Made by a program: the position numbers and the translations under genes. A stretch of 64,000 nucleotides of DNA, from the NCBI RefSeq assembly GCF_008727735.1, contig NZ_CP044227.1, positions 744,001-808,000 of the forward strand. The letters run 5' to 3'. The notes under the pieces were generated by a model that saw only the letters and a program-made list of their open reading frames with translations, made no database searches and was not told where the DNA came from. Below, one piece after another: positions 1 to 64,000 of the stretch. Origin of the DNA: Flintibacter sp. KGMB00164 (GTDB lineage Bacteria; Bacillota; Clostridia; Oscillospirales; Oscillospiraceae). Numbering within the stretch: position 1 is the first letter of the stretch; every line of letters starts with the position of its first letter.

Positions 1-807
1 GCCTTCCTGGAGGCTGTGGCGGCGGAGTGCCTCAAGCCTGCTACCCTGCTGAAGGCCCCTGCCTTGGCTGAGGTCTTTATGGAGAACGTCACCACCGACC
101 TCTCCCTGGGCAATATTCTGGCCTTTGCACAGCTGGCGAGTGGCATGGACGCAGAGCAGAATGTGAACTTTGTCAGCATGCCTTGGGTGAGCGCCGACTA
201 CCCCGGCGTCTCGATGATTCTGCCTGATGTGGACGAGCTGCTTGAGATTCTCAATAATGGCTTCAATCCCTATCTCAGCGACATCCAGTCCAGCGATCTG
301 CAGGTACTGGTTCGTAACAGCGACGGCAGTTACAGTGTGACCAGTGGAACACTGCTGGATACCAGTCTGAATTCCTCCAGAGGTGGATCTTCTTCCGGCA
401 GCTCCGGAAATTCTGGTTCTTCCGGAAACTCCGGTTCCTCTGGAAACAGCGGATCTTCCGGTGGTTCCAACAGTGGTGAAAATAGCTCCCAGGGTGGTTC
501 CGGCAGCGGTGGAGAAAGCTCTCAGGGCGGTTCCAGCAGTGGCGGAGACAGCTCCCAGGGTAGCTCCGGCAGTGGTGGAGATAGCTCCCAGGGTGGATCC
601 GGCAGCGGCGGAGATGCCTCTCAGGGTGGTTCCGGCAATGGTGGGGACAGCTCCCAGGGCGGCTCCAGCAGCGGCGGAGACAGCTCTCAGGGCGGTTCCG
701 GCAATGGCGGGGACAGTTCCCAGGGGGGCGGGGAAAATAGTACTCCGGACCCTGTTCAGCCTGAAGTACCCCAGACCGATCCCGCCGGTGGAGATCTGGC
801 GGCGTAA
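1..807 (+). CDS. LCP (LytR-CpsA-Psr) family protein, C-terminal part
   Basis: The reading frame is open from base 1, so the true start lies left of the window and 268 residues are visible. The first ~120 residues fit the end of an LCP domain, whose members attach anionic polymers or glycans to peptidoglycan outside the membrane. From about residue 125 the protein becomes a Ser/Gly-rich low-complexity tail with (S)SGNSG units, then seven 11-residue SSQGGSGSGGD-like units, and ends in a Pro-rich tip. An LCP gene directly before rsfS is a common Firmicute order (nadD-yqeK-lcp-rsfS), which supports the call. The tail is probably an extracellular, length-variable spacer. The LCP catalytic core is outside the window. 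Confidence 0.75.
   Translation, partial: AFLEAVAAECLKPATLLKAPALAEVFMENVTTDLSLGNILAFAQLASGMDAEQNVNFVSMPWVSADYPGVSMILPDVDELLEILNNGFNPYLSDIQSSDLQVLVRNSDGSYSVTSGTLLDTSLNSSRGGSSSGSSGNSGSSGNSGSSGNSGSSGGSNSGENSSQGGSGSGGESSQGGSSSGGDSSQGSSGSGGDSSQGGSGSGGDASQGGSGNGGDSSQGGSSSGGDSSQGGSGNGGDSSQGGGENSTPDPVQPEVPQTDPAGGDLAA
484..714 (+). repeat. 33-bp coding tandem repeat, 7 units
   Basis: Seven in-frame 33-bp units run exactly head to tail and encode 11-residue SSQGGSGSGGD variants (S/N and D/E changes). An eighth partial unit follows. A separate 18-bp (GSSGNS) repeat lies just upstream. This looks like a minisatellite expected to vary in copy number between strains. Confidence 0.85.
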
Positions 808-834
808 TAAATATCAAGAAAAGGAGAATTGCCT

Positions 835-1194
835 GTGACTTCTTATGAGAGCGCCATTTTATTGGCCAAAACTTTGGACAGCAAGAAGGGTGAAGAGATT
901 AAGGTTCTGAAAACAGAGGGCCTGACTACTCTGGCAGATTACTTTGTGATCTGCACTGCTACCTCCAACACCCAGGTAAAGGCCATGTCGGACGCCTGTG
1001 AAGAGGCCATGGAGGCCCACGGCGAGCGTGCCCATCACATTGAGGGACACCGGGGCGGCACCTGGCTGCTGATGGATTTTTCTGCGGTAGTGGTCCATGT
1101 CTTTACCGATGAGGCCCGCAAGTTCTATGATCTGGAGCGTCTGTGGGGCGATGCGGAAGAGATCGATCTGGAGCAGGCTCTGAAGCAGGAGTAA
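835..1194 (+). CDS. rsfS: Ribosomal silencing factor RsfS
   Basis: This 119-aa protein of the RsfS/Iojap family binds ribosomal protein uL14 and blocks subunit joining when nutrients are short. Family features visible are the LADYFVICTATS stretch near the N-terminus, HHIEGHRGGTWLLMDF in the middle, and a VVVHVFTDEARKFYDLERLW end. GTG at 835 is chosen because GGAG at 823-826 is 8 nt upstream; the alternative TTG at 829 is too close to it. It follows the LCP gene by 27 bp and is probably co-transcribed, with a strong terminator behind it. The length is normal for the family. Confidence 0.93.
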   Translation: MTSYESAILLAKTLDSKKGEEIKVLKTEGLTTLADYFVICTATSNTQVKAMSDACEEAMEAHGERAHHIEGHRGGTWLLMDFSAVVVHVFTDEARKFYDLERLWGDAEEIDLEQALKQE

Positions 1195-1210
1195 GGCTAA
1201 GAAAAAATAA

Positions 1211-1256
1211 AAACAACGCACAGGCTTCCGTAAGGATGTCCTGTGCGTTGTTTTTT
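1211..1256 (+). terminator. Rho-independent terminator after rsfS
   Basis: An 11-bp stem (CAACGCACAGG / CCTGTGCGTTG) is followed by six T residues. Confidence 0.9.
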
Positions 1257-1307
1257 GAAAAGAAAATAGAAGATAAAACAAAACGAAGGACATTAACATG
1301 TCCTTCG

Positions 1308-1355
1308 TTTTGGTACGGCTGAAGGGATTCGAACCCCCGACCTTTTGGTTCGTAG
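1308..1355. repeat. Left attachment site (48-bp direct repeat, tRNA-Arg 3' fragment)
   Basis: This matches 8146-8193 base for base over 48 bp. It contains only the CCA end, acceptor 3' strand, T arm, variable loop and part of the anticodon arm. The 5' half of the tRNA is missing, so it is the displaced chromosomal tRNA end left by integration, not a tRNA gene. Confidence 0.92.
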
Positions 1356-1374
1356 TTCAAAAACAGGCGTTTTC

Positions 1375-1451
1375 TATCGTTTTATAAATTCCTGCAAAGT
1401 GTTGGGGCGCAATGGTTTTTACGGTTTCCCCGTTTCGTATCGTTTTATAAA
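1375..1451. repeat. 14-bp direct repeat near the left end
   Basis: TATCGTTTTATAAA occurs at 1375-1388 and again at 1438-1451, both between the left attachment site and the first element gene. It may bind a recombination protein (Xis or host factor). The function is inferred only from position. Confidence 0.55.
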
Positions 1452-1454
1452 ATA

Positions 1455-1496
1455 GTTGAACTTTTCATAGTGGAGTTGAATTTTTGTTGAACTTAA
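1455..1496. repeat. Left integrase arm-type sites (three GTTGAA repeats)
   Basis: Three same-direction copies occur: GTTGAACTTTT (1455-1465), GTTGAATTTTT (1475-1485) and GTTGAACTTAA (1486-1496). Copies of the same motif occur at the other end beside the integrase (8053-8074). Matching short repeats at both ends of a tyrosine-recombinase element are the usual form of arm-type integrase sites. Confidence 0.6.
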
Positions 1497-1530
1497 AACA
1501 CCCCCGATCCGGTGAAGGGTCGGGGGTGTT
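1497..1530 (-). terminator. Terminator at the end of the leftward element operon
   Basis: Read on the minus strand, a 14-bp stem (AACACCCCCGACCC with GGATCGGGGGTGTT, one G-T pair) around a 6-nt loop is followed by TTTTAAG. It lies just past the stop of the coiled-coil gene at 1552. Confidence 0.8.
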
Positions 1531-1551
1531 GCTTTACCTGTGGGAGGTCAA

Positions 1552-2103
1552 TTACTCCACATTGAAGAACCGCCGCAAAACGTCCTTTGCGTTCCGCTTG
1601 TCGATCCAGCGGGAATAATAGCGGATGATCTCATCCAGGCTGTTTGCGGTCTGCCGCTCTGCTTCGCCGCCGATGTAGTTAATGCCTACCATCTCGATCC
1701 CGTGCTCCTTCGCATAGCGCAGGGCAAGCTGGGTCATGGTGCGGTTGCCGCTGTTCCGCTCCAGAATGGCCTGGATGTCCCGGGGCAAAAGCGGGATACC
1801 CGTCTGAAACAGCTTGATATCGTCGGTGAGTTCTGCCGGGTTCAGGTTGTCCAGCTTCTCCGCATCGGCCCGGTACTTTTCCACAAGGGACTTTGCGGCC
1901 TGGATAGCTTTTTCGGAGTCCGCCTTGATCTGCTGGTTCAAGGCATCCCGTTTGGGATGGAACTCCTTCTGGACGGTCTGGGGGCTGTATCTGCCAGACT
2001 TGATTTTTTCCTCCAGACTATCCCGCTCGGCAAGGTTTTTTTCGATTTCTGCGGTGCTAGCCTCCAGGGCCTTGTAAACGGTCTGCATGATATTGGTGTC
2101 CAT
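1552..2103 (-). CDS. Coiled-coil element protein of unknown function
   Basis: This 183-aa protein is charged and helical over its first ~100 residues (LEASTAEIEKNLAERDSLEE onward), suggesting a coiled coil. A C-terminal part follows with the TMTQLALRYAKEHGIEMVG stretch and a basic end. ATG at 2103 is chosen because AAAGGA lies 6-7 nt upstream; a longer frame to 2205 runs back over a poorly coding stretch. It is the last gene of the leftward operon. Similar small helical proteins occur in Firmicute phage genomes, but I cannot assign a function. A scaffold-like or capsid-interfering role would be speculation. Confidence 0.7.
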   Translation of the reverse strand: MDTNIMQTVYKALEASTAEIEKNLAERDSLEEKIKSGRYSPQTVQKEFHPKRDALNQQIKADSEKAIQAAKSLVEKYRADAEKLDNLNPAELTDDIKLFQTGIPLLPRDIQAILERNSGNRTMTQLALRYAKEHGIEMVGINYIGGEAERQTANSLDEIIRYYSRWIDKRNAKDVLRRFFNVE

Positions 2104-2138
2104 GTATGATCCTTTCCGGGCATTGTGCCCATAAAATT

Positions 2139-2339
2139 TTAGATGTATGCCAGAATGGCGGCAATGGCGCAAAACAGGCCAGCAGCAGCGCAACAGGCGG
2201 CGCATACCTTGAAGTAACGGCTACGGCGATTTGCGGCCCGCGCCGTGTCCAGCAGCAGGCGGCAAGCGGGGCAGGTGTCGCAGTCGGTGGCCGGGTTGCA
2301 GTGGCGGCTGCATGTGGCGCAGTGAGATTTAGTTTCCAT
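2139..2339 (-). CDS. Small Cys-rich membrane protein
   Basis: This 66-aa protein has an N-terminal cluster of six cysteines (C-x2-C-x3-C, then C-x2-C-x2-C) that could form a zinc ribbon. A basic stretch (ANRRSR) and one hydrophobic Cys/Ala-rich helix at the C-terminus follow, predicting a tail-anchored protein with the metal knuckle in the cytoplasm. ATG 2339 is the only good start; AAAGGAG lies 13 nt upstream, somewhat far, so a GTG/TTG alternative cannot be excluded. The family is not recognised. Confidence 0.6.
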   Translation of the reverse strand: METKSHCATCSRHCNPATDCDTCPACRLLLDTARAANRRSRYFKVCAACCAAAGLFCAIAAILAYI

Positions 2340-2362
2340 GTTCTTTGGTTTGCTCCTTTCGG

Positions 2363-2608
2363 TCAAATATCTTCCACGGTAGTGTGTTCGGCGATCCGCT
2401 CCAGGTCTGCCGGGTCAGTGTTCAGGATAGCTTTATAAAGCTCGTCAAAGGCGGTGCTGCCGTCCACAGTGCGGACAAACCGCGCCCCAGTCTGCATGGC
2501 CTCAAAAAGCGTTGTGGTGTACTCTGTACCGCCTCTGGTACAGACTATGGAATATTGCGGGCGCACCGCTTCCAGGGCCTCCAGACGGGCAAGCAGGCTT
2601 TTCTGCAT
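2363..2608 (-). CDS. Small phage-type protein of unknown function
   Basis: This 81-aa protein starts with the LLARLEALEA helix often seen in small phage-derived proteins and is otherwise of unknown fold. The start at 2608 is supported by AAAGGAG 7 nt upstream. It lies between the TerS-like HTH gene (14-bp gap) and the Cys-rich membrane gene. There are no cysteine pairs, membrane helices or catalytic motifs. Function unknown. Confidence 0.65.
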   Translation of the reverse strand: MQKSLLARLEALEAVRPQYSIVCTRGGTEYTTTLFEAMQTGARFVRTVDGSTAFDELYKAILNTDPADLERIAEHTTVEDI

Positions 2609-2622
2609 AAAGAACTCCTTTC

Positions 2623-2994
2623 TCAGCTATGGGAGCGGGAGATTTGTTCCAGGGCTTCCAGCCGCTCTGCAAAGTCCAAAACTTCGGTGAACCTTGCCGC
2701 CTGCTCCAGAATGGCCCGCGCCGCTGTTACCCGTACCTGAGCATTTTCATTTTGATTTTCTGCAATCTCCAGTAAAACGGCTGCGGCGTTTCCGGTGCTG
2801 TGCTGGAGGTATCTTGCCGCACCGCTCAGTGCTTCCGACTGCGCCGCTTTTAGCTGCCGGATGAACTCCGGACGCTGCCGCCGGGTGTGCATCTGCCGGA
2901 CGGATAGCCCACACTGTTCTGCAGCAGCTGCCAGCGTGGGACAGGTGAGCATAGCCGCAATCACGGCGCTGTCCGGTATGGTCTTTCGCTTCAT
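2623..2994 (-). CDS. Terminase-small-subunit-like / phBC6A51-type HTH protein
   Basis: This 123-aa protein has an N-terminal helix-turn-helix (AAMLTCPTLAAAAEQCGLSV, then RQMHTRRQRPEF) and a long Ala/Glu-rich helical C-terminal half with the VRVTAARAILEQAARFTEVL pattern. That layout fits the HTH families that include small terminase subunits and phBC6A51-type phage proteins. ATG 2994 follows AAAGGGGG. In PICI satellites a TerS homologue redirects helper-phage packaging, and such a gene in this position is suggestive. A plain DNA-binding regulator is the alternative. No large terminase gene is present. Confidence 0.6.
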   Translation of the reverse strand: MKRKTIPDSAVIAAMLTCPTLAAAAEQCGLSVRQMHTRRQRPEFIRQLKAAQSEALSGAARYLQHSTGNAAAVLLEIAENQNENAQVRVTAARAILEQAARFTEVLDFAERLEALEQISRSHS

Positions 2995-3196
2995 GTTTCG
3001 CCCCCTTTCATCGGCGGTTTTGGGCATGGGTTACGATTGATAAAACCCGGAATCCCTTGTCCCACAAGGGTTTGCGGGTTGGGTTACGGTGGGTTACAGT
3101 TACTGCCCTAAAATCCCTATAGAGATTTCATTTTTCCTGATTTTTTTAAACAATAGGAAAATAGCGTAACCGTAACCCAGTACCGTAACCCAGGCG

Positions 3197-5596
3197 TCAT
3201 GCGATCCCGTAAATTGGGGCAAGAGCTAGTTTCAGCCCTACCCATGTTTTGCGGTTTTTCGGTGCAATCTTTTGGAAACCTGCCGCCTCCATAGCGGCAT
3301 TGAAGTCAGGCAACCGCCGCACATAATCGCCGCTGCGCTCCGCCCATGCCCGGTAGGCCTGGTACAGTTCAGAGGAGCTGATTCGGGCTGCTGCATCGAC
3401 AGTGCAGCACTCCGAAAGGAAGTTGCCCACCCAGTCCTCTTGTCCGCGATATGCTGCGGTGACTTCCTTCACCACATCCGGGGTCTGGAGCTGGTAGCCG
3501 TTGCAGGCGAAGTTCACGGCCCCCTCGATGGCCCAGGACAGAATAGACGGCCCGGCCTCTTGCACCAGAATGTCACCATAGTTTGACCGGCTCCCCTGTG
3601 TGGGGATGGTGGCCCGGAAGGGTACCACAATCAGCCGCCGCCAGGTGCCGGGGTCAGTGCTGCCCACACGGGGCAGATGGTTGGTGAACAGGCACAGGGT
3701 ATGGGAGGGGGTGAAGCTTTCCGGCATCCGGTATTTTTCCTCTGCGGTGATCCGGTCGGTGGAGCATACCTTTTTCACGGTAGCAACGGATAGCCGCCGC
3801 CCTTCCTCCAGCTCTCCAGCAATCACAAGGCGCTTGCCTCGCAGAGTTGCCAGGGCTGCGCCTCTGTTCTGCTTGTCGGTGGTGAATACGTCAATATCCA
3901 GGCTCCCGGCGTAGTCGCCCAGGACGGCGGCAAGGGCATTAAAAAATGTGCTTTTGCCATTCCGTCCCGCTCCATAGGCCAGAATCAGTCCTTCATGGTA
4001 GACCTTCCCGTGGAGGGCCATACCTGCCACAAGCTGGAGGAATCCCCGCAAGCTGCCGTCCCCCTGAGTGATGGTGTCCAGGAAGTCCGTCCACATCTGC
4101 GCTCCCTGCTCTCCGGGGGAGGCGGCGGTGATCTGGCTGCATCGCGCTGCCCGGTTGTGGGGCCGTAGCGCTCCGGTGGTCAGGTCAACGATCCCGGCGG
4201 GGGTGTTCAGGTCTGCCGGGTTTGCGTCCAGGGTATCAGCCTTGACCACAAAAGCGGGCTTTGCCAGCTCCAGCATACTTTTCAGCCGTCCGGCGCTACG
4301 GGTCTGTTTGGCGTGCTGCAGGTATGCCTTTGCAGCAGCGGCCCGGCTTGCGGCCTGCTCTGTGTCCTCGGCTTTACCACCGCCCTCTGCCTCGGCTGCC
4401 TTTGCTTCCGCTAGGGCCACAAGTGCGTCCCTGTTCTCTGCCAGGGCATTGGCCAGCATTTCCCCAGATAGCTCCGTTGCCAGAGTGAGGGCGCGGTGGT
4501 CGCTGCGTTCCCAGTGTGTCCCGCTCCACGCCAGCCAGCCCAGGGCATCAGAGAATAACAGGTCATTCCGGTATCTCTGGATAAACACCTCCGCGTTGCC
4601 AGCGTCAGAATAGTCCGGCGGCCTTACACTGCCCGGCGGGTTTCCTTCGTGTTCTGTTCGTGTTCCATTCGTGTTTTGTTCGTGTTTAGTGGGCGCTGAA
4701 TAAGTACGGGCGCAGGTGCGGATAGCCTCCGCAATGGTCAAGGCTCCGTAAGTGCTGCCGCTCTGCTGACGATCCCATTTTTCCCGCATCAGGCCGGATG
4801 ATCTGAAAAGCCGATCCATCTGCCCGGCGTTACATCCCGTCCAAAAGGCCAGCATATTACAAAGGGCCATGTCCGCCTCGCTGTGGCTGCCGTAGGCGGA
4901 AGTGTCCCCGTTCCATAGAGCGGCAAAGGCGGCCCCGTTACGGGCATTGTGGGCCTTTACAATGACCTCAGTATCCGACAGGACAAGTGGTGCCTGGGGC
5001 GTTCTGACAGACTCTGGAGCGGATTTCCTGGGGCGTTCCATGTACCGCTTCAGGAGGCTTTGAAGCTGCGTTCCCCGCTCCTCTATGGGCCGAATACCAC
5101 CCCACGGGGCGGAGTTGCCGGTAACGGTCAGAAATTTGGAAGTAGCACCGGAAACATAGATTTCCAGGCCCTGCTTTGCGTTCATAAGGTAATAGCGGCC
5201 CTTGTCGTAGTCAAAGCCAGAGGCCCGGAAGAAGATCCGTACCCCCTGCCCGCTGGGGCTGGTTTCGGTGTAGCTCGCCATTGTGGAAATGATGTCCAGG
5301 GCCAGAGGGGAAGGGGTGCCGTCCTCTGATAGGCAGTGGTCAATATCAACGGCACAAAGACCGTCAAACACGCCCACGCCCAGGCCGTCAAAACCGCCGC
5401 GCCATAATGCCGCCACGGCCTCCCGGAAGGTGCCAAAGGTGCCAGGGTCATTGGATTTGGCCCGCTCCCTGGTGCGGGGGTTGTACGGTACTTTGGTGGG
5501 CTTGTCCCGGCCTTCCCGCTGTTCATATCTCCACACGCACCAGCGCCCGGTGTCTTTCGGCTCCTGGGGCAATCCATCGGGGTAAAACTTAGTCAA
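3197..5596 (-). CDS. Primase-polymerase / D5-type SF3 helicase fusion
   Basis: This 799-aa replication protein has an N-terminal archaeo-eukaryotic-type primase domain with the catalytic VDIDH (D84, D86) and SPSGQGVRIFF (~113-123) motifs. A linker follows at ~300-330, then a D5_N-like region. The SF3 helicase has Walker A GAGRNGKST (542-550), a Walker B-like VIAGELEEG and a TNHLPR sensor motif. The TTG start at 5596 overlaps the previous stop by 8 nt behind a GGGGGCG ribosome site. It should prime and unwind element DNA. The linker coding DNA holds four 11-bp-spaced repeats (4646-4686) that may be the origin. Such fusions occur in phages, satellites and integrative plasmids. Confidence 0.9.
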   Translation of the reverse strand: MTKFYPDGLPQEPKDTGRWCVWRYEQREGRDKPTKVPYNPRTRERAKSNDPGTFGTFREAVAALWRGGFDGLGVGVFDGLCAVDIDHCLSEDGTPSPLALDIISTMASYTETSPSGQGVRIFFRASGFDYDKGRYYLMNAKQGLEIYVSGATSKFLTVTGNSAPWGGIRPIEERGTQLQSLLKRYMERPRKSAPESVRTPQAPLVLSDTEVIVKAHNARNGAAFAALWNGDTSAYGSHSEADMALCNMLAFWTGCNAGQMDRLFRSSGLMREKWDRQQSGSTYGALTIAEAIRTCARTYSAPTKHEQNTNGTRTEHEGNPPGSVRPPDYSDAGNAEVFIQRYRNDLLFSDALGWLAWSGTHWERSDHRALTLATELSGEMLANALAENRDALVALAEAKAAEAEGGGKAEDTEQAASRAAAAKAYLQHAKQTRSAGRLKSMLELAKPAFVVKADTLDANPADLNTPAGIVDLTTGALRPHNRAARCSQITAASPGEQGAQMWTDFLDTITQGDGSLRGFLQLVAGMALHGKVYHEGLILAYGAGRNGKSTFFNALAAVLGDYAGSLDIDVFTTDKQNRGAALATLRGKRLVIAGELEEGRRLSVATVKKVCSTDRITAEEKYRMPESFTPSHTLCLFTNHLPRVGSTDPGTWRRLIVVPFRATIPTQGSRSNYGDILVQEAGPSILSWAIEGAVNFACNGYQLQTPDVVKEVTAAYRGQEDWVGNFLSECCTVDAAARISSSELYQAYRAWAERSGDYVRRLPDFNAAMEAAGFQKIAPKNRKTWVGLKLALAPIYGIA
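4646..4686. repeat. Iteron-like repeats, four TTCGTGTT copies at exact 11-bp spacing
   Basis: TTCGTGTT begins at 4646, 4657, 4668 and 4679 (AACACGAA on the coding strand). The period is 11 bp, one helical turn and not a multiple of 3, so the encoded linker (KHEQNTNGTRTEHEG) shows no 11-bp-derived protein repeat. This points to selection on DNA. By analogy with lambda ori, which lies inside gene O, it is a candidate replication origin bound by the surrounding primase-helicase. Confidence 0.7.
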
Positions 5597-5990
5597 TCAA
5601 TCGCCCCCTCAGCCGTACAGTATTGGCAACGCGGGCAATTTCATAAGCCCGGTGGAGCATGGAGCGGACAAAGTTGTCCACATCGGCTTGGCTACTGGGT
5701 AAAAAATAGCCGTTTTGGTTGTCGGCCAGAATGGGGGCACCCCGCAAGCGTTCCGCCTGGATTTGCTGACGGACTTGGCGGGCAGGTTCCCCCGTAAGTT
5801 TTACAAGGTGCTGGAGCGGGATGGCGTTCACTGCACCGCGGGATAACAGCCGCTCAACTTTTCCCGGTTGTCTGTCAGTTACCGGTGTGGTATCCTGATA
5901 GTTGGAAGTGGAGGCCCTGCTATAAGTCCCCGTTTCCGTCTGCCGTCCCGGTGTGCCAGCACCGTGGGCGGCTTTTTTTCTTTTAGGCAT
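5589..5990 (-). CDS. Winged-helix-like element protein
   Basis: This 133-aa protein has a basic, disordered first ~45 residues. A compact region follows (VERLLSRGAVNAIPLQHLVK ... ARQVRQQIQAERLRGAPILA ... GYFLP) that fits a small winged helix-turn-helix found in clostridial phage replication and regulatory proteins. The start at 5990 overlaps the preceding gene by 8 nt, with GGAGGTG 13 nt upstream, and its end overlaps the primase-helicase start, so the three are translationally coupled. A role in replication initiation or its control is inferred from position only. Confidence 0.65.
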   Translation of the reverse strand: MPKRKKAAHGAGTPGRQTETGTYSRASTSNYQDTTPVTDRQPGKVERLLSRGAVNAIPLQHLVKLTGEPARQVRQQIQAERLRGAPILADNQNGYFLPSSQADVDNFVRSMLHRAYEIARVANTVRLRGRLID

Positions 5991-6186
5991 TCGCTGCGTT
6001 CACCTCCATGCTGTCACGATTGAGCTTTTCGACCAGCAGGGGATAGTTGACCTTAAACCGCGTGCCCGAATAAATTCCGGGGAGTTCACCACGTTTTGCC
6101 ATAAGGCGGAGGTGGTGCTCGGACAGAATCCCAGTTGCGGCGGTTTCCCTGATGGTCATAAACCTGGGTGTGCTCTGCTGTACCAT
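5983..6186 (-). CDS. xis: Excisionase/AlpA-like HTH protein
   Basis: This 67-aa protein matches the excisionase-type MerR-like fold: MTIRETAATGILSEHHLRLM (helix-turn-helix) followed by KRGELPGIYSGTRFKVNYPL (wing) and a final helix. The start at 6186 is preceded by AAAGGAG. It is the first gene of the leftward operon, divergent from the Cro/CI-type regulator, where satellites and integrative elements place AlpA or Xis activators. It may direct excision, activate the replication operon, or both. The symbol is by analogy only. Confidence 0.7.
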   Translation of the reverse strand: MVQQSTPRFMTIRETAATGILSEHHLRLMAKRGELPGIYSGTRFKVNYPLLVEKLNRDSMEVNAANA

Positions 6187-6216
6187 TTTATTAGTTCTCC
6201 TTTCATATTTTAGGGC

Positions 6217-6245
6217 TTGCATATCGTGCTCCCCTGTGGTAATAT
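6217..6245 (+). promoter_or_regulatory. Promoter of the element regulator-integrase operon
   Basis: TTGCAT (6217-6222), a 17-bp spacer and TAATAT (6240-6245) lie upstream of the regulator gene. The interval 6187-6313 also has to hold the divergent promoter of the leftward operon, making it the probable lysogeny-type switch region. Confidence 0.6.
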
Positions 6246-6313
6246 CATAATATAAAATTCAAGAAAAGTACATTACTATTTAAATTTTAATTCAATTCAA
6301 AAGGAGATATAAA

Positions 6314-6856
6314 ATGGCTAGGACAAGGCTAGAAATTAACCCTAAAAGCGCTGATAGGTTGAAACAGCTTTATGAAGAGCGCAGTATTACTCAAGAATGG
6401 CTATCAGGAAAGACAGGAATCTCGCAAAATACCTTATCCCGTATCGCAAACAAAAAAGCGCCCCTATCTCATTTCGTAGCTACTAAAATTGTAGAGGTGT
6501 TCCCAGAGGAACGTGTCGAATGGTTCATGGGGTTAGACGATTATAGGACTGAGAAGGAAAAAACGTTTTCCTTATTTTCTGACTGGAACAATGAATGGAA
6601 ACGGCGCCTTAATGCGGTACGTATTCTTGCGTATCTTTCTGGATATGAAATAGAGCTTTTCTCTAAGAATGATGGGTCAAAGATAAGTGTAGAGACGGCG
6701 CTGCAATCCATAAGTGAAGGATATAAAATCTGCAAAGATGGTCAAGTGCTGGCAACTTGTTCTCTTGAACGATTTAATTTATTGGCGATGGATTGCCAAG
6801 AACTCGTAGAGCAGAGAATTAAAAGTTATGTGCGGGAGGTGTCCAATAATGGCTAA
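6314..6856 (+). CDS. Cro/CI-type (XRE) regulator of the element
   Basis: This 180-aa protein has an N-terminal XRE helix-turn-helix (LYEERSITQEWLSGKTGISQ then NTLSRIANKKAP, ~20-55) and a C-terminal ~100 residues of unknown fold. The start follows AAGGAGATATAAA. It is clearly more AT-rich than the genes around it, a sign of different origin or of repressor genes in general. It is divergent from the replication operon and overlaps the integrase start by 8 nt, so it probably represses the leftward operon and is co-transcribed with the integrase. No peptidase (LexA-type) motif is seen, so induction may be by protein-protein contact. Confidence 0.85.
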   Translation: MARTRLEINPKSADRLKQLYEERSITQEWLSGKTGISQNTLSRIANKKAPLSHFVATKIVEVFPEERVEWFMGLDDYRTEKEKTFSLFSDWNNEWKRRLNAVRILAYLSGYEIELFSKNDGSKISVETALQSISEGYKICKDGQVLATCSLERFNLLAMDCQELVEQRIKSYVREVSNNG

Positions 6857-8039
6857 CATTCAGGAGCGCCGGGACAAGTCCGGCAAGCTGATCTCCTATT
6901 CCATCCGGGTGCATCGCGGCCGGGGCATGGACGGGAAACAGCTCAAACCCTGGACAGCTACTTTTGAGGTATCGCCCACATGGACGGAAAAGAGTGCAAG
7001 AAAAAAGGCCGAGGCTTTCGCCGCGACCTTTGAGAAAGAGTGCAAAGAGGGCGTGACTTCTGACAGCCGCCAGAAGTTCGCCGCATATTGCGATTATGTA
7101 ATTGGATTGAAAGAGCAGCGTGGGACAAAGCACTCCACCATTATGCTGTATAAGCATCTGACCGAAAGGATTTACCCTGCTATTGGCCACATTAAACTGA
7201 GGGAGTTGCGGGCCGACCATCTGAATGATCTGTATTCGGCCCTCTCAAAAGACGGGCTGAACAAGCGCAACGGCGGCAAGCTGTCCACGAAAACAATCCT
7301 GGAGCATCACCGTCTGATTTCCACGGTGTTGGAGCAGGCTGTGAAAGAGGGACTTGTCCCGTTCAATGTAGCCAGCCGTGCCACACTTCCAAAGGCGGAA
7401 CACAAGGAAGTAAACTACTTCCAGCCGGAACAGGTGGCAGCGATCCGGGACGCACTGGAGCAGGAGCCAATGAAGTGGAAAACGCTGGTTCACCTGCTAC
7501 TCATTACCGGCGCACGGCGTGGGGAAGTGCTGGGGCTAAAGTGGGACAAGGTGGACTTTGAGGGGAACCGGATTTATATTTGCAACAGCATCCTTTATGC
7601 CCCGGATATCGGTATTTATGAGAGTACCCCGAAAACAGAACGCTCCCGGCGGTATGTAGCGCTGCCTCCTGAGACTATGCAGCTACTCCGCCAGTACCGG
7701 GCCTGGCAGGCAGGGGAACGGCTGCGGCTGGGGGAGTATTACCAGAACCAGGATTTCTTGTTTACCCAGGACAACGGTAAGCCCATGCACCCGGACAGCG
7801 TAACGGAATGGCTTAAGCGGTTCAGCAAGCGGCACGATCTCCCGCACATTAACCCTCATGCGTTCCGGCACACAATGGCCTCCATGCTGTATTTTAACGG
7901 AGTGGACAGTGTGAGCATTTCCAAGCGGCTGGGACACGCTCAGGTCAGCACCACAGCCAATATCTACGCTCATGTGATGGAGGAGGCCGACCAGCGCAAT
8001 GCAGATATCTTGTCGGATATCTTTTTGAAAAAAGCTTGA
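6849..8039 (+). CDS. int: Tyrosine recombinase (integrase)
   Basis: This 396-aa protein has an N-terminal arm-binding domain (~1-65), a SAM-like core-binding domain (~75-175) and a catalytic domain. The catalytic set is complete: R223 in TGARRGE, K262 in TPKTERS, H337 and R340 in HAFRHT, H363 in LGHAQ, and nucleophile Y373 in NIYAHV. ATG 6849 is preceded by GGAGGTG and overlaps the regulator stop; a longer frame from 6828 has no ribosome site. The gene ends about 110 bp from the tRNA-Arg gene, and repeats that may be its arm sites lie at 8053-8074 and 1455-1496. It should integrate and, with Xis, excise the element. Confidence 0.95.
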   Translation: MANIQERRDKSGKLISYSIRVHRGRGMDGKQLKPWTATFEVSPTWTEKSARKKAEAFAATFEKECKEGVTSDSRQKFAAYCDYVIGLKEQRGTKHSTIMLYKHLTERIYPAIGHIKLRELRADHLNDLYSALSKDGLNKRNGGKLSTKTILEHHRLISTVLEQAVKEGLVPFNVASRATLPKAEHKEVNYFQPEQVAAIRDALEQEPMKWKTLVHLLLITGARRGEVLGLKWDKVDFEGNRIYICNSILYAPDIGIYESTPKTERSRRYVALPPETMQLLRQYRAWQAGERLRLGEYYQNQDFLFTQDNGKPMHPDSVTEWLKRFSKRHDLPHINPHAFRHTMASMLYFNGVDSVSISKRLGHAQVSTTANIYAHVMEEADQRNADILSDIFLKKA

Positions 8040-8052
8040 ATTTGAAAGGCGA

Positions 8053-8074
8053 GTTGAATTAAAGTTGAATTTTT
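8053..8074. repeat. Right integrase arm-type sites (two GTTGAA repeats)
   Basis: GTTGAATTAAA (8053-8063) and GTTGAATTTTT (8064-8074) are adjacent and in the same direction as the three left-end copies. They lie between the integrase stop and the right attachment site. Confidence 0.6.
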
Positions 8075-8145
8075 CAAGCCGCCTATTTTCGAAAAACTCA
8101 AAAAAGTTACAAAAAACCACCCGATTCTCGAAAGAATGGGTGGTT

Positions 8146-8193
8146 TTTTGGTACGGCTGAAGGGATTCGAACCCCCGACCTTTTGGTTCGTAG
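8146..8193. repeat. Right attachment site (48-bp direct repeat)
   Basis: This is identical to 1308-1355 and forms the 3' part of the functional tRNA-Arg gene, so the tRNA stays intact after integration. Confidence 0.92.
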
Positions 8194-8225
8194 CCAAACA
8201 CTCTATCCAACTGAGCTACAGCCGC
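8149..8225 (-). tRNA. tRNA-Arg (anticodon ACG)
   Basis: A 77-nt cloverleaf on the minus strand has acceptor GCGGCTG/CAGCCGT with a G-U first pair, anticodon loop CTACGAA (ACG), T loop GGTTCGAATCC and an encoded CCA end. It is the integration target of the element. Confidence 0.96.
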
Positions 8226-8265
8226 ATTTTGAAGTTTTTTGTTCGCTGTCCCTGACAGCTACGCT

Positions 8266-8294
8266 AGTATAGCACAAGAAAAAGAGTTTGGCAA
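8266..8294 (-). promoter_or_regulatory. tRNA-Arg promoter
   Basis: On the minus strand TTGCCA (-35), a 17-bp spacer and TATACT (-10) lie about 40 bp upstream of the tRNA. Confidence 0.75.
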
Positions 8295-8412
8295 GGGGGT
8301 TTTCGAAAAAATTTTAAAAAATTTTTGGGGCTAATAATCCACACAAAATCAGGCCTTGAAAGGGGTGTTTTGCAGTTTAGTGTAGAAAAGTCGGGAAAAT
8401 GGGGGGAAACGA

Positions 8413-8441
8413 TTGACCCGGGGAAAAGATACTGCTAAAAT
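8413..8441 (+). promoter_or_regulatory. Promoter of the NSS transporter gene
   Basis: TTGACC, a 17-bp spacer and TAAAAT lie about 60 bp before the GTG start at 8504. The rest of 8226-8503 holds the tRNA promoter and a T/A-rich stretch with no gene. Confidence 0.75.
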
Positions 8442-8503
8442 AGCTTGTGTTTTGAAACGGATTGAGAGGGCTGTTTCAAACACTGTTTAAGGAGGTTTTG
8501 TGT

Positions 8504-9922
8504 GTGCAAAAGCGAGAAAGTTTTTCCTCCCGCCTGGGCTTCCTGCTGATTTCGGCAGGCTGTGCCATTGGTCTGGGAAATGTGTGGCGCTTTCCCTATA
8601 TCACCGGTAAGTACGGCGGCGCCGCCTTTGTGCTGGTGTACCTGCTGTTCCTGGTGATCATGGGCCTTCCTGTAATGGTCATGGAGTTTTCCGTGGGCCG
8701 GGCCAGCCAGAAGAGCATTGCTCTGTCTTTTAACGCTCTGGAGCCCAAGGGAACCAAGTGGCACATCTACAGCTGGTTCGGCATTGCCGGCAACTATCTG
8801 CTGATGATGTTCTACACCACCATTGCCGGTTGGCTGGTGCTCTACTTTGTAAAAATGCTCAAGGGCGACTTTGTGGGTCTGGATTCCGCCGGAGTGAGCA
8901 ATGAGTTCAGCGCCTTGATGGGTCAGCCCGGCTTGATGGCTCTGTTTATGGTCATCGTCGTGGTGCTTTGTATGCTGATCTGTTCCCGCGGACTGCAGAA
9001 CGGCGTGGAGAAGGTCACCAAAGTGATGATGCTTTGCCTGCTGGCCGTAATGGTGGTGCTGGTATTCCGCTCTGTTACCCTGGAGGGTGCCGGCGAGGGC
9101 CTGAAGTTCTATCTCATGCCCAACTTCCACAACCTGGCTTATGATGCCAACGGCAACTTCATCCTGGGCGAGGCGGTCTATGCCGCCATGGGTCAGGCCT
9201 TCTTTACTCTGTCCCTGGGCATTGGCGCTCTGGCCATCTTCGGCAGCTACATCGGCAAGGAATATACCCTGGGCGGCGAGGCCCTCCGGGTGGGCGTGCT
9301 GGATACCTTTGTGGCCTTTACTGCGGGCCTGATCATCTTCCCCGCCTGCTTTGCCTTTGATGTGGCGGCTGACTCCGGTCCTAACCTCATCTTTATCACC
9401 CTGCCCAACGTCTTTAATGAGATGCCCATGGGTCAGGTCTGGGGCGCTTTGTTCTTTGTCTTCATGTCCTTTGCTGCTCTGTCCACCGTCATTGCAGTCT
9501 TTGAGAATATCCTCTCCTTCTGCATTGACAAGTGGGGCTGGAGCCGTAAGAAGGCGGTGCTGGTGAACACCGTGGCCATTATCATCCTGTCCCTGCCCTG
9601 CCTGCTGGGCTTCAATGTGCTTTCCGGCTTCCAGCCTTTCGGTGCGGGCAGCGGTGTGATGGACCTGGAGGACTTCATCGTCAGCAACAATCTGCTGCCC
9701 CTGGGTTCTCTGGTGTATCTGCTGTTCTGTGTTACCAAGTGCGGCTGGGGCTGGGATAACTTCTTGGCTGAGGCCAACACCGGCTCTGGTCTGAAGTTCC
9801 CCAAGGCGGTTCGTTTCTACGTGACCTATATCCTGCCCATCATTGTGCTGGTCATCTTTGTCTTTGGCTACAACGATAAGTTCAAGCTGTGGGACAAACT
9901 GGTGGCTCTGCTGGGTATGTAA
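8504..9922 (+). CDS. NSS-family Na+-dependent amino-acid-type transporter
   Basis: This 472-aa LeuT-fold membrane protein carries the NSS signature GLGNVWRFPYI in TM1, with the Na+/substrate-binding unwound helix, and a second conserved helix around LGIGALAIFGSY (TM6 region). About 11-12 membrane helices are visible. GTG 8504 is chosen for AAGGAGG 8 nt upstream. It probably imports an amino acid or related amine with Na+; the substrate cannot be read from the sequence. It is a single-gene unit with its own promoter and terminator, followed by a two-component system whose link to it is unproven. Confidence 0.92.
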   Translation: MQKRESFSSRLGFLLISAGCAIGLGNVWRFPYITGKYGGAAFVLVYLLFLVIMGLPVMVMEFSVGRASQKSIALSFNALEPKGTKWHIYSWFGIAGNYLLMMFYTTIAGWLVLYFVKMLKGDFVGLDSAGVSNEFSALMGQPGLMALFMVIVVVLCMLICSRGLQNGVEKVTKVMMLCLLAVMVVLVFRSVTLEGAGEGLKFYLMPNFHNLAYDANGNFILGEAVYAAMGQAFFTLSLGIGALAIFGSYIGKEYTLGGEALRVGVLDTFVAFTAGLIIFPACFAFDVAADSGPNLIFITLPNVFNEMPMGQVWGALFFVFMSFAALSTVIAVFENILSFCIDKWGWSRKKAVLVNTVAIIILSLPCLLGFNVLSGFQPFGAGSGVMDLEDFIVSNNLLPLGSLVYLLFCVTKCGWGWDNFLAEANTGSGLKFPKAVRFYVTYILPIIVLVIFVFGYNDKFKLWDKLVALLGM

Positions 9923-9933
9923 CAATCCATGCT

Positions 9934-9970
9934 CCGGCGTCCAATCTCATTTGGGCGCCGGATTCTTTTT
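9934..9970 (+). terminator. Terminator after the NSS transporter gene
   Basis: An 11-bp stem CCGGCGTCCAA / TTGGGCGCCGG with one G-T pair is followed by ATTCTTTTT. Confidence 0.8.
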
Positions 9971-10060
9971 GCGCTGGACAGATTCTTGTGGTACAATTTC
10001 TTTCAGACAGGTTTCAGCTTCCTGGGGTAAGATGAGAAAAATGGACAGGAGGGACCCAGT

Positions 10061-10738
10061 ATGCGGATCTTAATTGTGGAAGACGAGACGCGGTTGGCTG
10101 AGACACTGCGGCAGCTCATGGAGGACCAGCGCTATCAGGCGGACGTGGTAGGCGACGGAGCGGATGGCGTTGATTATGGCCTGACCGGCCAGTATGATCT
10201 GATCATTCTGGATGTGATGCTGCCCAAGGTAGACGGATTTGAGGTGGCCCGCCGGCTGCGCTCTGCTCATATTTCCACCCCCATCCTTATGCTTACAGCC
10301 CGGGACGATATCAGCGACAAGATCGGCGGCCTGGACTGCGGTGCAGACGACTATATGACCAAGCCCTTTGACAGCGGGGAACTGATGGCACGCGTACGGG
10401 CTTTGACCCGGCGGCAGGGAGAAGTGCTGGGGGATGTACTGAAGGTAGGCGACTTGAGCCTGGAGTGCTCTAGCCGTCTGCTGCGAGTGGGAGAGCGCTC
10501 GGTCCGCCTGGGTTTTAAAGAGTTTGAAGTGATGCGTCTGCTCATGGTAAACAGCCGGGCTGTGGTGAGCAAGGAAACTCTGATCGCCAAGATCTGGGGG
10601 CTGGATTCCGAGGCGGAAGATAATAATGTAGAGGTCTACATCTCCTTTTTGCGCAAGAAACTGGCCTATCTGGGCAGTAGAATAGCGATCTCCACGGTGC
10701 GGAAGGTAGGTTATTATCTGGAGCATCCGGGGGAATAA
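10061..10738 (+). CDS. OmpR-family response regulator
   Basis: This 225-aa protein has a receiver domain (acidic pocket VEDETR at the N-terminus, phospho-acceptor D51 in LDVMLPKVDG, Lys in MTKPFD) and a winged-helix Trans_Reg_C domain (~130-222) ending RKVGYYLE. The start has AGGAGG 8 nt upstream. It is followed 12 bp later by its histidine kinase. The targets are unknown; the neighbours give no strong hint, since the upstream transporter has its own terminator. Confidence 0.93.
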   Translation: MRILIVEDETRLAETLRQLMEDQRYQADVVGDGADGVDYGLTGQYDLIILDVMLPKVDGFEVARRLRSAHISTPILMLTARDDISDKIGGLDCGADDYMTKPFDSGELMARVRALTRRQGEVLGDVLKVGDLSLECSSRLLRVGERSVRLGFKEFEVMRLLMVNSRAVVSKETLIAKIWGLDSEAEDNNVEVYISFLRKKLAYLGSRIAISTVRKVGYYLEHPGE

Positions 10739-10750
10739 GGAGGTTATAGG

Positions 10751-12007
10751 ATGCTTCGCAGACTGCGGATAAAATTTATCCTGATCAACATGCTGCTGGT
10801 GACTCTGGTGCTGCTGGCGGTGTTTGGCACGCTGGTATACTCCACAGCCAGTCAGCTGGAGCGGGAGAGCGTGACCGTAATGACGCTGATGCTGCGCCGG
10901 GATGGGATTCCACCTCAGTTTGAAATCAAAATGCCGCTGCCGGGATCGGAGCGGGAATGGCAGTCTGTGATCCCCGTTTTTTGTGTGTCAGTAGACGCTC
11001 AGGGACAGATCACTCTGGAGAGCGGTGAGAACGTAAAGGTCTCTGAAGATGTGGTAGAGCAGGCGGTAGAGCAGGTGCTGGCCTCTGGGACTCAGCGGGG
11101 AAAACTCTCCGATCTGGGCCTGCGCTTTCTGGTTGAAACCAATAAGGATGGCGAAACTCAGATCGCCTTTTCCGATTTAAGTTGGGAACGAGCCTCTCTA
11201 TGGCGTCTGGTACTCAATTCCCTGCTCATCGGCGCGGGTGCGCTGGTGGTGTTTTTTATCATCAGTCTGTTCCTCTCCCGACTGGCTCTCAAGCCTGTGG
11301 AAGAGGCCTGGACCCAGCAGCGGCAGTTTGTAGCCGACGCCTCCCACGAGTTAAAAACACCGCTGACCGTGATTTTGGCCAACGCCGGGATCGTGGAGGG
11401 GCATCCGGATGAGACCGTAGCATCCCAACATAAGTGGATCAGCTACATTCAGGAAGAGGCCCAGCGGATGAAGGGGCTGGTGGAGGATATGCTGTTTCTG
11501 GCCAAGCATGACGACGCCAGACAGTCTGCCAAAACGCAGGTATGCAACCTCAGCGACTTGGTTACCGGCTGCGTGCTGCGGTTTGAATCGGTGGCCTTTG
11601 AGAGTGGGGTAGAGCTGGACAGTGAGATCCAGCCCAGACTGTCCATCCACGGCGATCTGGACTGCCTGGAGCGGCTGGTTATGATTTTGCTGGACAACGC
11701 AGTCAAGTATGCCGGCGAGGCCGGCCAGGTGAGGCTGGAGCTGCAGCGCCGCCAGGAACGGGCGATGCTGACGGTGACCAATACCGGAAAGCCGATTCCT
11801 CCGGAGCACTTGGAGCACTTGTTTCAGCGGTTTTACCGGGTTGACGGCTCCCGCAGCCGGAAGGAGGGTGGGTATGGCCTGGGGTTGGCTATTGCCCAGA
11901 CCATCGTTCAGTTCCACCGGGGACAGATCGAAGTGAAAAGTGATGCTCAAAATGGAACCTGCTTTACGGTGACCCTTCCCCGGGTCTGGCAGCAGGAGGA
12001 GAAATAA
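10751..12007 (+). CDS. Sensor histidine kinase
   Basis: This 418-aa partner of the preceding regulator has TM1 at ~10-30, an extracytoplasmic sensor of ~120 residues and TM2 at ~155-178. HisKA follows with H199 in DASHELKTPLTV, then HATPase_c with N box (LLDNAVKYAG) and G boxes (YGLGLAIA). There is no clear HAMP. The start is supported by AAGGAGG. Signal unknown. The layout resembles the CutS/BaeS-type kinases of clostridia. Confidence 0.92.
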   Translation: MLRRLRIKFILINMLLVTLVLLAVFGTLVYSTASQLERESVTVMTLMLRRDGIPPQFEIKMPLPGSEREWQSVIPVFCVSVDAQGQITLESGENVKVSEDVVEQAVEQVLASGTQRGKLSDLGLRFLVETNKDGETQIAFSDLSWERASLWRLVLNSLLIGAGALVVFFIISLFLSRLALKPVEEAWTQQRQFVADASHELKTPLTVILANAGIVEGHPDETVASQHKWISYIQEEAQRMKGLVEDMLFLAKHDDARQSAKTQVCNLSDLVTGCVLRFESVAFESGVELDSEIQPRLSIHGDLDCLERLVMILLDNAVKYAGEAGQVRLELQRRQERAMLTVTNTGKPIPPEHLEHLFQRFYRVDGSRSRKEGGYGLGLAIAQTIVQFHRGQIEVKSDAQNGTCFTVTLPRVWQQEEK

Positions 12008-12052
12008 CACACAGGCCGTCCATATTTCTATGGACGGCCTGTGTGCTGTTTT
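12008..12052. terminator. Convergent terminator between the kinase gene and hydA
   Basis: A long hairpin (CACACAGGCCGTCCATA and its complement around a short loop) followed by CTGTTTT serves the plus-strand kinase, and its symmetry could also serve hydA on the minus strand. Confidence 0.75.
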
Positions 12053-12066
12053 GGGAAAAGAAATGG

Positions 12067-13761
12067 TCAGCCTTGATAACTGGTGTGGAGCAGTTCGTGG
12101 CGCTGCTCGGGCGTGTAATTATTGAGGAAGTCCAAAACCACCGGGTTCTTCTCCGCGCGCTTGAAGGGAGCGGCCCGGTCGGCAGCATACAGGCCAGCGG
12201 CCCGGTCCTGCTTTTTCTGCTTGAGGCCGTAGGGCTGTCCGGCGCCGCCTACGCAGCCGCTGGGGCAGGTCATGACCTCTACCAGGTCGTAATAGGCGGT
12301 GCCCGCATCGATCTCCTTGAGCAGCTTCTGAGCGTTGATGAGGCCGTGAACCACAGCCAGCTTGATTTCCCGCTCACCCACCTGTACGGTGGCCTCACGG
12401 ATAGCCTCATTGCCCCGCAGAGGGGAATACTGCAATTCACGCAGGGTGTTTTTGCTCTTGTCAGGCAGGCAGTAGCGCACCACAGACTCAGCCACGCCGC
12501 CGGAGGAGCCGTAAATCACGGCTGCGCCCGAACCGAGACCGAAGGGAAGATCGGGGGACTCCAGCTCCATCTGGGGCAGCTGGATGCCCGACTCCTTGAT
12601 CATGTTGATGATCTCCTGAGTGGTGAGCACCACGTCCACATCGGGCTTGCCGTTGTGGTAGAACTGGGGCCGGGCGGCCTCCATCTTCTTGGCGGTACAG
12701 GGCATGATCGCGATGTGGAAGGTGGAACGACCGTCTTCCGCATCCTTCTTCTGATAGTGTTCCCGGATGATGGCAGCAAACATCTCCATGGGAGATTTAC
12801 AGGTGGAGATGTTCTTCAGATATTTGGGATTCTCATTTTCCAGATACTTGACCCAAGCGGGGCAGCAGGAGGTGAACATGGGGAAGGGACCGCCCTTTTC
12901 CAGACGGGCCAGGAACTCCTGCGACTCCTCAATGGTGGTGAAGTCGGCGCCGAAGGTGGTGTCATATACTTCATCCACGCCCATGAATTTCAGCGCGGTG
13001 ACCAGCTGGTCCAGCACGTTCTGGCCCGCGGGCAGGCCGAAGGCCTCGCCTACCGCCACGCGGACGGCGGGAGCGATCTGGACCACCACCCGCTTCTGGG
13101 GGTCGTGGATGGCACGCCAGGCCTTGCCGATCTGGTTGTAGATGGTGATGGCGCCGGTGGGACACACAGCGGCACACTGGCCGCAGCTGATGCAGTGGGT
13201 CTCCGAGAGGTTGCGGCCAAAGGCGGGGGAGACCCGCATATTGTAGCCACGGCGGGCAAAGTCGATGATGCCCATGCCGATGGTCTCCTCACACATACGT
13301 ACGCAGTCGCCGCACAGAATGCACTTGCTGGGGTCACGGACCACAGCGGGACTGCTGTCGTCCAGAGTAGACTCCTCCCGGCTGTCCCCGAAGCGCACCC
13401 GGCGCACGCCAAAGCGCATGGCCAGCTCCTGCAGGCGGCAGTCGCCGCTCTTTTCACAGGTGGTGCAGCTGCAGTTGTGGGAGGCAAGGAGCAGTTCCAA
13501 AATCATCCGCCGGTGCTTGAGCAGACGGGCGGTGTTGGTGCGGATGGACAGGCCATCCCGAGGCTTCATGGAGCAAGAGGTCTCGATCTTGCCCCGTTCG
13601 TCCTCTACCACGCACATACGGCAGGCGCCGTAGACAGACAGGTCGGAGTAGTAGCAGAAGGTGGGCATTTCGATGCCTGCCTTGCGGATGACGGAGAGCA
13701 CGTTGGGTTCCCCGTCGAAGGGGACCCGCTGGCCGTCGATATACATGATTCCCTTTGCCAT
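12067..13761 (-). CDS. hydA: [FeFe]-hydrogenase catalytic subunit HydA
   Basis: This 564-aa cytoplasmic subunit carries the H-cluster. It has an N-terminal [2Fe-2S] domain (C36, C47, C50, C63), a CxxC/His-type [4Fe-4S] region (HNCSCTTCEKSGDC, ~96-108) and two [4Fe-4S] clusters (CILCGDCVRMC, CISCGQCAAVC). The H-cluster motifs are L1 TSCCPAW (297-303), L2 MPCTAKK (353-359) and L3 MTCPSGCVGGAGQP (~497-510). All binding cysteines and the proton-relay Cys are present. ATG 13761 has GGAG upstream; the longer frame runs into hydB. With HydB and HydC it forms a trimeric NAD(P)-linked, possibly electron-bifurcating, hydrogenase. Maturases HydEFG are not in this window. Confidence 0.95.
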   Translation of the reverse strand: MAKGIMYIDGQRVPFDGEPNVLSVIRKAGIEMPTFCYYSDLSVYGACRMCVVEDERGKIETSCSMKPRDGLSIRTNTARLLKHRRMILELLLASHNCSCTTCEKSGDCRLQELAMRFGVRRVRFGDSREESTLDDSSPAVVRDPSKCILCGDCVRMCEETIGMGIIDFARRGYNMRVSPAFGRNLSETHCISCGQCAAVCPTGAITIYNQIGKAWRAIHDPQKRVVVQIAPAVRVAVGEAFGLPAGQNVLDQLVTALKFMGVDEVYDTTFGADFTTIEESQEFLARLEKGGPFPMFTSCCPAWVKYLENENPKYLKNISTCKSPMEMFAAIIREHYQKKDAEDGRSTFHIAIMPCTAKKMEAARPQFYHNGKPDVDVVLTTQEIINMIKESGIQLPQMELESPDLPFGLGSGAAVIYGSSGGVAESVVRYCLPDKSKNTLRELQYSPLRGNEAIREATVQVGEREIKLAVVHGLINAQKLLKEIDAGTAYYDLVEVMTCPSGCVGGAGQPYGLKQKKQDRAAGLYAADRAAPFKRAEKNPVVLDFLNNYTPEQRHELLHTSYQG

Positions 13762-13766
13762 AGTGC

Positions 13767-15662
13767 TCACTCCTCTCGAATGGCGCCGAAGGGACAGCAG
13801 CCCCAGCACGCGCCGCATTTGATACATTTTTCTGTGTCGATGACATGGGGCATCCGGATCTGGCCGGAGATGGCCTCCATGGGACACTGCTTCATGCACT
13901 TGCCGCAGCCCTTACACAGCTCGGGATCGATCTGCAGCTCCTTCTTACGGCCGTTGCAGTGGGGGCAGTGCTTATCCACTACGTGGGCCAGATATTCATC
14001 CCGGAAGTATTTCAGCGTGCTCTGTACCGGCTTACAGGCGCTCTGGCCCAGGCCGCACAGAGAGGTCTCGGTAATGGTGTTGGCCAGAGTCTCCAGCAGG
14101 TCCAGATCCTCCAGAGAGCCCTCATTGTTGACAATGCGGGTGAGGATCTCCAGCATGCGGCGGGTACCCTCACGGCAGGGAACGCACTTGCCGCAGGATT
14201 CATTCTGGGTGAAGTTCATGAAGAACCGGGCCACCTCTACCATACAGGTGTCTTCGTCCATGACCACCAGGCCGCCGGAGCCGATCATGGCGCCCACTTT
14301 CTTCAGGGAGTCGAAGTCCATGGGCATATCCAGGTGCTCCTCGGTGAGACAGCCGCCGGAGGGGCCGCCGATCTGGACGGCTTTGAACTTCTTGCCGTCC
14401 TTGATGCCGCCGCCGATGTCAAAGATGACCTCCCGCAGGGTGGTGCCCATGGGGACCTCGATGAGGCCGGTGTTCACCACGTTGCCGGTGAGGGCGAAGG
14501 CCTTGGTGCCCGGGCTCTTCTCGGTGCCGATGGAGCGGTACCACTCGGAGCCGTTGCGGATGATGAGAGGAACGGTGGAGAAGGTCTCCACGTTGTTGAG
14601 AACCGTAGGCTGAGCCCACAGGCCATGCTCCACGGTACGGGGAGGCTTTACACGGGGCATACCGCGGTTGCCCTCGATGGAGGCGGTGAGGGCGCTGCCT
14701 TCGCCGCAGACGAAGGCGCCTGCACCCCGGTTTACATGAAGATGGAAGGAGAAGTCAGTGCCCAGAATATGGTCGCCCAGCAGGCCCAGCTCCTCCGCCC
14801 GGGCGATGGCGTTGCGCAGACGGGACACGGCCAAGGGATACTCGGCGCGGACGTAGATGTAGCCCTCGTCACTGCCCGCCGCCACACCGGCGATGAGCAT
14901 GCCCTCGATGATGGAGTGGGGATTGCCCTCCATGATGGAGCGGTCCATAAAGGCGCCAGGGTCACCCTCGTCGCCGTTGCACACCACATACTTCTTGCCC
15001 TTGGGCTGCTGACGCACGCTCTCCCACTTGCGTCCGGCGGGGAAGCCGCCGCCGCCTCGGCCACGCAGACCGGAATCCAGAATTTCCTTGCAGATGGCCT
15101 CGTCGGTCATCTCAAACAGAGCCTTTTCAAAGGCGGAGTAGCCGTCCTTGGCCAGATATTCGTCAATATCCTCCGCGTCGGTGGTGCCGCAGTTTTCCAG
15201 CACGATGCGGTGCTGCTTATGATAGAAGGGGATGTCCTCATGTTTCTCATAGGTCACTCCGTCCAGCTGGTAGAGCAGCCGGGGAATTACCTTGCCCCGC
15301 AGCAGAGTCTGCTCGATGATGTCGTCGCAGTCCTCCACCTGTACGTGGGTGTAGAGAATGCCGTCGGGCTCGATCTGGAGCAGGGGACCCATCTCGCAGA
15401 AGCCGTGGCAGCCGCTGCGCTTGAGGTTGATGTCGTCGGACTTGGTCTCGGGGGTTTCGTCCTCCCGGAGAAGGCCCACATGGACGTTCAGTCCCCGGCG
15501 CTGGCACTCCTCTTTCAGTTTGTCGTAGATATTCAGAGAGCCGCCGGCAATACAGCCGGTACCGGCGCAGATGAGAACCTGGCGGCGCTGTGCTTCCAGT
15601 GCCCGCTTGGCCTTCATCTGTCGAACCTTCAACTGGTCACGGGTCAATTTAGCTGCGTTCAT
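13767..15662 (-). CDS. hydB: Trimeric hydrogenase flavoprotein subunit HydB (NuoF-like)
   Basis: This 631-aa subunit has an N-terminal thioredoxin-like [2Fe-2S] domain (CAGTGCIAGG ... GCHGFCEMGP) and a NuoF core with the FMN/NADH loop RGRGGGGFPAGRKW. The [4Fe-4S] motif is ESCGKCVPCREG, and two C-terminal [4Fe-4S] clusters are CKGCGKCMKQCP and CIKCGACWGCCP. It should oxidise NADH (and ferredoxin, if bifurcating) and pass electrons to HydA. ATG 15662 lies behind AAAGGAGG and overlaps hydC by 14 nt; hydA begins 5 nt after its stop. Full-length for the family. Confidence 0.95.
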   Translation of the reverse strand: MNAAKLTRDQLKVRQMKAKRALEAQRRQVLICAGTGCIAGGSLNIYDKLKEECQRRGLNVHVGLLREDETPETKSDDINLKRSGCHGFCEMGPLLQIEPDGILYTHVQVEDCDDIIEQTLLRGKVIPRLLYQLDGVTYEKHEDIPFYHKQHRIVLENCGTTDAEDIDEYLAKDGYSAFEKALFEMTDEAICKEILDSGLRGRGGGGFPAGRKWESVRQQPKGKKYVVCNGDEGDPGAFMDRSIMEGNPHSIIEGMLIAGVAAGSDEGYIYVRAEYPLAVSRLRNAIARAEELGLLGDHILGTDFSFHLHVNRGAGAFVCGEGSALTASIEGNRGMPRVKPPRTVEHGLWAQPTVLNNVETFSTVPLIIRNGSEWYRSIGTEKSPGTKAFALTGNVVNTGLIEVPMGTTLREVIFDIGGGIKDGKKFKAVQIGGPSGGCLTEEHLDMPMDFDSLKKVGAMIGSGGLVVMDEDTCMVEVARFFMNFTQNESCGKCVPCREGTRRMLEILTRIVNNEGSLEDLDLLETLANTITETSLCGLGQSACKPVQSTLKYFRDEYLAHVVDKHCPHCNGRKKELQIDPELCKGCGKCMKQCPMEAISGQIRMPHVIDTEKCIKCGACWGCCPFGAIREE

Positions 15663-16143
15663 GGGCGGCCTCCTCCTTTCGCAGGGACTCCAACAGGTCA
15701 ATGGCCAGTTCGGGGCTCATTTTGGAGTGGACCTGATCGTTGACGGTGACTACGGGAGCCAGTCCGCAGGCGCCCAAGCAGGCCACCGTCTCCAGGGTAA
15801 ACAGTCCATCGGCAGAGGTCTTCTGCTTATCCTCCAGCTCCAGATACTCCCGGATGGCGTTATAGATGGGCTGAGATTTCCGCACGTGACAGGCGGTGCC
15901 GTCACATACCTTGATGATGTACTTTCCCTTGGCTTCCAGGGAGAAGTTTTCGTAGAATGTGGCCACGCTGTACACCTTTGCCACGCCGATGTTCAGTTTC
16001 TGTGCGATCAGTTCCAGGACCTGGGGGCTAAGATATTTAAACTCGGCCTGTACGTCCTGCATGATGGCGATCAACTGGTGGCGCTGGCAGCCGTAGGAGT
16101 TGATGATCTCCTCCACGCGGGCCAATGAGATACCGTTGGACAT
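15649..16143 (-). CDS. hydC: Trimeric hydrogenase NuoE-like subunit HydC
   Basis: This 164-aa protein has an N-terminal helical domain and a thioredoxin-like [2Fe-2S] domain with ligands in CDGTACHVR and VACLGACGLAP. It carries electrons between HydB and HydA. It is the first gene of the hydCBA operon. ATG 16143 has AGAGGTG upstream. A consensus -10 lies 53 nt upstream, and a palindrome resembling a Rex site about 35 nt beyond that. Confidence 0.94.
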   Translation of the reverse strand: MSNGISLARVEEIINSYGCQRHQLIAIMQDVQAEFKYLSPQVLELIAQKLNIGVAKVYSVATFYENFSLEAKGKYIIKVCDGTACHVRKSQPIYNAIREYLELEDKQKTSADGLFTLETVACLGACGLAPVVTVNDQVHSKMSPELAIDLLESLRKEEAAHERS

Positions 16144-16195
16144 TGTTTACACCTCTTCTTTCCGTTAAGCGCTGAGAAGCGCAGTTTCCCTACAT

Positions 16196-16248
16196 ATTAT
16201 ACATAATAAAGGATGAAAGAATGGAAATCTATTGGTTATAATAACGAA
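16196..16248 (-). promoter_or_regulatory. hyd promoter with a Rex-like palindrome
   Basis: On the minus strand TATAAT lies at 16196-16201. Upstream of it, at 16232-16248, is TTGGTTATAATAACGAA, two 7-bp inverted arms (6 of 7 paired) around 3 bp. This resembles the TTGTTA...TAACAA site of the NADH-sensing repressor Rex, which controls hydrogenase genes in several clostridia. It is an imperfect match, so the regulator is a hypothesis. Confidence 0.45.
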
Positions 16249-16548
16249 AAGATGGAATGGGAAAATGCAGGGAAAAATTCAATATTGAAGAAATAATGCA
16301 AATTTGACGGCATTTTTCTCTCTCCGTTCCAATTGGAAAGGCAGGATGATATGTCAAAAAGAGGACTGGTGCAGGGGAGGGAAAAAGTCTGAAAGTTTCT
16401 TTCTTTCAAGAAAATTTGTCCCGGCCAAACGGGACAAGGAAAGAGGAAAAAAGGGCAGAATTGGAGAAAAGTGAAAGTAAAAATAAGGAAACAGGGTGGA
16501 GAGGTGAGAGACGGGTATCAGGAGTGAGGTGAGATGGTGCTGTAATAT
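16249..16548. other. Purine-rich intergenic region
   Basis: No gene is seen between the hyd regulatory region and the promoter of the YwqG-like gene. The stretch is A/G-rich on the plus strand. It contains one perfect hairpin, TTGTCCCG-gccaaa-CGGGACAA (16416-16437), with no T tail on either strand. Its role is unknown. Confidence 0.5.
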
Positions 16549-16578
16549 TTGACCAAAGTACAGGAGTTGTGGTAGGAT
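16549..16578 (+). promoter_or_regulatory. Promoter of the YwqG-like gene
   Basis: TTGACC (16549-16554), an 18-bp spacer and TAGGAT (16573-16578) lie 50 bp before the ATG. Confidence 0.5.
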
Positions 16579-16627
16579 GATATCAAGCGTTTTGACAGGG
16601 GGGAGGCCCCCGGAAAGGAACACCGCC

Positions 16628-17476
16628 ATGGATTGGAAAAACATCTTGCCTCAACTCTACCGCAGCCGGATCGATACCCGGTTTGTTTCTCACAGCGAGC
16701 AGCTTGCCGTTGGTGCCAGCAAGTTCGGCGGCCGGCCCGATGTGCCGGCAGATTTCGTCTGGCCGGTATTTGAAACCAATACCCCGGAGGATGACCAGGT
16801 GAAGGAGCGGCCTCTGGCCTTTTTGGCCCAGTTTGACTGTGCTCAGCTGGCCGCTCTGGACAAGGAGGGACTGCTGCCCCATGAGGGTGTACTCTCCTTT
16901 TTCTATGAGCTGGGGTCTCAGCGCTGGGGTTATGATCCCAAGGACCAGGGGTGTGCCCAGGTATTCTGGTTTAAGGGCAACCTGGCTCCGGCGGAATTCC
17001 CGGCAGAGCTGGAGGAGGAGTTCCGCCTGCCGGAACTGGCGGCGGAGCTGTCCGGGGCGGCAGATGCTCCGGATTTTCAGGATGCCTGTCCTGCCCTGGA
17101 GTACCCCTGGACCGCCAACGACTACCGTATCTTTGACCAGGCCCGGCGGGAGCTGGGGATGGACTACCCGGCCAACCGCTCCCAGCTGCTGGGCTGGCCG
17201 GACATCATTCAGAACAATATGACCCTGCAATGTGAACTCATTAGCCGGGGATACTATCTGGGAGGAAGCTGGGAGAATATTCCCATGGAGGAGCGCAGCG
17301 CCCTGCGTACTCCCAGCGTCCGGGAGTGGCAGCTGCTCTTCCAGCTTGACACCGTGGAAAACGGAGACTTCGAGCTGATGTTCGGCGACTGCGGCCGAAT
17401 CTACTTCTACATCCGCCGGGAGGATCTGGTCCAGCGCCGGTTTGACCGGGTTTGGCTGATCCAGCAGTGCTGCTGA
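16628..17476 (+). CDS. YwqG-like DUF1963 protein
   Basis: This 282-aa cytoplasmic protein fits the DUF1963 family. It has an early KFGGRPDVP ("GG.P..P") motif, PLAFLAQFDCAQL ("l.FlaQidl") in the first third, GVLSFFYE, and a C-terminal LLFQLDT...MFGDCGRIYFYIRREDL stretch typical of the family. ATG 16628 follows AAAGGA; the longer frame has no ribosome site. The function of the family is unknown. It stands 11 bp before an unrelated 416-aa gene and is probably co-transcribed with it. Confidence 0.85.
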   Translation: MDWKNILPQLYRSRIDTRFVSHSEQLAVGASKFGGRPDVPADFVWPVFETNTPEDDQVKERPLAFLAQFDCAQLAALDKEGLLPHEGVLSFFYELGSQRWGYDPKDQGCAQVFWFKGNLAPAEFPAELEEEFRLPELAAELSGAADAPDFQDACPALEYPWTANDYRIFDQARRELGMDYPANRSQLLGWPDIIQNNMTLQCELISRGYYLGGSWENIPMEERSALRTPSVREWQLLFQLDTVENGDFELMFGDCGRIYFYIRREDLVQRRFDRVWLIQQCC

Positions 17477-17487
17477 GGAGGACGAGC

Positions 17488-18738
17488 ATGGGCAATATTG
17501 ATATCACCTGCACGGGAAAAATCCGCAGCAAGGATACTTTGGTGAAAGCGGTCCAGCGTCTGGTCAAGCAGCGAAACCTGCGCCTGGGCGTGTGGGAAGA
17601 GGGCATGCGTATCGTTGTGTGTCCCCGGGGTTATCTGGACTTTGCCTGGACCAAGGAGAAGGGACTGTTTGGCCAGTGGAATCTGCGGTGTGGGTGCAAC
17701 ACCACCCCCGTCGGTCCCGGCTTTCATAAGGCGGCCCTGGAGCTGCTGGAGGAGCTGGGAGGCCTTGGAATCAAGGAGTGGAACGTTCAGGACCGTTCGG
17801 ACTACCAGCAGGACCGGGATTTTGGGGCTCTGCGCCGGGAGTGGTTTCTCCCCTGGCTGGAAGAGCAGGTGAGCCAGGTGCTGGAAAAGACCGCGCCGGG
17901 AGAGATGGGATACCTCTTCTGGGAAGTGGATCAGTACCGGCCAGAGGTGGTGCCCGACACCATTGCAACGCCTCTGGGACGGTTCCCAGTGGCGTGGTTA
18001 AAGGAAAAGCTGGAGAAGGGGGCGCTGGAGGAGCTGGCGCAGTACCTGTTTTTGTGGGATCAGCCGGGGATGAATGCCCTGTATCTGCGCAACCGAGCGC
18101 TGAAACAGTTCTGGGAGGACTGCTGCTTTGCACCCTCCGACCGCAGCTATCAGGACCGGCAGATCAATGCCGATATTCTGGATACCCTGGAGCGCTCTGC
18201 CGCCATGGACCCGTCTCTGCCCCAGCCGGTGGCGGATTACCGGGAACTTTGCATTCTGGACGATCGTACCCCCAACATGCCGGAGGATGCGCCTGAGATG
18301 GAGGAACTTTATCCCATCGGTTACCGCAGAGGAGAGGTTTTGCAGCCCTACGACAAGCTTGTGGTGCCTCTGCCCGGTCTGTACCACTACGAGTGGTCCA
18401 ACGGAGGCATGGACAGTGCTGGAGCGATCTGGCGGGATGAGGAGAGCGAGAGCCCCATTTGGCATTTCACTGCGCTGCGCAGCAGGATGGGATCGGCACA
18501 GTTTGCGATGGACATGGCCCAGCTGCAGGATGTCCGCACCAAGCAGCTGGAGGGCGGACAAGCCCATTGGGGCTGGAAGGAGATGCCCCCCAAGAAGAAA
18601 GACGACGATTTGCTCTACCGCGTGTCCTGTGAAGCGGTGGCGGGAGATACGCTGTTTGTTATTACCATCACCTATCTCCACCCGGAACACCGGGAGGATA
18701 TCTATGACCGCCTGGAGCGGATGACCATTTTGAAATAA
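17488..18738 (+). CDS. Unknown 416-aa protein paired with YwqG
   Basis: I do not recognise a family. The protein is soluble, Trp/Tyr-rich and acidic, with no signal peptide, membrane helix or clear catalytic motif. It may have an N-terminal ~100-residue domain (start to about CGCNTTPVG) and a C-terminal domain from about residue 290 with a DLLYRVSCEAVAGDTLFVIT strand-rich end. ATG 17488 is chosen for AGGAGG 6 nt upstream. It follows the YwqG-like gene, so a shared process is likely; neither supplies a biochemical hint. The operon ends with a strong terminator. Confidence 0.75.
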   Translation: MGNIDITCTGKIRSKDTLVKAVQRLVKQRNLRLGVWEEGMRIVVCPRGYLDFAWTKEKGLFGQWNLRCGCNTTPVGPGFHKAALELLEELGGLGIKEWNVQDRSDYQQDRDFGALRREWFLPWLEEQVSQVLEKTAPGEMGYLFWEVDQYRPEVVPDTIATPLGRFPVAWLKEKLEKGALEELAQYLFLWDQPGMNALYLRNRALKQFWEDCCFAPSDRSYQDRQINADILDTLERSAAMDPSLPQPVADYRELCILDDRTPNMPEDAPEMEELYPIGYRRGEVLQPYDKLVVPLPGLYHYEWSNGGMDSAGAIWRDEESESPIWHFTALRSRMGSAQFAMDMAQLQDVRTKQLEGGQAHWGWKEMPPKKKDDDLLYRVSCEAVAGDTLFVITITYLHPEHREDIYDRLERMTILK

Positions 18739-18775
18739 AAAACAAGCCCCTGCCATCGGCAGGGGCTTGTTTTTT
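18739..18775. terminator. Bidirectional terminator
   Basis: AACAAGCCCCTGCC-atc-GGCAGGGGCTTGTT is flanked by A and T runs on both sides, ending the plus-strand unknown gene and the minus-strand thiamine operon. Confidence 0.92.
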
Positions 18776-18790
18776 AGACTGAGAAGAACA

Positions 18791-19462
18791 TCAGGGAAGA
18801 TCGGTGCGGGGCTGTAAGCTCATTTCCCAGAAGTGCAGTTCATGGAGGGAACATTCCCGGAAGATCTCACTGCACTGGGCCTTGCGTTCCGTGTCCAGAT
18901 CCTGACAGATCCGGTCCGTATACGCCAGCCAGCTTTGGCAGGCCTGCTCATAGGCATCACTGGTGTAGTCCCGAACCAGAGGCCAGAAGGGGGTCTGCCG
19001 GACATTGGGATACTGCTGCAGCAGCCGCTGGAAGATCCACTGATAGCTGACCATGCAGGGCAGACAGGCCATCATGCACTCCGGGGCGCCCTGGCCATCC
19101 CGGGCGGCCTTTACCATACAGTCGGTGTAGGCCAGATTTTCCGGACGCTGCGGCAGGTGCTGGATGGAGGCGTCATCCAAACCGTAGCGATTGAGGTAGA
19201 CCAGCCGGGTAGCGCCCTCCCCTTCGTTGACAAAGGAGAGCAGGGAATAGTAGGTTCGGATGGCCTCCAAATCCTCGGCTTTGGTCATGCCCCAGGCAAA
19301 TACCTTGGCATATTCCCGGAGGTAGAGGCTGTCATCCACAATATAGCCCTTGAAACAGGCTTCATCCAAGGTTCCTGCTCCAAGCTGCTGAAGAAAGGGG
19401 GAGTCCAGGCATTGCTGCCACACAGACAAGTTTTTCTCGATCAGTTCCTGCGTGAATGTCAT
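18791..19462 (-). CDS. tenA: TenA-family aminopyrimidine aminohydrolase / thiaminase II
   Basis: This 223-aa all-helical TenA protein salvages thiamine breakdown products by hydrolysing aminomethyl-pyrimidine to HMP. The catalytic-type Cys lies in MACLPCMVSY and a Glu in the final HELHFWEMS helix, as in the family. It is the last gene of the riboswitch-controlled operon. Its ATG overlaps the thiT stop (ATGA), indicating translational coupling. Downstream of ThiD's kinase step this gives a complete HMP salvage module, but no ThiE/ThiM is in the window. Confidence 0.92.
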   Translation of the reverse strand: MTFTQELIEKNLSVWQQCLDSPFLQQLGAGTLDEACFKGYIVDDSLYLREYAKVFAWGMTKAEDLEAIRTYYSLLSFVNEGEGATRLVYLNRYGLDDASIQHLPQRPENLAYTDCMVKAARDGQGAPECMMACLPCMVSYQWIFQRLLQQYPNVRQTPFWPLVRDYTSDAYEQACQSWLAYTDRICQDLDTERKAQCSEIFRECSLHELHFWEMSLQPRTDLP

Positions 19463-20067
19463 TGCGGTACACCTGCCTTAATGGATTTCTCCAGCCGCCG
19501 CACAGGCAGCACGGAGACAAGAATAATGGTAAGCAGACCCTCTGTGCCGTGGCCCGACAGATTAGCCACAATGCTGTATGCCCAGGGGCCGTAGCCGTCC
19601 CAGGCGTACTGGGCAAAGAAAACCGCACCGGCCATAATATGACTGGTCACGCTGAGGGCAACCGCCAGTGTGGTGCCCAGGATGATCTTCCAGCGCCGGT
19701 CGGTTCCAAAGACGCTGGCATAGCCCAAAGCGGAGAAGCAGATAAGCTGTTCCACAAAAGGCTGAGCCCAGTGTACCGGCTGCCAGTCAGGCAGCAGAAG
19801 CATGGCCAGCAGGCCGGTGACCCATCCGGCGCAGAAGGCCACCCTGGCGTTGACCAGAAGGGAGAGCAGAAGGATGGGCAGCATGGCGCCCAGACTGATG
19901 TGGCTCCCGTTGGGCAGGGTGATCAGGAAACAGCGCAGCACCAGGGTAGCCGCCGACATCAAGCCGGCAAGACAGATATCCCGGGCAGACAGACGTATCC
20001 CGCGGCACAAAAACAGGGTAACGGCAAAATAGCAGAGGGTAAAGGCTGCAACGATCAGGTTAGTCAT
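19459..20067 (-). CDS. thiT: Thiamine ECF transporter substrate-binding subunit (ThiT-like)
   Basis: This 202-aa integral membrane protein has about six helices. The ThiT-type region SHIMAGAVFFAQYA...YGPWAYSIVANLSGHGTEG contains the conserved His, aromatic and Asn positions used to bind thiamine. It would need the shared EcfA/A'/T module, which is not encoded here. ATG 20067 overlaps the thiD stop by 8 nt. It may alternatively prefer a thiamine breakdown product, given its place between thiD and tenA. The TPP riboswitch upstream of the operon supports a thiamine-related substrate. Confidence 0.85.
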   Translation of the reverse strand: MTNLIVAAFTLCYFAVTLFLCRGIRLSARDICLAGLMSAATLVLRCFLITLPNGSHISLGAMLPILLLSLLVNARVAFCAGWVTGLLAMLLLPDWQPVHWAQPFVEQLICFSALGYASVFGTDRRWKIILGTTLAVALSVTSHIMAGAVFFAQYAWDGYGPWAYSIVANLSGHGTEGLLTIILVSVLPVRRLEKSIKAGVPQ

Positions 20068-20860
20068 CCACGAACTCCCCCCGCAGAGCAAACAGGTGGT
20101 CCATGGGGCCGCTGCCTGCGCCCAGATCCAGCATGGCTGCCAGAGCGCCGGAGATGTAGGCCTTGGAGCGCTCCACAGCCTGGGTCAGGTCATAGCCTTT
20201 GGCCAGGTTGGAGGCAATGGCGCTGGAGAGCGTACAGCCGGTGCCGTGGGTATTGGGGTTATCAATGCGGCGGCCACGGAACCAAGTGCTCTTTCCATCC
20301 CGCCAGAGAAGGTCATCTGCATCGTGGATCTGATGGCCTCCCTTACACAGTACGGCGCAGCCGTAGGTCTCGCTGATGGCCTGGGCGGCCCGCTCCATAT
20401 CCTCTGCGGTGGTAATGGTCATGCCGGAGAGAACCTGGGCCTCGGGGATGTTGGGGGTAAGAAGGGTAGCCAGAGGAAGCAGCTGTTCCTTCAGGGCCTC
20501 CACCGCCTCCTCGGAAATAAGGCGGGAGCCGCTGGTGGCCACCATCACCGGGTCTACCACAATGTTTTTTGCCCCATACTGTTTGAGCTTGTCCGCGATG
20601 ACCTGGATCAGGGCGGTGGAGGAGACCATCCCGGTTTTGACTGCGTCAGGGAAGATGTCCGTGAAGACACAGTCCAGCTGGTTGGCAAGAAACTCAGGGG
20701 TGGACTCCAGGATGCCGTAAACGCCGGTGGTGTTCTGGGCCGTCAGGGCGGTGACAGCGCTCATGGCATATACGCCATTGGCCGTCATGGTCTTGATATC
20801 GGCTTGGATCCCGGCGCCTCCGCTGGAATCGCTTCCAGCGATCGTCAATGCGGTTTTCAT
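20060..20860 (-). CDS. thiD: Hydroxymethylpyrimidine/phosphomethylpyrimidine kinase
   Basis: This 266-aa ribokinase-fold enzyme phosphorylates HMP and HMP-P to HMP-PP for thiamine synthesis. Visible family motifs are TIAGSDSSGGAGIQADIKT at the start, VVDPVMVATSG in the middle, and NPNTHGTGCTLSSAIASNLA with the catalytic GTGC anion hole. The start has AAAGGAG 7 nt upstream. It lies 115 bp after the HAD gene and is coupled to thiT by overlap. Full length. Confidence 0.96.
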   Translation of the reverse strand: MKTALTIAGSDSSGGAGIQADIKTMTANGVYAMSAVTALTAQNTTGVYGILESTPEFLANQLDCVFTDIFPDAVKTGMVSSTALIQVIADKLKQYGAKNIVVDPVMVATSGSRLISEEAVEALKEQLLPLATLLTPNIPEAQVLSGMTITTAEDMERAAQAISETYGCAVLCKGGHQIHDADDLLWRDGKSTWFRGRRIDNPNTHGTGCTLSSAIASNLAKGYDLTQAVERSKAYISGALAAMLDLGAGSGPMDHLFALRGEFVDD

Positions 20861-20975
20861 AGTTAAGACTCCTTTCTGTTTTGACGCATTGAAGTTTTAT
20901 AGTGCGACGAAAGGTGGTGCCCCCAATTCGCCGCATACATAAACGGTTCTTCCTTAGAACCTGGGGGAAACAGAT

Positions 20976-21638
20976 TTAGCCCAGCTGGGCGAGAAAGGAC
21001 GGATCGTCCAGCTCTTTCAGATGCCAGCGGCAGATCTCTTTCAGCGAACGCTGGTCCTCGGCGGAAAAAGCGTCATACACGCCCACCACCTGAAAACCAG
21101 CCTGAACGGCGGTCTGGGCGGCGTGAAGGGCATCCTCAAAGACCAGGGTGCGCTGTGGAGCAGCTCCCAGCTGCCTGGCGGCCTCCAGATAGAGGTCCGG
21201 GCGGGTCTTGGGACCGTACTGGGTCGCGCTCAGCGCAAAGGAGAAGAAGGACCAGATGCCCAGCCGCTCTAGAGCTTGCCTGGCCTGATGGACCTGGCTT
21301 GCGGTGGCCACGGCGCAGGGCACGCCAAGTTGGTGCAGCCGCTCCAGCAGAGGGCGAACGCCTTGCTTCAAAGGGACCCGGTCCCGGTATTCCCGGTCAG
21401 CCAAGTCCTCCATGGCCTCCATGAGCTGCTGGGAGGAAGCGGGGAGATGGTAGGTGCGGATCAGGTAGTCGATGGCTTGAGGAGAACTCATCGCGCGCAG
21501 CGTGTGGGACAGATCGGGAGCGGGATGGCCGCCAAACCGGCGTACCAACTCCTCCGGAATGTGGTCCCAGACGTACATGGAGTCGGTAAGGGTGCCATCC
21601 AGATCAAAAATGGCTGCCTGGGGAAGAAAGTGGGCCAT
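20976..21638 (-). CDS. HAD-superfamily phosphatase in the thiamine operon
   Basis: This 220-aa protein has the HAD motifs DLDGTLTDS (nucleophile and acid Asp), VATAS (motif II), a Lys in PKTRPD, and VFEDALHAAQTA (motif IV). Its helical cap is of the beta-phosphoglucomutase-like class. ATG 21638 has GGAGG 8 nt upstream; the longer frame runs into the riboswitch. It is the first gene behind the TPP riboswitch, so its substrate is probably a thiamine-pathway phosphate (such as thiamine phosphate or HMP phosphate). That is an inference from regulation only. Confidence 0.88.
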   Translation of the reverse strand: MAHFLPQAAIFDLDGTLTDSMYVWDHIPEELVRRFGGHPAPDLSHTLRAMSSPQAIDYLIRTYHLPASSQQLMEAMEDLADREYRDRVPLKQGVRPLLERLHQLGVPCAVATASQVHQARQALERLGIWSFFSFALSATQYGPKTRPDLYLEAARQLGAAPQRTLVFEDALHAAQTAVQAGFQVVGVYDAFSAEDQRSLKEICRWHLKELDDPSFLAQLG

Positions 21639-21650
21639 AGAAGTGCCTCC

Positions 21651-21693
21651 AAAAACAAAATCACCCCGGGTATCTCTCGAGAGAGACAATCCC
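21651..21693 (-). terminator. Riboswitch expression-platform terminator
   Basis: On the minus strand GGGATTGTCTCTC pairs with GAGAGATACCC and is followed by a T-rich GATTTTGTTTTT run, just downstream of the TPP aptamer and before the HAD start. This suggests transcription termination when TPP is bound. Confidence 0.75.
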
Positions 21694-21715
21694 GCGGCGT
21701 ACGCATACCATAATC

Positions 21716-21792
21716 TCCCTACGTTGGCATTACCCAAATCAGGTCACAGGTCGAAGCGCACAGCTTCCTCTCAGCCCGTTTGCGAGCTCCCT
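21716..21792 (-). ncRNA. TPP riboswitch (THI element)
   Basis: On the minus strand the aptamer contains the conserved CTGAGA core, then ACCTGATTTGGGTAATGCCA and CGTAGGGA, in the right order and spacing. The P3-type stem is GGAAGCTGTGCGCTTC. It lies between the promoter at 21835-21862 and the HAD gene, so it controls the HAD-thiD-thiT-tenA operon, shutting it off when TPP is plentiful. Confidence 0.95.
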
Positions 21793-21834
21793 TTTTGATT
21801 GCAGTGGACCGCTGTCGGCGGTCCGCTGGAAAAT

Positions 21835-21885
21835 ATTATAGCACGGGAAAAGAAGATTGCAAGTTTTTTTCTGCTGGGGTATGCT
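21835..21885. promoter_or_regulatory. Back-to-back promoters sharing one palindromic -35 box
   Basis: TTGCAA at 21857-21862 is its own reverse complement. Rightward, a 17-bp spacer leads to TATGCT (21880-21885) for the cytidine deaminase gene. Leftward, a 16-bp spacer leads to TATAAT (21835-21840) for the riboswitch operon. RNA polymerase would have to choose a direction. Confidence 0.6.
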
Positions 21886-21932
21886 AGAAGAGAACAGACG
21901 CCCGCCCGAGCGCGGGAGAAGGAGGCAGGAAC

Positions 21933-22328
21933 ATGACCGATCAGGAACTGGTGCAGCGAGCCTTGGAGATGCGGAAATTTTCTTATGCACCCTATTCTCA
22001 TTTTGCAGTGGGCGCGGCTCTCTTATGCGAGGACGGAACGGTGTTTACCGGCTGCAATGTGGAAAATGCGGCCTACGGTTCCACTCTGTGCGCGGAGCGT
22101 ACCGCCCTGGTGAAGGCGGTAAGTGAGGGACGGACCACCGGCTGGACCACACTGGCTATTGCGGGCAGCGGAGAGGATTTTTGCTGGCCCTGCGGCGCCT
22201 GCCGGCAGATGCTGTATGAATTTGCGCCAAAACTTCGGGTGCTGGCGGTCAATCAGCATGGCCAGTTTCAGCAGGCAGGCTTGTGGGAACTGCTTCCCAT
22301 GGGATTTGGACCGGCATCGTTAAAATGA
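21933..22328 (+). CDS. cdd: Cytidine deaminase
   Basis: This 131-aa short-form, homotetramer-type cytidine deaminase salvages pyrimidines by converting cytidine/deoxycytidine to uridine forms. Motifs are GCNVENAAYGSTLCAERTA (zinc Cys and catalytic Glu) and WPCGACRQ (second and third zinc Cys). The start has AAGGAGG 8 nt upstream. Divergent from the thiamine operon. Confidence 0.96.
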   Translation: MTDQELVQRALEMRKFSYAPYSHFAVGAALLCEDGTVFTGCNVENAAYGSTLCAERTALVKAVSEGRTTGWTTLAIAGSGEDFCWPCGACRQMLYEFAPKLRVLAVNQHGQFQQAGLWELLPMGFGPASLK

Positions 22329-22408
22329 AATTGCGTGTTGTCCGTGCATAGTTTTTCTCTGGCCTGGAAATGCTATCCCCGGAACCCAATCCGAGGAGGT
22401 AATCTGAC

Positions 22409-22612
22409 GTGATCATGGACAAGATCGCTTTGGCCCTGCTGATTATCGGCGGGCTGAACTGGGGCAGCGTGGGACTGTTTCAGTTTGATCTGGTGGCCTT
22501 TGTCGGCGGTGGGTCTGATGGACTGATCAGCCGGGTGATCTACACCGTGGTGGGCCTGTCGGCGCTGTGGTGTATTACCCTGCTGTTTCGGGACACAGAT
22601 AAAAACCACTGA
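22409..22612 (+). CDS. DUF378 small membrane protein
   Basis: This 67-aa protein has two membrane helices and the DUF378 signature ALLIIGGLNWGSVGLF followed by VIYTVVGLSALWCI, as in B. subtilis YuzA. GTG 22409 is preferred because AGGAGG ends 9 nt upstream; ATG 22415 would be 15 nt away. Function unknown. A strong terminator follows. Confidence 0.88.
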   Translation: MIMDKIALALLIIGGLNWGSVGLFQFDLVAFVGGGSDGLISRVIYTVVGLSALWCITLLFRDTDKNH

Positions 22613-22620
22613 CTCTCACA

Positions 22621-22662
22621 AAAACAGGAAGGCAGTCCGTTTCGGACTGCCTTCCTGTTTTT
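22621..22662. terminator. Bidirectional terminator
   Basis: AAAACAGGAAGGCAGTCCG-ttt-CGGACTGCCTTCCTGTTTTT ends the DUF378 gene and the convergent ABC permease gene. Confidence 0.93.
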
Positions 22663-22689
22663 ATAGAGAGTGTAATTTTATTTGGCTAT

Positions 22690-24018
22690 CTACTCGCTTT
22701 TGATGGCCTCCAAAACGGAGATGCGTACCGCCTTGTTGGCCGGATAGCAGCCTGCGCCCAAGCCAATGAGAACAGAGAAAAGGACGGCAAAGAGCAGAAG
22801 CCACGGTGGGATCACCGAAATCCTTGCCACATCCTCTCCGCCAAGCAGAGCAGGAATGAGATGGTCTAAGCTGGGCCCCATGGATATGAAGTTAACAGCC
22901 GCCGAGATAATAACACTGATGACACAGGCAGATATACCACCCATAAAGCCAATGGCACCGGCTTCCGCCAAAAACATGATCCGGATGTCGGAGACCGGGC
23001 AGCCCAGAGATTTCATGATTCCGATCTCCCGAGTGCGCTCGGAGATAGACATGATCATGGTATTGATAATGCCCAGCGCGGCCACAAACAGCGAGATGGC
23101 ACCCAAGCTGCCCAGTGTCATCTGTCTATGCTGGGCTTCTTTTTCTAAGGGCTTGCGTACGCTCTCCATGGATTCGGTGGGATATCCCATAGCGTTGATC
23201 TTACCCTCTACTCCCGAGACCTGGCTGATGCTGGAGGTCTTGACTAAAATGCTGTCATAGGAGATGGGAATATCATGGTCGGCCTGTCCCAGGAGGCGGC
23301 GCAGGTCATCCAGGGAGATCATAACGCCGTCAACGGTCTCGTTGCCCTTGGAGTAGTCCTCTTTTATCACACCCACCGGATGCAGCGGCATAGAAAATAC
23401 CCCAGCACGGGTTTTCACTTCCAAGGTAAATTCCTGGCCGATGGGATCCAGGTAGGGGGCGGGGACAGAAATCTGATTGCCGAATCCATCCCAGTCGCCG
23501 TCAAAGCGGTTGACCATATCGTCCCCCTCGGGGCGTAAGGTATCTTTCAAATTATAGGCCATGTACTGCCCGATGATAGCATCGCCGGGCTTTGTGGCAG
23601 GGGAGCCTTCCAAAAAGCGGTAGCCCATGGTTTCCATGACGCTGACATCCATAGCTACGATGTTGGTCCATTGGGCCACATAGCGGTGGTCTGGTCCGGC
23701 GGACAGGGTAACGGAGTCAATATCCAGAGTAAATTTCGGCGTGACTGCTTTTACTCCGCTGATCTCCCGCAGCTGTTGAAGCAGATGGTCGTCCAGTGCG
23801 CCTGTTTGGCTGTTTTGCGGGGGATTTACGGTGATGATCGTCAAGTCTCCCAGCTCTGACAGGGCTTTTTCCTGAGTCTCTTTCATGCCTACACCCAGGG
23901 ATACGGTGATGACAATGGAGCAGCATCCGATCAGCACGCCCAGGGTGGTAAGAAAGGTGCGTGTTTTTTTGCGGAGCAGATTCTGGGCGCACAGGTGGAA
24001 CAGGTCTTGCCGTCTCAC
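22690..24018 (-). CDS. MacB/FtsX-type ABC transporter permease
   Basis: This 442-aa protein has one N-terminal helix (~20-45), a large extracytoplasmic MacB_PCD domain (~50-290) and three C-terminal helices of the FtsX domain. These include the conserved cytoplasmic ISERTREIGIMKSLGC loop that couples to the ATPase. The GTG start at 24018 is 3 nt after the ATPase stop. With that ATPase it should export or mechanically transduce rather than import. The substrate is unknown; peptide antibiotic or lipoprotein-type cargo is common for the family. Confidence 0.92.
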   Translation of the reverse strand: MRRQDLFHLCAQNLLRKKTRTFLTTLGVLIGCCSIVITVSLGVGMKETQEKALSELGDLTIITVNPPQNSQTGALDDHLLQQLREISGVKAVTPKFTLDIDSVTLSAGPDHRYVAQWTNIVAMDVSVMETMGYRFLEGSPATKPGDAIIGQYMAYNLKDTLRPEGDDMVNRFDGDWDGFGNQISVPAPYLDPIGQEFTLEVKTRAGVFSMPLHPVGVIKEDYSKGNETVDGVMISLDDLRRLLGQADHDIPISYDSILVKTSSISQVSGVEGKINAMGYPTESMESVRKPLEKEAQHRQMTLGSLGAISLFVAALGIINTMIMSISERTREIGIMKSLGCPVSDIRIMFLAEAGAIGFMGGISACVISVIISAAVNFISMGPSLDHLIPALLGGEDVARISVIPPWLLLFAVLFSVLIGLGAGCYPANKAVRISVLEAIKSE

Positions 24019-24021
24019 CGG

Positions 24022-24828
24022 TTAATTCCCCGCATTCCGGTAATGCAGGCGGCGGAATGGCTCAACAAACAAAACCGGATCTGAAATGGTATTTGATTCA
24101 TACAATCCCCTCTCCTTTTCCATATGCTGCTCCCGAATAATCCCGCCGTCCAGCAGGGTAACGATATGATGCGCGTAAGAAGCCATCTCCGGGTCGTGGG
24201 AGACCAGAATGACAGTCTGGTGGAAATCCCGGGCGAAGGAACAGATCATATCCATGACCTGGAAGGTGGCTTTTGAGTCTAGGTTTCCTGTGGGTTCATC
24301 GGCAAAGACGATGTCAGGCCGGGAGATAAAGGCCCGCGCAATGCCTACGCGCTGCTGCTGGCCGCCGGACATCTGGCTGGGAAAGTGGTTAAGCCGATGG
24401 CTCAGGCCCACTCGGGAAAGAAGCTCTCTGGCTGCCTGCTCCCGCTGGGGCTTAGGTACCCCACGGAACATCAGCGGGAGAGCTACATTTTCTGTGGCCG
24501 TCAGGTTGGGCAGAAGGTTATAGGATTGAAAGACAAATCCCAGATGCCGCTGACGGAAATTCGTAAGCTGTGTTTCGCTCAGACGAGAGATGGGGACGCC
24601 GCCGATCAGTACCTCGCCCCGGGTGGGCTTTTCCAGCCCGGAGAGCTGATTGAGCAGGGTGCTCTTTCCGGAGCCGGAGGGACCGAAGATACAGCAGATC
24701 TCTCCCCGGTGAATATTCAAGGTGATATCCCGGAGAGCCACCACAGTTTCGTCTCCTGCGGGGTATTCCTTCCAGAGGTCTCTGACTTCAATCACAGGCT
24801 GGCTGCGCAGATTAGATCCATCCATCAT
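24022..24828 (-). CDS. ABC transporter ATP-binding protein (LolD/MacB type)
   Basis: This 268-aa protein has Walker A GPSGSGKSTLL, Q loop FVFQSYNLLPNL, signature MSGGQQQRVGIARAF, Walker B IVFADEPTGNLDS and the H loop VSHDPE. A ~35-residue C-terminal extension past the usual domain is slightly unusual. The start at 24828 has AAAGGAGG upstream. It forms an operon with the permease. A terminator separates it from the two-component genes just upstream on the same strand, whose regulator may control it, as is typical of such gene sets. Confidence 0.94.
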   Translation of the reverse strand: MMDGSNLRSQPVIEVRDLWKEYPAGDETVVALRDITLNIHRGEICCIFGPSGSGKSTLLNQLSGLEKPTRGEVLIGGVPISRLSETQLTNFRQRHLGFVFQSYNLLPNLTATENVALPLMFRGVPKPQREQAARELLSRVGLSHRLNHFPSQMSGGQQQRVGIARAFISRPDIVFADEPTGNLDSKATFQVMDMICSFARDFHQTVILVSHDPEMASYAHHIVTLLDGGIIREQHMEKERGLYESNTISDPVLFVEPFRRLHYRNAGN

Positions 24829-24904
24829 TCGGCCTCCTTTCTGTTATGGATGATACTCCGGCAAGCTTTAGCACCCATTTGTCCGGCGTTAAAATTCGTA
24901 AAGA

Positions 24905-24946
24905 AAAGAACAAACTTTCAACCAAGGCTGAAAGTTTGTTCTTTTT
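24905..24946 (-). terminator. Terminator after the histidine kinase gene
   Basis: AAAGAACAAACTTTCA pairs with TGAAAGTTTGTTCTTT, with T/A runs on both strands. Confidence 0.88.
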
Positions 24947-24949
24947 GAA

Positions 24950-26560
24950 TCATGATTCCTCTTGAGGGGGAAGCTGTGAGTCAATAGGCAGGCGCAGGAC
25001 AAATTCGGTGCTGCGGCCGGGTGCGGGATGGGGAGTGAGGCTTATGGTGCCTCCGTGCTTTTCCATAATGCGCCGCGTGATGGCCAGTCCAAGGCCGCTT
25101 CCGGTGCCGGAGCGGGCGTCGCTGCCCACTACGAAGGGCTCAAAGATATAAGGGATGCGCTCGGGAGGAATGCCGGAGCCATTGTCCGCCACCCGCACTA
25201 AGGCGAAAGACTTTTCTACATCCACATCAAAAAACAGCACGGTTCCCAGCCGGTTATGCCGCAGAGCGTTGGAGAGCAGGTTGTCCAGTACCCGGCGGAA
25301 CTGGAGGGGGTCCAGCTGGCAGAAGATGGCACGTTCTGGGATGGAGATCTCCAGAGAGAACCCTGCCAGATCGATCTCCTCGTACTTCACGGCCAGATAT
25401 TCCCGCAAAAATTCGCACAGGTCGGTGCGCTCGGGGTGGAGGATAAACTCCGGGTGCTCCACCTTGCTGTACTCATGGAAGGCGTTGACCAGCTCGGTGA
25501 GAGCCTCCGCCTTGCTCTGGATGGCCCGCAGGTAGCGGGTCTGCTCCTCGGGCGGAACCTTGCCGTCGCAGATGGCGTCGATGTAGCCGGCAATGACAGT
25601 GATGGGCGTTTTCAGGTCGTGGGAGATATCGGCAATCAGTTTCTGACGTCCCTCGTCCAGAATCCGGCGCTGGCGCTCACTCTCCGCCAGCCGGTCGGAG
25701 AAACGGTCAAAGCTCTCTCCAATGCGGCGGATTTCCAAAGTACCTCCGCACTCGCCAACCCGTACAAGGCGGCCCTCCGACTGGGAGATCACCGCGTCGT
25801 TGAGCTTGCGCAGAGGACGGCCGATTTTCCGACTCAGCCACCAGATGAACAGTCCTGCATCGGCCAGGAACAAAGGCAGGAACAAAAGCCAAATGACTCG
25901 GGACTGGTTGTAGTGTCTGAGATAATCAGTCTCATTCCAGAGAGCCTCCCGCAGAAGCAGGGTCATAGTCTGACCCTGGCTGTTTTCAAAGGAAGTGCAC
26001 TGAAGAAAACTGTTAGGATATCGGGAACCGGTAAGCAGTTGATATTCCCGGGGGGTATAGCTGGTTTTCCCGTCCTGCAATCCGCCCAAGAGGACCTGAT
26101 AATTCTGATCCAGTGCCATCAGGTCCACAGATTCTTCACCTGTATCACTTTGAAAGGTGTGTTTGATAAGTAAATAACTGACATTGCTCTTGTGTTGGCT
26201 CAGATCGTAGGAGTCGATCAGAACATTGCTGCCGTATTGGGGGATGCAGGAGAGCTCCTGCTGGGTATAGGAGGAGTCAAAATCTTCTGTGGAGGCGTAG
26301 ACCAGTTTTCCGTTGCTGTCATAAACGCCGAAGGAATCTCCGCTGTTGCTCAGATAGTGCCGCAAGCTGTCGTACTTTCCCTCTGTCAGGGCGGGGTCGC
26401 TCAGCATAGCTATCCAGTCCGACGGCACATAGCTGGAATTGAGGTAGTGATTCCAGAGAGAAAAAATCCCTCCGGCAATTATCAGCAGAGTCAGAGTGAA
26501 AAGCAGGTAGCTTCTGGCCAGTAGCCGGAACAGACTTCCGGAACGCTTGTTATTTTTCAA
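24950..26560 (-). CDS. Sensor histidine kinase
   Basis: This 536-aa protein has TM1 at ~17-38, an extracytoplasmic sensor of ~180 residues and TM2 at ~222-243. A HAMP-like linker is followed by HisKA with H314 in ADISHDLKTPITV, then HATPase_c with NALRHN and DNGSGIPPERIPYIFEPF boxes. The TTG start at 26560 overlaps the regulator stop, giving translational coupling. Signal unknown. A terminator separates it from the ABC exporter genes that follow on the same strand; cell-envelope stress is a reasonable but unproven guess. Confidence 0.92.
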   Translation of the reverse strand: MKNNKRSGSLFRLLARSYLLFTLTLLIIAGGIFSLWNHYLNSSYVPSDWIAMLSDPALTEGKYDSLRHYLSNSGDSFGVYDSNGKLVYASTEDFDSSYTQQELSCIPQYGSNVLIDSYDLSQHKSNVSYLLIKHTFQSDTGEESVDLMALDQNYQVLLGGLQDGKTSYTPREYQLLTGSRYPNSFLQCTSFENSQGQTMTLLLREALWNETDYLRHYNQSRVIWLLFLPLFLADAGLFIWWLSRKIGRPLRKLNDAVISQSEGRLVRVGECGGTLEIRRIGESFDRFSDRLAESERQRRILDEGRQKLIADISHDLKTPITVIAGYIDAICDGKVPPEEQTRYLRAIQSKAEALTELVNAFHEYSKVEHPEFILHPERTDLCEFLREYLAVKYEEIDLAGFSLEISIPERAIFCQLDPLQFRRVLDNLLSNALRHNRLGTVLFFDVDVEKSFALVRVADNGSGIPPERIPYIFEPFVVGSDARSGTGSGLGLAITRRIMEKHGGTISLTPHPAPGRSTEFVLRLPIDSQLPPQEES

Positions 26561-27224
26561 GCTTATACCCCAATCCTCTCACGGTGATGATGTAGCGGGG
26601 ACTCTTGGGATCATCCTCGATTTTGTCCCGCAGCTTGGAGATATGCACCATCATAGTATTGTCATCGCCCTCAAAGTAGTTTCCGATGGCCCCTTCATAG
26701 AGCTGGATCTTGGTGTAAATGCGGCCGGGAGAGCGCATGAGCAGAGCCAGGATCTTATACTCCATGGGAGTGAGGAGAATCTGCTTGCCGTTTTTGGTCA
26801 GCTGGAAGGTGGTGGTATCCAGGGTCAGTTCCCGCACGGTGAGAATATCGCTCCCGCTGCGAGAGGCGCGGCGCAGCTGGGCCTTGACCCGGGCCACGAT
26901 TTCCACAGGGTTAAAGGGCTTGGTGATATAGTCGTCCGCCCCCAGATTCAGGCCCAGGATCTTGTCGTTGTCCTGGCTTTTCGCCGAGAGGATGAGAATG
27001 GGAATATCGCTGAACTTGCGCAGGGCGCGGGTGAGCTCAAAGCCGTTGAGCTGGGGCATCATGATATCCAGAATGGCCATATCCGGGGCCTGTGCCCGGG
27101 CCAGATCCAGAGCCCGTGCGCCGTTGTCTGCCTCCAGGACTCGAAAACCTTCGCCCTCCAGGTAGAGCTTGAGCAGGCCTCGAATATCTGCGTCGTCCTC
27201 TGCAATCAGAATCAAAGGGTTCAT
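26550..27224 (-). CDS. OmpR-family response regulator
   Basis: This 224-aa protein has a receiver with D53 in ILDIMMPQLNGF and Lys in ITKPFNP, then a winged-helix domain ending ITVRGLGYKLEK. The start has AAGGAGG. It is the first gene of a regulator-kinase pair. A TATAAT lies upstream on the minus strand within 27225-27330. The ABC exporter downstream is a candidate target. Confidence 0.94.
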   Translation of the reverse strand: MNPLILIAEDDADIRGLLKLYLEGEGFRVLEADNGARALDLARAQAPDMAILDIMMPQLNGFELTRALRKFSDIPILILSAKSQDNDKILGLNLGADDYITKPFNPVEIVARVKAQLRRASRSGSDILTVRELTLDTTTFQLTKNGKQILLTPMEYKILALLMRSPGRIYTKIQLYEGAIGNYFEGDDNTMMVHISKLRDKIEDDPKSPRYIITVRGLGYKLEK

Positions 27225-27393
27225 CTTGGACGGCCTCCTTTTTATATATGTTTAAGGCCATTATAACAAACTCAAAGGCCTGCGGAAAGCGCGGGCTTAA
27301 AAATTTTCTTGTTCTTAGTAAATCTTAAGAAAATCCAGGGGGAATTTATAGGGGGAGGCGATAGGATAGAAAAAAAGAGAAAGGACAGATGTT

Positions 27394-28137
27394 ATGTTTC
27401 GCCTGCCTCATATTTTGGTGCTGATATCGACCGGCGTGCTGGTCTGCCTTCTGATTACTGCGGCCCGTCGGGCTGGGAGAGAACGGGTACAGGGCTGGCT
27501 GAAGGTGTGCGCAGTGCTTGCGCTGCTGTTTGACCCGGTGTACTGGGTGTGGGAAATGCGGCAGTTTGGTCATATCCAGCCCTCGACCACCCTGCCCCTT
27601 TACCTGTGTTCCCTGTTTTGGATGATGCTGCCTCTGGCGGTCTTCTCCCGCCGGGAGAAGCTGCGGCAGATGGCGGCGGCCAATGTGTGCACCATGGGAG
27701 TCATGGGAGGCGTGCTGGGACTGGTATTCAATGTATACCTCAACCACTATCCGTTTTTCCACTTTGTTCCGGTACGCAGCCTGATTTATCACATTTTGAT
27801 GATTGCGGCAGCGGTGCTGCTGTGGGCCGGTGACGTGTACCGCCCCCAGCCCGGCGACCGGGTGCTCTGTTTTGTTCCGGTGGGCGTACTGGTAGGGGTG
27901 AGTCTGGTATGTAACCGCCTGTTTGGGTGGGACTACTGCTACACAGCCGGAGGAATTGGCACACCCCTGGAGGCGGCAAGCCGTATCATGCCCCGGTGGG
28001 CCTTTCTGTTCGTACTGTACGGCGGACTGTGGCTGGTGATCCAGGCGCTGTTCTACCGCCGGTTTTATACCGATGAAACGGGAAAATTTGAAATCAGAGG
28101 CAAGGGACTGGCCTGGGCCGGATCCTGGCGCAGATAA
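27394..28137 (+). CDS. TIGR02206-like (YwaF-type) membrane protein
   Basis: This 247-aa protein has about six to seven membrane helices. Family marks are TTLPLYLCSLF near residue 65-75, HYPFFHFVPVRSLIYHIL in the middle and a GGIGTPLEAAS loop. The start has AAAGGA 7 nt upstream. The family is of unknown function. It has its own terminator and no clear operon partner. Confidence 0.8.
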   Translation: MFRLPHILVLISTGVLVCLLITAARRAGRERVQGWLKVCAVLALLFDPVYWVWEMRQFGHIQPSTTLPLYLCSLFWMMLPLAVFSRREKLRQMAAANVCTMGVMGGVLGLVFNVYLNHYPFFHFVPVRSLIYHILMIAAAVLLWAGDVYRPQPGDRVLCFVPVGVLVGVSLVCNRLFGWDYCYTAGGIGTPLEAASRIMPRWAFLFVLYGGLWLVIQALFYRRFYTDETGKFEIRGKGLAWAGSWRR

Positions 28138-28139
28138 AG

Positions 28140-28167
28140 AAGAGGCCGCGGAAGCGGCCTCTTTTTT
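28140..28167 (+). terminator. Terminator after the TIGR02206-like gene
   Basis: AAGAGGCCGC-ggaa-GCGGCCTCTT is followed by TTTT. Confidence 0.88.
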
Positions 28168-28229
28168 CATTCCATTGGGACGAAAAATGTGGTAGAATGT
28201 CTGGAAAGCCAAGGGAAGGGAGAAACCCT

Positions 28230-29687
28230 GTGAACAAGACTGTACTCTACCTCATTTATTTCTGCGTCTACTCTGTGGCCCTGCTGCTCATTGGAAAGAG
28301 CAGCCTGCGGGACAACCGGACGGTAGGCAGCTATTTTACTTGTGACCGGAAGGTAAGCCTTCCTCTTTGTATCTGTACCTTTGCGGGGACCTGGCTGTCC
28401 GCCATCACCATTCTCAGCCTGACCGGCGGAGTGTATGAAGACGGCTTGGCAGTGCTGTTTTATTCGGTGGTGCCCTGGTTTTTAGGGGGACTTCTGCTGG
28501 CGGCGGTGAGCCGGCGCCTGTATGCCTGGGACGCCATCACCATTCCGGAAATCTTCCGCAAGCGCTACCAGTCTCCCAAGCTGCAGATGGCCTACGGTAT
28601 CATTTTTATTACCGTCTATGTGTTTTACCTGGTTACCCAGTATAAGGGCTTTGGCATGGTGGCCTCTGCACTGTTTGATATCCCCTATCCCGCTGCAGTG
28701 CTGATGGTCTATCTGTTTATCCTCTACACCACCTTCGGCGGATACCGCTCGGTGGTGCGGACGGATGCGTTTAATCTTACGCTGCTCAGCATTGGACTGT
28801 TTATTCTGTTTTTTACCATTGTAAGCCGCGTGGGAGGCCTGGGTGAGCTATACAGCCAGGCAAAGCAGATTTCCGGTTATGCACATCCCGGGGTGGAATA
28901 TCCCACCCAGACGGGAGAGCTGCTCTCCCTGTTTAACAGTCGCTATACCCCTCTGATCAGTTTGTCCATGTTCTGGGGCTGGGGACTTGGAGTAGCGGCC
29001 AACCCCCAGTATACCATCCGCATGCTGTGCGCCAAAAATGAGAAAACCGCCCGGTGGACGGTGCTGGGTGCGCTGATTTTGCTGGCGGTACTGTACTTTA
29101 CCTTAGTACATATCGGACTGGGAATGCGGGTTCTGGTACCTACGCTGCCCTATGTGAAGTCCTCGGATGAGGTGATCATCCGACTGCTCAACCAAGAGCT
29201 GTACACCGGCTGGAGCGGATTTTTCCTCTTTGCTATTATCGGAGCCTGTGTGTCTACGGCCAACTCTCAGCTACTGCTCATCGCGTCCTCTTTCTCTTAT
29301 GATGTGGTGCGTACTGCCGCGCCCAGACCCATTTCAGAGCAGCGCGTGCTTACGCTGGGACGTTTGGCGGTTTTTGGAGGCGGGACCATCTCTATGCTGA
29401 TGGCCCTTAATCCCCCGGATTTCACCCTGTCCTACGGGGGAGATGTGTGGGGAGCGGTGAGTATTCTGCTCTTCCCGTCTATGTATGGCACCCTCCTTTG
29501 CCGCTGGGTCACCAAGCGGGGCGTATGGGCCTGCATTTTGGTAGGAGCGGCTGCGATTCTGGTGCTCTATCCGCTCTACTATGCCGGCCATCTCGGAATC
29601 CATCCCGCTTTGCCGGGGGTGTTCATCTCCACGGCGGCCATGGCAGTGGTCTCGCTGCTGGACCGTAGAAAGGAGGGAGCACGATGA
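28230..29687 (+). CDS. SSS-family Na+:solute symporter
   Basis: This 485-aa LeuT-fold symporter has about 13 membrane helices. The family marks are TVGSYFTCDRKVSLPLCICT (TM1-2 linker) and a KGFGMVASALFDI stretch in TM5-6. GTG 28230 is chosen for a GGGAG site 6-7 nt upstream. The stop overlaps the next ATG (ATGA), so it is coupled to the NtrB-like kinase. It may import the compound sensed by that kinase or act as part of the sensor; 5-oxoproline or a glutamate-like compound is a candidate from the downstream operon. Confidence 0.9.
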   Translation: MNKTVLYLIYFCVYSVALLLIGKSSLRDNRTVGSYFTCDRKVSLPLCICTFAGTWLSAITILSLTGGVYEDGLAVLFYSVVPWFLGGLLLAAVSRRLYAWDAITIPEIFRKRYQSPKLQMAYGIIFITVYVFYLVTQYKGFGMVASALFDIPYPAAVLMVYLFILYTTFGGYRSVVRTDAFNLTLLSIGLFILFFTIVSRVGGLGELYSQAKQISGYAHPGVEYPTQTGELLSLFNSRYTPLISLSMFWGWGLGVAANPQYTIRMLCAKNEKTARWTVLGALILLAVLYFTLVHIGLGMRVLVPTLPYVKSSDEVIIRLLNQELYTGWSGFFLFAIIGACVSTANSQLLLIASSFSYDVVRTAAPRPISEQRVLTLGRLAVFGGGTISMLMALNPPDFTLSYGGDVWGAVSILLFPSMYGTLLCRWVTKRGVWACILVGAAAILVLYPLYYAGHLGIHPALPGVFISTAAMAVVSLLDRRKEGAR

Positions 29688-31342
29688 AGATACGGCGGCC
29701 CAGAATGGATATTGAAAACAAGATCCTGATTCCCTTCGTGTGCATCAGTCTGGCTACCGTGATCTGCTTTTGCGCTATCTTGTATTTTACGGAATACCGG
29801 GTCAAGGTAGCCGCCGAGCGGGAGAACGCCAGTACCCTGATCGGGTATATCCAGGCTGATTTGGAACTGGAGGATTACCGCCAGGACCCGAAAAAGCTGC
29901 TGGCTAAGTACCGCAATCACTACACGGGAGATAGCCTGTTTATCTATGATGAGCAGGGAGAACTTCTGCTGGGAAAGCCTGGCGTGGATGCTGAGGACCT
30001 GGAGGTACTGGCCCAGGCCACCGATCCCCAGCTGGGGTGGGAGATATCATACCGCCTGGATAACAGTGCCCTGCAGGAGCGGTTCATTGAGGAACAGAAA
30101 TATATGATCCTGGCGGCGGTAGCCATGCTGGTGATCATTGTCCAGGCCAGCGTACTCATTGCTCACAACATCTCTGACCCCATCCGCCGTCTCAGTGAGG
30201 TCTGCCAGAGCGTCAGCGAGAGTCCGGAACAGGAAGAACTGGATATGGAGGAGTATCTGGGCAAGGCGGACGAGGTGGGCCAGCTGGCCCGGGCCTTTGC
30301 CCGGATGATGGAGAGCATCCGAACCTATACCGGAGAACTGATTCGGGTCAAAACCCTGAATGAGAGTATCGTGGAAAACCTGCCCTTCGGCGTGGTGGCT
30401 TACGATCAGGAAGGAAAGGCCTTCTGTGTTAATGCCAGTGCCTCGGCCATGTTGGGACGGCAGGAGGAGCGGGACGAACAGGGGCGTACCCTGGAGATGC
30501 TGCTGGGGCAGATCATGCGCCGGGAGGACGTGTTGCCCGATCCTGCCCATCTGACGGAGCCCACGGGAAAAAGCCGGGATTACGAATTCGGCGTATGGCA
30601 GCTGCGGGAGCCGGACGGCTCCCGGTGGGGCGTGCTGTGTACCATCGACGACGTTACTTATAAAAAGAGAATGGAGGAGCGCTCCAGCGAGGAGGAAAAG
30701 CTGGCCTACACTGGCAAGCTGGCCGCCGATGTGGCCCATGAGATCCGCAACCCTCTGGCGGGTATTCGGGCAGGCATCCAGGTGGTTAGCCGCAAGCTGA
30801 CCCAGGAGCGGGATCAGAAGCTGTGTGAGGGCATGGTGCGGGAGGTAGACCGGGTCAACCTGCTCATCGAGAACCTTCTGAACCTGTCCCGGCGGCGGGA
30901 GAGCCAAAAGACCACGGTCAGCCTCAACGCGCTGTTTGATGAGCTGCAGCTGCTCTATTTTAAGGTGGCGGAGAATAAGGGGATCGCCTTTACCGCCCAG
31001 GTGGAGGGCAGCCTGTGGCTGTACGCAGACGAGGGGGAACTGCGCCAGGTACTGATCAACCTGATCAACAACGCGGTAAAGGCCATGCCGGACGGCGGGC
31101 AGCTGGAGATCCGGGCAGAGAAGGAGCCGGAGGGTGTGTGCCTGACGGTGACCGATACCGGCGTAGGTATGGGACCGGAGAAATTGGAGCAGGTGCTGCA
31201 TGGGGCCGGGACCGGCGGCCTTGGCCTGTCCATTGTGCGGCGGCTCCTGGGAGAAAACGGAGGACAGCTCTCCATGGAGAGCGGGCGTGGGGAAGGTACC
31301 CGGGCACGGATTGCCTTTCCCGGCAAAGGAGGAGAAGCATGA
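29684..31342 (+). CDS. NtrB-like sensor histidine kinase with PAS domain
   Basis: This 552-aa protein has TM1 at ~18-42, an extracytoplasmic sensor, TM2 at ~143-165, then HAMP and a PAS domain (~225-330). HisKA has H352 in VAHEIRNPLAGI, and HATPase_c has NLINNAVKAMPDGG and GTGGLGLSIVRRLLG. ATGA overlaps join it to the transporter before and the activator after. It should phosphorylate the sigma-54 activator. The direct coupling to a symporter suggests sensing of the transported solute. Confidence 0.93.
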   Translation: MKIRRPRMDIENKILIPFVCISLATVICFCAILYFTEYRVKVAAERENASTLIGYIQADLELEDYRQDPKKLLAKYRNHYTGDSLFIYDEQGELLLGKPGVDAEDLEVLAQATDPQLGWEISYRLDNSALQERFIEEQKYMILAAVAMLVIIVQASVLIAHNISDPIRRLSEVCQSVSESPEQEELDMEEYLGKADEVGQLARAFARMMESIRTYTGELIRVKTLNESIVENLPFGVVAYDQEGKAFCVNASASAMLGRQEERDEQGRTLEMLLGQIMRREDVLPDPAHLTEPTGKSRDYEFGVWQLREPDGSRWGVLCTIDDVTYKKRMEERSSEEEKLAYTGKLAADVAHEIRNPLAGIRAGIQVVSRKLTQERDQKLCEGMVREVDRVNLLIENLLNLSRRRESQKTTVSLNALFDELQLLYFKVAENKGIAFTAQVEGSLWLYADEGELRQVLINLINNAVKAMPDGGQLEIRAEKEPEGVCLTVTDTGVGMGPEKLEQVLHGAGTGGLGLSIVRRLLGENGGQLSMESGRGEGTRARIAFPGKGGEA

Positions 31343-32730
31343 GGGCGAAGGTATTAGTGGTAGACGACGAGTTCCTGATCCGCATGTCGTTGGAGAGCGG
31401 CTTGTCTGATCTGGGCTACCATGTACGTACCGCAGAGAGTATCCGGGAAGGGACGGAGCTGGCGGAGACGTTCCGGCCTGATGTGGTACTGCTGGATAAC
31501 CGTCTGGGCCAGGAACTGGGACTGGACCACATCGAGGATTTTAAAAAGGTGGATGAGGACATCCAGATCATCATGATCACCGCTTACGGCTCTGTGTCCC
31601 AGGCGGTAGAGGCCATGAAGCGGGGGGCTTGCCACTACATTCAAAAGCCCTTCGATCTGGAAGAGGTGGACCTGATCATCCGCCGCAACCTGGATCAGCT
31701 CAAGCGGCGGCGCAGCCTGGAACTGATGCGCCAGCGTCCCCGACAGATCGTGGGAGAGAGCCAGGCCATCCAGCGGATCTGCCGCAATGTGGACATTCTG
31801 GCCCAGAACGACAACGTGGATCTGCTCATCTGCGGCGAGACAGGAACAGGTAAAGGCGTGGTGGTCAATGCCATCCATGACAGCAGTCCCCGCCGGGATA
31901 CGCCGCTGGTCAAAATAAACTGCGGCGCCATCCCCGAGACTTTGCTGGAGTCGGAACTCTTCGGCTATGAGAAAGGTGCCTTCACCGGCGCCAACAAGGC
32001 GAAAAAGGGCCTGATGGAGCTGGCCGACGGGGGTACCGTGTTCCTGGATGAGATCGGTGAACTGCCTTTGTCCATGCAGGCCAAGCTGCTTACCTTCCTG
32101 GAGGACCGGCGCTTTAAGCGGGTAGGCGGCCTGCGGGATATCGAAGTCAATGTGCGTATCATTGCCGCCACCAACCGGGACCTGGAGGAAGAAGTGGAGA
32201 AGGGAACCTTCCGGGAAGACCTGTTCTACCGCCTAAACGTGATGCAGATCCGTATTCCCCCTCTGCGGGAGCGGCGAGAGGATATTCCGGTGTTGGCCCG
32301 GTTCTACCTGGAGCACTTCAATCGGAAATTCAACAAGCACCTCAAGGACATCGACCCTGCCTTTTTGCAGGAGATGGAGGGGTACTACTGGAAGGGCAAT
32401 GTGCGGGAGCTGCGCAACGTAATGGAGCGGTGCGTGCTGTTCAGCCGGGGAGAGCTTCTTACCGGCGAAGAGACCGGTCTGGAGCCCCGTCGGGAGGAAC
32501 GGAAGGGAGACAGCGGCCTGAGCTACCCCATGAAGGATCTGAAGCAGGGCAGCATCGATCTGAAAAAAGAGGTGGATGCCTTTGAGCGCACCTACATTGA
32601 CCGGGCCATGGAGCTGGCGGGCGGAAACAGCAGCCGTGCAGCTCAGCTGCTGGGATGTACCCGCTTTACCCTCAAGCGCCGTTTGGAGCAGGGCAATGAG
32701 AGTGCGAAAGAGAACAATGTGCAGAAATGA
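31339..32730 (+). CDS. NtrC-family sigma-54-dependent response regulator
   Basis: This 463-aa activator has a receiver with D53 in VLLDNRLGQELG and an AAA+ domain with Walker A GETGTGKG (166-173). The sigma-54 contact loop GAFTGA is at 213-218, with a GGTVFLDEIGEL Walker B region. A Fis-type HTH follows at the end (NSSRAAQLLGCTRFTLKRRL). The intact GAFTGA means it needs sigma-54. ATG 31339 has AGGAG upstream. About 150 bp after its stop is a near-consensus sigma-54 promoter, making the pxp operon its likely target. Confidence 0.95.
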   Translation: MRAKVLVVDDEFLIRMSLESGLSDLGYHVRTAESIREGTELAETFRPDVVLLDNRLGQELGLDHIEDFKKVDEDIQIIMITAYGSVSQAVEAMKRGACHYIQKPFDLEEVDLIIRRNLDQLKRRRSLELMRQRPRQIVGESQAIQRICRNVDILAQNDNVDLLICGETGTGKGVVVNAIHDSSPRRDTPLVKINCGAIPETLLESELFGYEKGAFTGANKAKKGLMELADGGTVFLDEIGELPLSMQAKLLTFLEDRRFKRVGGLRDIEVNVRIIAATNRDLEEEVEKGTFREDLFYRLNVMQIRIPPLRERREDIPVLARFYLEHFNRKFNKHLKDIDPAFLQEMEGYYWKGNVRELRNVMERCVLFSRGELLTGEETGLEPRREERKGDSGLSYPMKDLKQGSIDLKKEVDAFERTYIDRAMELAGGNSSRAAQLLGCTRFTLKRRLEQGNESAKENNVQK

Positions 32731-32732
32731 AC

Positions 32733-32762
32733 GGGAGAGTGTGCAAATTCGCACACTCTCCC
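32733..32762. promoter_or_regulatory. 12-bp-arm palindrome, candidate activator site and/or weak terminator
   Basis: GGGAGAGTGTGC-aaattc-GCACACTCTCCC lies directly after the activator gene. Only five T residues follow, after a 6-nt gap, so it is a weak terminator. It is centred about 125 bp upstream of the sigma-54 -24/-12 elements, the usual distance for an NtrC-type upstream activator site. Confidence 0.6.
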
Positions 32763-32883
32763 GCTGCTTTTTGAGAACGAATCAGGGGGAACAGGAAGAA
32801 AAATACAAAGAAAAAGTTTTAAAATGGAAAGAAAAAGCGGAAGAATTTTACTCATTAAAGAAAAATGCAAAAAAGAATCAAAG

Positions 32884-32900
32884 TTGGCACGCAGCTTGCA
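32884..32900 (+). promoter_or_regulatory. Sigma-54 promoter of the pxp operon
   Basis: TTGGCACGCAGCTTGCA matches the -24/-12 consensus, with GG (32886-32887) and GC (32898-32899) exactly 12 bp apart. It lies 42 bp before the pxpA start. The gene upstream encodes a sigma-54 activator. Confidence 0.9.
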
Positions 32901-32942
32901 TTATTATAATTAACTGGAATGAAACTTCAAGGAGGTTTATTT

Positions 32943-33710
32943 ATGTACAAGGTAGATCTGAACAGCGACCTGGGCGAGAGCTTTGGCGCATACACCATCG
33001 GTCTGGATGAGCAGGTTATCCAGCATGTGTCCTCTGCCAACGTGGCCTGCGGCTATCACGCCGGCGACCCCCTGGTGATGGACAAGACTGTGGCCGCCGC
33101 CAAGGCTGCCGGTGTAGCGGTAGGCGCGCATCCCGGCTATCCTGACCTGATGGGCTTTGGCCGCCGGAACATGGTGTGCTCCCCCAAGGAGGTCAAGGCT
33201 TACATCCAGTATCAGCTGGGCGCTCTGATGGCTTTCACTGCCGCCCACGGCGTGAAGCTGCAGCACTGCAAGCCCCACGGTTCCCTGTACAACATGGCCG
33301 GCAAGGACATGGATCTGGCCATGGCCATTGCTGAGGGCATCTACAGCGTGGACAAGGACGTGATCCTGCTGGGTCTGGCGGGCAGCAAGATGCTGGAGGC
33401 CGGCAAGCAGGTTGGTCTGCGGGTAGCCAGCGAGGTCTTTGCTGACCGTGCCTATCAGGCCGACGGCTCCCTGGTGCCCCGCAGCAAGCCCGGCGCTGTG
33501 ATCCACGACAAGGACGAGGCCATTGCCCGTACCATCCGTATGGTCACCGAGGGCAAGGTTACCGCCATCACCGGCGAGGAGGTCTCCATCGACGCCCACT
33601 CCATCTGCGTACACGGCGACAACCCCTCCGCAGTAGAGTTTGTCAAGAACATCCGCGCCAAGCTGGAAGCTGAGGGCGTGACCATCGCTCCCATTGCGGA
33701 TATTGTGTGA
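32943..33710 (+). CDS. pxpA: 5-oxoprolinase subunit PxpA (LamB/YcsF family)
   Basis: This 255-aa protein begins with the family signature [12 protein letters not shown]. It continues with [29 protein letters not shown] and KPHGSLYN, all highly conserved in YcsF. With PxpB and PxpC it forms the ATP-dependent bacterial 5-oxoprolinase that opens 5-oxo-L-proline to glutamate. ATG 32943 lies behind AAGGAGG. It is the first gene of the sigma-54-driven operon. Full length. Confidence 0.96.
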
Positions 33711-33762
33711 TCCGCTTTGTATAGGAGAGGAGACTCCCAAAACGATTTAGGAGGTCAATGTT

Positions 33763-35028
33763 ATGAGTAATCAACCCAACACTGCCGCCGCAAAACCCAG
33801 CCGGTCTGTTCTGTTCGGCGCCGCCTTCCTGATGGCTACCTCGGCCATCGGTCCCGGCTTCCTGACTCAGACCTCTACCTTTACCGCGCAGCACGGCGCG
33901 GCCCTGGCTCTGGTCATCGTGCTGGCCATTATCATGGATATGACCGCTCAGATGAACATCTGGTCCGTAGTTACCGTCTCCAAGATGCGTGCTCAGGATG
34001 TAGCCAACAAGCTGCTGCCTGGTTTGGGCGTTATCATCGCCATCCTGGTTGCCATCGGCGGCCTGGCCTTTAACGTAGGTAACGTGGGCGGCGTGGCCCT
34101 GGGCTTCAACGCCATGATCGGTCTGGACCAGAAGGTCGGCGCTGTGGTGGCCGGCTGCCTGGGTATCATTATCTTCATCAACAAGAACGCCAAGACCATC
34201 ATGGACAAGGTGGCCACCATTCTGGCTGCTGTTATTCTGGTTACCGTTCTGGTGGTTGCCATCATCTCCGAGCCCCCTCTGGGCGAGGTCGGCAAGGGCC
34301 TGGTGGACTTCCAGTACCTGCTGGATCCGAAGACCAATATGTTCACCGCTCTGACCACCCTGCTGGGCGGCTCCTGCGGCGGCTACATCGCCTTCTCCGG
34401 CGCTCACCGTCTGCTGGACGCCGGCATCTCCGGTCCCGAGAACATCGGCCATGTGCGTAAGAGTGTGCTCCAGGGCTGCGGCACCTCCGGCGCTGTGCGT
34501 ATCCTGCTGTTCCTGGCTGTGCTGGGCACCTGCATGAGCGGCACCCAGTGGCTGGCTGAGAATGCCAAGATCATCACCGACGCTGCCAACGGCGGCAACC
34601 CCGCTGCTGAGGCTTTCCGTCTGGCTGCCGGTGATCTGGGCTACCGTCTGTTCGGCCTGTGCCTGTTCTCTGCCGGCGTCTCCTCCGTGGTGGGCGCGGC
34701 TTACACCTCCGTGTCCTTCCTGAAGACCCTGCACCCCTTCATTGCAAAGTATGAGCGCCAGTTTGTGGTTGGCTTCATCGCCTTCTCCACCCTGATGATG
34801 GTCATCGTGGGCAACGCTGCTGCCCTGCTCATCATCGCCGGCGCCTTCAACGGCCTGATCCTGCCTGTGACTCTGGGCGTGATGCTCTTTGCCGGTCACA
34901 AGACCCGCATCGTGGGCACCGAGTACAAGCACCCCATGTGGCTGACCGTCCTGGGTGCCATCGTGGTCGTGATCGCTCTGTACTCCGGCATCCAGGCTGT
35001 CCCCGGCATCCTGAAGCTGTTTGCTTGA
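33763..35028 (+). CDS. NRAMP-related transporter, YcsG-like
   Basis: This 421-aa integral membrane protein has about 11 helices and the NRAMP-fold TM1 motif AIGPGFLTQTSTF. The divalent-metal DPGN-type TM1 sequence of true NRAMP is replaced, so metal transport is unlikely. B. subtilis ycsG lies beside ycsF, ycsI and kipIA in the same way. It probably carries 5-oxoproline or a related acid into the cell for PxpABC; this rests on context. AGGAGG lies 7 nt upstream of the start. Confidence 0.88.
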   Translation: MSNQPNTAAAKPSRSVLFGAAFLMATSAIGPGFLTQTSTFTAQHGAALALVIVLAIIMDMTAQMNIWSVVTVSKMRAQDVANKLLPGLGVIIAILVAIGGLAFNVGNVGGVALGFNAMIGLDQKVGAVVAGCLGIIIFINKNAKTIMDKVATILAAVILVTVLVVAIISEPPLGEVGKGLVDFQYLLDPKTNMFTALTTLLGGSCGGYIAFSGAHRLLDAGISGPENIGHVRKSVLQGCGTSGAVRILLFLAVLGTCMSGTQWLAENAKIITDAANGGNPAAEAFRLAAGDLGYRLFGLCLFSAGVSSVVGAAYTSVSFLKTLHPFIAKYERQFVVGFIAFSTLMMVIVGNAAALLIIAGAFNGLILPVTLGVMLFAGHKTRIVGTEYKHPMWLTVLGAIVVVIALYSGIQAVPGILKLFA

Positions 35029-35038
35029 TTGACGACAC

Positions 35039-35068
35039 TTGGCACGCCCGCTTAGGCGGGCGTGCCAA
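35039..35068 (+). other. Perfect GC-rich hairpin between ycsG-like gene and pxpB
   Basis: TTGGCACGCCCGC pairs fully with GCGGGCGTGCCAA around a 4-nt loop. No T run follows, so it is not a normal terminator. It may set mRNA processing or the ratio of transporter to enzyme messages. Confidence 0.7.
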
Positions 35069-35089
35069 TCACACAGAAAGGAGCCTGCT

Positions 35090-35827
35090 ATGGCAGACGT
35101 AAAATTCCTCCTTACCGGGGACACCTCCCTGTCGGTGGAGTTCGGCAACGAGATCAGCACTGAAATCAACGCGAAGATCCGTGCCTTCAACATTGCCTTG
35201 GAGAACAGCAAGATCCCCGGCATCGTGGAGACAGTACCTACCTACCGCTCTCTTATGGTCCACTATGATCCCAGCGTTATCCGCTATGAGCCTCTGGTGA
35301 AGCGTATGAAGGGCCTGCTGGGTCAGCTGGACAAGATCCAGATTCCCCCCAGCGACGTGCTGGAGATCCCCGTGCTCTACGGCGGCGAGGCCGGTCCTGA
35401 CCTGGACTTTGTGGCCGAGCACGCAGGCAAGACCCCGGAGGAGGTTATCAAGATCCACACCTCCACCGAGTACCTCATCTATATGCTGGGCTTCACCCCC
35501 GGCTTTACCTATCTGGGCGGCATGGACGAGTCCATCGCAACCCCCCGCCTCAAGCAGCCCCGGGTGAAGATTCCCGCCGGCTCCGTGGGCATTGCCGGCT
35601 CTCAGACCGGCGTGTATCCTATCGACTCCCCGGGCGGCTGGCAGCTCATTGGTCTGACTCCGGTGCGGATGTACGATCCCGACCGGGCCGAGCCCATCCT
35701 GCCTAAGGCCGGCGAGTATATCAAGTTCTATTCCATTACCAAGGCGGAGTTTGACGAGATCGCCGCCCAGGAGGCCGCCGGCACCTATGTGTGCAAGCGT
35801 CATCCCAGAAAGGAGGGGGCGAAATGA
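35090..35827 (+). CDS. pxpB: 5-oxoprolinase subunit PxpB (KipI-like)
   Basis: This 245-aa protein of the cyclophilin-fold KipI/allophanate-hydrolase subunit 1 family has EIPVLYGGEAGPDLDFVAEH, MLGFTPGFTYLGGMDE, and PAGSVGIAGSQTGVYP followed by SPGGWQLIG. It is a subunit of 5-oxoprolinase. ATG 35090 has AAAGGAG; the longer frame runs across the hairpin. Its stop overlaps the pxpC start (ATGA). The B. subtilis homologue was first described as a sporulation-kinase inhibitor, but the pxpABC context favours 5-oxoprolinase here. Confidence 0.95.
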   Translation: MADVKFLLTGDTSLSVEFGNEISTEINAKIRAFNIALENSKIPGIVETVPTYRSLMVHYDPSVIRYEPLVKRMKGLLGQLDKIQIPPSDVLEIPVLYGGEAGPDLDFVAEHAGKTPEEVIKIHTSTEYLIYMLGFTPGFTYLGGMDESIATPRLKQPRVKIPAGSVGIAGSQTGVYPIDSPGGWQLIGLTPVRMYDPDRAEPILPKAGEYIKFYSITKAEFDEIAAQEAAGTYVCKRHPRKEGAK

Positions 35828-36765
35828 GCATTACCGTATTGAACCCCGGTCTGCTGACCACGGTACAGGATATGGGCCGTGTGGGCTATCAGCAGTTTGG
35901 CGTGTCGGTGTCCGGCGTCATGGACCCCCGCTCTGCCGCCATTGCCAACATCCTGGTGGGTAACCCCGAGGATGAGGCGGTGCTAGAGTGCACCATGATG
36001 GGCCCCCAGCTCCTCTTTAACCAGGCGGAGACCATCGCCATCACCGGCGGCGATCTGATGCCCACCCTGGACGGTCAGCCCATGCCCACCTACCGGGCGG
36101 TCACTGTCCAGGCCGGTCAGGTGCTGCGTTTCCAGGCCCCCAAGACGGGCTGCCGCTGCTTTATTGCCTTCACCGGCGGATTGGATATCCCCGAGGTAAT
36201 GGGCAGCCGCTCTACTTACATGAAGGCCAAGATCGGCGGATATCAGGGCCGCAAGCTCCAGAAGGACGACGTGATCGGCTTCCGGGCTCCCGGTGTACCC
36301 AAGAACCTGAATATCCGCTGCATGAGCCCCGAGTTTATCCCCCGCCCGGTGTACACCCTGCGGGTAGTAATGGGACCTCAGGACGACGCCTTTACCCAGC
36401 AGGGTCTGGACACCTTCCTGAGCGAGACCTACTCGGTGACCAACGAGTTTGACCGCATGGGCTGCCGTCTGGATGGCCCCGTCATCCAGCACGTCACCGA
36501 CGGCAACATTATTTCCGACGGCATCGCCTTCGGCGCCATCCAGGTTCCCTCTGAGGGCAAGCCCATCATCATGCTGGGCGACCGTCAGACCACCGGCGGC
36601 TATACCAAGATTGCCAATGTCATCTCTGCCGACTTCCGGCTGCTGGGCCAGCTGAAGGCAGGCGACAAGGTAAAATTTGAAAAGGTATCCATCGGACAGG
36701 CCCAGGATGCTCTGCTCAATCAGCGGGCTGCTCTGAAGACCCTGCGTCACGCTCTGGACGGCTGA
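35824..36765 (+). CDS. pxpC: 5-oxoprolinase subunit PxpC (KipA-like)
   Basis: This 313-aa biotin-dependent carboxyltransferase-like protein (allophanate-hydrolase subunit 2/KipA family) has early GLLTTVQDMGRVGYQQFGV. It continues with ECTMMGPQLLF, ITGGDLMPTL, FTGGLDIPEVMGSRST and the late GDRQTTGGYTKIANVI. It pairs with PxpB in the enzyme and is translationally coupled to it. Full length. Confidence 0.95.
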   Translation: MSITVLNPGLLTTVQDMGRVGYQQFGVSVSGVMDPRSAAIANILVGNPEDEAVLECTMMGPQLLFNQAETIAITGGDLMPTLDGQPMPTYRAVTVQAGQVLRFQAPKTGCRCFIAFTGGLDIPEVMGSRSTYMKAKIGGYQGRKLQKDDVIGFRAPGVPKNLNIRCMSPEFIPRPVYTLRVVMGPQDDAFTQQGLDTFLSETYSVTNEFDRMGCRLDGPVIQHVTDGNIISDGIAFGAIQVPSEGKPIIMLGDRQTTGGYTKIANVISADFRLLGQLKAGDKVKFEKVSIGQAQDALLNQRAALKTLRHALDG

Positions 36766-36790
36766 TACCTGTAAATAAGGAGGAGTTCCC

Positions 36791-37612
36791 ATGGCTTTTG
36801 ATATTACCCCTTATATCGACAAGTCCCCCGCTGAGGTCCGCGGCCTGATCCGCCAGGGCGTCATCGACTTCCCCACTGCCGGTATGTGCCGGGGCTATGC
36901 CCAGGCCAATCTGGTGATCCTCCCCCCGGAGTACGCCGCTGACTTTGAGGAGTTTACCAAGAAGAACCCTTTCCCCTGTCCGGTGCTGGAGATCATCAAG
37001 GGTACCCCTGAGACCCACGCCATGGGCGAGGGAGGCAACATCTGCTCGGATATCCCCCGCTACCGCATCTATGAAAACGGTGTGTTTACCAAGGAGATCA
37101 CCGACGCCTCCGAGTATTGGAAAGAGGGTTATGTGGGCTTCCTCATCGGCTGTTCCTTCTCCTTTGAGGAGGCGCTGATGGCTGCCGGAATTCCCGTGCG
37201 CCACATTGAGCAGGGCTGCAACGTGCCCATGTTCAAGACCAACATCCAGACCGTCAAGGCTGGTCCCTTCGAAGGACCCATGGTGTGCTCCATGCGTCCC
37301 ATGACTCCGGAGCAGGCCCAGAAGGCCTACGACATCACCGTGAAGATGCCCAACGTCCACGGCGCTCCTGTCCAGATCGGTGATCCGGAGAAGGTGGGTG
37401 TCAAGGACGTGATGAAGCCTGACTACGGTGATCCTGTGGAGATCCGGGAGGGCGAGGTGCCTGTGTTCTGGCCCTGCGGTGTCACTCCCCAGGCGGCGGT
37501 GGAGAATGCCAAGCCCCCCATTGTCATTACCCACGCCCCCGGCCATATGTTTATCACCGATATCCTGAACACCGAGCTCAACGACTATCTGGAAGCCCAG
37601 AAGAATAAGTAA
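36791..37612 (+). CDS. DUF1445 protein (YcsI / D-glutamate-cyclase-like)
   Basis: This 273-aa protein of the DUF1445 hydro-lyase-like family has TAGMCRGYAQANLVILP, PRYRIYENG, GFLIGCSFSFEEAL, PMVCSMRPM and a late ITHAPGHMFITDI. The mitochondrial relative DGLUCY converts D-glutamate to 5-oxo-D-proline, so this gene may feed or interconvert 5-oxoproline in the same operon. The start has AAGGAGG 7 nt upstream. Last gene of the pxp operon. Confidence 0.9.
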   Translation: MAFDITPYIDKSPAEVRGLIRQGVIDFPTAGMCRGYAQANLVILPPEYAADFEEFTKKNPFPCPVLEIIKGTPETHAMGEGGNICSDIPRYRIYENGVFTKEITDASEYWKEGYVGFLIGCSFSFEEALMAAGIPVRHIEQGCNVPMFKTNIQTVKAGPFEGPMVCSMRPMTPEQAQKAYDITVKMPNVHGAPVQIGDPEKVGVKDVMKPDYGDPVEIREGEVPVFWPCGVTPQAAVENAKPPIVITHAPGHMFITDILNTELNDYLEAQKNK

Positions 37613-37618
37613 GCACAG

Positions 37619-37653
37619 AAAATGCCCGCGGCAGACGCCGCGGGCATTTTTAT
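37619..37653. terminator. Bidirectional terminator
   Basis: AAAATGCCCGCGGC-aga-GCCGCGGGCATTTTT ends the pxp operon and the convergent SpoU methyltransferase gene. Confidence 0.92.
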
Positions 37654-37660
37654 TGTCCGT

Positions 37661-38497
37661 TTAGTTTTTCTCTCTGGCACGCAGCTGCCAGAAGATGACC
37701 GCTCCGGCAGCGGCCACATTGAGGGAATCCACGCCGTGGTACATAGGAATCCGGGCAGTGTAATCACAGTGGGCCATGGTTTCCTCACACAGGCCGTTTC
37801 CCTCCGAGCCCAGAACGATGGCAAGCTTTTCCGCATTGGCCAGGACCGGGTCTTCAATGGAGATGGAGTTGTCCGTCAGTGCCATGGCTGCGGTGGAAAA
37901 GCCCAGGGAGCGCAGGGTGGCGATCCCGGGCTGGGGCCACTGAAAGGCATCCCCATGCAGCCAGGTCCAGGGAATCTGGAAGACAGTGCCCATGCTCACC
38001 CGCACCGAGCGGCGATAGAAAGGGTCGCAGCAGGAGGAAGAAACCAGGATTCCGTCCATCCCCAGAGCGGCGGCAGAGCGAAAGATAGCGCCGATGTTGG
38101 TGGAGTCGGTAATGTTCTCCAATACCACCAGACGCCGGGCACTGCGGCAGATCTCTTCGGGACTGGGAAGGGGAGGACGGCGCATGGCGCATAACATTCC
38201 CCGGGTCAGCTCATAGCCGGTCAGACGGGCCAATACATCCCGCGGGGCGGTATAGATGGGGATGTTGTCCCACGGAGGGGGGAGAAGCTGTGTCAGTGCG
38301 GGAAGGTGTCTGGCTTCTGTCAAGCAGGAGAGAGGCTGGCAGCCTGCTTTGAGGGCACAGGAGATGACCTTGCCGCTCTCAGCGATGAAGATTCCCTTCT
38401 CGGGATCCCGCTGACTGCGCAGCTGGGCGTGGGTGAGCTGGGTATAGGGGGCAAGCTCCGGGGCGGAGAGGTCGCTGATTTCTATGATATGAGCCAT
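37661..38497 (-). CDS. SpoU/TrmH-family RNA 2'-O-methyltransferase
   Basis: This 278-aa protein has an N-terminal substrate-binding domain and a SPOUT domain with NSTNIGAIFRSAAALGMD-type motif 1 (written here as DSTNIGAIFRSA), LVLGSEGNGL motif 2 and the C-terminal RIPMYHGVDSLNVAAAGAV motif 3. It should methylate a ribose in rRNA or tRNA; the site cannot be told. The start has AGGAGG. Single gene. Confidence 0.92.
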   Translation of the reverse strand: MAHIIEISDLSAPELAPYTQLTHAQLRSQRDPEKGIFIAESGKVISCALKAGCQPLSCLTEARHLPALTQLLPPPWDNIPIYTAPRDVLARLTGYELTRGMLCAMRRPPLPSPEEICRSARRLVVLENITDSTNIGAIFRSAAALGMDGILVSSSCCDPFYRRSVRVSMGTVFQIPWTWLHGDAFQWPQPGIATLRSLGFSTAAMALTDNSISIEDPVLANAEKLAIVLGSEGNGLCEETMAHCDYTARIPMYHGVDSLNVAAAGAVIFWQLRAREKN

Positions 38498-38554
38498 ATG
38501 GGCCTCCTGAGTGGTTCAAGATGTTCTTATTATAACACAACGGTGCAGAGCAGG

Positions 38555-38586
38555 CAAAAAAAGACGGCGGGATGTCCGCCGTCTTT
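38555..38586 (-). terminator. Hairpin between the lipid kinase and SpoU genes
   Basis: On the minus strand AAAGACGGCGG-acatc-CCGCCGTCTTTTTTT lies 13 bp after the lipid kinase stop, a standard terminator. Confidence 0.9.
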
Positions 38587-38598
38587 GAGAAGAAAACC

Positions 38599-39519
38599 TT
38601 ATTCGTTGACCGCCTTGTCGTGGGACGGCCCCTGAATGATGTGAAGGGCCTGGCGGTGGTTGCGTACCACGTTGACCTCCTGGCTGCCCCCGTATTCCCC
38701 GTCGATGGTCCAGGGGATGGGCTTATCGCAGGTGAATTTCAGGTCTGAGGCGTGGAAGGAGATCAAAGCGCTGCCGGTGGTGGCAGGAGCCTGCCCCAGC
38801 AGAGATTGAAGCGCGGCACCCACTTCGAAAATGTTCACCGGCTTTTTCACCAGAATGACCTCGAAGAGTCCGTCGTCCAGCTCTACCCGGTCGGTGGGCA
38901 GGTTTTTCATGCCGCCCACGGAATAGGTGTTGCACACCATGCCGTAGAAGAAGTCGTCCTCCAGGGTGTTGCCGTCATACTCTACCTTGATGTGGTAGGG
39001 GGCGATGGAGGGGATGGAGGCGATGCCTGCCATGACATAGGCCAGATGCCCGAACGTGTTTTTCAGATCCTGGGGCGTATCATAGGCCACCTCAGTAAAG
39101 GCGCCAAAGGCGGCGACATAGACAAAGGGGCGCTCGTTCAAGGTGCCGATGTCCCAGGCCAGAGGCGGGATATCGCTGCCGGCCAAGGCGGCTGCCTTTT
39201 TATAGACCCGAGGAATATGGAGGGTGGTGGCGCAGTCGTTGGTGGAGCCGGCAGGAATATAGCCCAGAACGGGCGGGGACTCCAGCGCCATCAGCCCGGC
39301 GGCCGTTTCACTCAGGGTGCCGTCGCCTCCGCAGCAGACGACCCGGTCAAACTGAGAGCCCAGTTCCCGGACGATACGGGTGGCGTCTCCGGGCTGCTGG
39401 GTGGGGTAGGCGGTGACCAGCCAGCCCTCTTTGGTGAGGGTGTCCAGGATGGGAGACAGGTGGCCTGCCGCGCCTCCCTTGCCGGAAGTGGGATTATAGA
39501 GAAACAGAAGGTGATTCAT
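38599..39519 (-). CDS. Diacylglycerol/lipid kinase (DagK/YegS family)
   Basis: This 306-aa soluble kinase has NPTSGKGGA at the start, the catalytic GGDGTLSETAAGL motif, PAGSTNDCATTL and a C-terminal beta-sandwich ending in WTIDGEYGGSQEV. It phosphorylates diacylglycerol or a related membrane lipid. ATG 39519 is preferred over 39528 because GAGGT lies 9 nt upstream of it. It lies alone, divergent from an SDR gene. Confidence 0.93.
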   Translation of the reverse strand: MNHLLFLYNPTSGKGGAAGHLSPILDTLTKEGWLVTAYPTQQPGDATRIVRELGSQFDRVVCCGGDGTLSETAAGLMALESPPVLGYIPAGSTNDCATTLHIPRVYKKAAALAGSDIPPLAWDIGTLNERPFVYVAAFGAFTEVAYDTPQDLKNTFGHLAYVMAGIASIPSIAPYHIKVEYDGNTLEDDFFYGMVCNTYSVGGMKNLPTDRVELDDGLFEVILVKKPVNIFEVGAALQSLLGQAPATTGSALISFHASDLKFTCDKPIPWTIDGEYGGSQEVNVVRNHRQALHIIQGPSHDKAVNE

Positions 39520-39684
39520 AGGATACATACCTCGAAGAAAGAGATAAAACGGGAAAAAAGCCCGAAAAAATTTAGTTCAATAGAGAATATTATAGATGGC
39601 GGGCGGAAAAAAGCAAGGAGGAAATGTAAAATCTTTATGAAATATATATACAGCGGGAGAAAGAGCGGAATCGGCAGAAAAGGG

Positions 39685-39713
39685 TTGCATGGCAGGGGTA
39701 AAATGATTAAAAT
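39685..39713 (+). promoter_or_regulatory. Promoter of the SDR gene
   Basis: TTGCAT, a 17-bp spacer and TAAAAT lie 30 bp before the ATG. The remaining part of 39520-39684 is AT-rich and holds the lipid-kinase promoter (TATAAT on the minus strand). Confidence 0.7.
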
Positions 39714-39743
39714 GTGGGCAGAAAAGGAAAAGGAGCTGGATGT

Positions 39744-40493
39744 ATGGAGCAGGAGAGAAGGCCGGCTGTGCTGATCACCGGAGCGTCCCGGGGAATTGGT
39801 GCGGCCTGCGCCCGGCGGTTTGCTCAGGCAGGCTGGAATGTAGGAGTCAATTACTTCCATTCCAGGCAGCAGGCCCTGGAGCTGGTAGAGGAGTTGGAGA
39901 AGCTGGGCGTCCGGGCCGCAGCGCTGCAGGGGGATGTGTCCCAGTCGCAGCAGGCCGCGGCGCTGGTGGAAGAGGCCCAGCGGGAGTTTGGAGCTCTGGA
40001 TGCGCTGGTTTGTAACGCCGGGGTGGCCGGAGTCCAGGCTCTGCTGACCGACTTGACCGATGAGCAATGGCGCTGGACTGCAGGGACCAATCTTGACGGC
40101 GTGGTGTATACCATGCGTGCGGCCATCCCCGGGATGGTGCGCCGTCAGAAGGGAAGCATTGTTACCATATCGTCTATGTGGGGCCTTACCGGCGGCTCCT
40201 GTGAGGCGGCATATTCCGCTGCCAAGGCAGGAGTGATCGGTCTGACCCGAGCCATGGCCAAGGAACTTGGCCCCTCTCATATTCGGGTCAACTGTGTGGC
40301 GCCGGGTGTGATCGATACCGATATGAACGCCCACCTCTCGTCCCAGGATATGCAGGCTCTGGCAGAAGAGACTCCGCTGGGGCGGATCGGTCGGCCGGAG
40401 GATGTAGCGGAGGGAGTCTTCTTCCTGGCCAGTGCCGCAGCCGACTTCATTACCGGACAGGTGCTGGCAGTGGATGGCGGAATGGTGATTTGA
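39744..40493 (+). CDS. Short-chain dehydrogenase/reductase (FabG-like)
   Basis: This 249-aa Rossmann enzyme has TGASRGIGAACARR (NADPH loop), NAGVAG, the catalytic Ser in ISSMWG, Y and K in AAYSAAKAGVIGL, and the late PLGRIGRPEDVAEGVFFLAS and ITGQVLAVDGG motifs. It is closest to beta-ketoacyl-ACP reductase, but it stands alone, away from the fab operon at the right end of the window, so it may act on another keto substrate. ATG 39744 has AAGGAG. Confidence 0.92.
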   Translation: MEQERRPAVLITGASRGIGAACARRFAQAGWNVGVNYFHSRQQALELVEELEKLGVRAAALQGDVSQSQQAAALVEEAQREFGALDALVCNAGVAGVQALLTDLTDEQWRWTAGTNLDGVVYTMRAAIPGMVRRQKGSIVTISSMWGLTGGSCEAAYSAAKAGVIGLTRAMAKELGPSHIRVNCVAPGVIDTDMNAHLSSQDMQALAEETPLGRIGRPEDVAEGVFFLASAAADFITGQVLAVDGGMVI

Positions 40494-40564
40494 AAAAAGA
40501 GGACATTTTGGGAGAATGGGGAAAAAGAGCGAAAAAACTTAAGAAAATCATGAGAATTGTCCGG

Positions 40565-40593
40565 TTGTCATGGAATAAAAAGGTTGCTATAAT
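40565..40593 (+). promoter_or_regulatory. Strong promoter of the DUF4015-like gene
   Basis: TTGTCA, a 17-bp spacer and a perfect TATAAT lie 65 bp before the GTG start. Confidence 0.85.
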
Positions 40594-40657
40594 ATTCACA
40601 TCGTAATTACAGCATCGGGCTTGGTCCCGACAACAGAATGTGGAAGGAGGCAGTGCC

Positions 40658-41740
40658 GTGCGGCGGTCTCAATTTGATTATCATTCCTATCGCGGGCGTA
40701 AATCGGCCAGCTTTTGGCTGAAATGGATCGCCCTTGTGCTGGCAATCCTGGTTGTGCTGGCAGTGGCGTTCCTGCTGTGGGGACAGAAGTATATTTCTTA
40801 TACCGATGATGGGCTTCGGGTGGACCTGCCCTTTTTCCAGAGTGAGCCCAAGCAGCCCGATGTAAGCGATCTTGATGTGATCGATCAGGATCCCGGCAGC
40901 AACTCTTCTGACCAGGGAGATACCTCTCAGCCCCAGGAACAGGAGCCTCAGGAGAAAACTTCTGCCAACGGGGTGAATGTTTCTCTGGCCTCCATTCTGG
41001 ATGGAAGCGCCGCCCAGCAGGTTCAGCAGCAGGGCGGAGACAGCGTCGTGGTGGACATGAAAAACGACCAGGGACAGTTGGGGTGGAAGAGCCAGCAGAG
41101 TCTGGCTTCTGCCGTACAGTCCGAGGCCCAGGATGATCAGGTCAATGAGAAGCTGAAAAGCTGGAATGAGGGCGATGTGTACACTGTGGCACGGATGTCC
41201 TGCTTCCGGGACGAGGCGATTGGAGGCCAGATGGCCTATACCCTTCAGACCACCAGCGGATACCGCTGGAAGGATGGAGACGAGATGCACTGGGCTGACC
41301 CCTCCAACCAACAGGTTCAGGATTATCTCATTGGACTGATGACGGAACTGGCCCAGATGGGCTTTGACGAGATCGTACTGGACCACTGCGGCTATCCCAC
41401 CCAGGCGGACGGCCTGCTGAGCAATATCCAGTATGGGGATCAGTCGGCCTCTCAGGTGATGGATGATTTTCTGGCAAAGGCGGCCCAGGCTCTGGAGCCC
41501 TATGGGACGACTCTGTCTCTGGCAGTCAGCCAGGAGCAGGTCAGCGGCCAGGATACCAGCTCCGGCCTGACAGCCCAGAATATCAACCAGTATGGACAGC
41601 GCATCTGGATCGCCGGTGAGGAGCAGGCGGTGCTGTCCACCCTGACTGCGGCGGGTATCGAGACACCCCAGCAGCGGCTGGTACTGTATGTGGAACAATT
41701 CGGCCAAGACAGTACAGTCAGCCAGGCGCTCCTGTCCTAA
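40658..41740 (+). CDS. Membrane-anchored DUF4015-like putative glycoside hydrolase
   Basis: This 360-aa protein has a short basic cytoplasmic N-terminus, one membrane helix (~residues 18-44) and a Gln/Ser/acidic linker (~65-105). Its extracellular domain matches the TIM-barrel-like DUF4015 pattern: VVVDMKNDQGQLGWKS, VYTVARMSCFRDE, HWADPSNQQVQDYLI and MGFDEIVLDHCGYP. The family is called putative glycoside hydrolase but has no proven activity. The domain seems shorter than usual. GTG 40658 lies behind GGAGG. It may act in cell-wall or surface polysaccharide handling. Confidence 0.8.
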   Translation: MRRSQFDYHSYRGRKSASFWLKWIALVLAILVVLAVAFLLWGQKYISYTDDGLRVDLPFFQSEPKQPDVSDLDVIDQDPGSNSSDQGDTSQPQEQEPQEKTSANGVNVSLASILDGSAAQQVQQQGGDSVVVDMKNDQGQLGWKSQQSLASAVQSEAQDDQVNEKLKSWNEGDVYTVARMSCFRDEAIGGQMAYTLQTTSGYRWKDGDEMHWADPSNQQVQDYLIGLMTELAQMGFDEIVLDHCGYPTQADGLLSNIQYGDQSASQVMDDFLAKAAQALEPYGTTLSLAVSQEQVSGQDTSSGLTAQNINQYGQRIWIAGEEQAVLSTLTAAGIETPQQRLVLYVEQFGQDSTVSQALLS

Positions 41741-41757
41741 AATGTCACATGCGAAAT

Positions 41758-41794
41758 AAAAACCGCCCATTTCTGCGGAAATGGGCGGTTTTTT
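41758..41794 (+). terminator. Terminator after the DUF4015-like gene
   Basis: AAAAACCGCCCATTTC pairs with GAAATGGGCGGTTTTTT. Confidence 0.92.
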
Positions 41795-41953
41795 GCAGCT
41801 GTGCGGGGAGTAGGATTCATACAAAATGCGCAAACTGTAAAAAAACGTGTAATAAGCAACAAAACCGGAAGAGAAAGGAAAGAAAAGACTGGAAAAAAGG
41901 CCTAGAAATGAAAAAGGGAGGGATTGGACCGTGACGGGGAGGGGAAAATGTGC

Positions 41954-41982
41954 TTGCAATTCTGTGCGATTTCGCCTAAAAT
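41954..41982 (+). promoter_or_regulatory. V-type ATPase operon promoter
   Basis: TTGCAA, a 17-bp spacer and TAAAAT lie 70 bp before the first ATPase gene. The interval 41795-41953 is purine-rich and holds nothing else I can identify. Confidence 0.8.
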
Positions 41983-42051
41983 CAGAGCTAGATATCCAAT
42001 GTGTTTCAAGAACAAAATATCACACAACGAAACAACAGGGTGGTGATTGAT

Positions 42052-42366
42052 ATGGCAGTGGAAGAGATCAAGAAAGTGGCCCAGCTGGAGCAGGAAATGA
42101 AACAGCGCAAGGAGGCCGCTGTGGCCGAGGGCAAGCAGCGTGTGCTGGAAGCCCAGCGTCTGGCCCGCCGTCAGTTGGAGGAGTCCCGTCAGGAGGCGGA
42201 GCTCCAGGTCCGGCAGATGATGGCCAAGGCAGAGGCGGAGGCCGCCCAGTGGACCTTGGACGCGCTGAAAGACGCCACGCAGGAATGCGAGGAGTTTAAA
42301 ACAAAAGCCCGGGGCCGGCTGGACCAGGCCGCGGCGTTCATTGTGGAAAAGGTTGTGAATAGCTGA
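42052..42366 (+). CDS. V-type ATPase peripheral-stalk subunit G/H
   Basis: This 104-aa protein is almost wholly an Ala/Glu/Gln/Arg-rich coiled coil, typical of the G-like (NtpF/AhaH) subunit that pairs with subunit E in the stator stalk. ATG 42052 is chosen over the upstream GTG/ATG frame for length and a GGTGGTG site. Its TGA overlaps the start of subunit I. It is the first gene of the operon. Confidence 0.85.
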   Translation: MAVEEIKKVAQLEQEMKQRKEAAVAEGKQRVLEAQRLARRQLEESRQEAELQVRQMMAKAEAEAAQWTLDALKDATQECEEFKTKARGRLDQAAAFIVEKVVNS

Positions 42367-44318
42367 TGGCAATCGTCAAAATGAAGGGGCTGCGGCTGCT
42401 GGCCATGCGCAGCGACCGAGAGGCGCTGCTGGAGCTGCTGCAGGGGATGGGCTGCGTGGAGATCGACGAGCCCGACCAGGACCCCCAGACCTGGCAGGGG
42501 CTGCTCTCACAGCTGGGGAGCCAGACGCTCTCCCGGCCCGACGGGCAGGCGCTCTCCCAGGCTCGGGAGGATCTGCAGGCGGCCCAGCGTGCTCTGGCGG
42601 TGCTCAAGCGGCACGGAGATAAGGGAAGAGGCCTGCTGGCACCCCGTCCAAGACTCACCCGGCAGCAGCTGTTTGACGGGGAGGAGCAGGGAAAACAGGC
42701 GGTGCAGCAGGTCCTGGAGGCCGACCGCCAGCTGGCTGCCCTGGAGGCCCAGCACAGCAAGCTGCTGACCCAGCGAGCCGCTCTGGCCCCTTGGCTGGAG
42801 CTGAATATTCCTCTGGACACGGCCTCCACCCAGGAGATGGTGGTGCAGTTTGGCACCGTCACCGCGGGTGTGGAACTGGAGCAGGTGCAGCGGGCGGTGG
42901 AAGGGGCCAGCGAGTTGGCCCAGCTCACCCAGGCCAGCGTGGACCGGGATGTGCGCTACTGTCTGCTGGTGTGTCATACCAGCGCCCAGGAGGAAGTGCT
43001 CCAGGCGCTGCGGGACTTTGGATGGTCCCGGATGAACCTGTCCGGCTGGACCGGAACTGCAAAGGAGAACGACCAGCGCATTGCCCGGGAGTTGGAGCAG
43101 AATGAGCAGGAGACCGCTCAGGCGGAGCAGCAGCTGGCCCAGCTGACCAGTTTGGCCGAGCCCATCCGTCAGGCCGCCGACCGAGCTTCGGTCCGCATCA
43201 ACCGGGAGGAGGGGCGCAGCCGCCTGCTGGATACGGAGAAGACCTTCCTGCTGGAGGGCTGGGTGCCGGCGGAGAAGTGGCCGGAACTGGAGAGCCAGCT
43301 GAAGAATTATCCCTGCGCCTGGGAGCTGCGGGATCCCACCGAGGAGGAATACCCCAAGGTGCCCGTGAAGCTGAAAAACAACTGGTTTACCCGGCCTCTC
43401 AGTATGGTCACCGAGATGTACTCTCTGCCCGCTTATAACGGGCTGGACCCCAACCCCCTGATGGCCCCCTTCTTCATCCTGTTTTACGGGATCATGATGG
43501 CCGACATGGGGTACGGGCTGCTGATGATGATCGCCTCGGTGGTGGTGCTGAAAAAGTCCCGTCCCCGGGCAGGTATGCACAACTTCTTTGCTCTGCTGGG
43601 GCTGTGTGGTGTGAGTACCTTTATCATGGGAGCGGTGACCGGAGGATTCTTCGGTGACTTTATCCCTCAGCTCCTGAAGCTTATCAACCCGGAGAGCACC
43701 TTTGTCTGGTTCTGGCCCACCCTCTTTACCCCCCTGGAGGATACCATGATGATCCTGGTGGGAGCTATGGCTCTGGGCTTTGTCCAGATCCTGGTGGGCA
43801 TGGCCATCAGCTTTGTGAAAAAGCTGCGCCGTGGCCAGGTGATGGACGCCATCTGGGAGGAGGTCACCTGGTGGGTGGTCTTTGCCGGACTGGCTCTGGC
43901 CATTCTGGGTGTGACCAATCTGGTGATTATTCTGGGCGGCGTGATGGTGGTGGCCGGACCCATCCTGACGGAGAAGGGGTTTGGCAAGATCACCGGCATT
44001 TTCGGTTCCCTTTATAACCATGTGACGGGTTACTTCGGCGACATCCTGTCCTACTCCCGTCTTATGGCCCTGATGCTGGCAGGCAGCGTCATTGCTCAGG
44101 TGTTCAACACCCTGGGCGCCATCCCGGGGAATGTGGTGATCTTTATCATCATTTCCATGCTGGGCAATGCCCTTAACTTTGCCCTGAACCTGCTGGGATG
44201 CTATGTCCACGACTTGCGTCTGCAATGTCTGGAATACTTCAATAAGTTCTATGAGGATGGAGGCAAGCCCTTCCGTCCCATGAAGCTGGATACCAACTAC
44301 TATGATGTGGTGAAATAA
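42366..44318 (+). CDS. ntpI: V-type ATPase membrane subunit I
   Basis: This 650-aa protein has an N-terminal cytoplasmic half with coiled coils (~1-330) and a membrane half with about seven helices starting near MAPFFILFYGIMMADMGYG. Conserved features are NNWFTRPLSMVTEMY and GYFGDILSYSRLMALMLAG. It forms the stator half-channels beside the K ring and anchors the peripheral stalks. Full length. Confidence 0.95.
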   Translation: MAIVKMKGLRLLAMRSDREALLELLQGMGCVEIDEPDQDPQTWQGLLSQLGSQTLSRPDGQALSQAREDLQAAQRALAVLKRHGDKGRGLLAPRPRLTRQQLFDGEEQGKQAVQQVLEADRQLAALEAQHSKLLTQRAALAPWLELNIPLDTASTQEMVVQFGTVTAGVELEQVQRAVEGASELAQLTQASVDRDVRYCLLVCHTSAQEEVLQALRDFGWSRMNLSGWTGTAKENDQRIARELEQNEQETAQAEQQLAQLTSLAEPIRQAADRASVRINREEGRSRLLDTEKTFLLEGWVPAEKWPELESQLKNYPCAWELRDPTEEEYPKVPVKLKNNWFTRPLSMVTEMYSLPAYNGLDPNPLMAPFFILFYGIMMADMGYGLLMMIASVVVLKKSRPRAGMHNFFALLGLCGVSTFIMGAVTGGFFGDFIPQLLKLINPESTFVWFWPTLFTPLEDTMMILVGAMALGFVQILVGMAISFVKKLRRGQVMDAIWEEVTWWVVFAGLALAILGVTNLVIILGGVMVVAGPILTEKGFGKITGIFGSLYNHVTGYFGDILSYSRLMALMLAGSVIAQVFNTLGAIPGNVVIFIIISMLGNALNFALNLLGCYVHDLRLQCLEYFNKFYEDGGKPFRPMKLDTNYYDVVK

Positions 44319-44858
<540 letters not shown>

Positions 44859-44877
44859 GCCGGGAAAGGAACGCGCT

Positions 44878-45567
44878 ATGGACGGAATTGAAAAAATCAC
44901 GGCCCGGATCCAGGCCGATGGTCAGGCAGAGCTGGACCGCCTGAAAGAGGATGTCCGGCAGCAGCTGCAGACCATCCACACCCAGACCCAGGACCAGGTG
45001 GACCGGGAGCGGCAGGACATCCTCTCCCGGGGCGAGAAGGCTGCCGCCGAGCGCCTGGAGCGGCTGAAATCCGCCGCCGAGATGGAAAAGCGCAAGCTGG
45101 CGCTGGCCGCCAAGCAGGAGGTGCTCTCCGAGGCCTTTGATAAGGCTCTGGAGCAGCTGTGCGCTCTGCCCGATGAGCAGTACATCCAACTGCTCACCCA
45201 TCTGGTGCTTCAGGCGGTGTCCACGGGCAAGGAGCAGCTGGTATTCTCCCCCAAGGACCGCAACCGTATTGGTAAGCAGGTGGTGGTGGCCGCCAACGAG
45301 GCCCTGGTGAAGAACGTGGCCCCTGAGCTGCCTGAGTCCATTACCGACTCCAAGGTGGGTGCTTTTGTGGGCAAGCTGGTCAACAGTGCCACGGCCCAGA
45401 TCACCGGCACCGGCCTGCTGTCCCTCTCGGAGGAGACCCGGAACATCCGGGGCGGCTTCATCCTGGTGGATGGCCCCATCGAGGTCAACTGTGCCTTTGA
45501 GACCTTGGTGCGGCTGCAGCGGGAGAAGCTGGAAAAACAAGTGGCTGACATTTTGTTTGAAGCCTGA
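44878..45567 (+). CDS. ntpE: V-type ATPase subunit E
   Basis: This 229-aa peripheral-stalk protein has a long N-terminal coiled coil (~1-100) and a globular C-terminal domain with NIRGGFILVDGPIEVNCAFE, the family's conserved end. It pairs with the G/H-type subunit. It begins 19 bp after subunit K behind GGAAAGG. Confidence 0.93.
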   Translation: MDGIEKITARIQADGQAELDRLKEDVRQQLQTIHTQTQDQVDRERQDILSRGEKAAAERLERLKSAAEMEKRKLALAAKQEVLSEAFDKALEQLCALPDEQYIQLLTHLVLQAVSTGKEQLVFSPKDRNRIGKQVVVAANEALVKNVAPELPESITDSKVGAFVGKLVNSATAQITGTGLLSLSEETRNIRGGFILVDGPIEVNCAFETLVRLQREKLEKQVADILFEA

Positions 45568-45584
45568 GAGTGAGGAGGGATACC

Positions 45585-46583
45585 TTGTCTCACATCAAAG
45601 ATACCGACTACCTGGGCATCTCCACCCGGATCCACGCCATGGAAAACCGGATGCTGACCCGGGAGCGGATGGACCGGATGATCGAGGCCCGGGACGACGC
45701 CGAGGCCCTGAAGGTCCTCTCCGAATGCGGCTATGCAGGCGGGGAGACCATAGAGGTCCAAAACCTGGAGCAGGTGTTGGCCGCGGAGCGGGCTTCTGCC
45801 TTCCGGGAGATCCGTACCGCTCTGCCTGACACCCGCATCGCCGATGTATTTCAGATCAAGTATGATTACCACAACGCCAAAGTGCTGGTGAAGGCACAGG
45901 CGCTTGGCAAGGATGGGGAGCGGTTGCTCCTGTCCGGAGGCCGCTATGATCCCAAAGAGCTGCTGGAGGGCTGGCGTAAGGAGGAGCTGAGAGGACTCAG
46001 CGACGCCTTCCGCACCGCCCTGAAGCAGGCTCAGGAGACTCTGGCCGCCACCAAAGACCCTCAGCTGTCCGACTTGGTGCTGGACCGGGCCTGCTATGAG
46101 GAGATGGCCCAGCTGGCCAAGGATACCGGCAGCAAATTTCTGCAGGGCTACGTCTCTCTGAGCGTGGACGTAGCCAATCTGCGTACCGCTGTGCGGGTCT
46201 ACCGTATGGATAAAGGCAGCGACTTTTTAAGCCAGGTGCTGCTGCCCGGCGGCAGCGTCTCTCCACGGGCCATTGCCGCCCAGCGTGGCGAGGAGCTCTC
46301 CAGCTTGTTCCAGGCCGGGCCTCTGGCCGCGGCGGCAGAGCTGGGAAGTAAGCTGGCCCAGCCGGGAGCGGGAGCCCTCACCGCGTTTGAGCGGGAGTGC
46401 GACAATGCCCTCACTGCCTATCTGGAGGCCGCCCGCCGGGTGCCCTTTGGGGAGCAGGCAGTCATTGGCTACCTGTACGCAAAAGAGGCGGAGCTCACCG
46501 CCGTGCGTACCATTCTGGCCGGTCGTCGGGCCGGGCTGAGCGGAGAGCGCATCCGGGAGCGGCTGCGGGAAACTTATGTGTAA
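45585..46583 (+). CDS. ntpC: V-type ATPase subunit C (d-type)
   Basis: This 332-aa helical protein links the central stalk to the K ring. Family features are the early YLGISTRIHAMENRML and the DVFQIKYDYHNAKVLVKA segment. TTG 45585 is chosen because AGGAGG (45573-45578) is 6 nt upstream; GTG 45570 would overlap the ribosome site. The ending RETYV is as expected. Confidence 0.9.
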   Translation: MSHIKDTDYLGISTRIHAMENRMLTRERMDRMIEARDDAEALKVLSECGYAGGETIEVQNLEQVLAAERASAFREIRTALPDTRIADVFQIKYDYHNAKVLVKAQALGKDGERLLLSGGRYDPKELLEGWRKEELRGLSDAFRTALKQAQETLAATKDPQLSDLVLDRACYEEMAQLAKDTGSKFLQGYVSLSVDVANLRTAVRVYRMDKGSDFLSQVLLPGGSVSPRAIAAQRGEELSSLFQAGPLAAAAELGSKLAQPGAGALTAFERECDNALTAYLEAARRVPFGEQAVIGYLYAKEAELTAVRTILAGRRAGLSGERIRERLRETYV

Positions 46584-46598
46584 GGGAGGTGGATGGAC

Positions 46599-46907
46599 AT
46601 GTATCGTATTGCGGTGATCGGTGACGCGGACAGCGTGCTGGGCTTTCAGGCCCTGGGGCTGGAGGTGTGCCCGGTAAACAGCGCGGACGAGGCGCGGCAG
46701 GCCATCCACCGGATGGCGCGGGAGAACTACGCCATCCTCTACCTCACCGAGCAGCTGGCCGCTCAGCTGAAAAGTGACATTGCCCGCTACCAGGACGCGG
46801 TCACGCCTGCCATCATTTTGATTCCCGGGAAGGAAGGTTCTCTGGGCATCGGTATGGCCAACGTGAAGAGTGCCGTGGAGCGCGCGGTGGGCGCCGATAT
46901 TCTCTAA
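46599..46907 (+). CDS. V-type ATPase subunit F
   Basis: This 102-aa Rossmann-like central-stalk subunit (NtpG in Enterococcus naming) has YRIAVIGDADSVLGFQALGL and PAIILIPGKEGSLGIGMANV, the conserved family segments. ATG 46599 is chosen for 9-nt spacing from GGAGG; ATG 46593 would be only 3 nt away. It is followed by the unusual structured spacer at 46908-47145. Confidence 0.9.
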   Translation: MYRIAVIGDADSVLGFQALGLEVCPVNSADEARQAIHRMARENYAILYLTEQLAAQLKSDIARYQDAVTPAIILIPGKEGSLGIGMANVKSAVERAVGADIL

Positions 46908-47145
46908 CCGCTTTCTTGTAAGAAAGCTCCTACTTTTCTTGAAAGAAAAGTAGGCAAAAGAACTTCCTGCAAAACTCCGTTTTGCTTCGGCCCTCGCCTG
47001 AGAGAGGGTTGGAGGAAGAAAGTCTGGCACTCATCCTGATAAAAAACTAGCGTGAAATGCAATTTCACGCATCGGAAATTTTTGCGCCGCTTTTTATAAA
47101 AAGCGGATGGGGTCCAGGGGCAAAGCCCCTGGCGAAGAAAGAAGG
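46908..47145 (+). repeat. Structured intergenic repeat inside the ATPase operon
   Basis: A 240-bp non-coding spacer consists of several hairpins in a row: CTTTCTTGTAAGAAAG, CCTACTTTTCTTGAAAG with AAAAGTAGG, GCGTGAAATGCAATTTCACGC, CCGCTTTTTATAAAAAGCGG and CCAGGGGCAAAGCCCCTGG. No other gap in this operon exceeds 20 bp. The hairpin-rich, non-coding build fits a dispersed clostridial intergenic repeat (MITE/REP-like). It may alternatively be an RNA that tunes the expression of A-B-D relative to the membrane subunits. Confidence 0.65.
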
Positions 47146-47156
47146 TTTGTTAGCCT

Positions 47157-48929
47157 ATGGGAAAAATCGTTAAGGTCTCCGGTCCTCTGGTGGTTGCCAC
47201 CGGTATGACTGAGGCCAACATGGCCGACGTGGTCCGTGTGGGCGAGCAGCGCCTCATTGGCGAGATCCTCACCATGACCGGCGATTCCGCCTCCATCCAG
47301 GTTTACGAGGAGACCTCCGGCCTGGGTCCCGGGGCGGAAGTGGTCACCACCGGCGCCCCTCTGTCCGTGGAGCTGGGCCCCGGCCTGATTGAGAATATCT
47401 ACGACGGCATCCAACGTCCCCTGGAGGTCATCATGGAGAAGGTGCAGGGCAACAACCTGCCCCGCGGCGTGGAAGTGCCTGCCCTGGACCGGGAAAAGAA
47501 GTGGGAGTTTACCCCCACCGTGGAGCCCGGCGCCCAGGTCATCGGCGGCGACGTTATCGGCACCGTCCAGGAGACCGACTCCATCCTCCACAAGATCATG
47601 ATCCCCCCCAAGATGCAGGGTAAGATCGTCTCCATCCAGGGTGGATCCTACACCGTCACTGAGACGGTGGCTGTGCTGGAGCAACCTGACGGCTCCAAGA
47701 CCGAGCTGTCCCTCATGCAGAAGTGGCCCGTCCGTGTGGGCCGCCCCTACAAGCACAAGTATCCTCCCACCATCCCTCTCCAGTCCGGACAGCGAATCGT
47801 GGATACGTTCTTCCCCGTAGCCAAGGGCGGCACCGCCGCCATCCCCGGTCCCTTCGGCTCCGGCAAGACGGTGATGCAGCACGCCCTGGCCAAGTGGTCT
47901 GACGTGGACCTGGTGGTCTACATCGGCTGCGGCGAGCGCGGCAACGAGATGACCGACGTGCTCCGGGAGTTCCCCGAGCTGGTGGACCCCCGTACCGGCC
48001 AGTCCCTGATGAAGCGTACCGTGCTGATTGCCAACACCTCCGATATGCCCGTGGCCGCCCGTGAGGCGTCCATCTACACCGGCATCACCATCGCCGAGTA
48101 TTTCCGCGACATGGGTTATGCCGTGGCCGTCATCGCCGACTCCACATCCCGCTGGGCCGAGGCTCTACGTGAGATGTCCGGCCGTCTGGAAGAGATGCCC
48201 GGTGAGGAAGGCTACCCCGCCTACCTCAGCTCCCGTCTGGCTCAGTTCTACGAGCGAGCCGGCAGCGTATCCTGCCTGGGCTCCGACGAGCGCCGGGGCA
48301 GCCTGACCGCCGTGGGCGCAGTCTCCCCGCCCGGCGGCGACCTGTCCGAACCTGTCTCCCAGGCCACCATGCGAATTGTTAAAGTGTTCTGGGCTCTGGA
48401 CGCCTCCCTGGCCTACCGCCGTCACTTCCCCGCCATCAACTGGCTGAACTCCTATTCCCTGTATCTGGACTCCCTGAAGCCCTGGTACGACGAGCATCTG
48501 GGCAAGGAGTTCCTCCAGAACCGGGAGTGGGCCATGGCCGTCCTCCAGGAGGAGGCCAACCTCAACGAGATCGTGCAGCTGGTCGGTAAGGACTCCCTGT
48601 CCGCCAAGGACCAGATCACTCTGGAAGTGGCCAAGATGATCCGTGAGGACTTCCTGCAGCAGAACTCCTTTGTGGATATCGATTCCTACTCTGAGTACGA
48701 CCGCCAGGCCCGTATGCTGGTGCTGATTCGGGATTACGACGAGCACTGCCGCGCCGCCGCTGAGCGGGGCGGGAACCTCAACGAGCTGTTCTCCGTACCT
48801 GTGCGTGAAAAGATCGGTCGCGCCAAGTCGGTGCCCGCCGACCAGTATCTGGACAACTACGCCAACATCATGGTGGAACTGGAAGAGGAGACCAACGCCA
48901 TTGGCGAGAAGGGAGAGATGGCTCTGTGA
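47157..48929 (+). CDS. ntpA: V-type ATPase catalytic subunit A
   Basis: This 590-aa catalytic subunit has Walker [12 protein letters not shown], the A-type insertion domain (~120-190), [13 protein letters not shown] with the catalytic Glu, and a conserved [20 protein letters not shown]. It hydrolyses or makes ATP in the A3B3 head. The ribosome site is weak and distant (AAGAAGG, ~10-11 nt), just behind the structured repeat. Its stop overlaps the subunit B start. Confidence 0.97.
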
Positions 48930-50302
48930 TTCGGGAATATAAAACCATCCAGGAGATCTCCGGCCCGCTGATGGTAGTTAACCACGTCCAGGGCGTCACC
49001 TATGACGAGCTGGCCGAGATCGAGCTGGCTGACGGCACTGTCCGTCGCTGTAAGGTGCTGGAAGTCAACGGCGACTCCGCCGTGGTGCAGCTGTTTGAAA
49101 ACTCCGCCGGCATCAACCTGGCCCAGTCCAAAATCCGTTTTCTGGGCCATCCCCTCCAGCTGGCCGTGTCCGGCGATATGCTGGGCCGTGTGTTCAACGG
49201 CATGGGCGAGCCCATTGACGGCGGCCCTGCCATCCTGGCCGATGAGTACCGGGATATCAACGGTCTGGCCATGAACCCCGCCGCCCGAAACTACCCCAAT
49301 GAGTTTATCCAGACGGGTATCTCCACCATTGACGGCCTGAACACCCTGGTCCGTGGTCAGAAGCTGCCCATCTTCTCCGGCTCCGGTCTGCCCCACGCCG
49401 CTCTGGCCGCTCAGATTGCCCGTCAGGCCAAGGTGCTGGACGGCGAGTCCAACTTCGCCGTGGTCTTCGCCGCCATCGGTATCACCTTCGAGGAGTCTGA
49501 GTTCTTCGTCAGCGAGTTTAAGCGCACCGGCGCCATTGACCGTACCGTCCTGTTCACCAACCTGGCCAACGACCCCGCCGTCGAGCGTATCGCCACCCCC
49601 CGTATGGCACTGACTGCCGCGGAGTATCTGGCCTTTGAGAAGAACATGCACGTGCTGGTCATTCTCACCGATATTACTAACTACGCCGAGGCTCTGCGTG
49701 AGATTTCTGCGGCCAAGAAGGAAGTTCCCGGCCGCCGCGGCTACCCCGGCTACCTGTACACCGACTTAGCCACCATGTACGAGCGTGCCGGCCGTCAGAT
49801 GGGCAAGGAGGGATCCATCACCATGATCCCCATCCTCACCATGCCTGAGGATGACAAGACCCACCCCATCCCCGACCTCACCGGTTATATCACCGAGGGC
49901 CAGATCATTCTTTCCCGTGAGCTCTTCCGCCGGGGCGTCAATCCTCCTGTGGACGTGCTGCCCTCCCTGTCCCGTCTGAAGGATAAGGGTACCGGCGCGG
50001 GCAAGACCCGTGAGGACCACTCGGGCACCATGAACCAGCTCTTTGCCGCCTATGCCACCGGTAAGGAAAACAAGGAGCTGATGTCCATCCTGGGTGAGGC
50101 CGCCCTGAGCCCCACCGATCTGCTGTACGCCAAGTTTGCCGACGAGTTTGAAAAGCGCTATGTCTCCCAGGGCACCGAGGAGAACCGCTCCATTGAGGAG
50201 ACCCTGGATTTGGGCTGGGAGCTGCTGAGCATCCTGCCTCGCAGTGAACTCAAGCGCATTAAGCCCGAGTATATCGACAAGTATCTGCCCAAGAAGGATT
50301 AA
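48926..50302 (+). CDS. ntpB: V-type ATPase regulatory subunit B
   Basis: This 458-aa non-catalytic head subunit has [20 protein letters not shown] (the non-canonical P-loop position), [32 protein letters not shown] and a late [12 protein letters not shown]. The GTG start (48926) lies inside the last codons of subunit A, with GGGAG upstream, giving translational coupling. Full length. Confidence 0.97.
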
Positions 50303-50314
50303 GGGGGGATTTGA

Positions 50315-51004
50315 ATGCCTTCCACAACGATAAATCCTACCCGTATGGAACTGACCCGGCTGAAAGGCCGGCTGAAGACCGCCCAGCGGGGCCACAAGCT
50401 GCTCAAAGATAAGCGCGACGAGCTTATGAAGCAGTTTATGGATGTGGTGCGGGAGAACCGGGCTCTTCGGAAACGGGTAGAGGAGGGCCTTATGCGGGCC
50501 CACGGTTCCTTTACCGTAGCTGCCGCCCTTATGTCCCCTGAGATGCTGGAGCAGTCCCTCATGTACCCCAAGCAGTCTGTGGAGCTGGAGATGACTTTCC
50601 AGAACATCATGTCCGTGGATGTGCCGGAGTACCACTTCAAGACCCGCAGCCAGGACCCGGGTGAGGTCTATCCCTACGGCTTTGCCCAGACCAGCGGTGA
50701 GCTGGACGACGCGGTGGATGCCATGTCCCAGGTTTTTCAGGACATGTTGAAGCTGGCAGAGATCGAAAAGACCTCTCAGCTGCTGGCGGAGGAGATTGAG
50801 AAGACCCGCCGCCGTGTCAATGCTCTGGAGTATGTGAAGATCCCCCAGATGGAGGAGAGTATCAAATATATCACCATGAAGCTGGATGAGAACGAGCGCG
50901 CTAACACCATCCGGCTGATGAAGGTAAAGGATATGCTTCTGAAGGAAGCTATCGAGGAGCGCCGCAGCGAGGACGCCAAGGCGCTGGAGTCCTTTGCAAA
51001 CTAA
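50315..51004 (+). CDS. ntpD: V-type ATPase central-stalk subunit D
   Basis: This 229-aa protein is an antiparallel coiled coil, with the N-terminal NPTRMELTRLKGRLKTAQRG and KRDELMKQF, and the C-terminal RRVNALEYVKIPQMEESIKY typical of subunit D. It forms the rotor shaft with subunit F. The start lies behind AGGGGGG. Last gene of the operon; no NtpJ-like K+ transporter follows. Confidence 0.95.
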   Translation: MPSTTINPTRMELTRLKGRLKTAQRGHKLLKDKRDELMKQFMDVVRENRALRKRVEEGLMRAHGSFTVAAALMSPEMLEQSLMYPKQSVELEMTFQNIMSVDVPEYHFKTRSQDPGEVYPYGFAQTSGELDDAVDAMSQVFQDMLKLAEIEKTSQLLAEEIEKTRRRVNALEYVKIPQMEESIKYITMKLDENERANTIRLMKVKDMLLKEAIEERRSEDAKALESFAN

Positions 51005-51012
51005 ACATGAGA

Positions 51013-51048
51013 AAAGACCGGGAAGGCAGAGCCTTCCCGGTCTTCTTT
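51013..51048 (+). terminator. ATPase operon terminator
   Basis: AAGACCGGGAAGGC-aga-GCCTTCCCGGTCTT is followed by CTTT. Confidence 0.88.
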
Positions 51049-51049
51049 G

Positions 51050-51340
51050 CTAGGTGAGATTGTAGGCACAGTGGCAGGGGAGTCTCCTCCAGCGCCATTG
51101 ATTGGAGTTGGGACAAAAGCGGCACTCCACATTGGAGCCTGGTGACAGGTGGATCCACAGGTCCTGCCGTCCCTGGGGACGGCAGAGAGTGAGCAAATAA
51201 TCTCCTGGCGGCAGGGAAGAAAAATTGATCTCCTGGCTGCACAGCAGGCGGCAGGTGCGTTCATGGCAGCCGGTATGACTTACTAACTGCACCCAGCTCC
51301 AAGGGCAGCAGGCGCCGCACAGCACCCGCAGGGCGCACAA
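51050..51340 (-). CDS. Cysteine-rich ORF with beta-sandwich-like end, start unclear
   Basis: The open frame encodes a Cys-rich protein (more than ten Cys in 96 residues). It includes the LPPGDYLLTL / DLWIHLSPGSNVEC pattern seen at the end of carboxypeptidase-regulatory or CNA-B-like domains. Codon choice looks coding. The listed TTG start at 51340 has no ribosome site. The frame stays open upstream, through LRGEDEAEQNLCFSQ, into and past the stop of the preceding gene in another frame. A non-ATG start near 51390-51420, a frameshifted C-terminal extension of the neighbour, or a decayed gene are all possible. Confidence 0.45.
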   Translation of the reverse strand: MCALRVLCGACCPWSWVQLVSHTGCHERTCRLLCSQEINFSSLPPGDYLLTLCRPQGRQDLWIHLSPGSNVECRFCPNSNQWRWRRLPCHCAYNLT

Positions 51341-51426
51341 GGCATACCGCTGGGAGAAGCACAGGTTTTGCTCTGCCTCATCCTCGCCTCTCAGGCAGAA
51401 GGGAACTCCTGCAGTCAGTGCACCGG

Positions 51427-52275
51427 TTACTGATTCATCTTGGCCTTGACCAGGTACTCGCCGCTGGTCACACCGCCGAACAAATACTTGCCGTCGGTGT
51501 TGGTCTTGGTGGTGGCAATCAGAAGCTCCTGACCAGCCGCGACCTGAAAAAGACCTACAAAGCAGCCCGCGACTGCGTTACCGTTCTGATCCCGGATAAT
51601 CCCGCTGACGGTACCGTTATAGGTGCGGGAGTCCACGGTCATGGAGAGAACAACATTGGCAATGGAGCCGTCCAGAATGGTGACAGCCATGGGAGCAGTA
51701 GTAATATAGCCCGCAGCAGAGGCAATCAGAGTATAGGCTCCGTCGGCCAGATCATAAAAAGCAAACTCGCCGTCATCTACGGAATAAGTGGTAGCGACCA
51801 CTTCGCTTGCGGCATTGAGCAGAGAGATCTTGGCCCCGGACAGAGGTGTCTGAACCAGATTGACCAGCGTCTGCACGACACCGGCAATGGTTCCCAGAGC
51901 CAGAGAAGCGTCCTGGGTGCACACCAGATTAACCTGGGTGGTATCGCCGCTGGAGAGCACTACACCGGCTCCGTCACTGAGCAGATAGCCATCCTTAACA
52001 CCCGCTACGGTATAAGTGCCGGCGGGGATACCTTCCAAAGTGTAGGCGCCGTTTTCATCGGTGACGGTGTGCTGATAGGGGGCGCCCAGACTGTCAAACA
52101 ACTTGACGGTAGCGTCGGGGATAGGGTCGGCACCGTCGGTTACAGTACCGAACACAGTAGCGGTGGCAGTAGGAACCGGGGGCAGGGTTAGATTGATGTC
52201 AGCCTCCTGCATCCCGCTGATGGGAAAGTTCTGGCTGTATTGCAGCTGCAAAAGATCCTGAGTGATATCGGCCAT
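51427..52275 (-). CDS. Carboxypeptidase-regulatory-like beta-sandwich repeat protein
   Basis: This 282-aa protein has no signal peptide or membrane segment. A ~40-residue N-terminal part (MADITQDLLQLQYSQNF...) is followed by three consecutive prealbumin-like domains: FGTVTDGADPIPDATV with GIPAGTYTVAG; IAGVVQT.../LSGAKISLL with LADGAYTLIASAAGY; and VSGIIRDQNGNAVAGC with TSGEYLVKAK. Such domains usually act in binding or surface assembly. ATG 52275 has GGAGG 9 nt upstream. Its partner may be the Cys-rich ORF downstream. The function and any unconventional export route are unknown. Confidence 0.85.
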   Translation of the reverse strand: MADITQDLLQLQYSQNFPISGMQEADINLTLPPVPTATATVFGTVTDGADPIPDATVKLFDSLGAPYQHTVTDENGAYTLEGIPAGTYTVAGVKDGYLLSDGAGVVLSSGDTTQVNLVCTQDASLALGTIAGVVQTLVNLVQTPLSGAKISLLNAASEVVATTYSVDDGEFAFYDLADGAYTLIASAAGYITTAPMAVTILDGSIANVVLSMTVDSRTYNGTVSGIIRDQNGNAVAGCFVGLFQVAAGQELLIATTKTNTDGKYLFGGVTSGEYLVKAKMNQ

Positions 52276-52360
52276 AAAAGAAAACCTCCAAAAAGTGAAA
52301 CGTGGCAGGGGCGCTGGCCCCTGCTGGTTTACTCTATGCCGCCGGAGCGCTGGAGGTGAC

Positions 52361-52395
52361 AAAAAGGGAGCAGCCCGATAGGCTGCTCCCTTTTT
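52361..52395. terminator. Terminator after nagB
   Basis: AAAAAGGGAGCAGCC-cgata-GGCTGCTCCCTTTTT is symmetrical, so it works in both directions. Confidence 0.92.
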
Positions 52396-52412
52396 GGAAA
52401 GGAATGAAAAAA

Positions 52413-53132
52413 TCAGATGAGAGACAGGGCTTCCTCGTCGGCCACCAGGATGAAGTCCTTGTGGTACTGGAGGATGGAAGCGGGGACCTGAGGAGTAACA
52501 GGACCGAAGAAGGCGTCCTTAATAGCCTGAGCCTTGTTAGCGCCGGAGGCCACCATCAGCACGCGCTGAGCCTGCATGATGTCACGCACGCCCATGGTGT
52601 AAGCGTGAGTGGGAACCTCGTCAATGGAGGCGAAGAAACGCTTGTTGGCATCGCGGGTGCTCTCGGTGAGAGTCACCTTGTGGGTGCCCAGGGAGAAGTG
52701 GTCGTCGGGCTCATTGAAACCGATGTGGCCGTTGACACCCAGACCCAGCAGCTGCAGGTCGATGCCGCCGAAATCAGCAATCAGCTTGTCGTAACGCTCA
52801 CACTCGCCGTCGCCGTTGACACCGCTGGGCACGTTGGTGTTGGCCAGGTCGATGTTCACGTGGTCAAACAGGTTGTGACGCATGAAGTAGGCGTAGCTCT
52901 GGTCGTGGTCGGGGGTCAGGCCAGCGTACTCGTCCAGGTTGACGGAACGCACGGCGGAGAAGTCCAGATCGCCGGCCTTGTTCCACTCGATGAGCTGCTT
53001 ATAGGTGCCGATGGGGGAGGAGCCGGTGGCCAGGCCCAGCACGCAGTTGGGCTTGAGCTGGATCTGAGCAGCAATGATGTGGGCGGCAGCGCGGCTCATG
53101 GCATCGTAATCTTTCGCCTTGATGATTCTCAT
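52413..53132 (-). CDS. nagB: Glucosamine-6-phosphate deaminase
   Basis: This 239-aa enzyme converts glucosamine-6-P to fructose-6-P and ammonia. Motifs are LGLATGSSPIGTY (phosphate loop), VNLDEYAGL (catalytic Asp), GLGVNGHIGFNEP (with His and Glu), and a STRDANKRFF segment. ATG 53132 has GGAGG 8 nt upstream. Third gene of the kinase-nagA-nagB operon. It lacks the allosteric C-terminal extension of the E. coli enzyme, as in other short Gram-positive NagB. Confidence 0.96.
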   Translation of the reverse strand: MRIIKAKDYDAMSRAAAHIIAAQIQLKPNCVLGLATGSSPIGTYKQLIEWNKAGDLDFSAVRSVNLDEYAGLTPDHDQSYAYFMRHNLFDHVNIDLANTNVPSGVNGDGECERYDKLIADFGGIDLQLLGLGVNGHIGFNEPDDHFSLGTHKVTLTESTRDANKRFFASIDEVPTHAYTMGVRDIMQAQRVLMVASGANKAQAIKDAFFGPVTPQVPASILQYHKDFILVADEEALSLI

Positions 53133-53156
53133 AGCAGTTTCCTCCAATAATATGAT

Positions 53157-54272
53157 TTAAATGATTTTGTTGCCGTCGATGTAGACGGAATCCAATTCCA
53201 GATCCTCGGTGAGCAGGAGCAGGTCAGCCTTCTTGCCCACAGCGATGGAACCGATCTCGTGGTCCAGCCGGACCGCCTTGGCGGGGGCAGAGGTGAGAGC
53301 GGTGATGGCATCCTCCAGAGGCAGGCCGAAGGAGACTACATTCTGCAGCTCCTGCAGCAGGTTGGAGGAGGAGCCGGCCAGAGTGTCGGTACCCAGCAAG
53401 GTAGCCCGGCCGTTCTTCATCTCGATGGGCTGGCCGCCCAGCTCGTACTGGCCGTCGGGCATACCCGCGCAGCGCAGGGAGTCACTGATGATGACCAGCT
53501 TCTTGCCGAACATGCGGTGGGTGGCACGAATGACGGCGGGGTGGATGTGCAGGCCGTCGCAGATGAGCTCCACGGTAGCGCCGCTGTCCAGAGCGGCGGC
53601 GATGACGCCGGGCTCACGGTGGAGCAGGGAGGGCATACCGTTATACAGGTGAGTGGCGTGGGAGGCGCCGGCTGCATAGGCGGCCATGGCGGTCTCATAG
53701 TTGGCGGTGGTGTGGCCGATGGAGACGGTGCACACCTTGGAGACCTCCTCGATGAAGGGGATGGCGCCCTCCTCCTCAGGGGCCACGGTGACCAGGCGGA
53801 CCTGGCCGCCGCTGGCGGCGTTGAGTCGGTGGAACATCTCCGCGTCGGGCTTGTGCAGGTTTTCAGCGGCCTGAGCGCCACGCTTGGCGTAGGAGAGGAA
53901 GGGACCTTCCAGATGGATGCCCGCACACTTGGCGCCGTCGGCGGGGCGGACAAAACCACGGATGGTCTCCATGGCGGGGGTAAGAACCTCCTCCTTCAGA
54001 GTCATGGTGGTGGCCAGGAAGGAGGTAACGCCGTGAGCAGCGTAGTGCTTGGACATGGCGGGCAGACCCTCGGGCTTACCGTCGGAGAAGTCCTCGTTCA
54101 TGGCGCCATGGGTATGCACGTCGATGAAGCCAGGCACCAGGTACTTGCCCTGAGCGTCCACATCACAGGGCCATCCGGCGGGGCCGATGGCAGTGATGAC
54201 GCCGTTTTCTACGGCCACGGAGCCCTTCTGGAACTTGCCGTCTACAAATACATTTGCGTTTCCGATGATCAT
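53157..54272 (-). CDS. nagA: N-acetylglucosamine-6-phosphate deacetylase
   Basis: This 371-aa amidohydrolase has PGFIDVHTHGAMNEDF at the first metal site, GIHLEGPFLSYAKRGA, SIGHTTANYE, SHATHLYNGM and ISDSLRCAGMPDGQYELGG with the catalytic Asp. It removes acetate from GlcNAc-6-P before NagB acts. The start has GGAGGTG. It lies 2 bp after the kinase-like gene and 24 bp before nagB. Confidence 0.96.
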   Translation of the reverse strand: MIIGNANVFVDGKFQKGSVAVENGVITAIGPAGWPCDVDAQGKYLVPGFIDVHTHGAMNEDFSDGKPEGLPAMSKHYAAHGVTSFLATTMTLKEEVLTPAMETIRGFVRPADGAKCAGIHLEGPFLSYAKRGAQAAENLHKPDAEMFHRLNAASGGQVRLVTVAPEEEGAIPFIEEVSKVCTVSIGHTTANYETAMAAYAAGASHATHLYNGMPSLLHREPGVIAAALDSGATVELICDGLHIHPAVIRATHRMFGKKLVIISDSLRCAGMPDGQYELGGQPIEMKNGRATLLGTDTLAGSSSNLLQELQNVVSFGLPLEDAITALTSAPAKAVRLDHEIGSIAVGKKADLLLLTEDLELDSVYIDGNKII

Positions 54273-54274
54273 GA

Positions 54275-55654
54275 TTACACCTCCGGCAGAGAAGCGGCCG
54301 CGGCGCTCTGGCCCACCCGGCGGGTCTTCTCGTCAGGCAGGGAGGGGAACAGCTTGCCGTCGCATTCGGGATACTCGTCAGCCAGCACGCGCTTGGCCTC
54401 CTCTAGAATGAGGTCGCCGCCCTTGCCGGACATGACGCGGCCCAGCAGCAGCACGTGCTTGCAGTGGTAGAGATCATAGTAGTAAGCCAGAGCATGGCCC
54501 AGATAGGTGCCGATGGAGCGGTAGACCTCCTTAGCGCCCTCCTGATCCTCTTCCATGCACTTCTGGACAACCTTCAGCTTCTCAGCGGGAGACAGGCTCT
54601 CGTCCAGCTGGATACCGGCACGGGGAGCCAGCTTGATGACGCCGTCCTGAGAGAAGTACTTCACGCCGCAGCCAATGTCGCCGGACCACTCGTCCTCCAT
54701 GGCATCGGGGTTGGCGTCCACAGGCATGAAGGCCAGCTCGTTGAGCCAGCCGGTGATGTTGCCGTGCTCGTCCACATAGCCCACGGCCTCGCTGGTGCCC
54801 ATGGCGATACCCAGCACGTTGTTCTCGCCCAGGCCCATAGCACCGGCCAGAGCGGACACGTCACCGTCGTTGCACACCACCAGGGGAATGTCAGGACCGA
54901 ACACGTCACGGGCAGCGCGGATATAGATGTCCTTGACCTTGGCATCAAACTGCTCCTTGGGAACCTTCAGGAACAGGGAAGCCACCATGGTGCGGTTGTC
55001 GATGTAGATACCGGCGGAGGACACGCCCACCGCGTCCACGCGGGGCATCTTCTCGGCGGCGGACTTGAAGGCGGCTACGATGCCGTCGTAGTGGTAGTCG
55101 GGATCGGAGTTGGTCTTGGGGAACCACACGACCTCCTCGGAGTAGACGCTCTCGCCGTCGATCACAGCGGACACCTTGCGGTCGCTTCCGCCGGCGTCAA
55201 AGCCGATGCGGCAGCCGTCCATGTGGCGGCCGATGGCCTGGGAAGCACCCTTCTCCTCGGGTACCTTGTCGCAGAAGACGACCTCGAAGGGGTGCTCATA
55301 CACGCCAGCCATAAAGTCGGCGTCAAAAGCCCGCTTGCCGGTGAGAGAGAAGGTCTCCTTCAGGTAGTTATACACGTCCTCGTCGCCGCTGACATAGACC
55401 TTGAAGCCGCCCTGGAGCCACAGCATGGACTTGACCAGCCGGTCGGCATAGTAGTGGTCAGCCTCACGCATCTCGGGGGTGCCGTGGATAAAGGTATTGC
55501 ACACCGCTACCTGGCCATTGGAGCGCTCCACCGCGAAGGAAACGGGCTTCTTAGCACTCTGAAGGAACGCGCGGTTGAATTTGAGAATGGGCATGAACTC
55601 GGGATCTAAGCTGGGGCTGTTTTTAACCTGAAACTGGATTCCGTAGCGATTCAT
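54275..55654 (-). CDS. ROK-like sugar kinase in the nag operon
   Basis: This 459-aa ASKHA-fold protein has an N-terminal extra domain (~1-150), phosphate loop 1 GFDAGGSDRKVSAVIDG, PLVVCNDGDVSALAGAMGL, and GIAMGTSEAVGYVDEHGNI (adenosine/phosphate 2 region). The ROK zinc motif (CxCGxxGCxE) is not seen and the protein is ~150 residues longer than a normal ROK kinase. By position before nagA and nagB it probably phosphorylates GlcNAc or a related amino sugar. ATG 55654 lies behind AGGAGG. Confidence 0.78.
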   Translation of the reverse strand: MNRYGIQFQVKNSPSLDPEFMPILKFNRAFLQSAKKPVSFAVERSNGQVAVCNTFIHGTPEMREADHYYADRLVKSMLWLQGGFKVYVSGDEDVYNYLKETFSLTGKRAFDADFMAGVYEHPFEVVFCDKVPEEKGASQAIGRHMDGCRIGFDAGGSDRKVSAVIDGESVYSEEVVWFPKTNSDPDYHYDGIVAAFKSAAEKMPRVDAVGVSSAGIYIDNRTMVASLFLKVPKEQFDAKVKDIYIRAARDVFGPDIPLVVCNDGDVSALAGAMGLGENNVLGIAMGTSEAVGYVDEHGNITGWLNELAFMPVDANPDAMEDEWSGDIGCGVKYFSQDGVIKLAPRAGIQLDESLSPAEKLKVVQKCMEEDQEGAKEVYRSIGTYLGHALAYYYDLYHCKHVLLLGRVMSGKGGDLILEEAKRVLADEYPECDGKLFPSLPDEKTRRVGQSAAAASLPEV

Positions 55655-56111
55655 GACAAACGCCTCCTGGTTTGAAAAAATTTTGAAAATTCGTTGCGGA
55701 TTTTCCATTGGAAAGCTATAATGAAAAAACAAGGGAAAAGTAGGCTGGGGAGAAGAAATGATTTTCCGTAAACCGTATTTTTCCCTTTTAAGATGTAAAC
55801 TCATTTTATCATGAGAATATGTACTTGTCATCTAAAATCGAAAAAAATTTTAGACAAATTATCAAGATGAAAATAATTTTCATAACCTCTGTTTTTCGAT
55901 AAAAGTTTCGAAAATCAGATTTTTTTTAAAAATAAGCCTTTTCTTTCCTGAAATAGGGGATTGAATTTCAAATCGAAAAAAAGACAAAAAATTATGTAAA
56001 CCAAAAGACGGAAGGTACAGAAAACCGGACGATGTGACAAAGAGGCACAAAAGTCTATGTAACAGACTGGTTTTTTTCCGATCAGCATCATCGAAAGGAG
56101 TCCAGACAAGT
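55655..56111. promoter_or_regulatory. AT-rich divergent control region with a 17-bp palindrome
   Basis: No gene is seen. The perfect palindrome ATGAAAATAATTTTCAT (55867-55883) contains the TGAAA...TTTCA-type symmetry seen in RpiR-family operators. A second inverted repeat, TTTTCGA-N8-TCGAAAA, lies at 55893-55914. TCGAAAA also recurs elsewhere in the region. It is flanked by the nag operon and a divergent RpiR regulator gene. Confidence 0.55.
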
Positions 56112-56984
56112 ATGACCACCCAGGACGTTTTTGAGACGATCAGCAGTCAATATTTCCAGCTGACAAATTCAGAAAAAAAGGTGGCCGACTATGTATTGTC
56201 CCACCGCATTGACGCGCAGTACATGTCCATATCTGAGTTGGCAGAAGAATGCGAGGTGGCGGATGCCACCATCTCCCGGTTCTGCCGCCGGCTGGGTGTT
56301 GGAGGATACAATGCGTTCAAGCTGGAACTGGCCAAGGCCTCGATGGCAGCCAGAGCTGGCAATACGACGGCGGAGAGTCAGGCCATCGTCTCTCAACCGG
56401 AAGACAATACAGCCTTTGACCTGCTGTGCCGCCGCAGACTGCGGGAGAACATCTCGGCCCTGGAGCAGACCGTGAAGCTGATCAATGGGGAGCAGCTGCG
56501 CCAGGCAGCAGAGCTGCTTCACTCTGCACGCCGGGTGATCTGCATGGGACAGGGAAGCTCCATGGTGCTGGCAGAGGAGGCCTGGACCCTGTTTTCCACC
56601 ATCTCCTCCAAGTTTGCCTTTATTTCTGATTCCCATTTTCAGCTCAACAGCATTGCCCTGATGTCCAAGGAAGATGTGGTGCTGTTTTTCTCTTATTCCG
56701 GGTCTACTCGGGAACTGCAGGATGTGCTGGCGGTATCCCGGCCTATGGGGGTCAAGGTGATCCTGGTCTCCCGTTTCCCCAAGTCGCCCGGCGGACAGCT
56801 GGCGGATCTGGTGCTGCAGTGCGGCTCCAATGAGGGACCGCTGCAGGTAGGTTCTGTCACCGCCCGTATGGCACAGCTGTTTGTGCTGGATCTTTTATTT
56901 ACTGAGGTCTGCAATCTGGATCCCGAAGGTGTGATCGAAAGCCAGGAGCGGGTGGCGGAAGCTGCGTCGCTGAAGCACCTGTAA
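56112..56984 (+). CDS. RpiR-family transcriptional regulator with SIS domain
   Basis: This 290-aa protein has an N-terminal HTH_6 domain (LTNSEKKVADYVLSHR, then ISELAEECEVADATISRFCR) and a C-terminal phosphosugar-binding SIS domain (ICMGQGSSMVLAEEA; FSYSGSTRELQDVL). ATG 56112 is preceded by AAAGGAG 11 nt away. It is divergent from the nag operon, so it probably senses GlcNAc-6-P or glucosamine-6-P and controls that operon. Confidence 0.93.
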   Translation: MTTQDVFETISSQYFQLTNSEKKVADYVLSHRIDAQYMSISELAEECEVADATISRFCRRLGVGGYNAFKLELAKASMAARAGNTTAESQAIVSQPEDNTAFDLLCRRRLRENISALEQTVKLINGEQLRQAAELLHSARRVICMGQGSSMVLAEEAWTLFSTISSKFAFISDSHFQLNSIALMSKEDVVLFFSYSGSTRELQDVLAVSRPMGVKVILVSRFPKSPGGQLADLVLQCGSNEGPLQVGSVTARMAQLFVLDLLFTEVCNLDPEGVIESQERVAEAASLKHL

Positions 56985-57024
56985 AAGAAAAACGATTGTT
57001 TTTCGGAAAGCTGGTTCTGGGGGA

Positions 57025-57053
57025 TTGACAAAAGGGGTTCTATGTGGTATTAT
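57025..57053 (+). promoter_or_regulatory. Promoter of the tRNA-Ser pair
   Basis: A consensus TTGACA, a 17-bp spacer and TATTAT lie 28 bp before the first tRNA. Confidence 0.88.
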
Positions 57054-57081
57054 CTTATTCGCCTCTGATTGAAAAAGATGA

Positions 57082-57169
57082 GGAGAGATGTCCGAGTGGT
57101 TTAAGGAGCCGGTCTTGAAAACCGGTGACTCGTCAAGAGCCGTGGGTTCGAATCCCACTCTCTCCGCCA
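57082..57169 (+). tRNA. tRNA-Ser (anticodon TGA)
   Basis: An 88-nt class II tRNA has acceptor GGAGAGA/TCTCTCC, anticodon loop CTTGAAA, a long variable arm and encoded CCA. Confidence 0.96.
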
Positions 57170-57206
57170 CTTTTTTCGGAACATAGGTTTTAGGATAATA
57201 GCACTT

Positions 57207-57298
57207 GCAGAAGTACCCAAGTGGCTATAAGGGGCTCCCCTGCTAAGGGAGTAGGCGGGTAAAACCGTGCGGGGGTTCGAATCCCCCCTTCTGCGCCA
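57207..57298 (+). tRNA. tRNA-Ser (anticodon GCT)
   Basis: A 92-nt class II tRNA has acceptor GCAGAAG/CTTCTGC, anticodon loop CTGCTAA, a long variable arm and encoded CCA. It is co-transcribed with the preceding tRNA-Ser. Confidence 0.95.
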
Positions 57299-57338
57299 GT
57301 TCGCCGCAAGCGTAAAACGCTTGCGGCGAACTTTTTTT
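57299..57338 (+). terminator. Terminator of the tRNA operon
   Basis: AGTTCGCCGCAAGCG (starting at the last tRNA base) pairs with CGCTTGCGGCGAACT and is followed by seven T residues. Confidence 0.92.
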
Positions 57339-57350
57339 ATTGTTTTGAAC

Positions 57351-57386
57351 AGCAGAAAGACGCGGCCTCGGCCGCGTCTTTCTGCT
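57351..57386 (-). terminator. Hairpin after the glycerate kinase gene
   Basis: A perfect 17-bp stem (AGCAGAAAGACGCGGCC and its complement) around a 2-nt centre lies 18 bp past the glycerate kinase stop. The T run is poor, so termination may be partial. Confidence 0.65.
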
Positions 57387-57404
57387 TATGATAGAGAAGG
57401 AGAA

Positions 57405-58637
57405 TCAACGTTTGATCAATACAACGGATACATCATTCACATTGGTTCCTGTGGGACCTGTGACCAGCAGCCCATCTACCGCCTTCAGGGCGTGGTAGGC
57501 ATCATTGTCGGCCAGAACCTGATGAACAGATAGTCCAGCATCGGAAAGACGCTGCATGGTGTCTCCGTCTACGATGCCGCCGGCGGCGTCGGTGGGGCCG
57601 TCTGTGCCGTCAGAACCCAGAGAGAAGACCACGGTATCCTTCATACCTGCGATCCCGGGTGCGGCAGCCAGAGCCAGCTCCTGGTTCCGGCCGCCCAAAC
57701 CGGAGCCGGTGAGCTGGACGACTGTTTCGCCGCCAGCCAGGAAGGCCAGGGCATGATCGGAATCTTCGTGGCTCTTGGCGATGGAGGCCAGGAAGGAGCC
57801 GGCCTCCTTGGCCTGACAGCACAGCCGGTCAGTCAGAACGGTAGGCTCATACCCCAGCTGCCGGCAGGCCTGAGCAGCCGCGGCGCACAGTTCCCGCACA
57901 CTGCCGGTGATGACAGTCTCCACATTGTCCAGCTGCTTGGGAGTCTCCACATCCAGCAGAGCCTTCATCTCGTCGGTGAGGGAGAGGTTGTATTTTTCCA
58001 CAGCGGCCCAGGCATCTTCCCGGGTAGAGCTGTCGGGATAAGCAGGGCCGGAGGCGATCATATCCAGAGGATCGCCCAGAATGTCAGACAGAACGATGGC
58101 GTACACCTGGGCGGGGGCGCACAATTGGGCAAATTTGCCACCCTTGACTGCGGAGAGACGCTTACGCAGGGTGTTCATCTCCACAATGTCTGCCCCGCAG
58201 GCCAACAGATCCTTGGTAAGCCGAGCCAGATCCTCGCCAGGGACCAGGGGACTTTCAAACAGGGCAGAGCCGCCGCCCGAGACCAGAAAGACCACAGTGT
58301 CCTCTGCAGTAAGATTCTGAACCAGATCCATGGCGGCCCGGGTGCCGCGGAAGGAATTTTCATCCGGGACGGGGTGACCGCCTTCATAAACCGTGCAGCG
58401 GGGAATTTCGCCCTTGCTGTGGTCGTACTTGGTGACCACCACGCCGGCGGTGAGGCGGTCTCCCAGCATCTGGGCAGCGCATTGAGCCATCTGCCAGGCT
58501 GCTTTTCCGGCAGCGACCAGATAGATCCGACCACCGGAAAATTCTTTGCCCTCCAGGGCGCGGCGTACGGCTGCATCGGGCAGACAGGCGGCCAGAGCGC
58601 TTTGAATGATTTGTTGGGCATCGGTACGAGTGGACAT
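57405..58637 (-). CDS. Glycerate 2-kinase (MOFRL family)
   Basis: This 410-aa protein of the GckA/TtuD family phosphorylates D-glycerate to 2-phosphoglycerate. Motifs are VVVTKYDHS, YEGGHPVPDENS, VVFLVSGGGSALFESP, VVFSLGSDGTDGPTDAAGGI and the closing TGPTGTNVNDV, which is the MOFRL motif region. ATG 58637 has AAAGGAG; the longer frame covers the promoter. A single-gene unit. Confidence 0.94.
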   Translation of the reverse strand: MSTRTDAQQIIQSALAACLPDAAVRRALEGKEFSGGRIYLVAAGKAAWQMAQCAAQMLGDRLTAGVVVTKYDHSKGEIPRCTVYEGGHPVPDENSFRGTRAAMDLVQNLTAEDTVVFLVSGGGSALFESPLVPGEDLARLTKDLLACGADIVEMNTLRKRLSAVKGGKFAQLCAPAQVYAIVLSDILGDPLDMIASGPAYPDSSTREDAWAAVEKYNLSLTDEMKALLDVETPKQLDNVETVITGSVRELCAAAAQACRQLGYEPTVLTDRLCCQAKEAGSFLASIAKSHEDSDHALAFLAGGETVVQLTGSGLGGRNQELALAAAPGIAGMKDTVVFSLGSDGTDGPTDAAGGIVDGDTMQRLSDAGLSVHQVLADNDAYHALKAVDGLLVTGPTGTNVNDVSVVLIKR

Positions 58638-58810
58638 CGGGCAGACTCCTTTCCTACTGGTTCCATCGGATAAACCGGACTGTAAGAGGCAGGTGAACGG
58701 ATTTTCTCTGCCTGGGGACAGGACAGCCCGGGTATGATTCTTACTATAACCATACCCCACAGAGCATTGGATCGGATATGAAAATTGCAAGATATTTTTA
58801 GATAAAATAC

Positions 58811-58847
58811 AAAATGCCCCCGAAGGAAACATCCTTCGGGGGCATTT
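58811..58847 (-). terminator. Terminator of the rodA-pbp operon
   Basis: AAATGCCCCCGAAGGA pairs with TCCTTCGGGGGCATTT, followed on the minus strand by TGTATTTTATC. Confidence 0.88.
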
Positions 58848-58863
58848 GCAGACAGAGCACGTA

Positions 58864-60237
58864 TCAGTAGCCGTTGACCAGAGCGTCCAGAACCTGAGCG
58901 GCCACATTGCCTGCTGCATTGGCGCCGCTGCCACCCTCCTCCAGGACCACGACAAAGGCGTAGGGGGCGTCGGAGTTGCGCAGGAAGCCGGCAAACCAGG
59001 CATTCGGCTTTTTGCCGCCGCCTACTTCGGCGGTACCGGACTTGGCACAGATGTCCATGTTGGGGAAGCGGCTGCTGCCGTAGGTTTCCCGTACATTGTT
59101 GGCCATCATATCACCCACCACTTGAGCCGTGTCAGCATCGATGAGCTGATCGGTTTTCTTGGTAAAGTGAGGTAGGGAAGGAAGGGGAAGGTCCCCCTCG
59201 GTTTTGGAAATCAGATAGGGTACTGCAGTCTTTCCCTGGTTGGCAATAGCGCCCATCCACACCATCATGGCACAGGGATTGACCAGGTCGTTATACTGGC
59301 CTACACCGGACCAGCCGATCTGACTGGTGCTGGCACCGGTGAGATCAAAGCTACCCTTGGCGGTGGCAATGCCATCCACAGAATAGCTGTCCAGGATCCC
59401 TGCTTTTTCCACATATTTGCTCATGGTTTCGGCGCCGAGTTCTGTGGCCAGCTGGGCAAAAACGCCGTTGCAGGAATTGGCCAGCGCGGAGTTGATATCC
59501 ATTTCTCCATGGGCAAAGGGACAGGTGATCTCCTCCCCGCCCACCGTGGTAGAACCGGTACAGGTGAACGAGCGGGAGAACAGATCGGGAATGTTTTCAA
59601 TGGCGGCGGTAAGGGTGATGGTTTTGAATACCGAGCCGGGAGTAAATGTGCCGGAGAGGAAGCGGTTGAGGTAGACGCCTTCGTACTCAGGGTCCCCATC
59701 TTCGATGGTGGGAGGATTGGCCGGATCAAAGGTGGGGGTGGAGACCATGCACAAAATCTCACCGGTCTCATAGTTGTACACACCCACCGCACCCTTCTTA
59801 CCGTTCATTGCCTGGTAGGCGATATAGTTGAGGCGGGCATCCAGAGTGAGATAGAGGTCGTTGCCCTGGCCGAAAGGGTTGTCGGCTCCGGTGAGGAAGT
59901 TATAGCCGGAGAGCTGGTCGGCAAAGGCAACCAGGGCGCTGGTGCCGATGGAGCCGGAGAGATCACCCACTGCATGAAGGGTAGCCTTTCGCACAGTGGC
60001 GTTTTCATAGTACTGACGGTTGCCCGACTCATCCACCCAGGACAGTACGTCGCCGTCCCGGTCCAGCACCCGGCCGACTGCCAGGGAGCCGTTGGAGTTG
60101 TAGAGATGCCGGTTGGCGGCAAAGGAGGCCCAATCACCGCCCTTGAGGAAGAAGCGAAGAACAAACAGGCCAAGGCCCAAAAGCAGCAACAGAGTGAGGG
60201 CCAGGCAGACGAAGGTGCGTTTTTCAATCTTTTTCAC
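58864..60237 (-). CDS. Penicillin-binding transpeptidase (PbpA/FtsI-like)
   Basis: This 457-aa protein has an N-terminal membrane anchor (~9-30) and a short dimerisation-like region. Its transpeptidase domain has the active-site SVFK (in GTFTPGSVFKTITL), the SCN triad (SALANSCNG) and KSGTA motifs. It cross-links peptidoglycan outside the membrane. GTG 60237 follows AAAGGAGG and overlaps the rodA stop by 14 nt. The short PBP beside a RodA/FtsW glycosyltransferase recalls actinobacterial rodA-pbpA and clostridial sporulation/elongation pairs. Confidence 0.93.
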   Translation of the reverse strand: MKKIEKRTFVCLALTLLLLLGLGLFVLRFFLKGGDWASFAANRHLYNSNGSLAVGRVLDRDGDVLSWVDESGNRQYYENATVRKATLHAVGDLSGSIGTSALVAFADQLSGYNFLTGADNPFGQGNDLYLTLDARLNYIAYQAMNGKKGAVGVYNYETGEILCMVSTPTFDPANPPTIEDGDPEYEGVYLNRFLSGTFTPGSVFKTITLTAAIENIPDLFSRSFTCTGSTTVGGEEITCPFAHGEMDINSALANSCNGVFAQLATELGAETMSKYVEKAGILDSYSVDGIATAKGSFDLTGASTSQIGWSGVGQYNDLVNPCAMMVWMGAIANQGKTAVPYLISKTEGDLPLPSLPHFTKKTDQLIDADTAQVVGDMMANNVRETYGSSRFPNMDICAKSGTAEVGGGKKPNAWFAGFLRNSDAPYAFVVVLEEGGSGANAAGNVAAQVLDALVNGY

Positions 60238-62029
60238 GGGAGACCTCCTTTCGGGGGGCTCTGCTCTGGGGGCCCAGGTTTCCAAGCCACTGAGGACCGT
60301 GAAGCTTAGGCGCGCGGATGGCAAAGCTGGCATTGCTGCGGGTATCGGCGGCCTTCAGGAAGGCCATCATGCCCCAGGAAGAGAGCATGGAGGAGCCGCC
60401 GTTGGAGACAAAGGGGAAGGTGACGCCGGTAAGAGGCAGAATATCCACCGAGCCCAGCACATTCAGCGTAGTCTGAAAGACCAGCAGGCTGGTGGCGGCA
60501 CAGGCGGCAATGGAGTAGAAACTGGAGCGGCCGGCCCGGCAGCACCGCACAGCGAACACCGCCAGAGCCACAATGCACAGCACCGAAAGTACCGCGATGA
60601 TAAGACCCCACTCCTCGCACAGCATGCCAAACACCAGATCGGTGTCAGCGGCAGACACGCGGTGGAGCCAGCCGTTTCCCGGTCCCACGCCGATGAGACC
60701 GCCCGAGGCGGCAGCGGACATGGTGCGGGTCTGCTGGAAGCCTCCGTCGGAAGCCTGTTCCCACACGTGGCCCCAGGCCGCAAAGCGTCGCAGAATGTAG
60801 GGCTTGATGCTCACCAGGGTAAAGGCACCGAATACCGCGCCGCCGCAGATGAGAGACAAGGTGGCAAAGTCGCCCGAGCGCAGATAGGCGATCACCAGGA
60901 AGGTAACAAAGAAGATGGCGGCGGTGCCAAAGTCACTCATCAGGGCCAGGCAGCCCATGCAGGCGCCGGTCAGGACAATGAACAACCCCAGATTTCGTTT
61001 GCGGAACAGCCGGTCCAGGGTGGCGGCTCCGGCAAAGATGTAGCAGATCTTGGCAAGCTCCGAAGGCTGGAAGGAGAATCCGCCGATGCTGATCCAGTTG
61101 GCCGCACCGTATTTCACCTTGCCAAGGACGAGAGACAGGCTCAAAAGGAAGATGGCTCCGGCGGCCATGAGCCAACGGATCTTCTTTACCCGCTCCAGAT
61201 CCCGGAGAAACAGCCCCAGAATCAGGAAGAAGATAAGGCCCAGAACCATAGAGAGGAACTGCTTGGGTACTGCACTGGGCGCGGAGGACGAGGTGACGGA
61301 GAGGGACAGCGTGGACAGGAAAAAGGCCACGGTCTCGATTTCAAAGCCAATGCGGCCCAGCGCGCGCATGGTGATGCAGTACAGCCACATTACCGCAGCC
61401 AGGCACAAAAAGGAGCCGGGAACCAGCAGCATGTGCTCTTCATCACCGGAGAAGAGAAACTGCAGGGCAGTCAGAACCTGGAAAATAGTAAGTAAAATCA
61501 GAGAACCCCAGGGAGAGACCGGCTTGGTATCGGTTTTACGCCGGTGCTTGGTCTCCTGATCGGGGACGGGGAGCAATACGGTTTCCACGCCGCCCATGCT
61601 CAGTACATCGCCGAAGGAGACGGAAGAGCCTGCAGGATCAGCAGGAGTTCCGTTTACCGTGACGCCGCTCTTGGAACCCAGATCATATACCGTCCAGCTG
61701 TCATCTTCGCTGCGGATAAGGGCGGCATGCTGTCGGGAGACCACCGGGTAGTTAAGTACTACGTCACAGCTCCCTGCTCGGCCCAGGATGTTTTCCCAGT
61801 GTGTCAGGGGCTCACTGGCTCCGTTTGGCAGGGACAGATAGGCCCAGACCTCTGGCTTTGGAGAGGCCTTGATGAGGGAGCGAATGATGCGCACCAGCAT
61901 GGCCAGAGCCAGCAGAGGGAAGAGAAAGCGCAAAATCAGGGTGTACCAGGCGAAAGCCTGAGGGTAGTCTGCAGGCAGCTGCCGCAGGGCGAGTATGCCG
62001 GCCTGAAGACTGTCGAGAAATTGGGGCAA
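60224..62029 (-). CDS. FHA-domain-RodA/FtsW fusion
   Basis: This 601-aa SEDS glycosyltransferase has an N-terminal membrane helix (~30-55). A cytoplasmic FHA domain (~75-160) has GRAGSCDVVLNYPVVSRQHA and YDLGSKSGVTVNG, including the phospho-Thr-binding Arg, Ser and His. About ten to twelve helices of RodA/FtsW/SpoVE follow, with WISIGGFSFQPSELAKI and FPFVSNGGSSML. TTG 62029 is chosen for 7-nt spacing from AAAGGAGG; GTG 62035 would touch it. The FHA domain implies recruitment of a Ser/Thr-phosphorylated partner. No kinase gene is in view. Confidence 0.93.
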   Translation of the reverse strand: MPQFLDSLQAGILALRQLPADYPQAFAWYTLILRFLFPLLALAMLVRIIRSLIKASPKPEVWAYLSLPNGASEPLTHWENILGRAGSCDVVLNYPVVSRQHAALIRSEDDSWTVYDLGSKSGVTVNGTPADPAGSSVSFGDVLSMGGVETVLLPVPDQETKHRRKTDTKPVSPWGSLILLTIFQVLTALQFLFSGDEEHMLLVPGSFLCLAAVMWLYCITMRALGRIGFEIETVAFFLSTLSLSVTSSSAPSAVPKQFLSMVLGLIFFLILGLFLRDLERVKKIRWLMAAGAIFLLSLSLVLGKVKYGAANWISIGGFSFQPSELAKICYIFAGAATLDRLFRKRNLGLFIVLTGACMGCLALMSDFGTAAIFFVTFLVIAYLRSGDFATLSLICGGAVFGAFTLVSIKPYILRRFAAWGHVWEQASDGGFQQTRTMSAAASGGLIGVGPGNGWLHRVSAADTDLVFGMLCEEWGLIIAVLSVLCIVALAVFAVRCCRAGRSSFYSIAACAATSLLVFQTTLNVLGSVDILPLTGVTFPFVSNGGSSMLSSWGMMAFLKAADTRSNASFAIRAPKLHGPQWLGNLGPQSRAPRKEVSREKD

Positions 62030-62154
62030 GTCCACCCCTCCTTTCAAAACGGGGAAAAAAGGTTTGCTTACAGGATACTACAACTGTCCCGCCGATACAA
62101 GGGCGGTTTTGCACAAACACAGCTTGAAATGTGGAAAAAGCCATGGAAACAGAC

Positions 62155-62192
62155 AAAAAACGGTGCGGCAGCAAAATTCTGCTGCCGCACCG
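62155..62192 (-). terminator. Terminator of the fab operon
   Basis: On the minus strand GGTGCGGCAGCA-gaattt-TGCTGCCGCACC is followed by TTTTTT, 7 bp after the MarR gene stop. Confidence 0.93.
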
Positions 62193-62198
62193 CGGTGG

Positions 62199-62654
62199 TT
62201 AATTTTCGTGAGAGGGGATCTGATTCAGTTCGGGCATCAGCTCATCCGAGATGATGTTGAGCATCTCTTCCAGCTTCTCCACGTCCTGGGCAGGAAAGCG
62301 CTCTTTGATCCGGTCCATGACGGTGGAGAGATAGCGGTAGCTCACATTGTAGTAGTCGATATACTTTTGCGTTACCGACAGATGATACTCCCGCTTGTCA
62401 TCGGGAGACTGCTCCTTGGTAATGTAGCCCTTTTGGATGAGGCTGTTGATCTTATAGGCGGCATTGGGCGGAGAGATGTTTACAAAGCTGGAGAACTCAG
62501 CGATGGTGGGGTGTCCCAGGGCGTTGATGATCTCCATGCAAAAGGTCTCCACCGTGGTCAGACTGGCCTCCCGGGTTTGAAAGCGGGAAAAGACCGCCCG
62601 GTAGAAATGGAGCTTAAATTTTGTATACACGCGGTTGAACGACTCGTCCAGCAT
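62199..62654 (-). CDS. MarR-family regulator (FabT-like)
   Basis: This 151-aa winged-helix protein has a recognition-helix region (HPTIAEFSSFVNISPPNAAY then KINSLIQKGYI) and wing SPDDKREYHLSVT. Its position as the last gene behind fabF and fabZ suggests it controls fatty-acid synthesis, as FabT does in other Firmicutes, where the gene is usually at the front. The start has AGGAGG upstream. Effector unknown (acyl-ACP in FabT). Confidence 0.88.
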   Translation of the reverse strand: MLDESFNRVYTKFKLHFYRAVFSRFQTREASLTTVETFCMEIINALGHPTIAEFSSFVNISPPNAAYKINSLIQKGYITKEQSPDDKREYHLSVTQKYIDYYNVSYRYLSTVMDRIKERFPAQDVEKLEEMLNIISDELMPELNQIPSHEN

Positions 62655-62719
62655 GACACTTCCTCCTGCACGTTCTAAAGTGATTCCAATATAGCAAACT
62701 TACAGGTGGAAAGCAACCG

Positions 62720-63145
62720 TTACTGGATCACAAAGGTAAGTTCGCAGCGGGCTGCGATCTTGCCATCCACCTTAGCTACCGCCTTGCCGAATCCGATGGG
62801 GCCGTGCTGTTCCACCAGTTCGCAGCTGAGCTCCAACACATCGCCGGGAAGAACCGGCTGTTTAAAGCGGGCGTTCTTCACGCCGCCGAAAATGGCCAGC
62901 TTTCCCTTATTCTCGGGCAGAGACAGGGCGGCCACGGCTCCGGTCTGAGCCAGAGCCTCCAGGATCAGTACCCCGGGCATGATGGGCTTGCCGGGGAAGT
63001 GACCCACAAAGAAGGGCTCGTTCATGGTCACACACTTGATGCCGGTCGCTTTCACGCCGGGCTCACAGTCGGTGATCTTGTCCACCAGCAGGAAGGGAGG
63101 ACGATGAGGAAGGATCTCCATGATCTGCTCAATATTCAGCTGCAT
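62720..63145 (-). CDS. fabZ: 3-hydroxyacyl-ACP dehydratase FabZ
   Basis: This 141-aa hotdog-fold enzyme dehydrates 3-hydroxyacyl-ACP in fatty-acid elongation. It has ILPHRPPFLLVDKI at the start, the catalytic H49 in VGHFPGKPIMPGV and E63 in LILEALAQ. It lies 3 bp after fabF and is full length. Confidence 0.96.
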   Translation of the reverse strand: MQLNIEQIMEILPHRPPFLLVDKITDCEPGVKATGIKCVTMNEPFFVGHFPGKPIMPGVLILEALAQTGAVAALSLPENKGKLAIFGGVKNARFKQPVLPGDVLELSCELVEQHGPIGFGKAVAKVDGKIAARCELTFVIQ

Positions 63146-63148
63146 CTC

Positions 63149-64000
63149 TTAACCCTCCCACTTCTGGAAGACCAGGCAGGTGTTGTGCCCGCCAAAGCCC
63201 AGGGAATCGGAAATGGCCACCTTGATATCCGCCTGACGGCCCTCGTTGGGGACGATGTCCAGGTCACAGGCGGGATCGGGCACCTGATAGTTGATAGTGG
63301 CGGGGACATAGCCGTCCTTCAGCGCCAGCACGGAGAACATGGCCTCCACCGCGCCGCTGGCGCCCAGCAGGTGGCCGGTCATGGATTTGGTGGAACTGAC
63401 CATCAGATTCTTGGCGTGGTCGCCGAAAACCTGGTGAATGGCAGCAGTCTCGCCGCTGTCGTTGAGGGGAGTGGAGGTGCCGTGGGCGTTGACATAGTCT
63501 ACCTGCTCGGGGGTCATGTCTGCGTCGGCCAGAGCCTGCTGGATGCAGGCGGCGCTCCAGGTGCCCTTGGGATCGGGAGCGGTGATGTGATAGGCGTCGC
63601 AGGTGGCACCGTAGCCCACCACCTCGCCGTAGATCTTAGCGCCACGGGCCAGAGCGTGGTCCAGCTCCTCCAGTACCAGAATGGCCGCACCCTCGCCCAT
63701 AACAAAGCCGCTGCGCTCGGCATCAAAGGGGATGGAGGCACGGTTGGGGTCGCTGGCAGTGGTCAGTGCGCTCATAGAGGTGAAGCCGCCCATGGCCAGG
63801 GGGGTGATGGAGGCCTCGGCGCCGCCGGAGAGCATCACCTCGGCGTAGCCGTCCCGGATGTGGCGGAAGGCGTCGCCTACCGCATTGCTGCCGCCGGCAC
63901 AGGCGGCCACGGGACAGATGCACATGCCGTGCAGGCCCAGCCGGATGGCGATATGACCGGCAGCCAGGTTGGTGATAGACATGGGGATAAAGAAGGGGGA
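63149..64000 (-). CDS. fabF: 3-oxoacyl-ACP synthase II (FabF), C-terminal part
   Basis: The frame is open to the right edge of the window; 283 residues are visible from SPFFIPMSITNLAAGH. It has the active-site Cys in PVAACAGGSNAVGDAF, the first His in NAHGTSTPLND and the second in KSMTGHLLGASGAVE, followed by NTCLVF near the end. It condenses malonyl-ACP with acyl-ACP. The N-terminal third is outside the window, so the start cannot be given. Confidence 0.95.
   Translation of the reverse strand, partial: SPFFIPMSITNLAAGHIAIRLGLHGMCICPVAACAGGSNAVGDAFRHIRDGYAEVMLSGGAEASITPLAMGGFTSMSALTTASDPNRASIPFDAERSGFVMGEGAAILVLEELDHALARGAKIYGEVVGYGATCDAYHITAPDPKGTWSAACIQQALADADMTPEQVDYVNAHGTSTPLNDSGETAAIHQVFGDHAKNLMVSSTKSMTGHLLGASGAVEAMFSVLALKDGYVPATINYQVPDPACDLDIVPNEGRQADIKVAISDSLGFGGHNTCLVFQKWEG

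Follow-up and report, generated by a model that had tools for sequence, protein, structure and literature searches.

The 5-oxoprolinase (pxp) operon of Flintibacter sp. KGMB00164 is very likely driven by sigma-54 together with an NtrC-family activator encoded just upstream, as judged from gene content, a consensus promoter, enhancer-like sites, and their co-inheritance among relatives. 5-oxoproline is a waste product that forms spontaneously in all cells, and the pxp genes return it to glutamate. The locus lies within a 64,000-nucleotide stretch of the genome (hereafter the window), with all of its genes on the forward strand.

The regulatory operon encodes an SSS (SLC5) sodium/solute symporter (28230..29687, GTG start; PF00474, 132.8 bits), proposed here as a co-sensor, a sensor histidine kinase (29684..31342), and the activator (31339..32730). 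It is followed by pxpA, encoding 5-oxoprolinase subunit A of the LamB/YcsF type (32943..33710; PF03746, 350.5 bits; NF003814, 387.9 against a cut-off of 226), ycsG/pxpT, encoding an Nramp-type transporter that is a probable 5-oxoproline importer (33763..35028; PF01566), pxpB for subunit B (35090..35827; TIGR00370, 226.2 against 145.55, with the profile scan started from 35084), pxpC for subunit C (35824..36765; TIGR00724, 315.3 against 230.2), and a gene for a D-glutamate cyclase family (DUF1445) protein (36791..37612; PF07286, 234.4 bits), the family to which ycsI of Bacillus subtilis also belongs. This content and order had been given in the initial annotation, as had ATGA overlaps among the first three genes. 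Such overlaps were found between the symporter and kinase genes (29684-29687), the kinase and regulator genes (31339-31342), and also pxpB and pxpC (35824-35827). The longest open reading frame of pxpA begins at an earlier ATG (32919), but the start at 32943 was favored by an AGGAGG site and by being the one that most relatives conserve. The window PxpA scored below the cut-offs of three narrower NCBIfam PxpA equivalogs, PxpC below that of the stricter equivalog NF045499 (252.8 against 500), and the transporter matched the general Nramp Pfam family but not NCBIfam MntH (42.6 bits against 430). The 5-oxoprolinase function of PxpABC is predicted from the gene set and order.

The activator contains a receiver (PF00072), an AAA+ domain (PF00158) whose GAFTGA loop is intact, as first reported, and a Fis-type HTH (PF02954), the composition of a response-regulator-type bacterial enhancer-binding protein. 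Receiver residues D12, D13, D56, T84, and K106 (numbered from codon 31330) were invariant in eight regulators, while the first G of GAFTGA was replaced by N in six distant homologs, L128 also having S for A. The kinase comprises TM1, an ectodomain of ~100 aa, TM2, HAMP, PAS (scoring just below the Pfam cut-off), HisKA, and HATPase_c, and the phospho-acceptor H352 was invariant in 14 sequences. The label NtrBC previously attached to the pair was not borne out: the activator scored 404.1 on the NCBIfam NR(I)/NtrC model TIGR01818 (cut-off 558.6) and 421.1 bits on the AtoC model (cut-off 714), and the kinase 218 on the AtoS model (cut-off 646). Given the NtrC and AtoC scores, the activator is an NtrC-family protein that is neither NtrC nor AtoC, and the kinase is of the HAMP/PAS membrane type.

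The -24/-12 promoter TTGGCACGCAGCTTGCA (32884..32900, forward strand) was located where it had been claimed, with exact GG-N10-GC spacing and 42 bp between it and the pxpA ATG at 32943, and a transcript start would be expected near 32911. The genome encodes one sigma-54, which together with these boxes is what a sigma-54-dependent promoter calls for; it also contains ten sigma-54 activator-domain matches that exceed the Pfam cut-off, with strong scores (213-242 bits) for four and scores of at most 59 for the others. The pattern TGGCACN5TTGCW matched the window exactly once against 0.12 expected, with 12 of 100 shuffles also containing one, and at up to three mismatches the 276 matches fell below the 317 expected. 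Judged on the window by itself, this match carries no overwhelming weight, being only moderately unlikely by chance, and it rises above chance because it is conserved in relatives. Across the 2.92-Mb genome, TTGGCACGN4TTGCW had three exact sites and eight with at most one mismatch (reversed pattern, one), the two other exact sites flanking another sigma-54 activator gene. Another cluster of pxp genes in this genome (G000 C1, ~422.6 kb) had no -24/-12 element with at most one mismatch on the strand scanned.

Upstream of the promoter are two palindromes with the probable enhancer consensus TGTGC-N6-GCACA. The proximal site TGTGCAAATTCGCACA (32740..32755) lies 144 bp before the promoter, with a palindrome of this kind in 13 of 13 genus members, and the weaker distal site TGTGCAGAAATGAACG (32718..32733), 22 bp away, overlaps the activator stop codon. 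A second-best site at 22 bp was present in 11 of the 13, the partner being missing or weak in G201 and G207. Conserved upstream palindromes of this kind are expected of an enhancer-binding protein, and binding is predicted. The proximal site also forms the apical stem of an intrinsic terminator of the regulatory operon (32732..32773, forward strand; hairpin 32732-32763), which ranked first of 25 in a terminator scan of 27000-38600, with a fold of -27.7 kcal/mol and a z of -6.9. Across relatives the outer arm pairs covary while the inner half-sites are fixed; the stem is thus kept by compensatory changes and is followed by a T-run, which in the window begins a few bases past the stem; termination is predicted. 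Neither the palindromes nor the terminator containing the second of them had been described in the initial annotation.

The regulator has 12 further orthologs in the genus, and it and the symporter (orthologs at E <= 1e-60) occurred in the same 13 of 64 congeneric genomes. Among 23 close pxpA orthologs, the promoter was found 56-59 bp before pxpA in all 13 genomes with the regulator (12 perfect, one with one mismatch) and in none of the 10 without it, where the best candidates had three or four mismatches in 500 bases. This comparison, which had been suggested as a check on the promoter, excluded more distant pxpA copies, at or below 65% identity. Four of these that were scanned had no promoter (best, 3-4 mismatches), and in a fifth, in G216, the start was not found; this count covered copies whose locus had been fetched, the short pieces in G220, G222, and G226 being set aside. 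A matrix of the enhancer-like site gave scores of 19.6-25.4 in the 13 genomes from which it was itself built and at most 13.9 in the 10 regulator-less ones. The sigma-54 gene was not detected in four of these 10, nor in one of the 13 (G252, 77% complete). On the pxpABC tree the regulator trait was scattered, with six changes, at least three of which were forced by strong branches. As the regulator, sites, and promoter are adjacent, one insertion or deletion could move them all, and co-occurrence alone is no proof of use; the co-inheritance nonetheless supports the proposal that the activator acts on pxp via sigma-54.

Cassettes of regulator homologs were also found in several lineages across Clostridia. 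The four top-scoring homologs outside the genus (44-47%), identified by a regulator protein search in which the promoter was not used, all belonged to symporter-kinase-regulator sets followed by a -24/-12 element with one mismatch and a pxp operon. The pxp gene order was shuffled in two of these class-level cassettes, with pxpA, pxpC, and a YcsG/Nramp gene present in all four and a pxpB homolog labeled in three (not in G281). In L108, the promoter and site precede a pxpA divergent from the regulator operon. When the genus-built matrix was applied to 20 other regions, it identified sites in 19 (p <= 0.03), and for 14 of these none of 200 shuffles did as well; matches were weak in L114, L155, and L157, and L144, with 35 bases to scan, had none. 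The second-best match fell outside 19-23 bp in five of the 19 (L095, L097, L108, L109, and L154). A related symporter-kinase-regulator set in G392 precedes a different permease gene, for which no Pfam or NCBIfam match was found. A genome scan of all species for the promoter plus a PxpA N-terminus gave 55 hits, of which 17 without PxpA were dropped from the counts and ~16 may be chance hits by a rough estimate made by hand. The scan also picked up ten proteobacterial loci (Klebsiella, Achromobacter, Paraburkholderia, and others) that contained a PxpA homolog and no regulator homolog in the fetched stretch. In most of them pxpA is divergent from genes that, judged by eye, resemble those of ABC transporters; in L123 and L103 an inverted repeat encloses the element, which may therefore be an operator. 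These loci were not counted as the same system.

The symporter and kinase had originally been proposed as joint sensors. The part of this proposal concerning the symporter is retained in a reworded form, as membership in the regulatory module: among the 10 genomes without the regulator, YcsG/PxpT accompanied pxp in 8 while the symporter ortholog was absent from all, and an operon with its own importer from which the symporter disappears along with the regulator places the symporter in that module. In a class search it adjoined five of five regulators of the clade outside the genus, and none of 17 other regulator homologs within the stretches fetched. Since the symporter stays with the regulator clade while two kinases have no extracellular domain, it is more probably part of the sensor. 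The inducer could instead be bound by the kinase extracellular domain, with the symporter only an accessory uptake system made along with the regulator. Such an arrangement appears rather unlikely: the ectodomain is present in 12 of 14 aligned kinases and was modeled in the window kinase as helices with a small sheet, but it was the least conserved of seven kinase segments in 13 of 13 comparisons and is absent from the L132 and L108 kinases, both of which keep the symporter, regulator, promoter, and site. Among four distant kinases, identity was 9-20% in the ectodomain against 42-46% in TM1 and 36-48% in TM2, although the PAS region, at 15-21%, scored little higher than the ectodomain. The AF2 model of the kinase was of moderate quality (pLDDT 80, pTM 0.33, 14 sequences) and aligned with solved structures mostly over the catalytic part. 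The symporter model (pLDDT 91) had an SLC5 fold, and its structural matches were general SLC5 members (SGLT, CHT1, and SiaT) that gave no substrate clue. For the symporter as co-sensor, we tentatively suggest a "split transceptor", a specific model whose chances we put a little below even, in which a membrane kinase would have a separate SSS symporter as its obligatory receptor, the symporter would relay the signal of 5-oxoproline to a regulator of the sigma-54 type, the kinase could do without its ectodomain, the target enhancer would be the tip of the regulator's terminator, and the triad could be re-aimed, as in G392. In the transporter-coupled kinases BceAB-BceS and DctA-DcuS, a transporter supplies sensing to its kinase through the membrane; these partners come from other transporter families and are not known to use sigma-54 activators of this type.

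The signal is probably 5-oxoproline. That the real substrate and signal are D-glutamate or 5-oxo-D-proline, and not 5-oxo-L-proline, seems unlikely: the operon closes with a gene for D-glutamate cyclase, and in G281 this gene comes first after the promoter, but it was not seen in the fetched stretches of G527 or G314, whereas pxpA, pxpC, and the YcsG/Nramp gene recur in every class-level cassette. A report of general nitrogen or glutamate/glutamine status, as the initial annotation had also envisaged, is quite improbable and found no support in this analysis. The pxp genes of Bacillus respond to TnrA, and GlnR sites precede them in several Bacillus species (PMC3412718, PMC10448178); however, the present pair does not qualify as NtrB/NtrC under curated cut-offs and the module is linked to pxp and not to nitrogen genes. 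In addition, none of the seven other genomic -24/-12 sites with at most one mismatch had an exact TGTGC-N6-GCACA within 6 kb, which, considering exact matches, points to a single target. The loose palindrome (at most one mismatch) had 74 matches per strand genome-wide against 22 for a backward control, too many for further targets to be defined. Finally, a non-functional -24/-12 match, with pxp transcribed from a sigma-70 promoter instead, is highly improbable: although adjacent elements could move by linkage and the match in the window alone is only moderately unlikely, a sigma-70 scan of 27000-38600 gave five matches against 5.1 expected, all on the reverse strand, and the -24 and -12 boxes are kept across 13 genomes while the intervening bases vary.

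In the proposed circuit, the symporter-kinase-regulator operon, before which the same sigma-70 scan found no promoter, would presumably be made from a promoter of its own and end at the hairpin terminator. An inducer, most likely 5-oxoproline or its D form, would be reported by the symporter, via the membrane helices, to the kinase, which would phosphorylate the regulator. The phosphorylated regulator would bind the TGTGC-N6-GCACA palindromes, usually a pair spaced by two helical turns, of which the proximal member is the terminator hairpin tip in its DNA form, and would contact sigma-54 polymerase at the -24/-12 element. Control would thus be positive, with pxpA, ycsG, pxpB, pxpC, and the D-glutamate cyclase gene switched on and 5-oxoproline taken up and turned into glutamate.

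Each part belongs to a known kind, and their combination was not found among the best-ranked open-licence papers listed by literature searches, in agreement with the earlier remark that no description of such control was known for pxp genes. CbrA/CbrB of Pseudomonas likewise combines an SSS/SLC5 domain, a PAS kinase, and a sigma-54 interaction domain in CbrB, and serves amino-acid use (PMC7918813). Like CrbS/CrbR and RpuS/RpuR, it is an SLC5-STAC histidine kinase system. In contrast, the symporter here is encoded separately, by a gene joined to that of the kinase through an ATGA overlap; the kinase carries two TM helices of its own plus HAMP, STAC was not among the domains reported by a Pfam scan, and a single neighboring operon is the target. 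The ycsFGI-kipIAR operon of B. subtilis contains the same catabolic genes (pxpA, ycsG, ycsI, pxpB, and pxpC) and is controlled by TnrA, KipR, CcpA, AhrC, and MntR; the sections of PMC10448178 and PMC3412718 on pxp regulation do not mention sigma-54. The pxpTABC/PxpR system of Corynebacterium glutamicum similarly places a YcsG-type transporter and PxpABC under a dedicated local regulator, but PxpR is a GntR repressor that itself binds 5-oxoproline (PMC13274462). The same 2026 paper calls the regulation of bacterial 5-oxoproline metabolism unstudied, although the Bacillus promoter work exists. Among the sigma-54 regulons that Nie et al. (2019; PMC6615313) described in clostridia, activators likewise mostly neighbor their target operon, and most palindromic sites lie 100-250 bp ahead of the promoter, as here; only ~10% of those activators have a receiver domain, the main text contains no oxoprolinase, pyroglutamate, or YcsF, and the regulon table is without pxp.

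The proposed circuit recurs in several lineages of Clostridia and is complete and testable: its promoter is defined, and enhancer-like sites and candidate sensors have been identified. It would lengthen by one the list of operons known to be under sigma-54 in this class. Because the well-studied CbrA has symporter and kinase in one chain (PMC7918813), the separate genes would also allow the passage of information from a symporter to a kinase to be studied in a natural experiment.

In the window, the genes for an SSS symporter (28230-29687), a histidine kinase (29684-31342), and an NtrC-family response regulator (31339-32730) precede pxpA, ycsG/pxpT, pxpB, pxpC, and a D-glutamate cyclase gene, in that order (32943-37612), all on the forward strand. 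ATGA overlaps were observed between the symporter and kinase genes, the kinase and regulator genes, and pxpB and pxpC. The initial annotation had claimed such a transporter-kinase-activator triad followed by pxp genes, and the gene calls and family matches bore this out. The interval between the two gene sets contains a hairpin at 32732-32763 and, at 32884-32900, a consensus -24/-12 element, hereafter the promoter. The 2.92-Mb source genome encodes a single sigma-54, with four strong and six weak matches to the activator domain. Three exact matches to the strict promoter were found genome-wide, one at pxpA and two beside another activator gene. Since the chance expectation of a match within the window alone was 0.12, the case for the promoter rests on comparison.

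The other three strong activator genes of the source genome (G000, contig C1) were near 318 kb, 294-298 kb, and 2089 kb (loci L187, L188, and L189), with a Na+/H+ antiporter, alanine-dehydrogenase-like and glutamate-symporter-type genes, and an amidohydrolase as the respective neighbors, and a -24/-12 site was present no more than about 4 kb from each. The same genome also carries another pxpB-pxpC-pxpA cluster, diverged from the first (PxpA identity 57%), at C1:422568-425122 (locus L186, 4569-7123), where a -24/-12 element was not found on the strand of the cluster.

A regulator orthologue was found in 13 of 64 congeneric genomes, including the source, with identities of 72-94% in the other 12; weaker matches, mostly at 50% identity or below, occurred in additional congeneric genomes. 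The symporter orthologue (E <= 1e-60; 63-87% identity) was present in the identical 13 genomes, and the kinase gene adjoined the regulator and symporter genes in all of them. PxpA orthologues at 80% identity or above were found in 23 genomes, 13 with the regulator and 10 without. Conservation of the promoter before pxpA in relatives had been named as a check in the initial annotation. Among these genomes, the promoter was located 56-59 bp upstream of pxpA in all 13 regulator-bearing genomes (12 perfect matches, and one mismatch in G254) versus none of the 10 regulator-less genomes, where the best match within 500 bases had three or four mismatches. A sigma-54 gene was present in six of the regulator-less genomes and not detected in the other four, and among the regulator-bearing genomes it was not detected only in G252, which is 77% complete.

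On the pxpABC tree, presence of the regulator required six changes, at least three of them forced by strong branches, and was hardly clustered, as 76 of 500 shuffles were equally low. The cassette was therefore gained or lost several times, always along with the promoter. Because the parts of the cassette are adjacent, a single event may move all of them, which limits the argument from co-inheritance. In genome G236 (C114:3653-5010), the regulator gene is broken across two frames while the promoter and sites are still present, reflecting either an assembly error or recent decay. In the regulator-less G128 (L176), a gene for a large SBP-GGDEF-EAL protein precedes pxpA, and G235 (L177) has a similar open reading frame at the same position; a sigma-54 gene was not detected in either genome.

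Alignment of the 13 upstream regions revealed a near-invariant palindrome, TGTGC-N6-GCACA, 118 to 187 bp upstream of the promoter, with a weaker second site exactly 22 bp from the first in all except G201 and G207. A matrix of the site scored 19.6-25.4 in these 13 training regions and did not exceed 13.9 in any of the 10 regions lacking the regulator. Of 20 other regions, 19 contained a site at p <= 0.03, the weak ones in L114, L155, and L157 included, and 14 of these sites exceeded all of 200 shuffles; no site was found in L144, where only 35 bases could be scanned. Among the 19 longer regions, six had the second-best site at a distance of 22 bp from the best one, and eight more had it at 19-23 bp, in some cases with a low score; in the other five it lay elsewhere.

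The palindrome forms the apex of the hairpin downstream of the regulator gene. This hairpin ranked first among 25 terminator matches in the region (8.3 expected), with a fold of -27.7 kcal/mol (z -6.9). Across 13 sequences, pairing at the eight outer positions was retained in 94% of cells, and seven of these pairs showed two-sided changes, whereas of the five inner pairs four were invariant; slid controls came nowhere near this pattern. Pairing is therefore what is conserved in the outer arms, and sequence in the inner part, and the hairpin is read as a predicted terminator whose tip doubles as a putative enhancer.

A scan of 84,980 species genomes with the promoter plus the PxpA start, the result of which presupposes the promoter, yielded 55 loci, 38 of them with a PxpA homologue. 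The regulator adjoined in 26 of the 38, of which 12 came from the rest of the genus and 14 from outside it, including Anaerovirgula, Natronincola, Schnuerera, Anaerosolibacter, Acidaminobacter, and Dysosmobacter. Of the remaining 12, ten were proteobacterial, and L109 and L144 run out too near an edge to judge. In L101, L103, L111, L119, L120, L123, L136, L138, and L143, a -24/-12-like element precedes the start of a proteobacterial pxpA by 52-67 bp, with no regulator homologue in the fetched stretches; in L123 and L103, the element falls within an inverted repeat.

Because the first scan presupposes the promoter, 391 genomes of the class were also searched with the regulator protein alone, and 15, including the source, matched at E <= 1e-95. 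The four best matches outside the genus (44-47% identity) all belonged to complete symporter-kinase-regulator cassettes before pxp genes, each having a -24/-12 element with one mismatch; the pxp gene order was shuffled in G527 and G281. At L108, pxpA diverges from the regulator operon and still has a -24/-12 element (one mismatch) and a palindromic site.

A tree of 49 regulators placed those linked to pxp in one group together with a single further regulator (L169, genome G392); support for the group was 94/91, slightly below the strong-support mark of the tree tool, and the pxp label required two changes. A symporter stood beside all five class-search regulators of this group (the four pxp cassettes plus G392) and, within the fetched stretches, beside none of the 17 others. 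The G392 triad (L194, G392:C30, 346-6747), kin of the pxp triad, precedes a -24/-12-like element, CTGGCATAACTCTTGCT, and a gene for a 480-aa permease-like protein with no match in Pfam or NCBIfam; the TGTGC-N6-GCACA-type palindrome was not found there. This triad suggests that such systems can serve other substrates. With the kinase divided into seven segments, the ectodomain showed the lowest conservation in each of 13 comparisons, and among distant homologues the PAS region was nearly as variable. The kinases of L132 and L108 have no ectodomain, and the symporter is retained at both. The simplest reading of these patterns is that the symporter would act as a receptor or co-receptor.

Comparison established the gene set, promoter, sites, predicted terminator, and their co-inheritance. 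In the proposed mechanism, 5-oxoproline would act on the symporter, the kinase would phosphorylate the regulator, and the regulator would activate the sigma-54 polymerase at pxpA. The D form is a second candidate signal because the operon includes a D-glutamate cyclase gene. Work on Corynebacterium makes YcsG the likely 5-oxoproline importer (PMC13274462), but a Bacillus study gives it a role in Mn2+ import (PMC10448178).

Sigma-54 or two-component control of pxp or oxoproline genes was described in none of the open-licence literature matches listed, consistent with the remark in the initial annotation that it was aware of no such description for these genes. It was likewise absent from a study of clostridial sigma-54 regulons (PMC6615313, main text), and from the consulted portions of further sigma-54 papers and of the C. 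glutamicum pxp paper (PMC13274462). The parts of the circuit are all of known kinds, and it is their combination that appears to be new.
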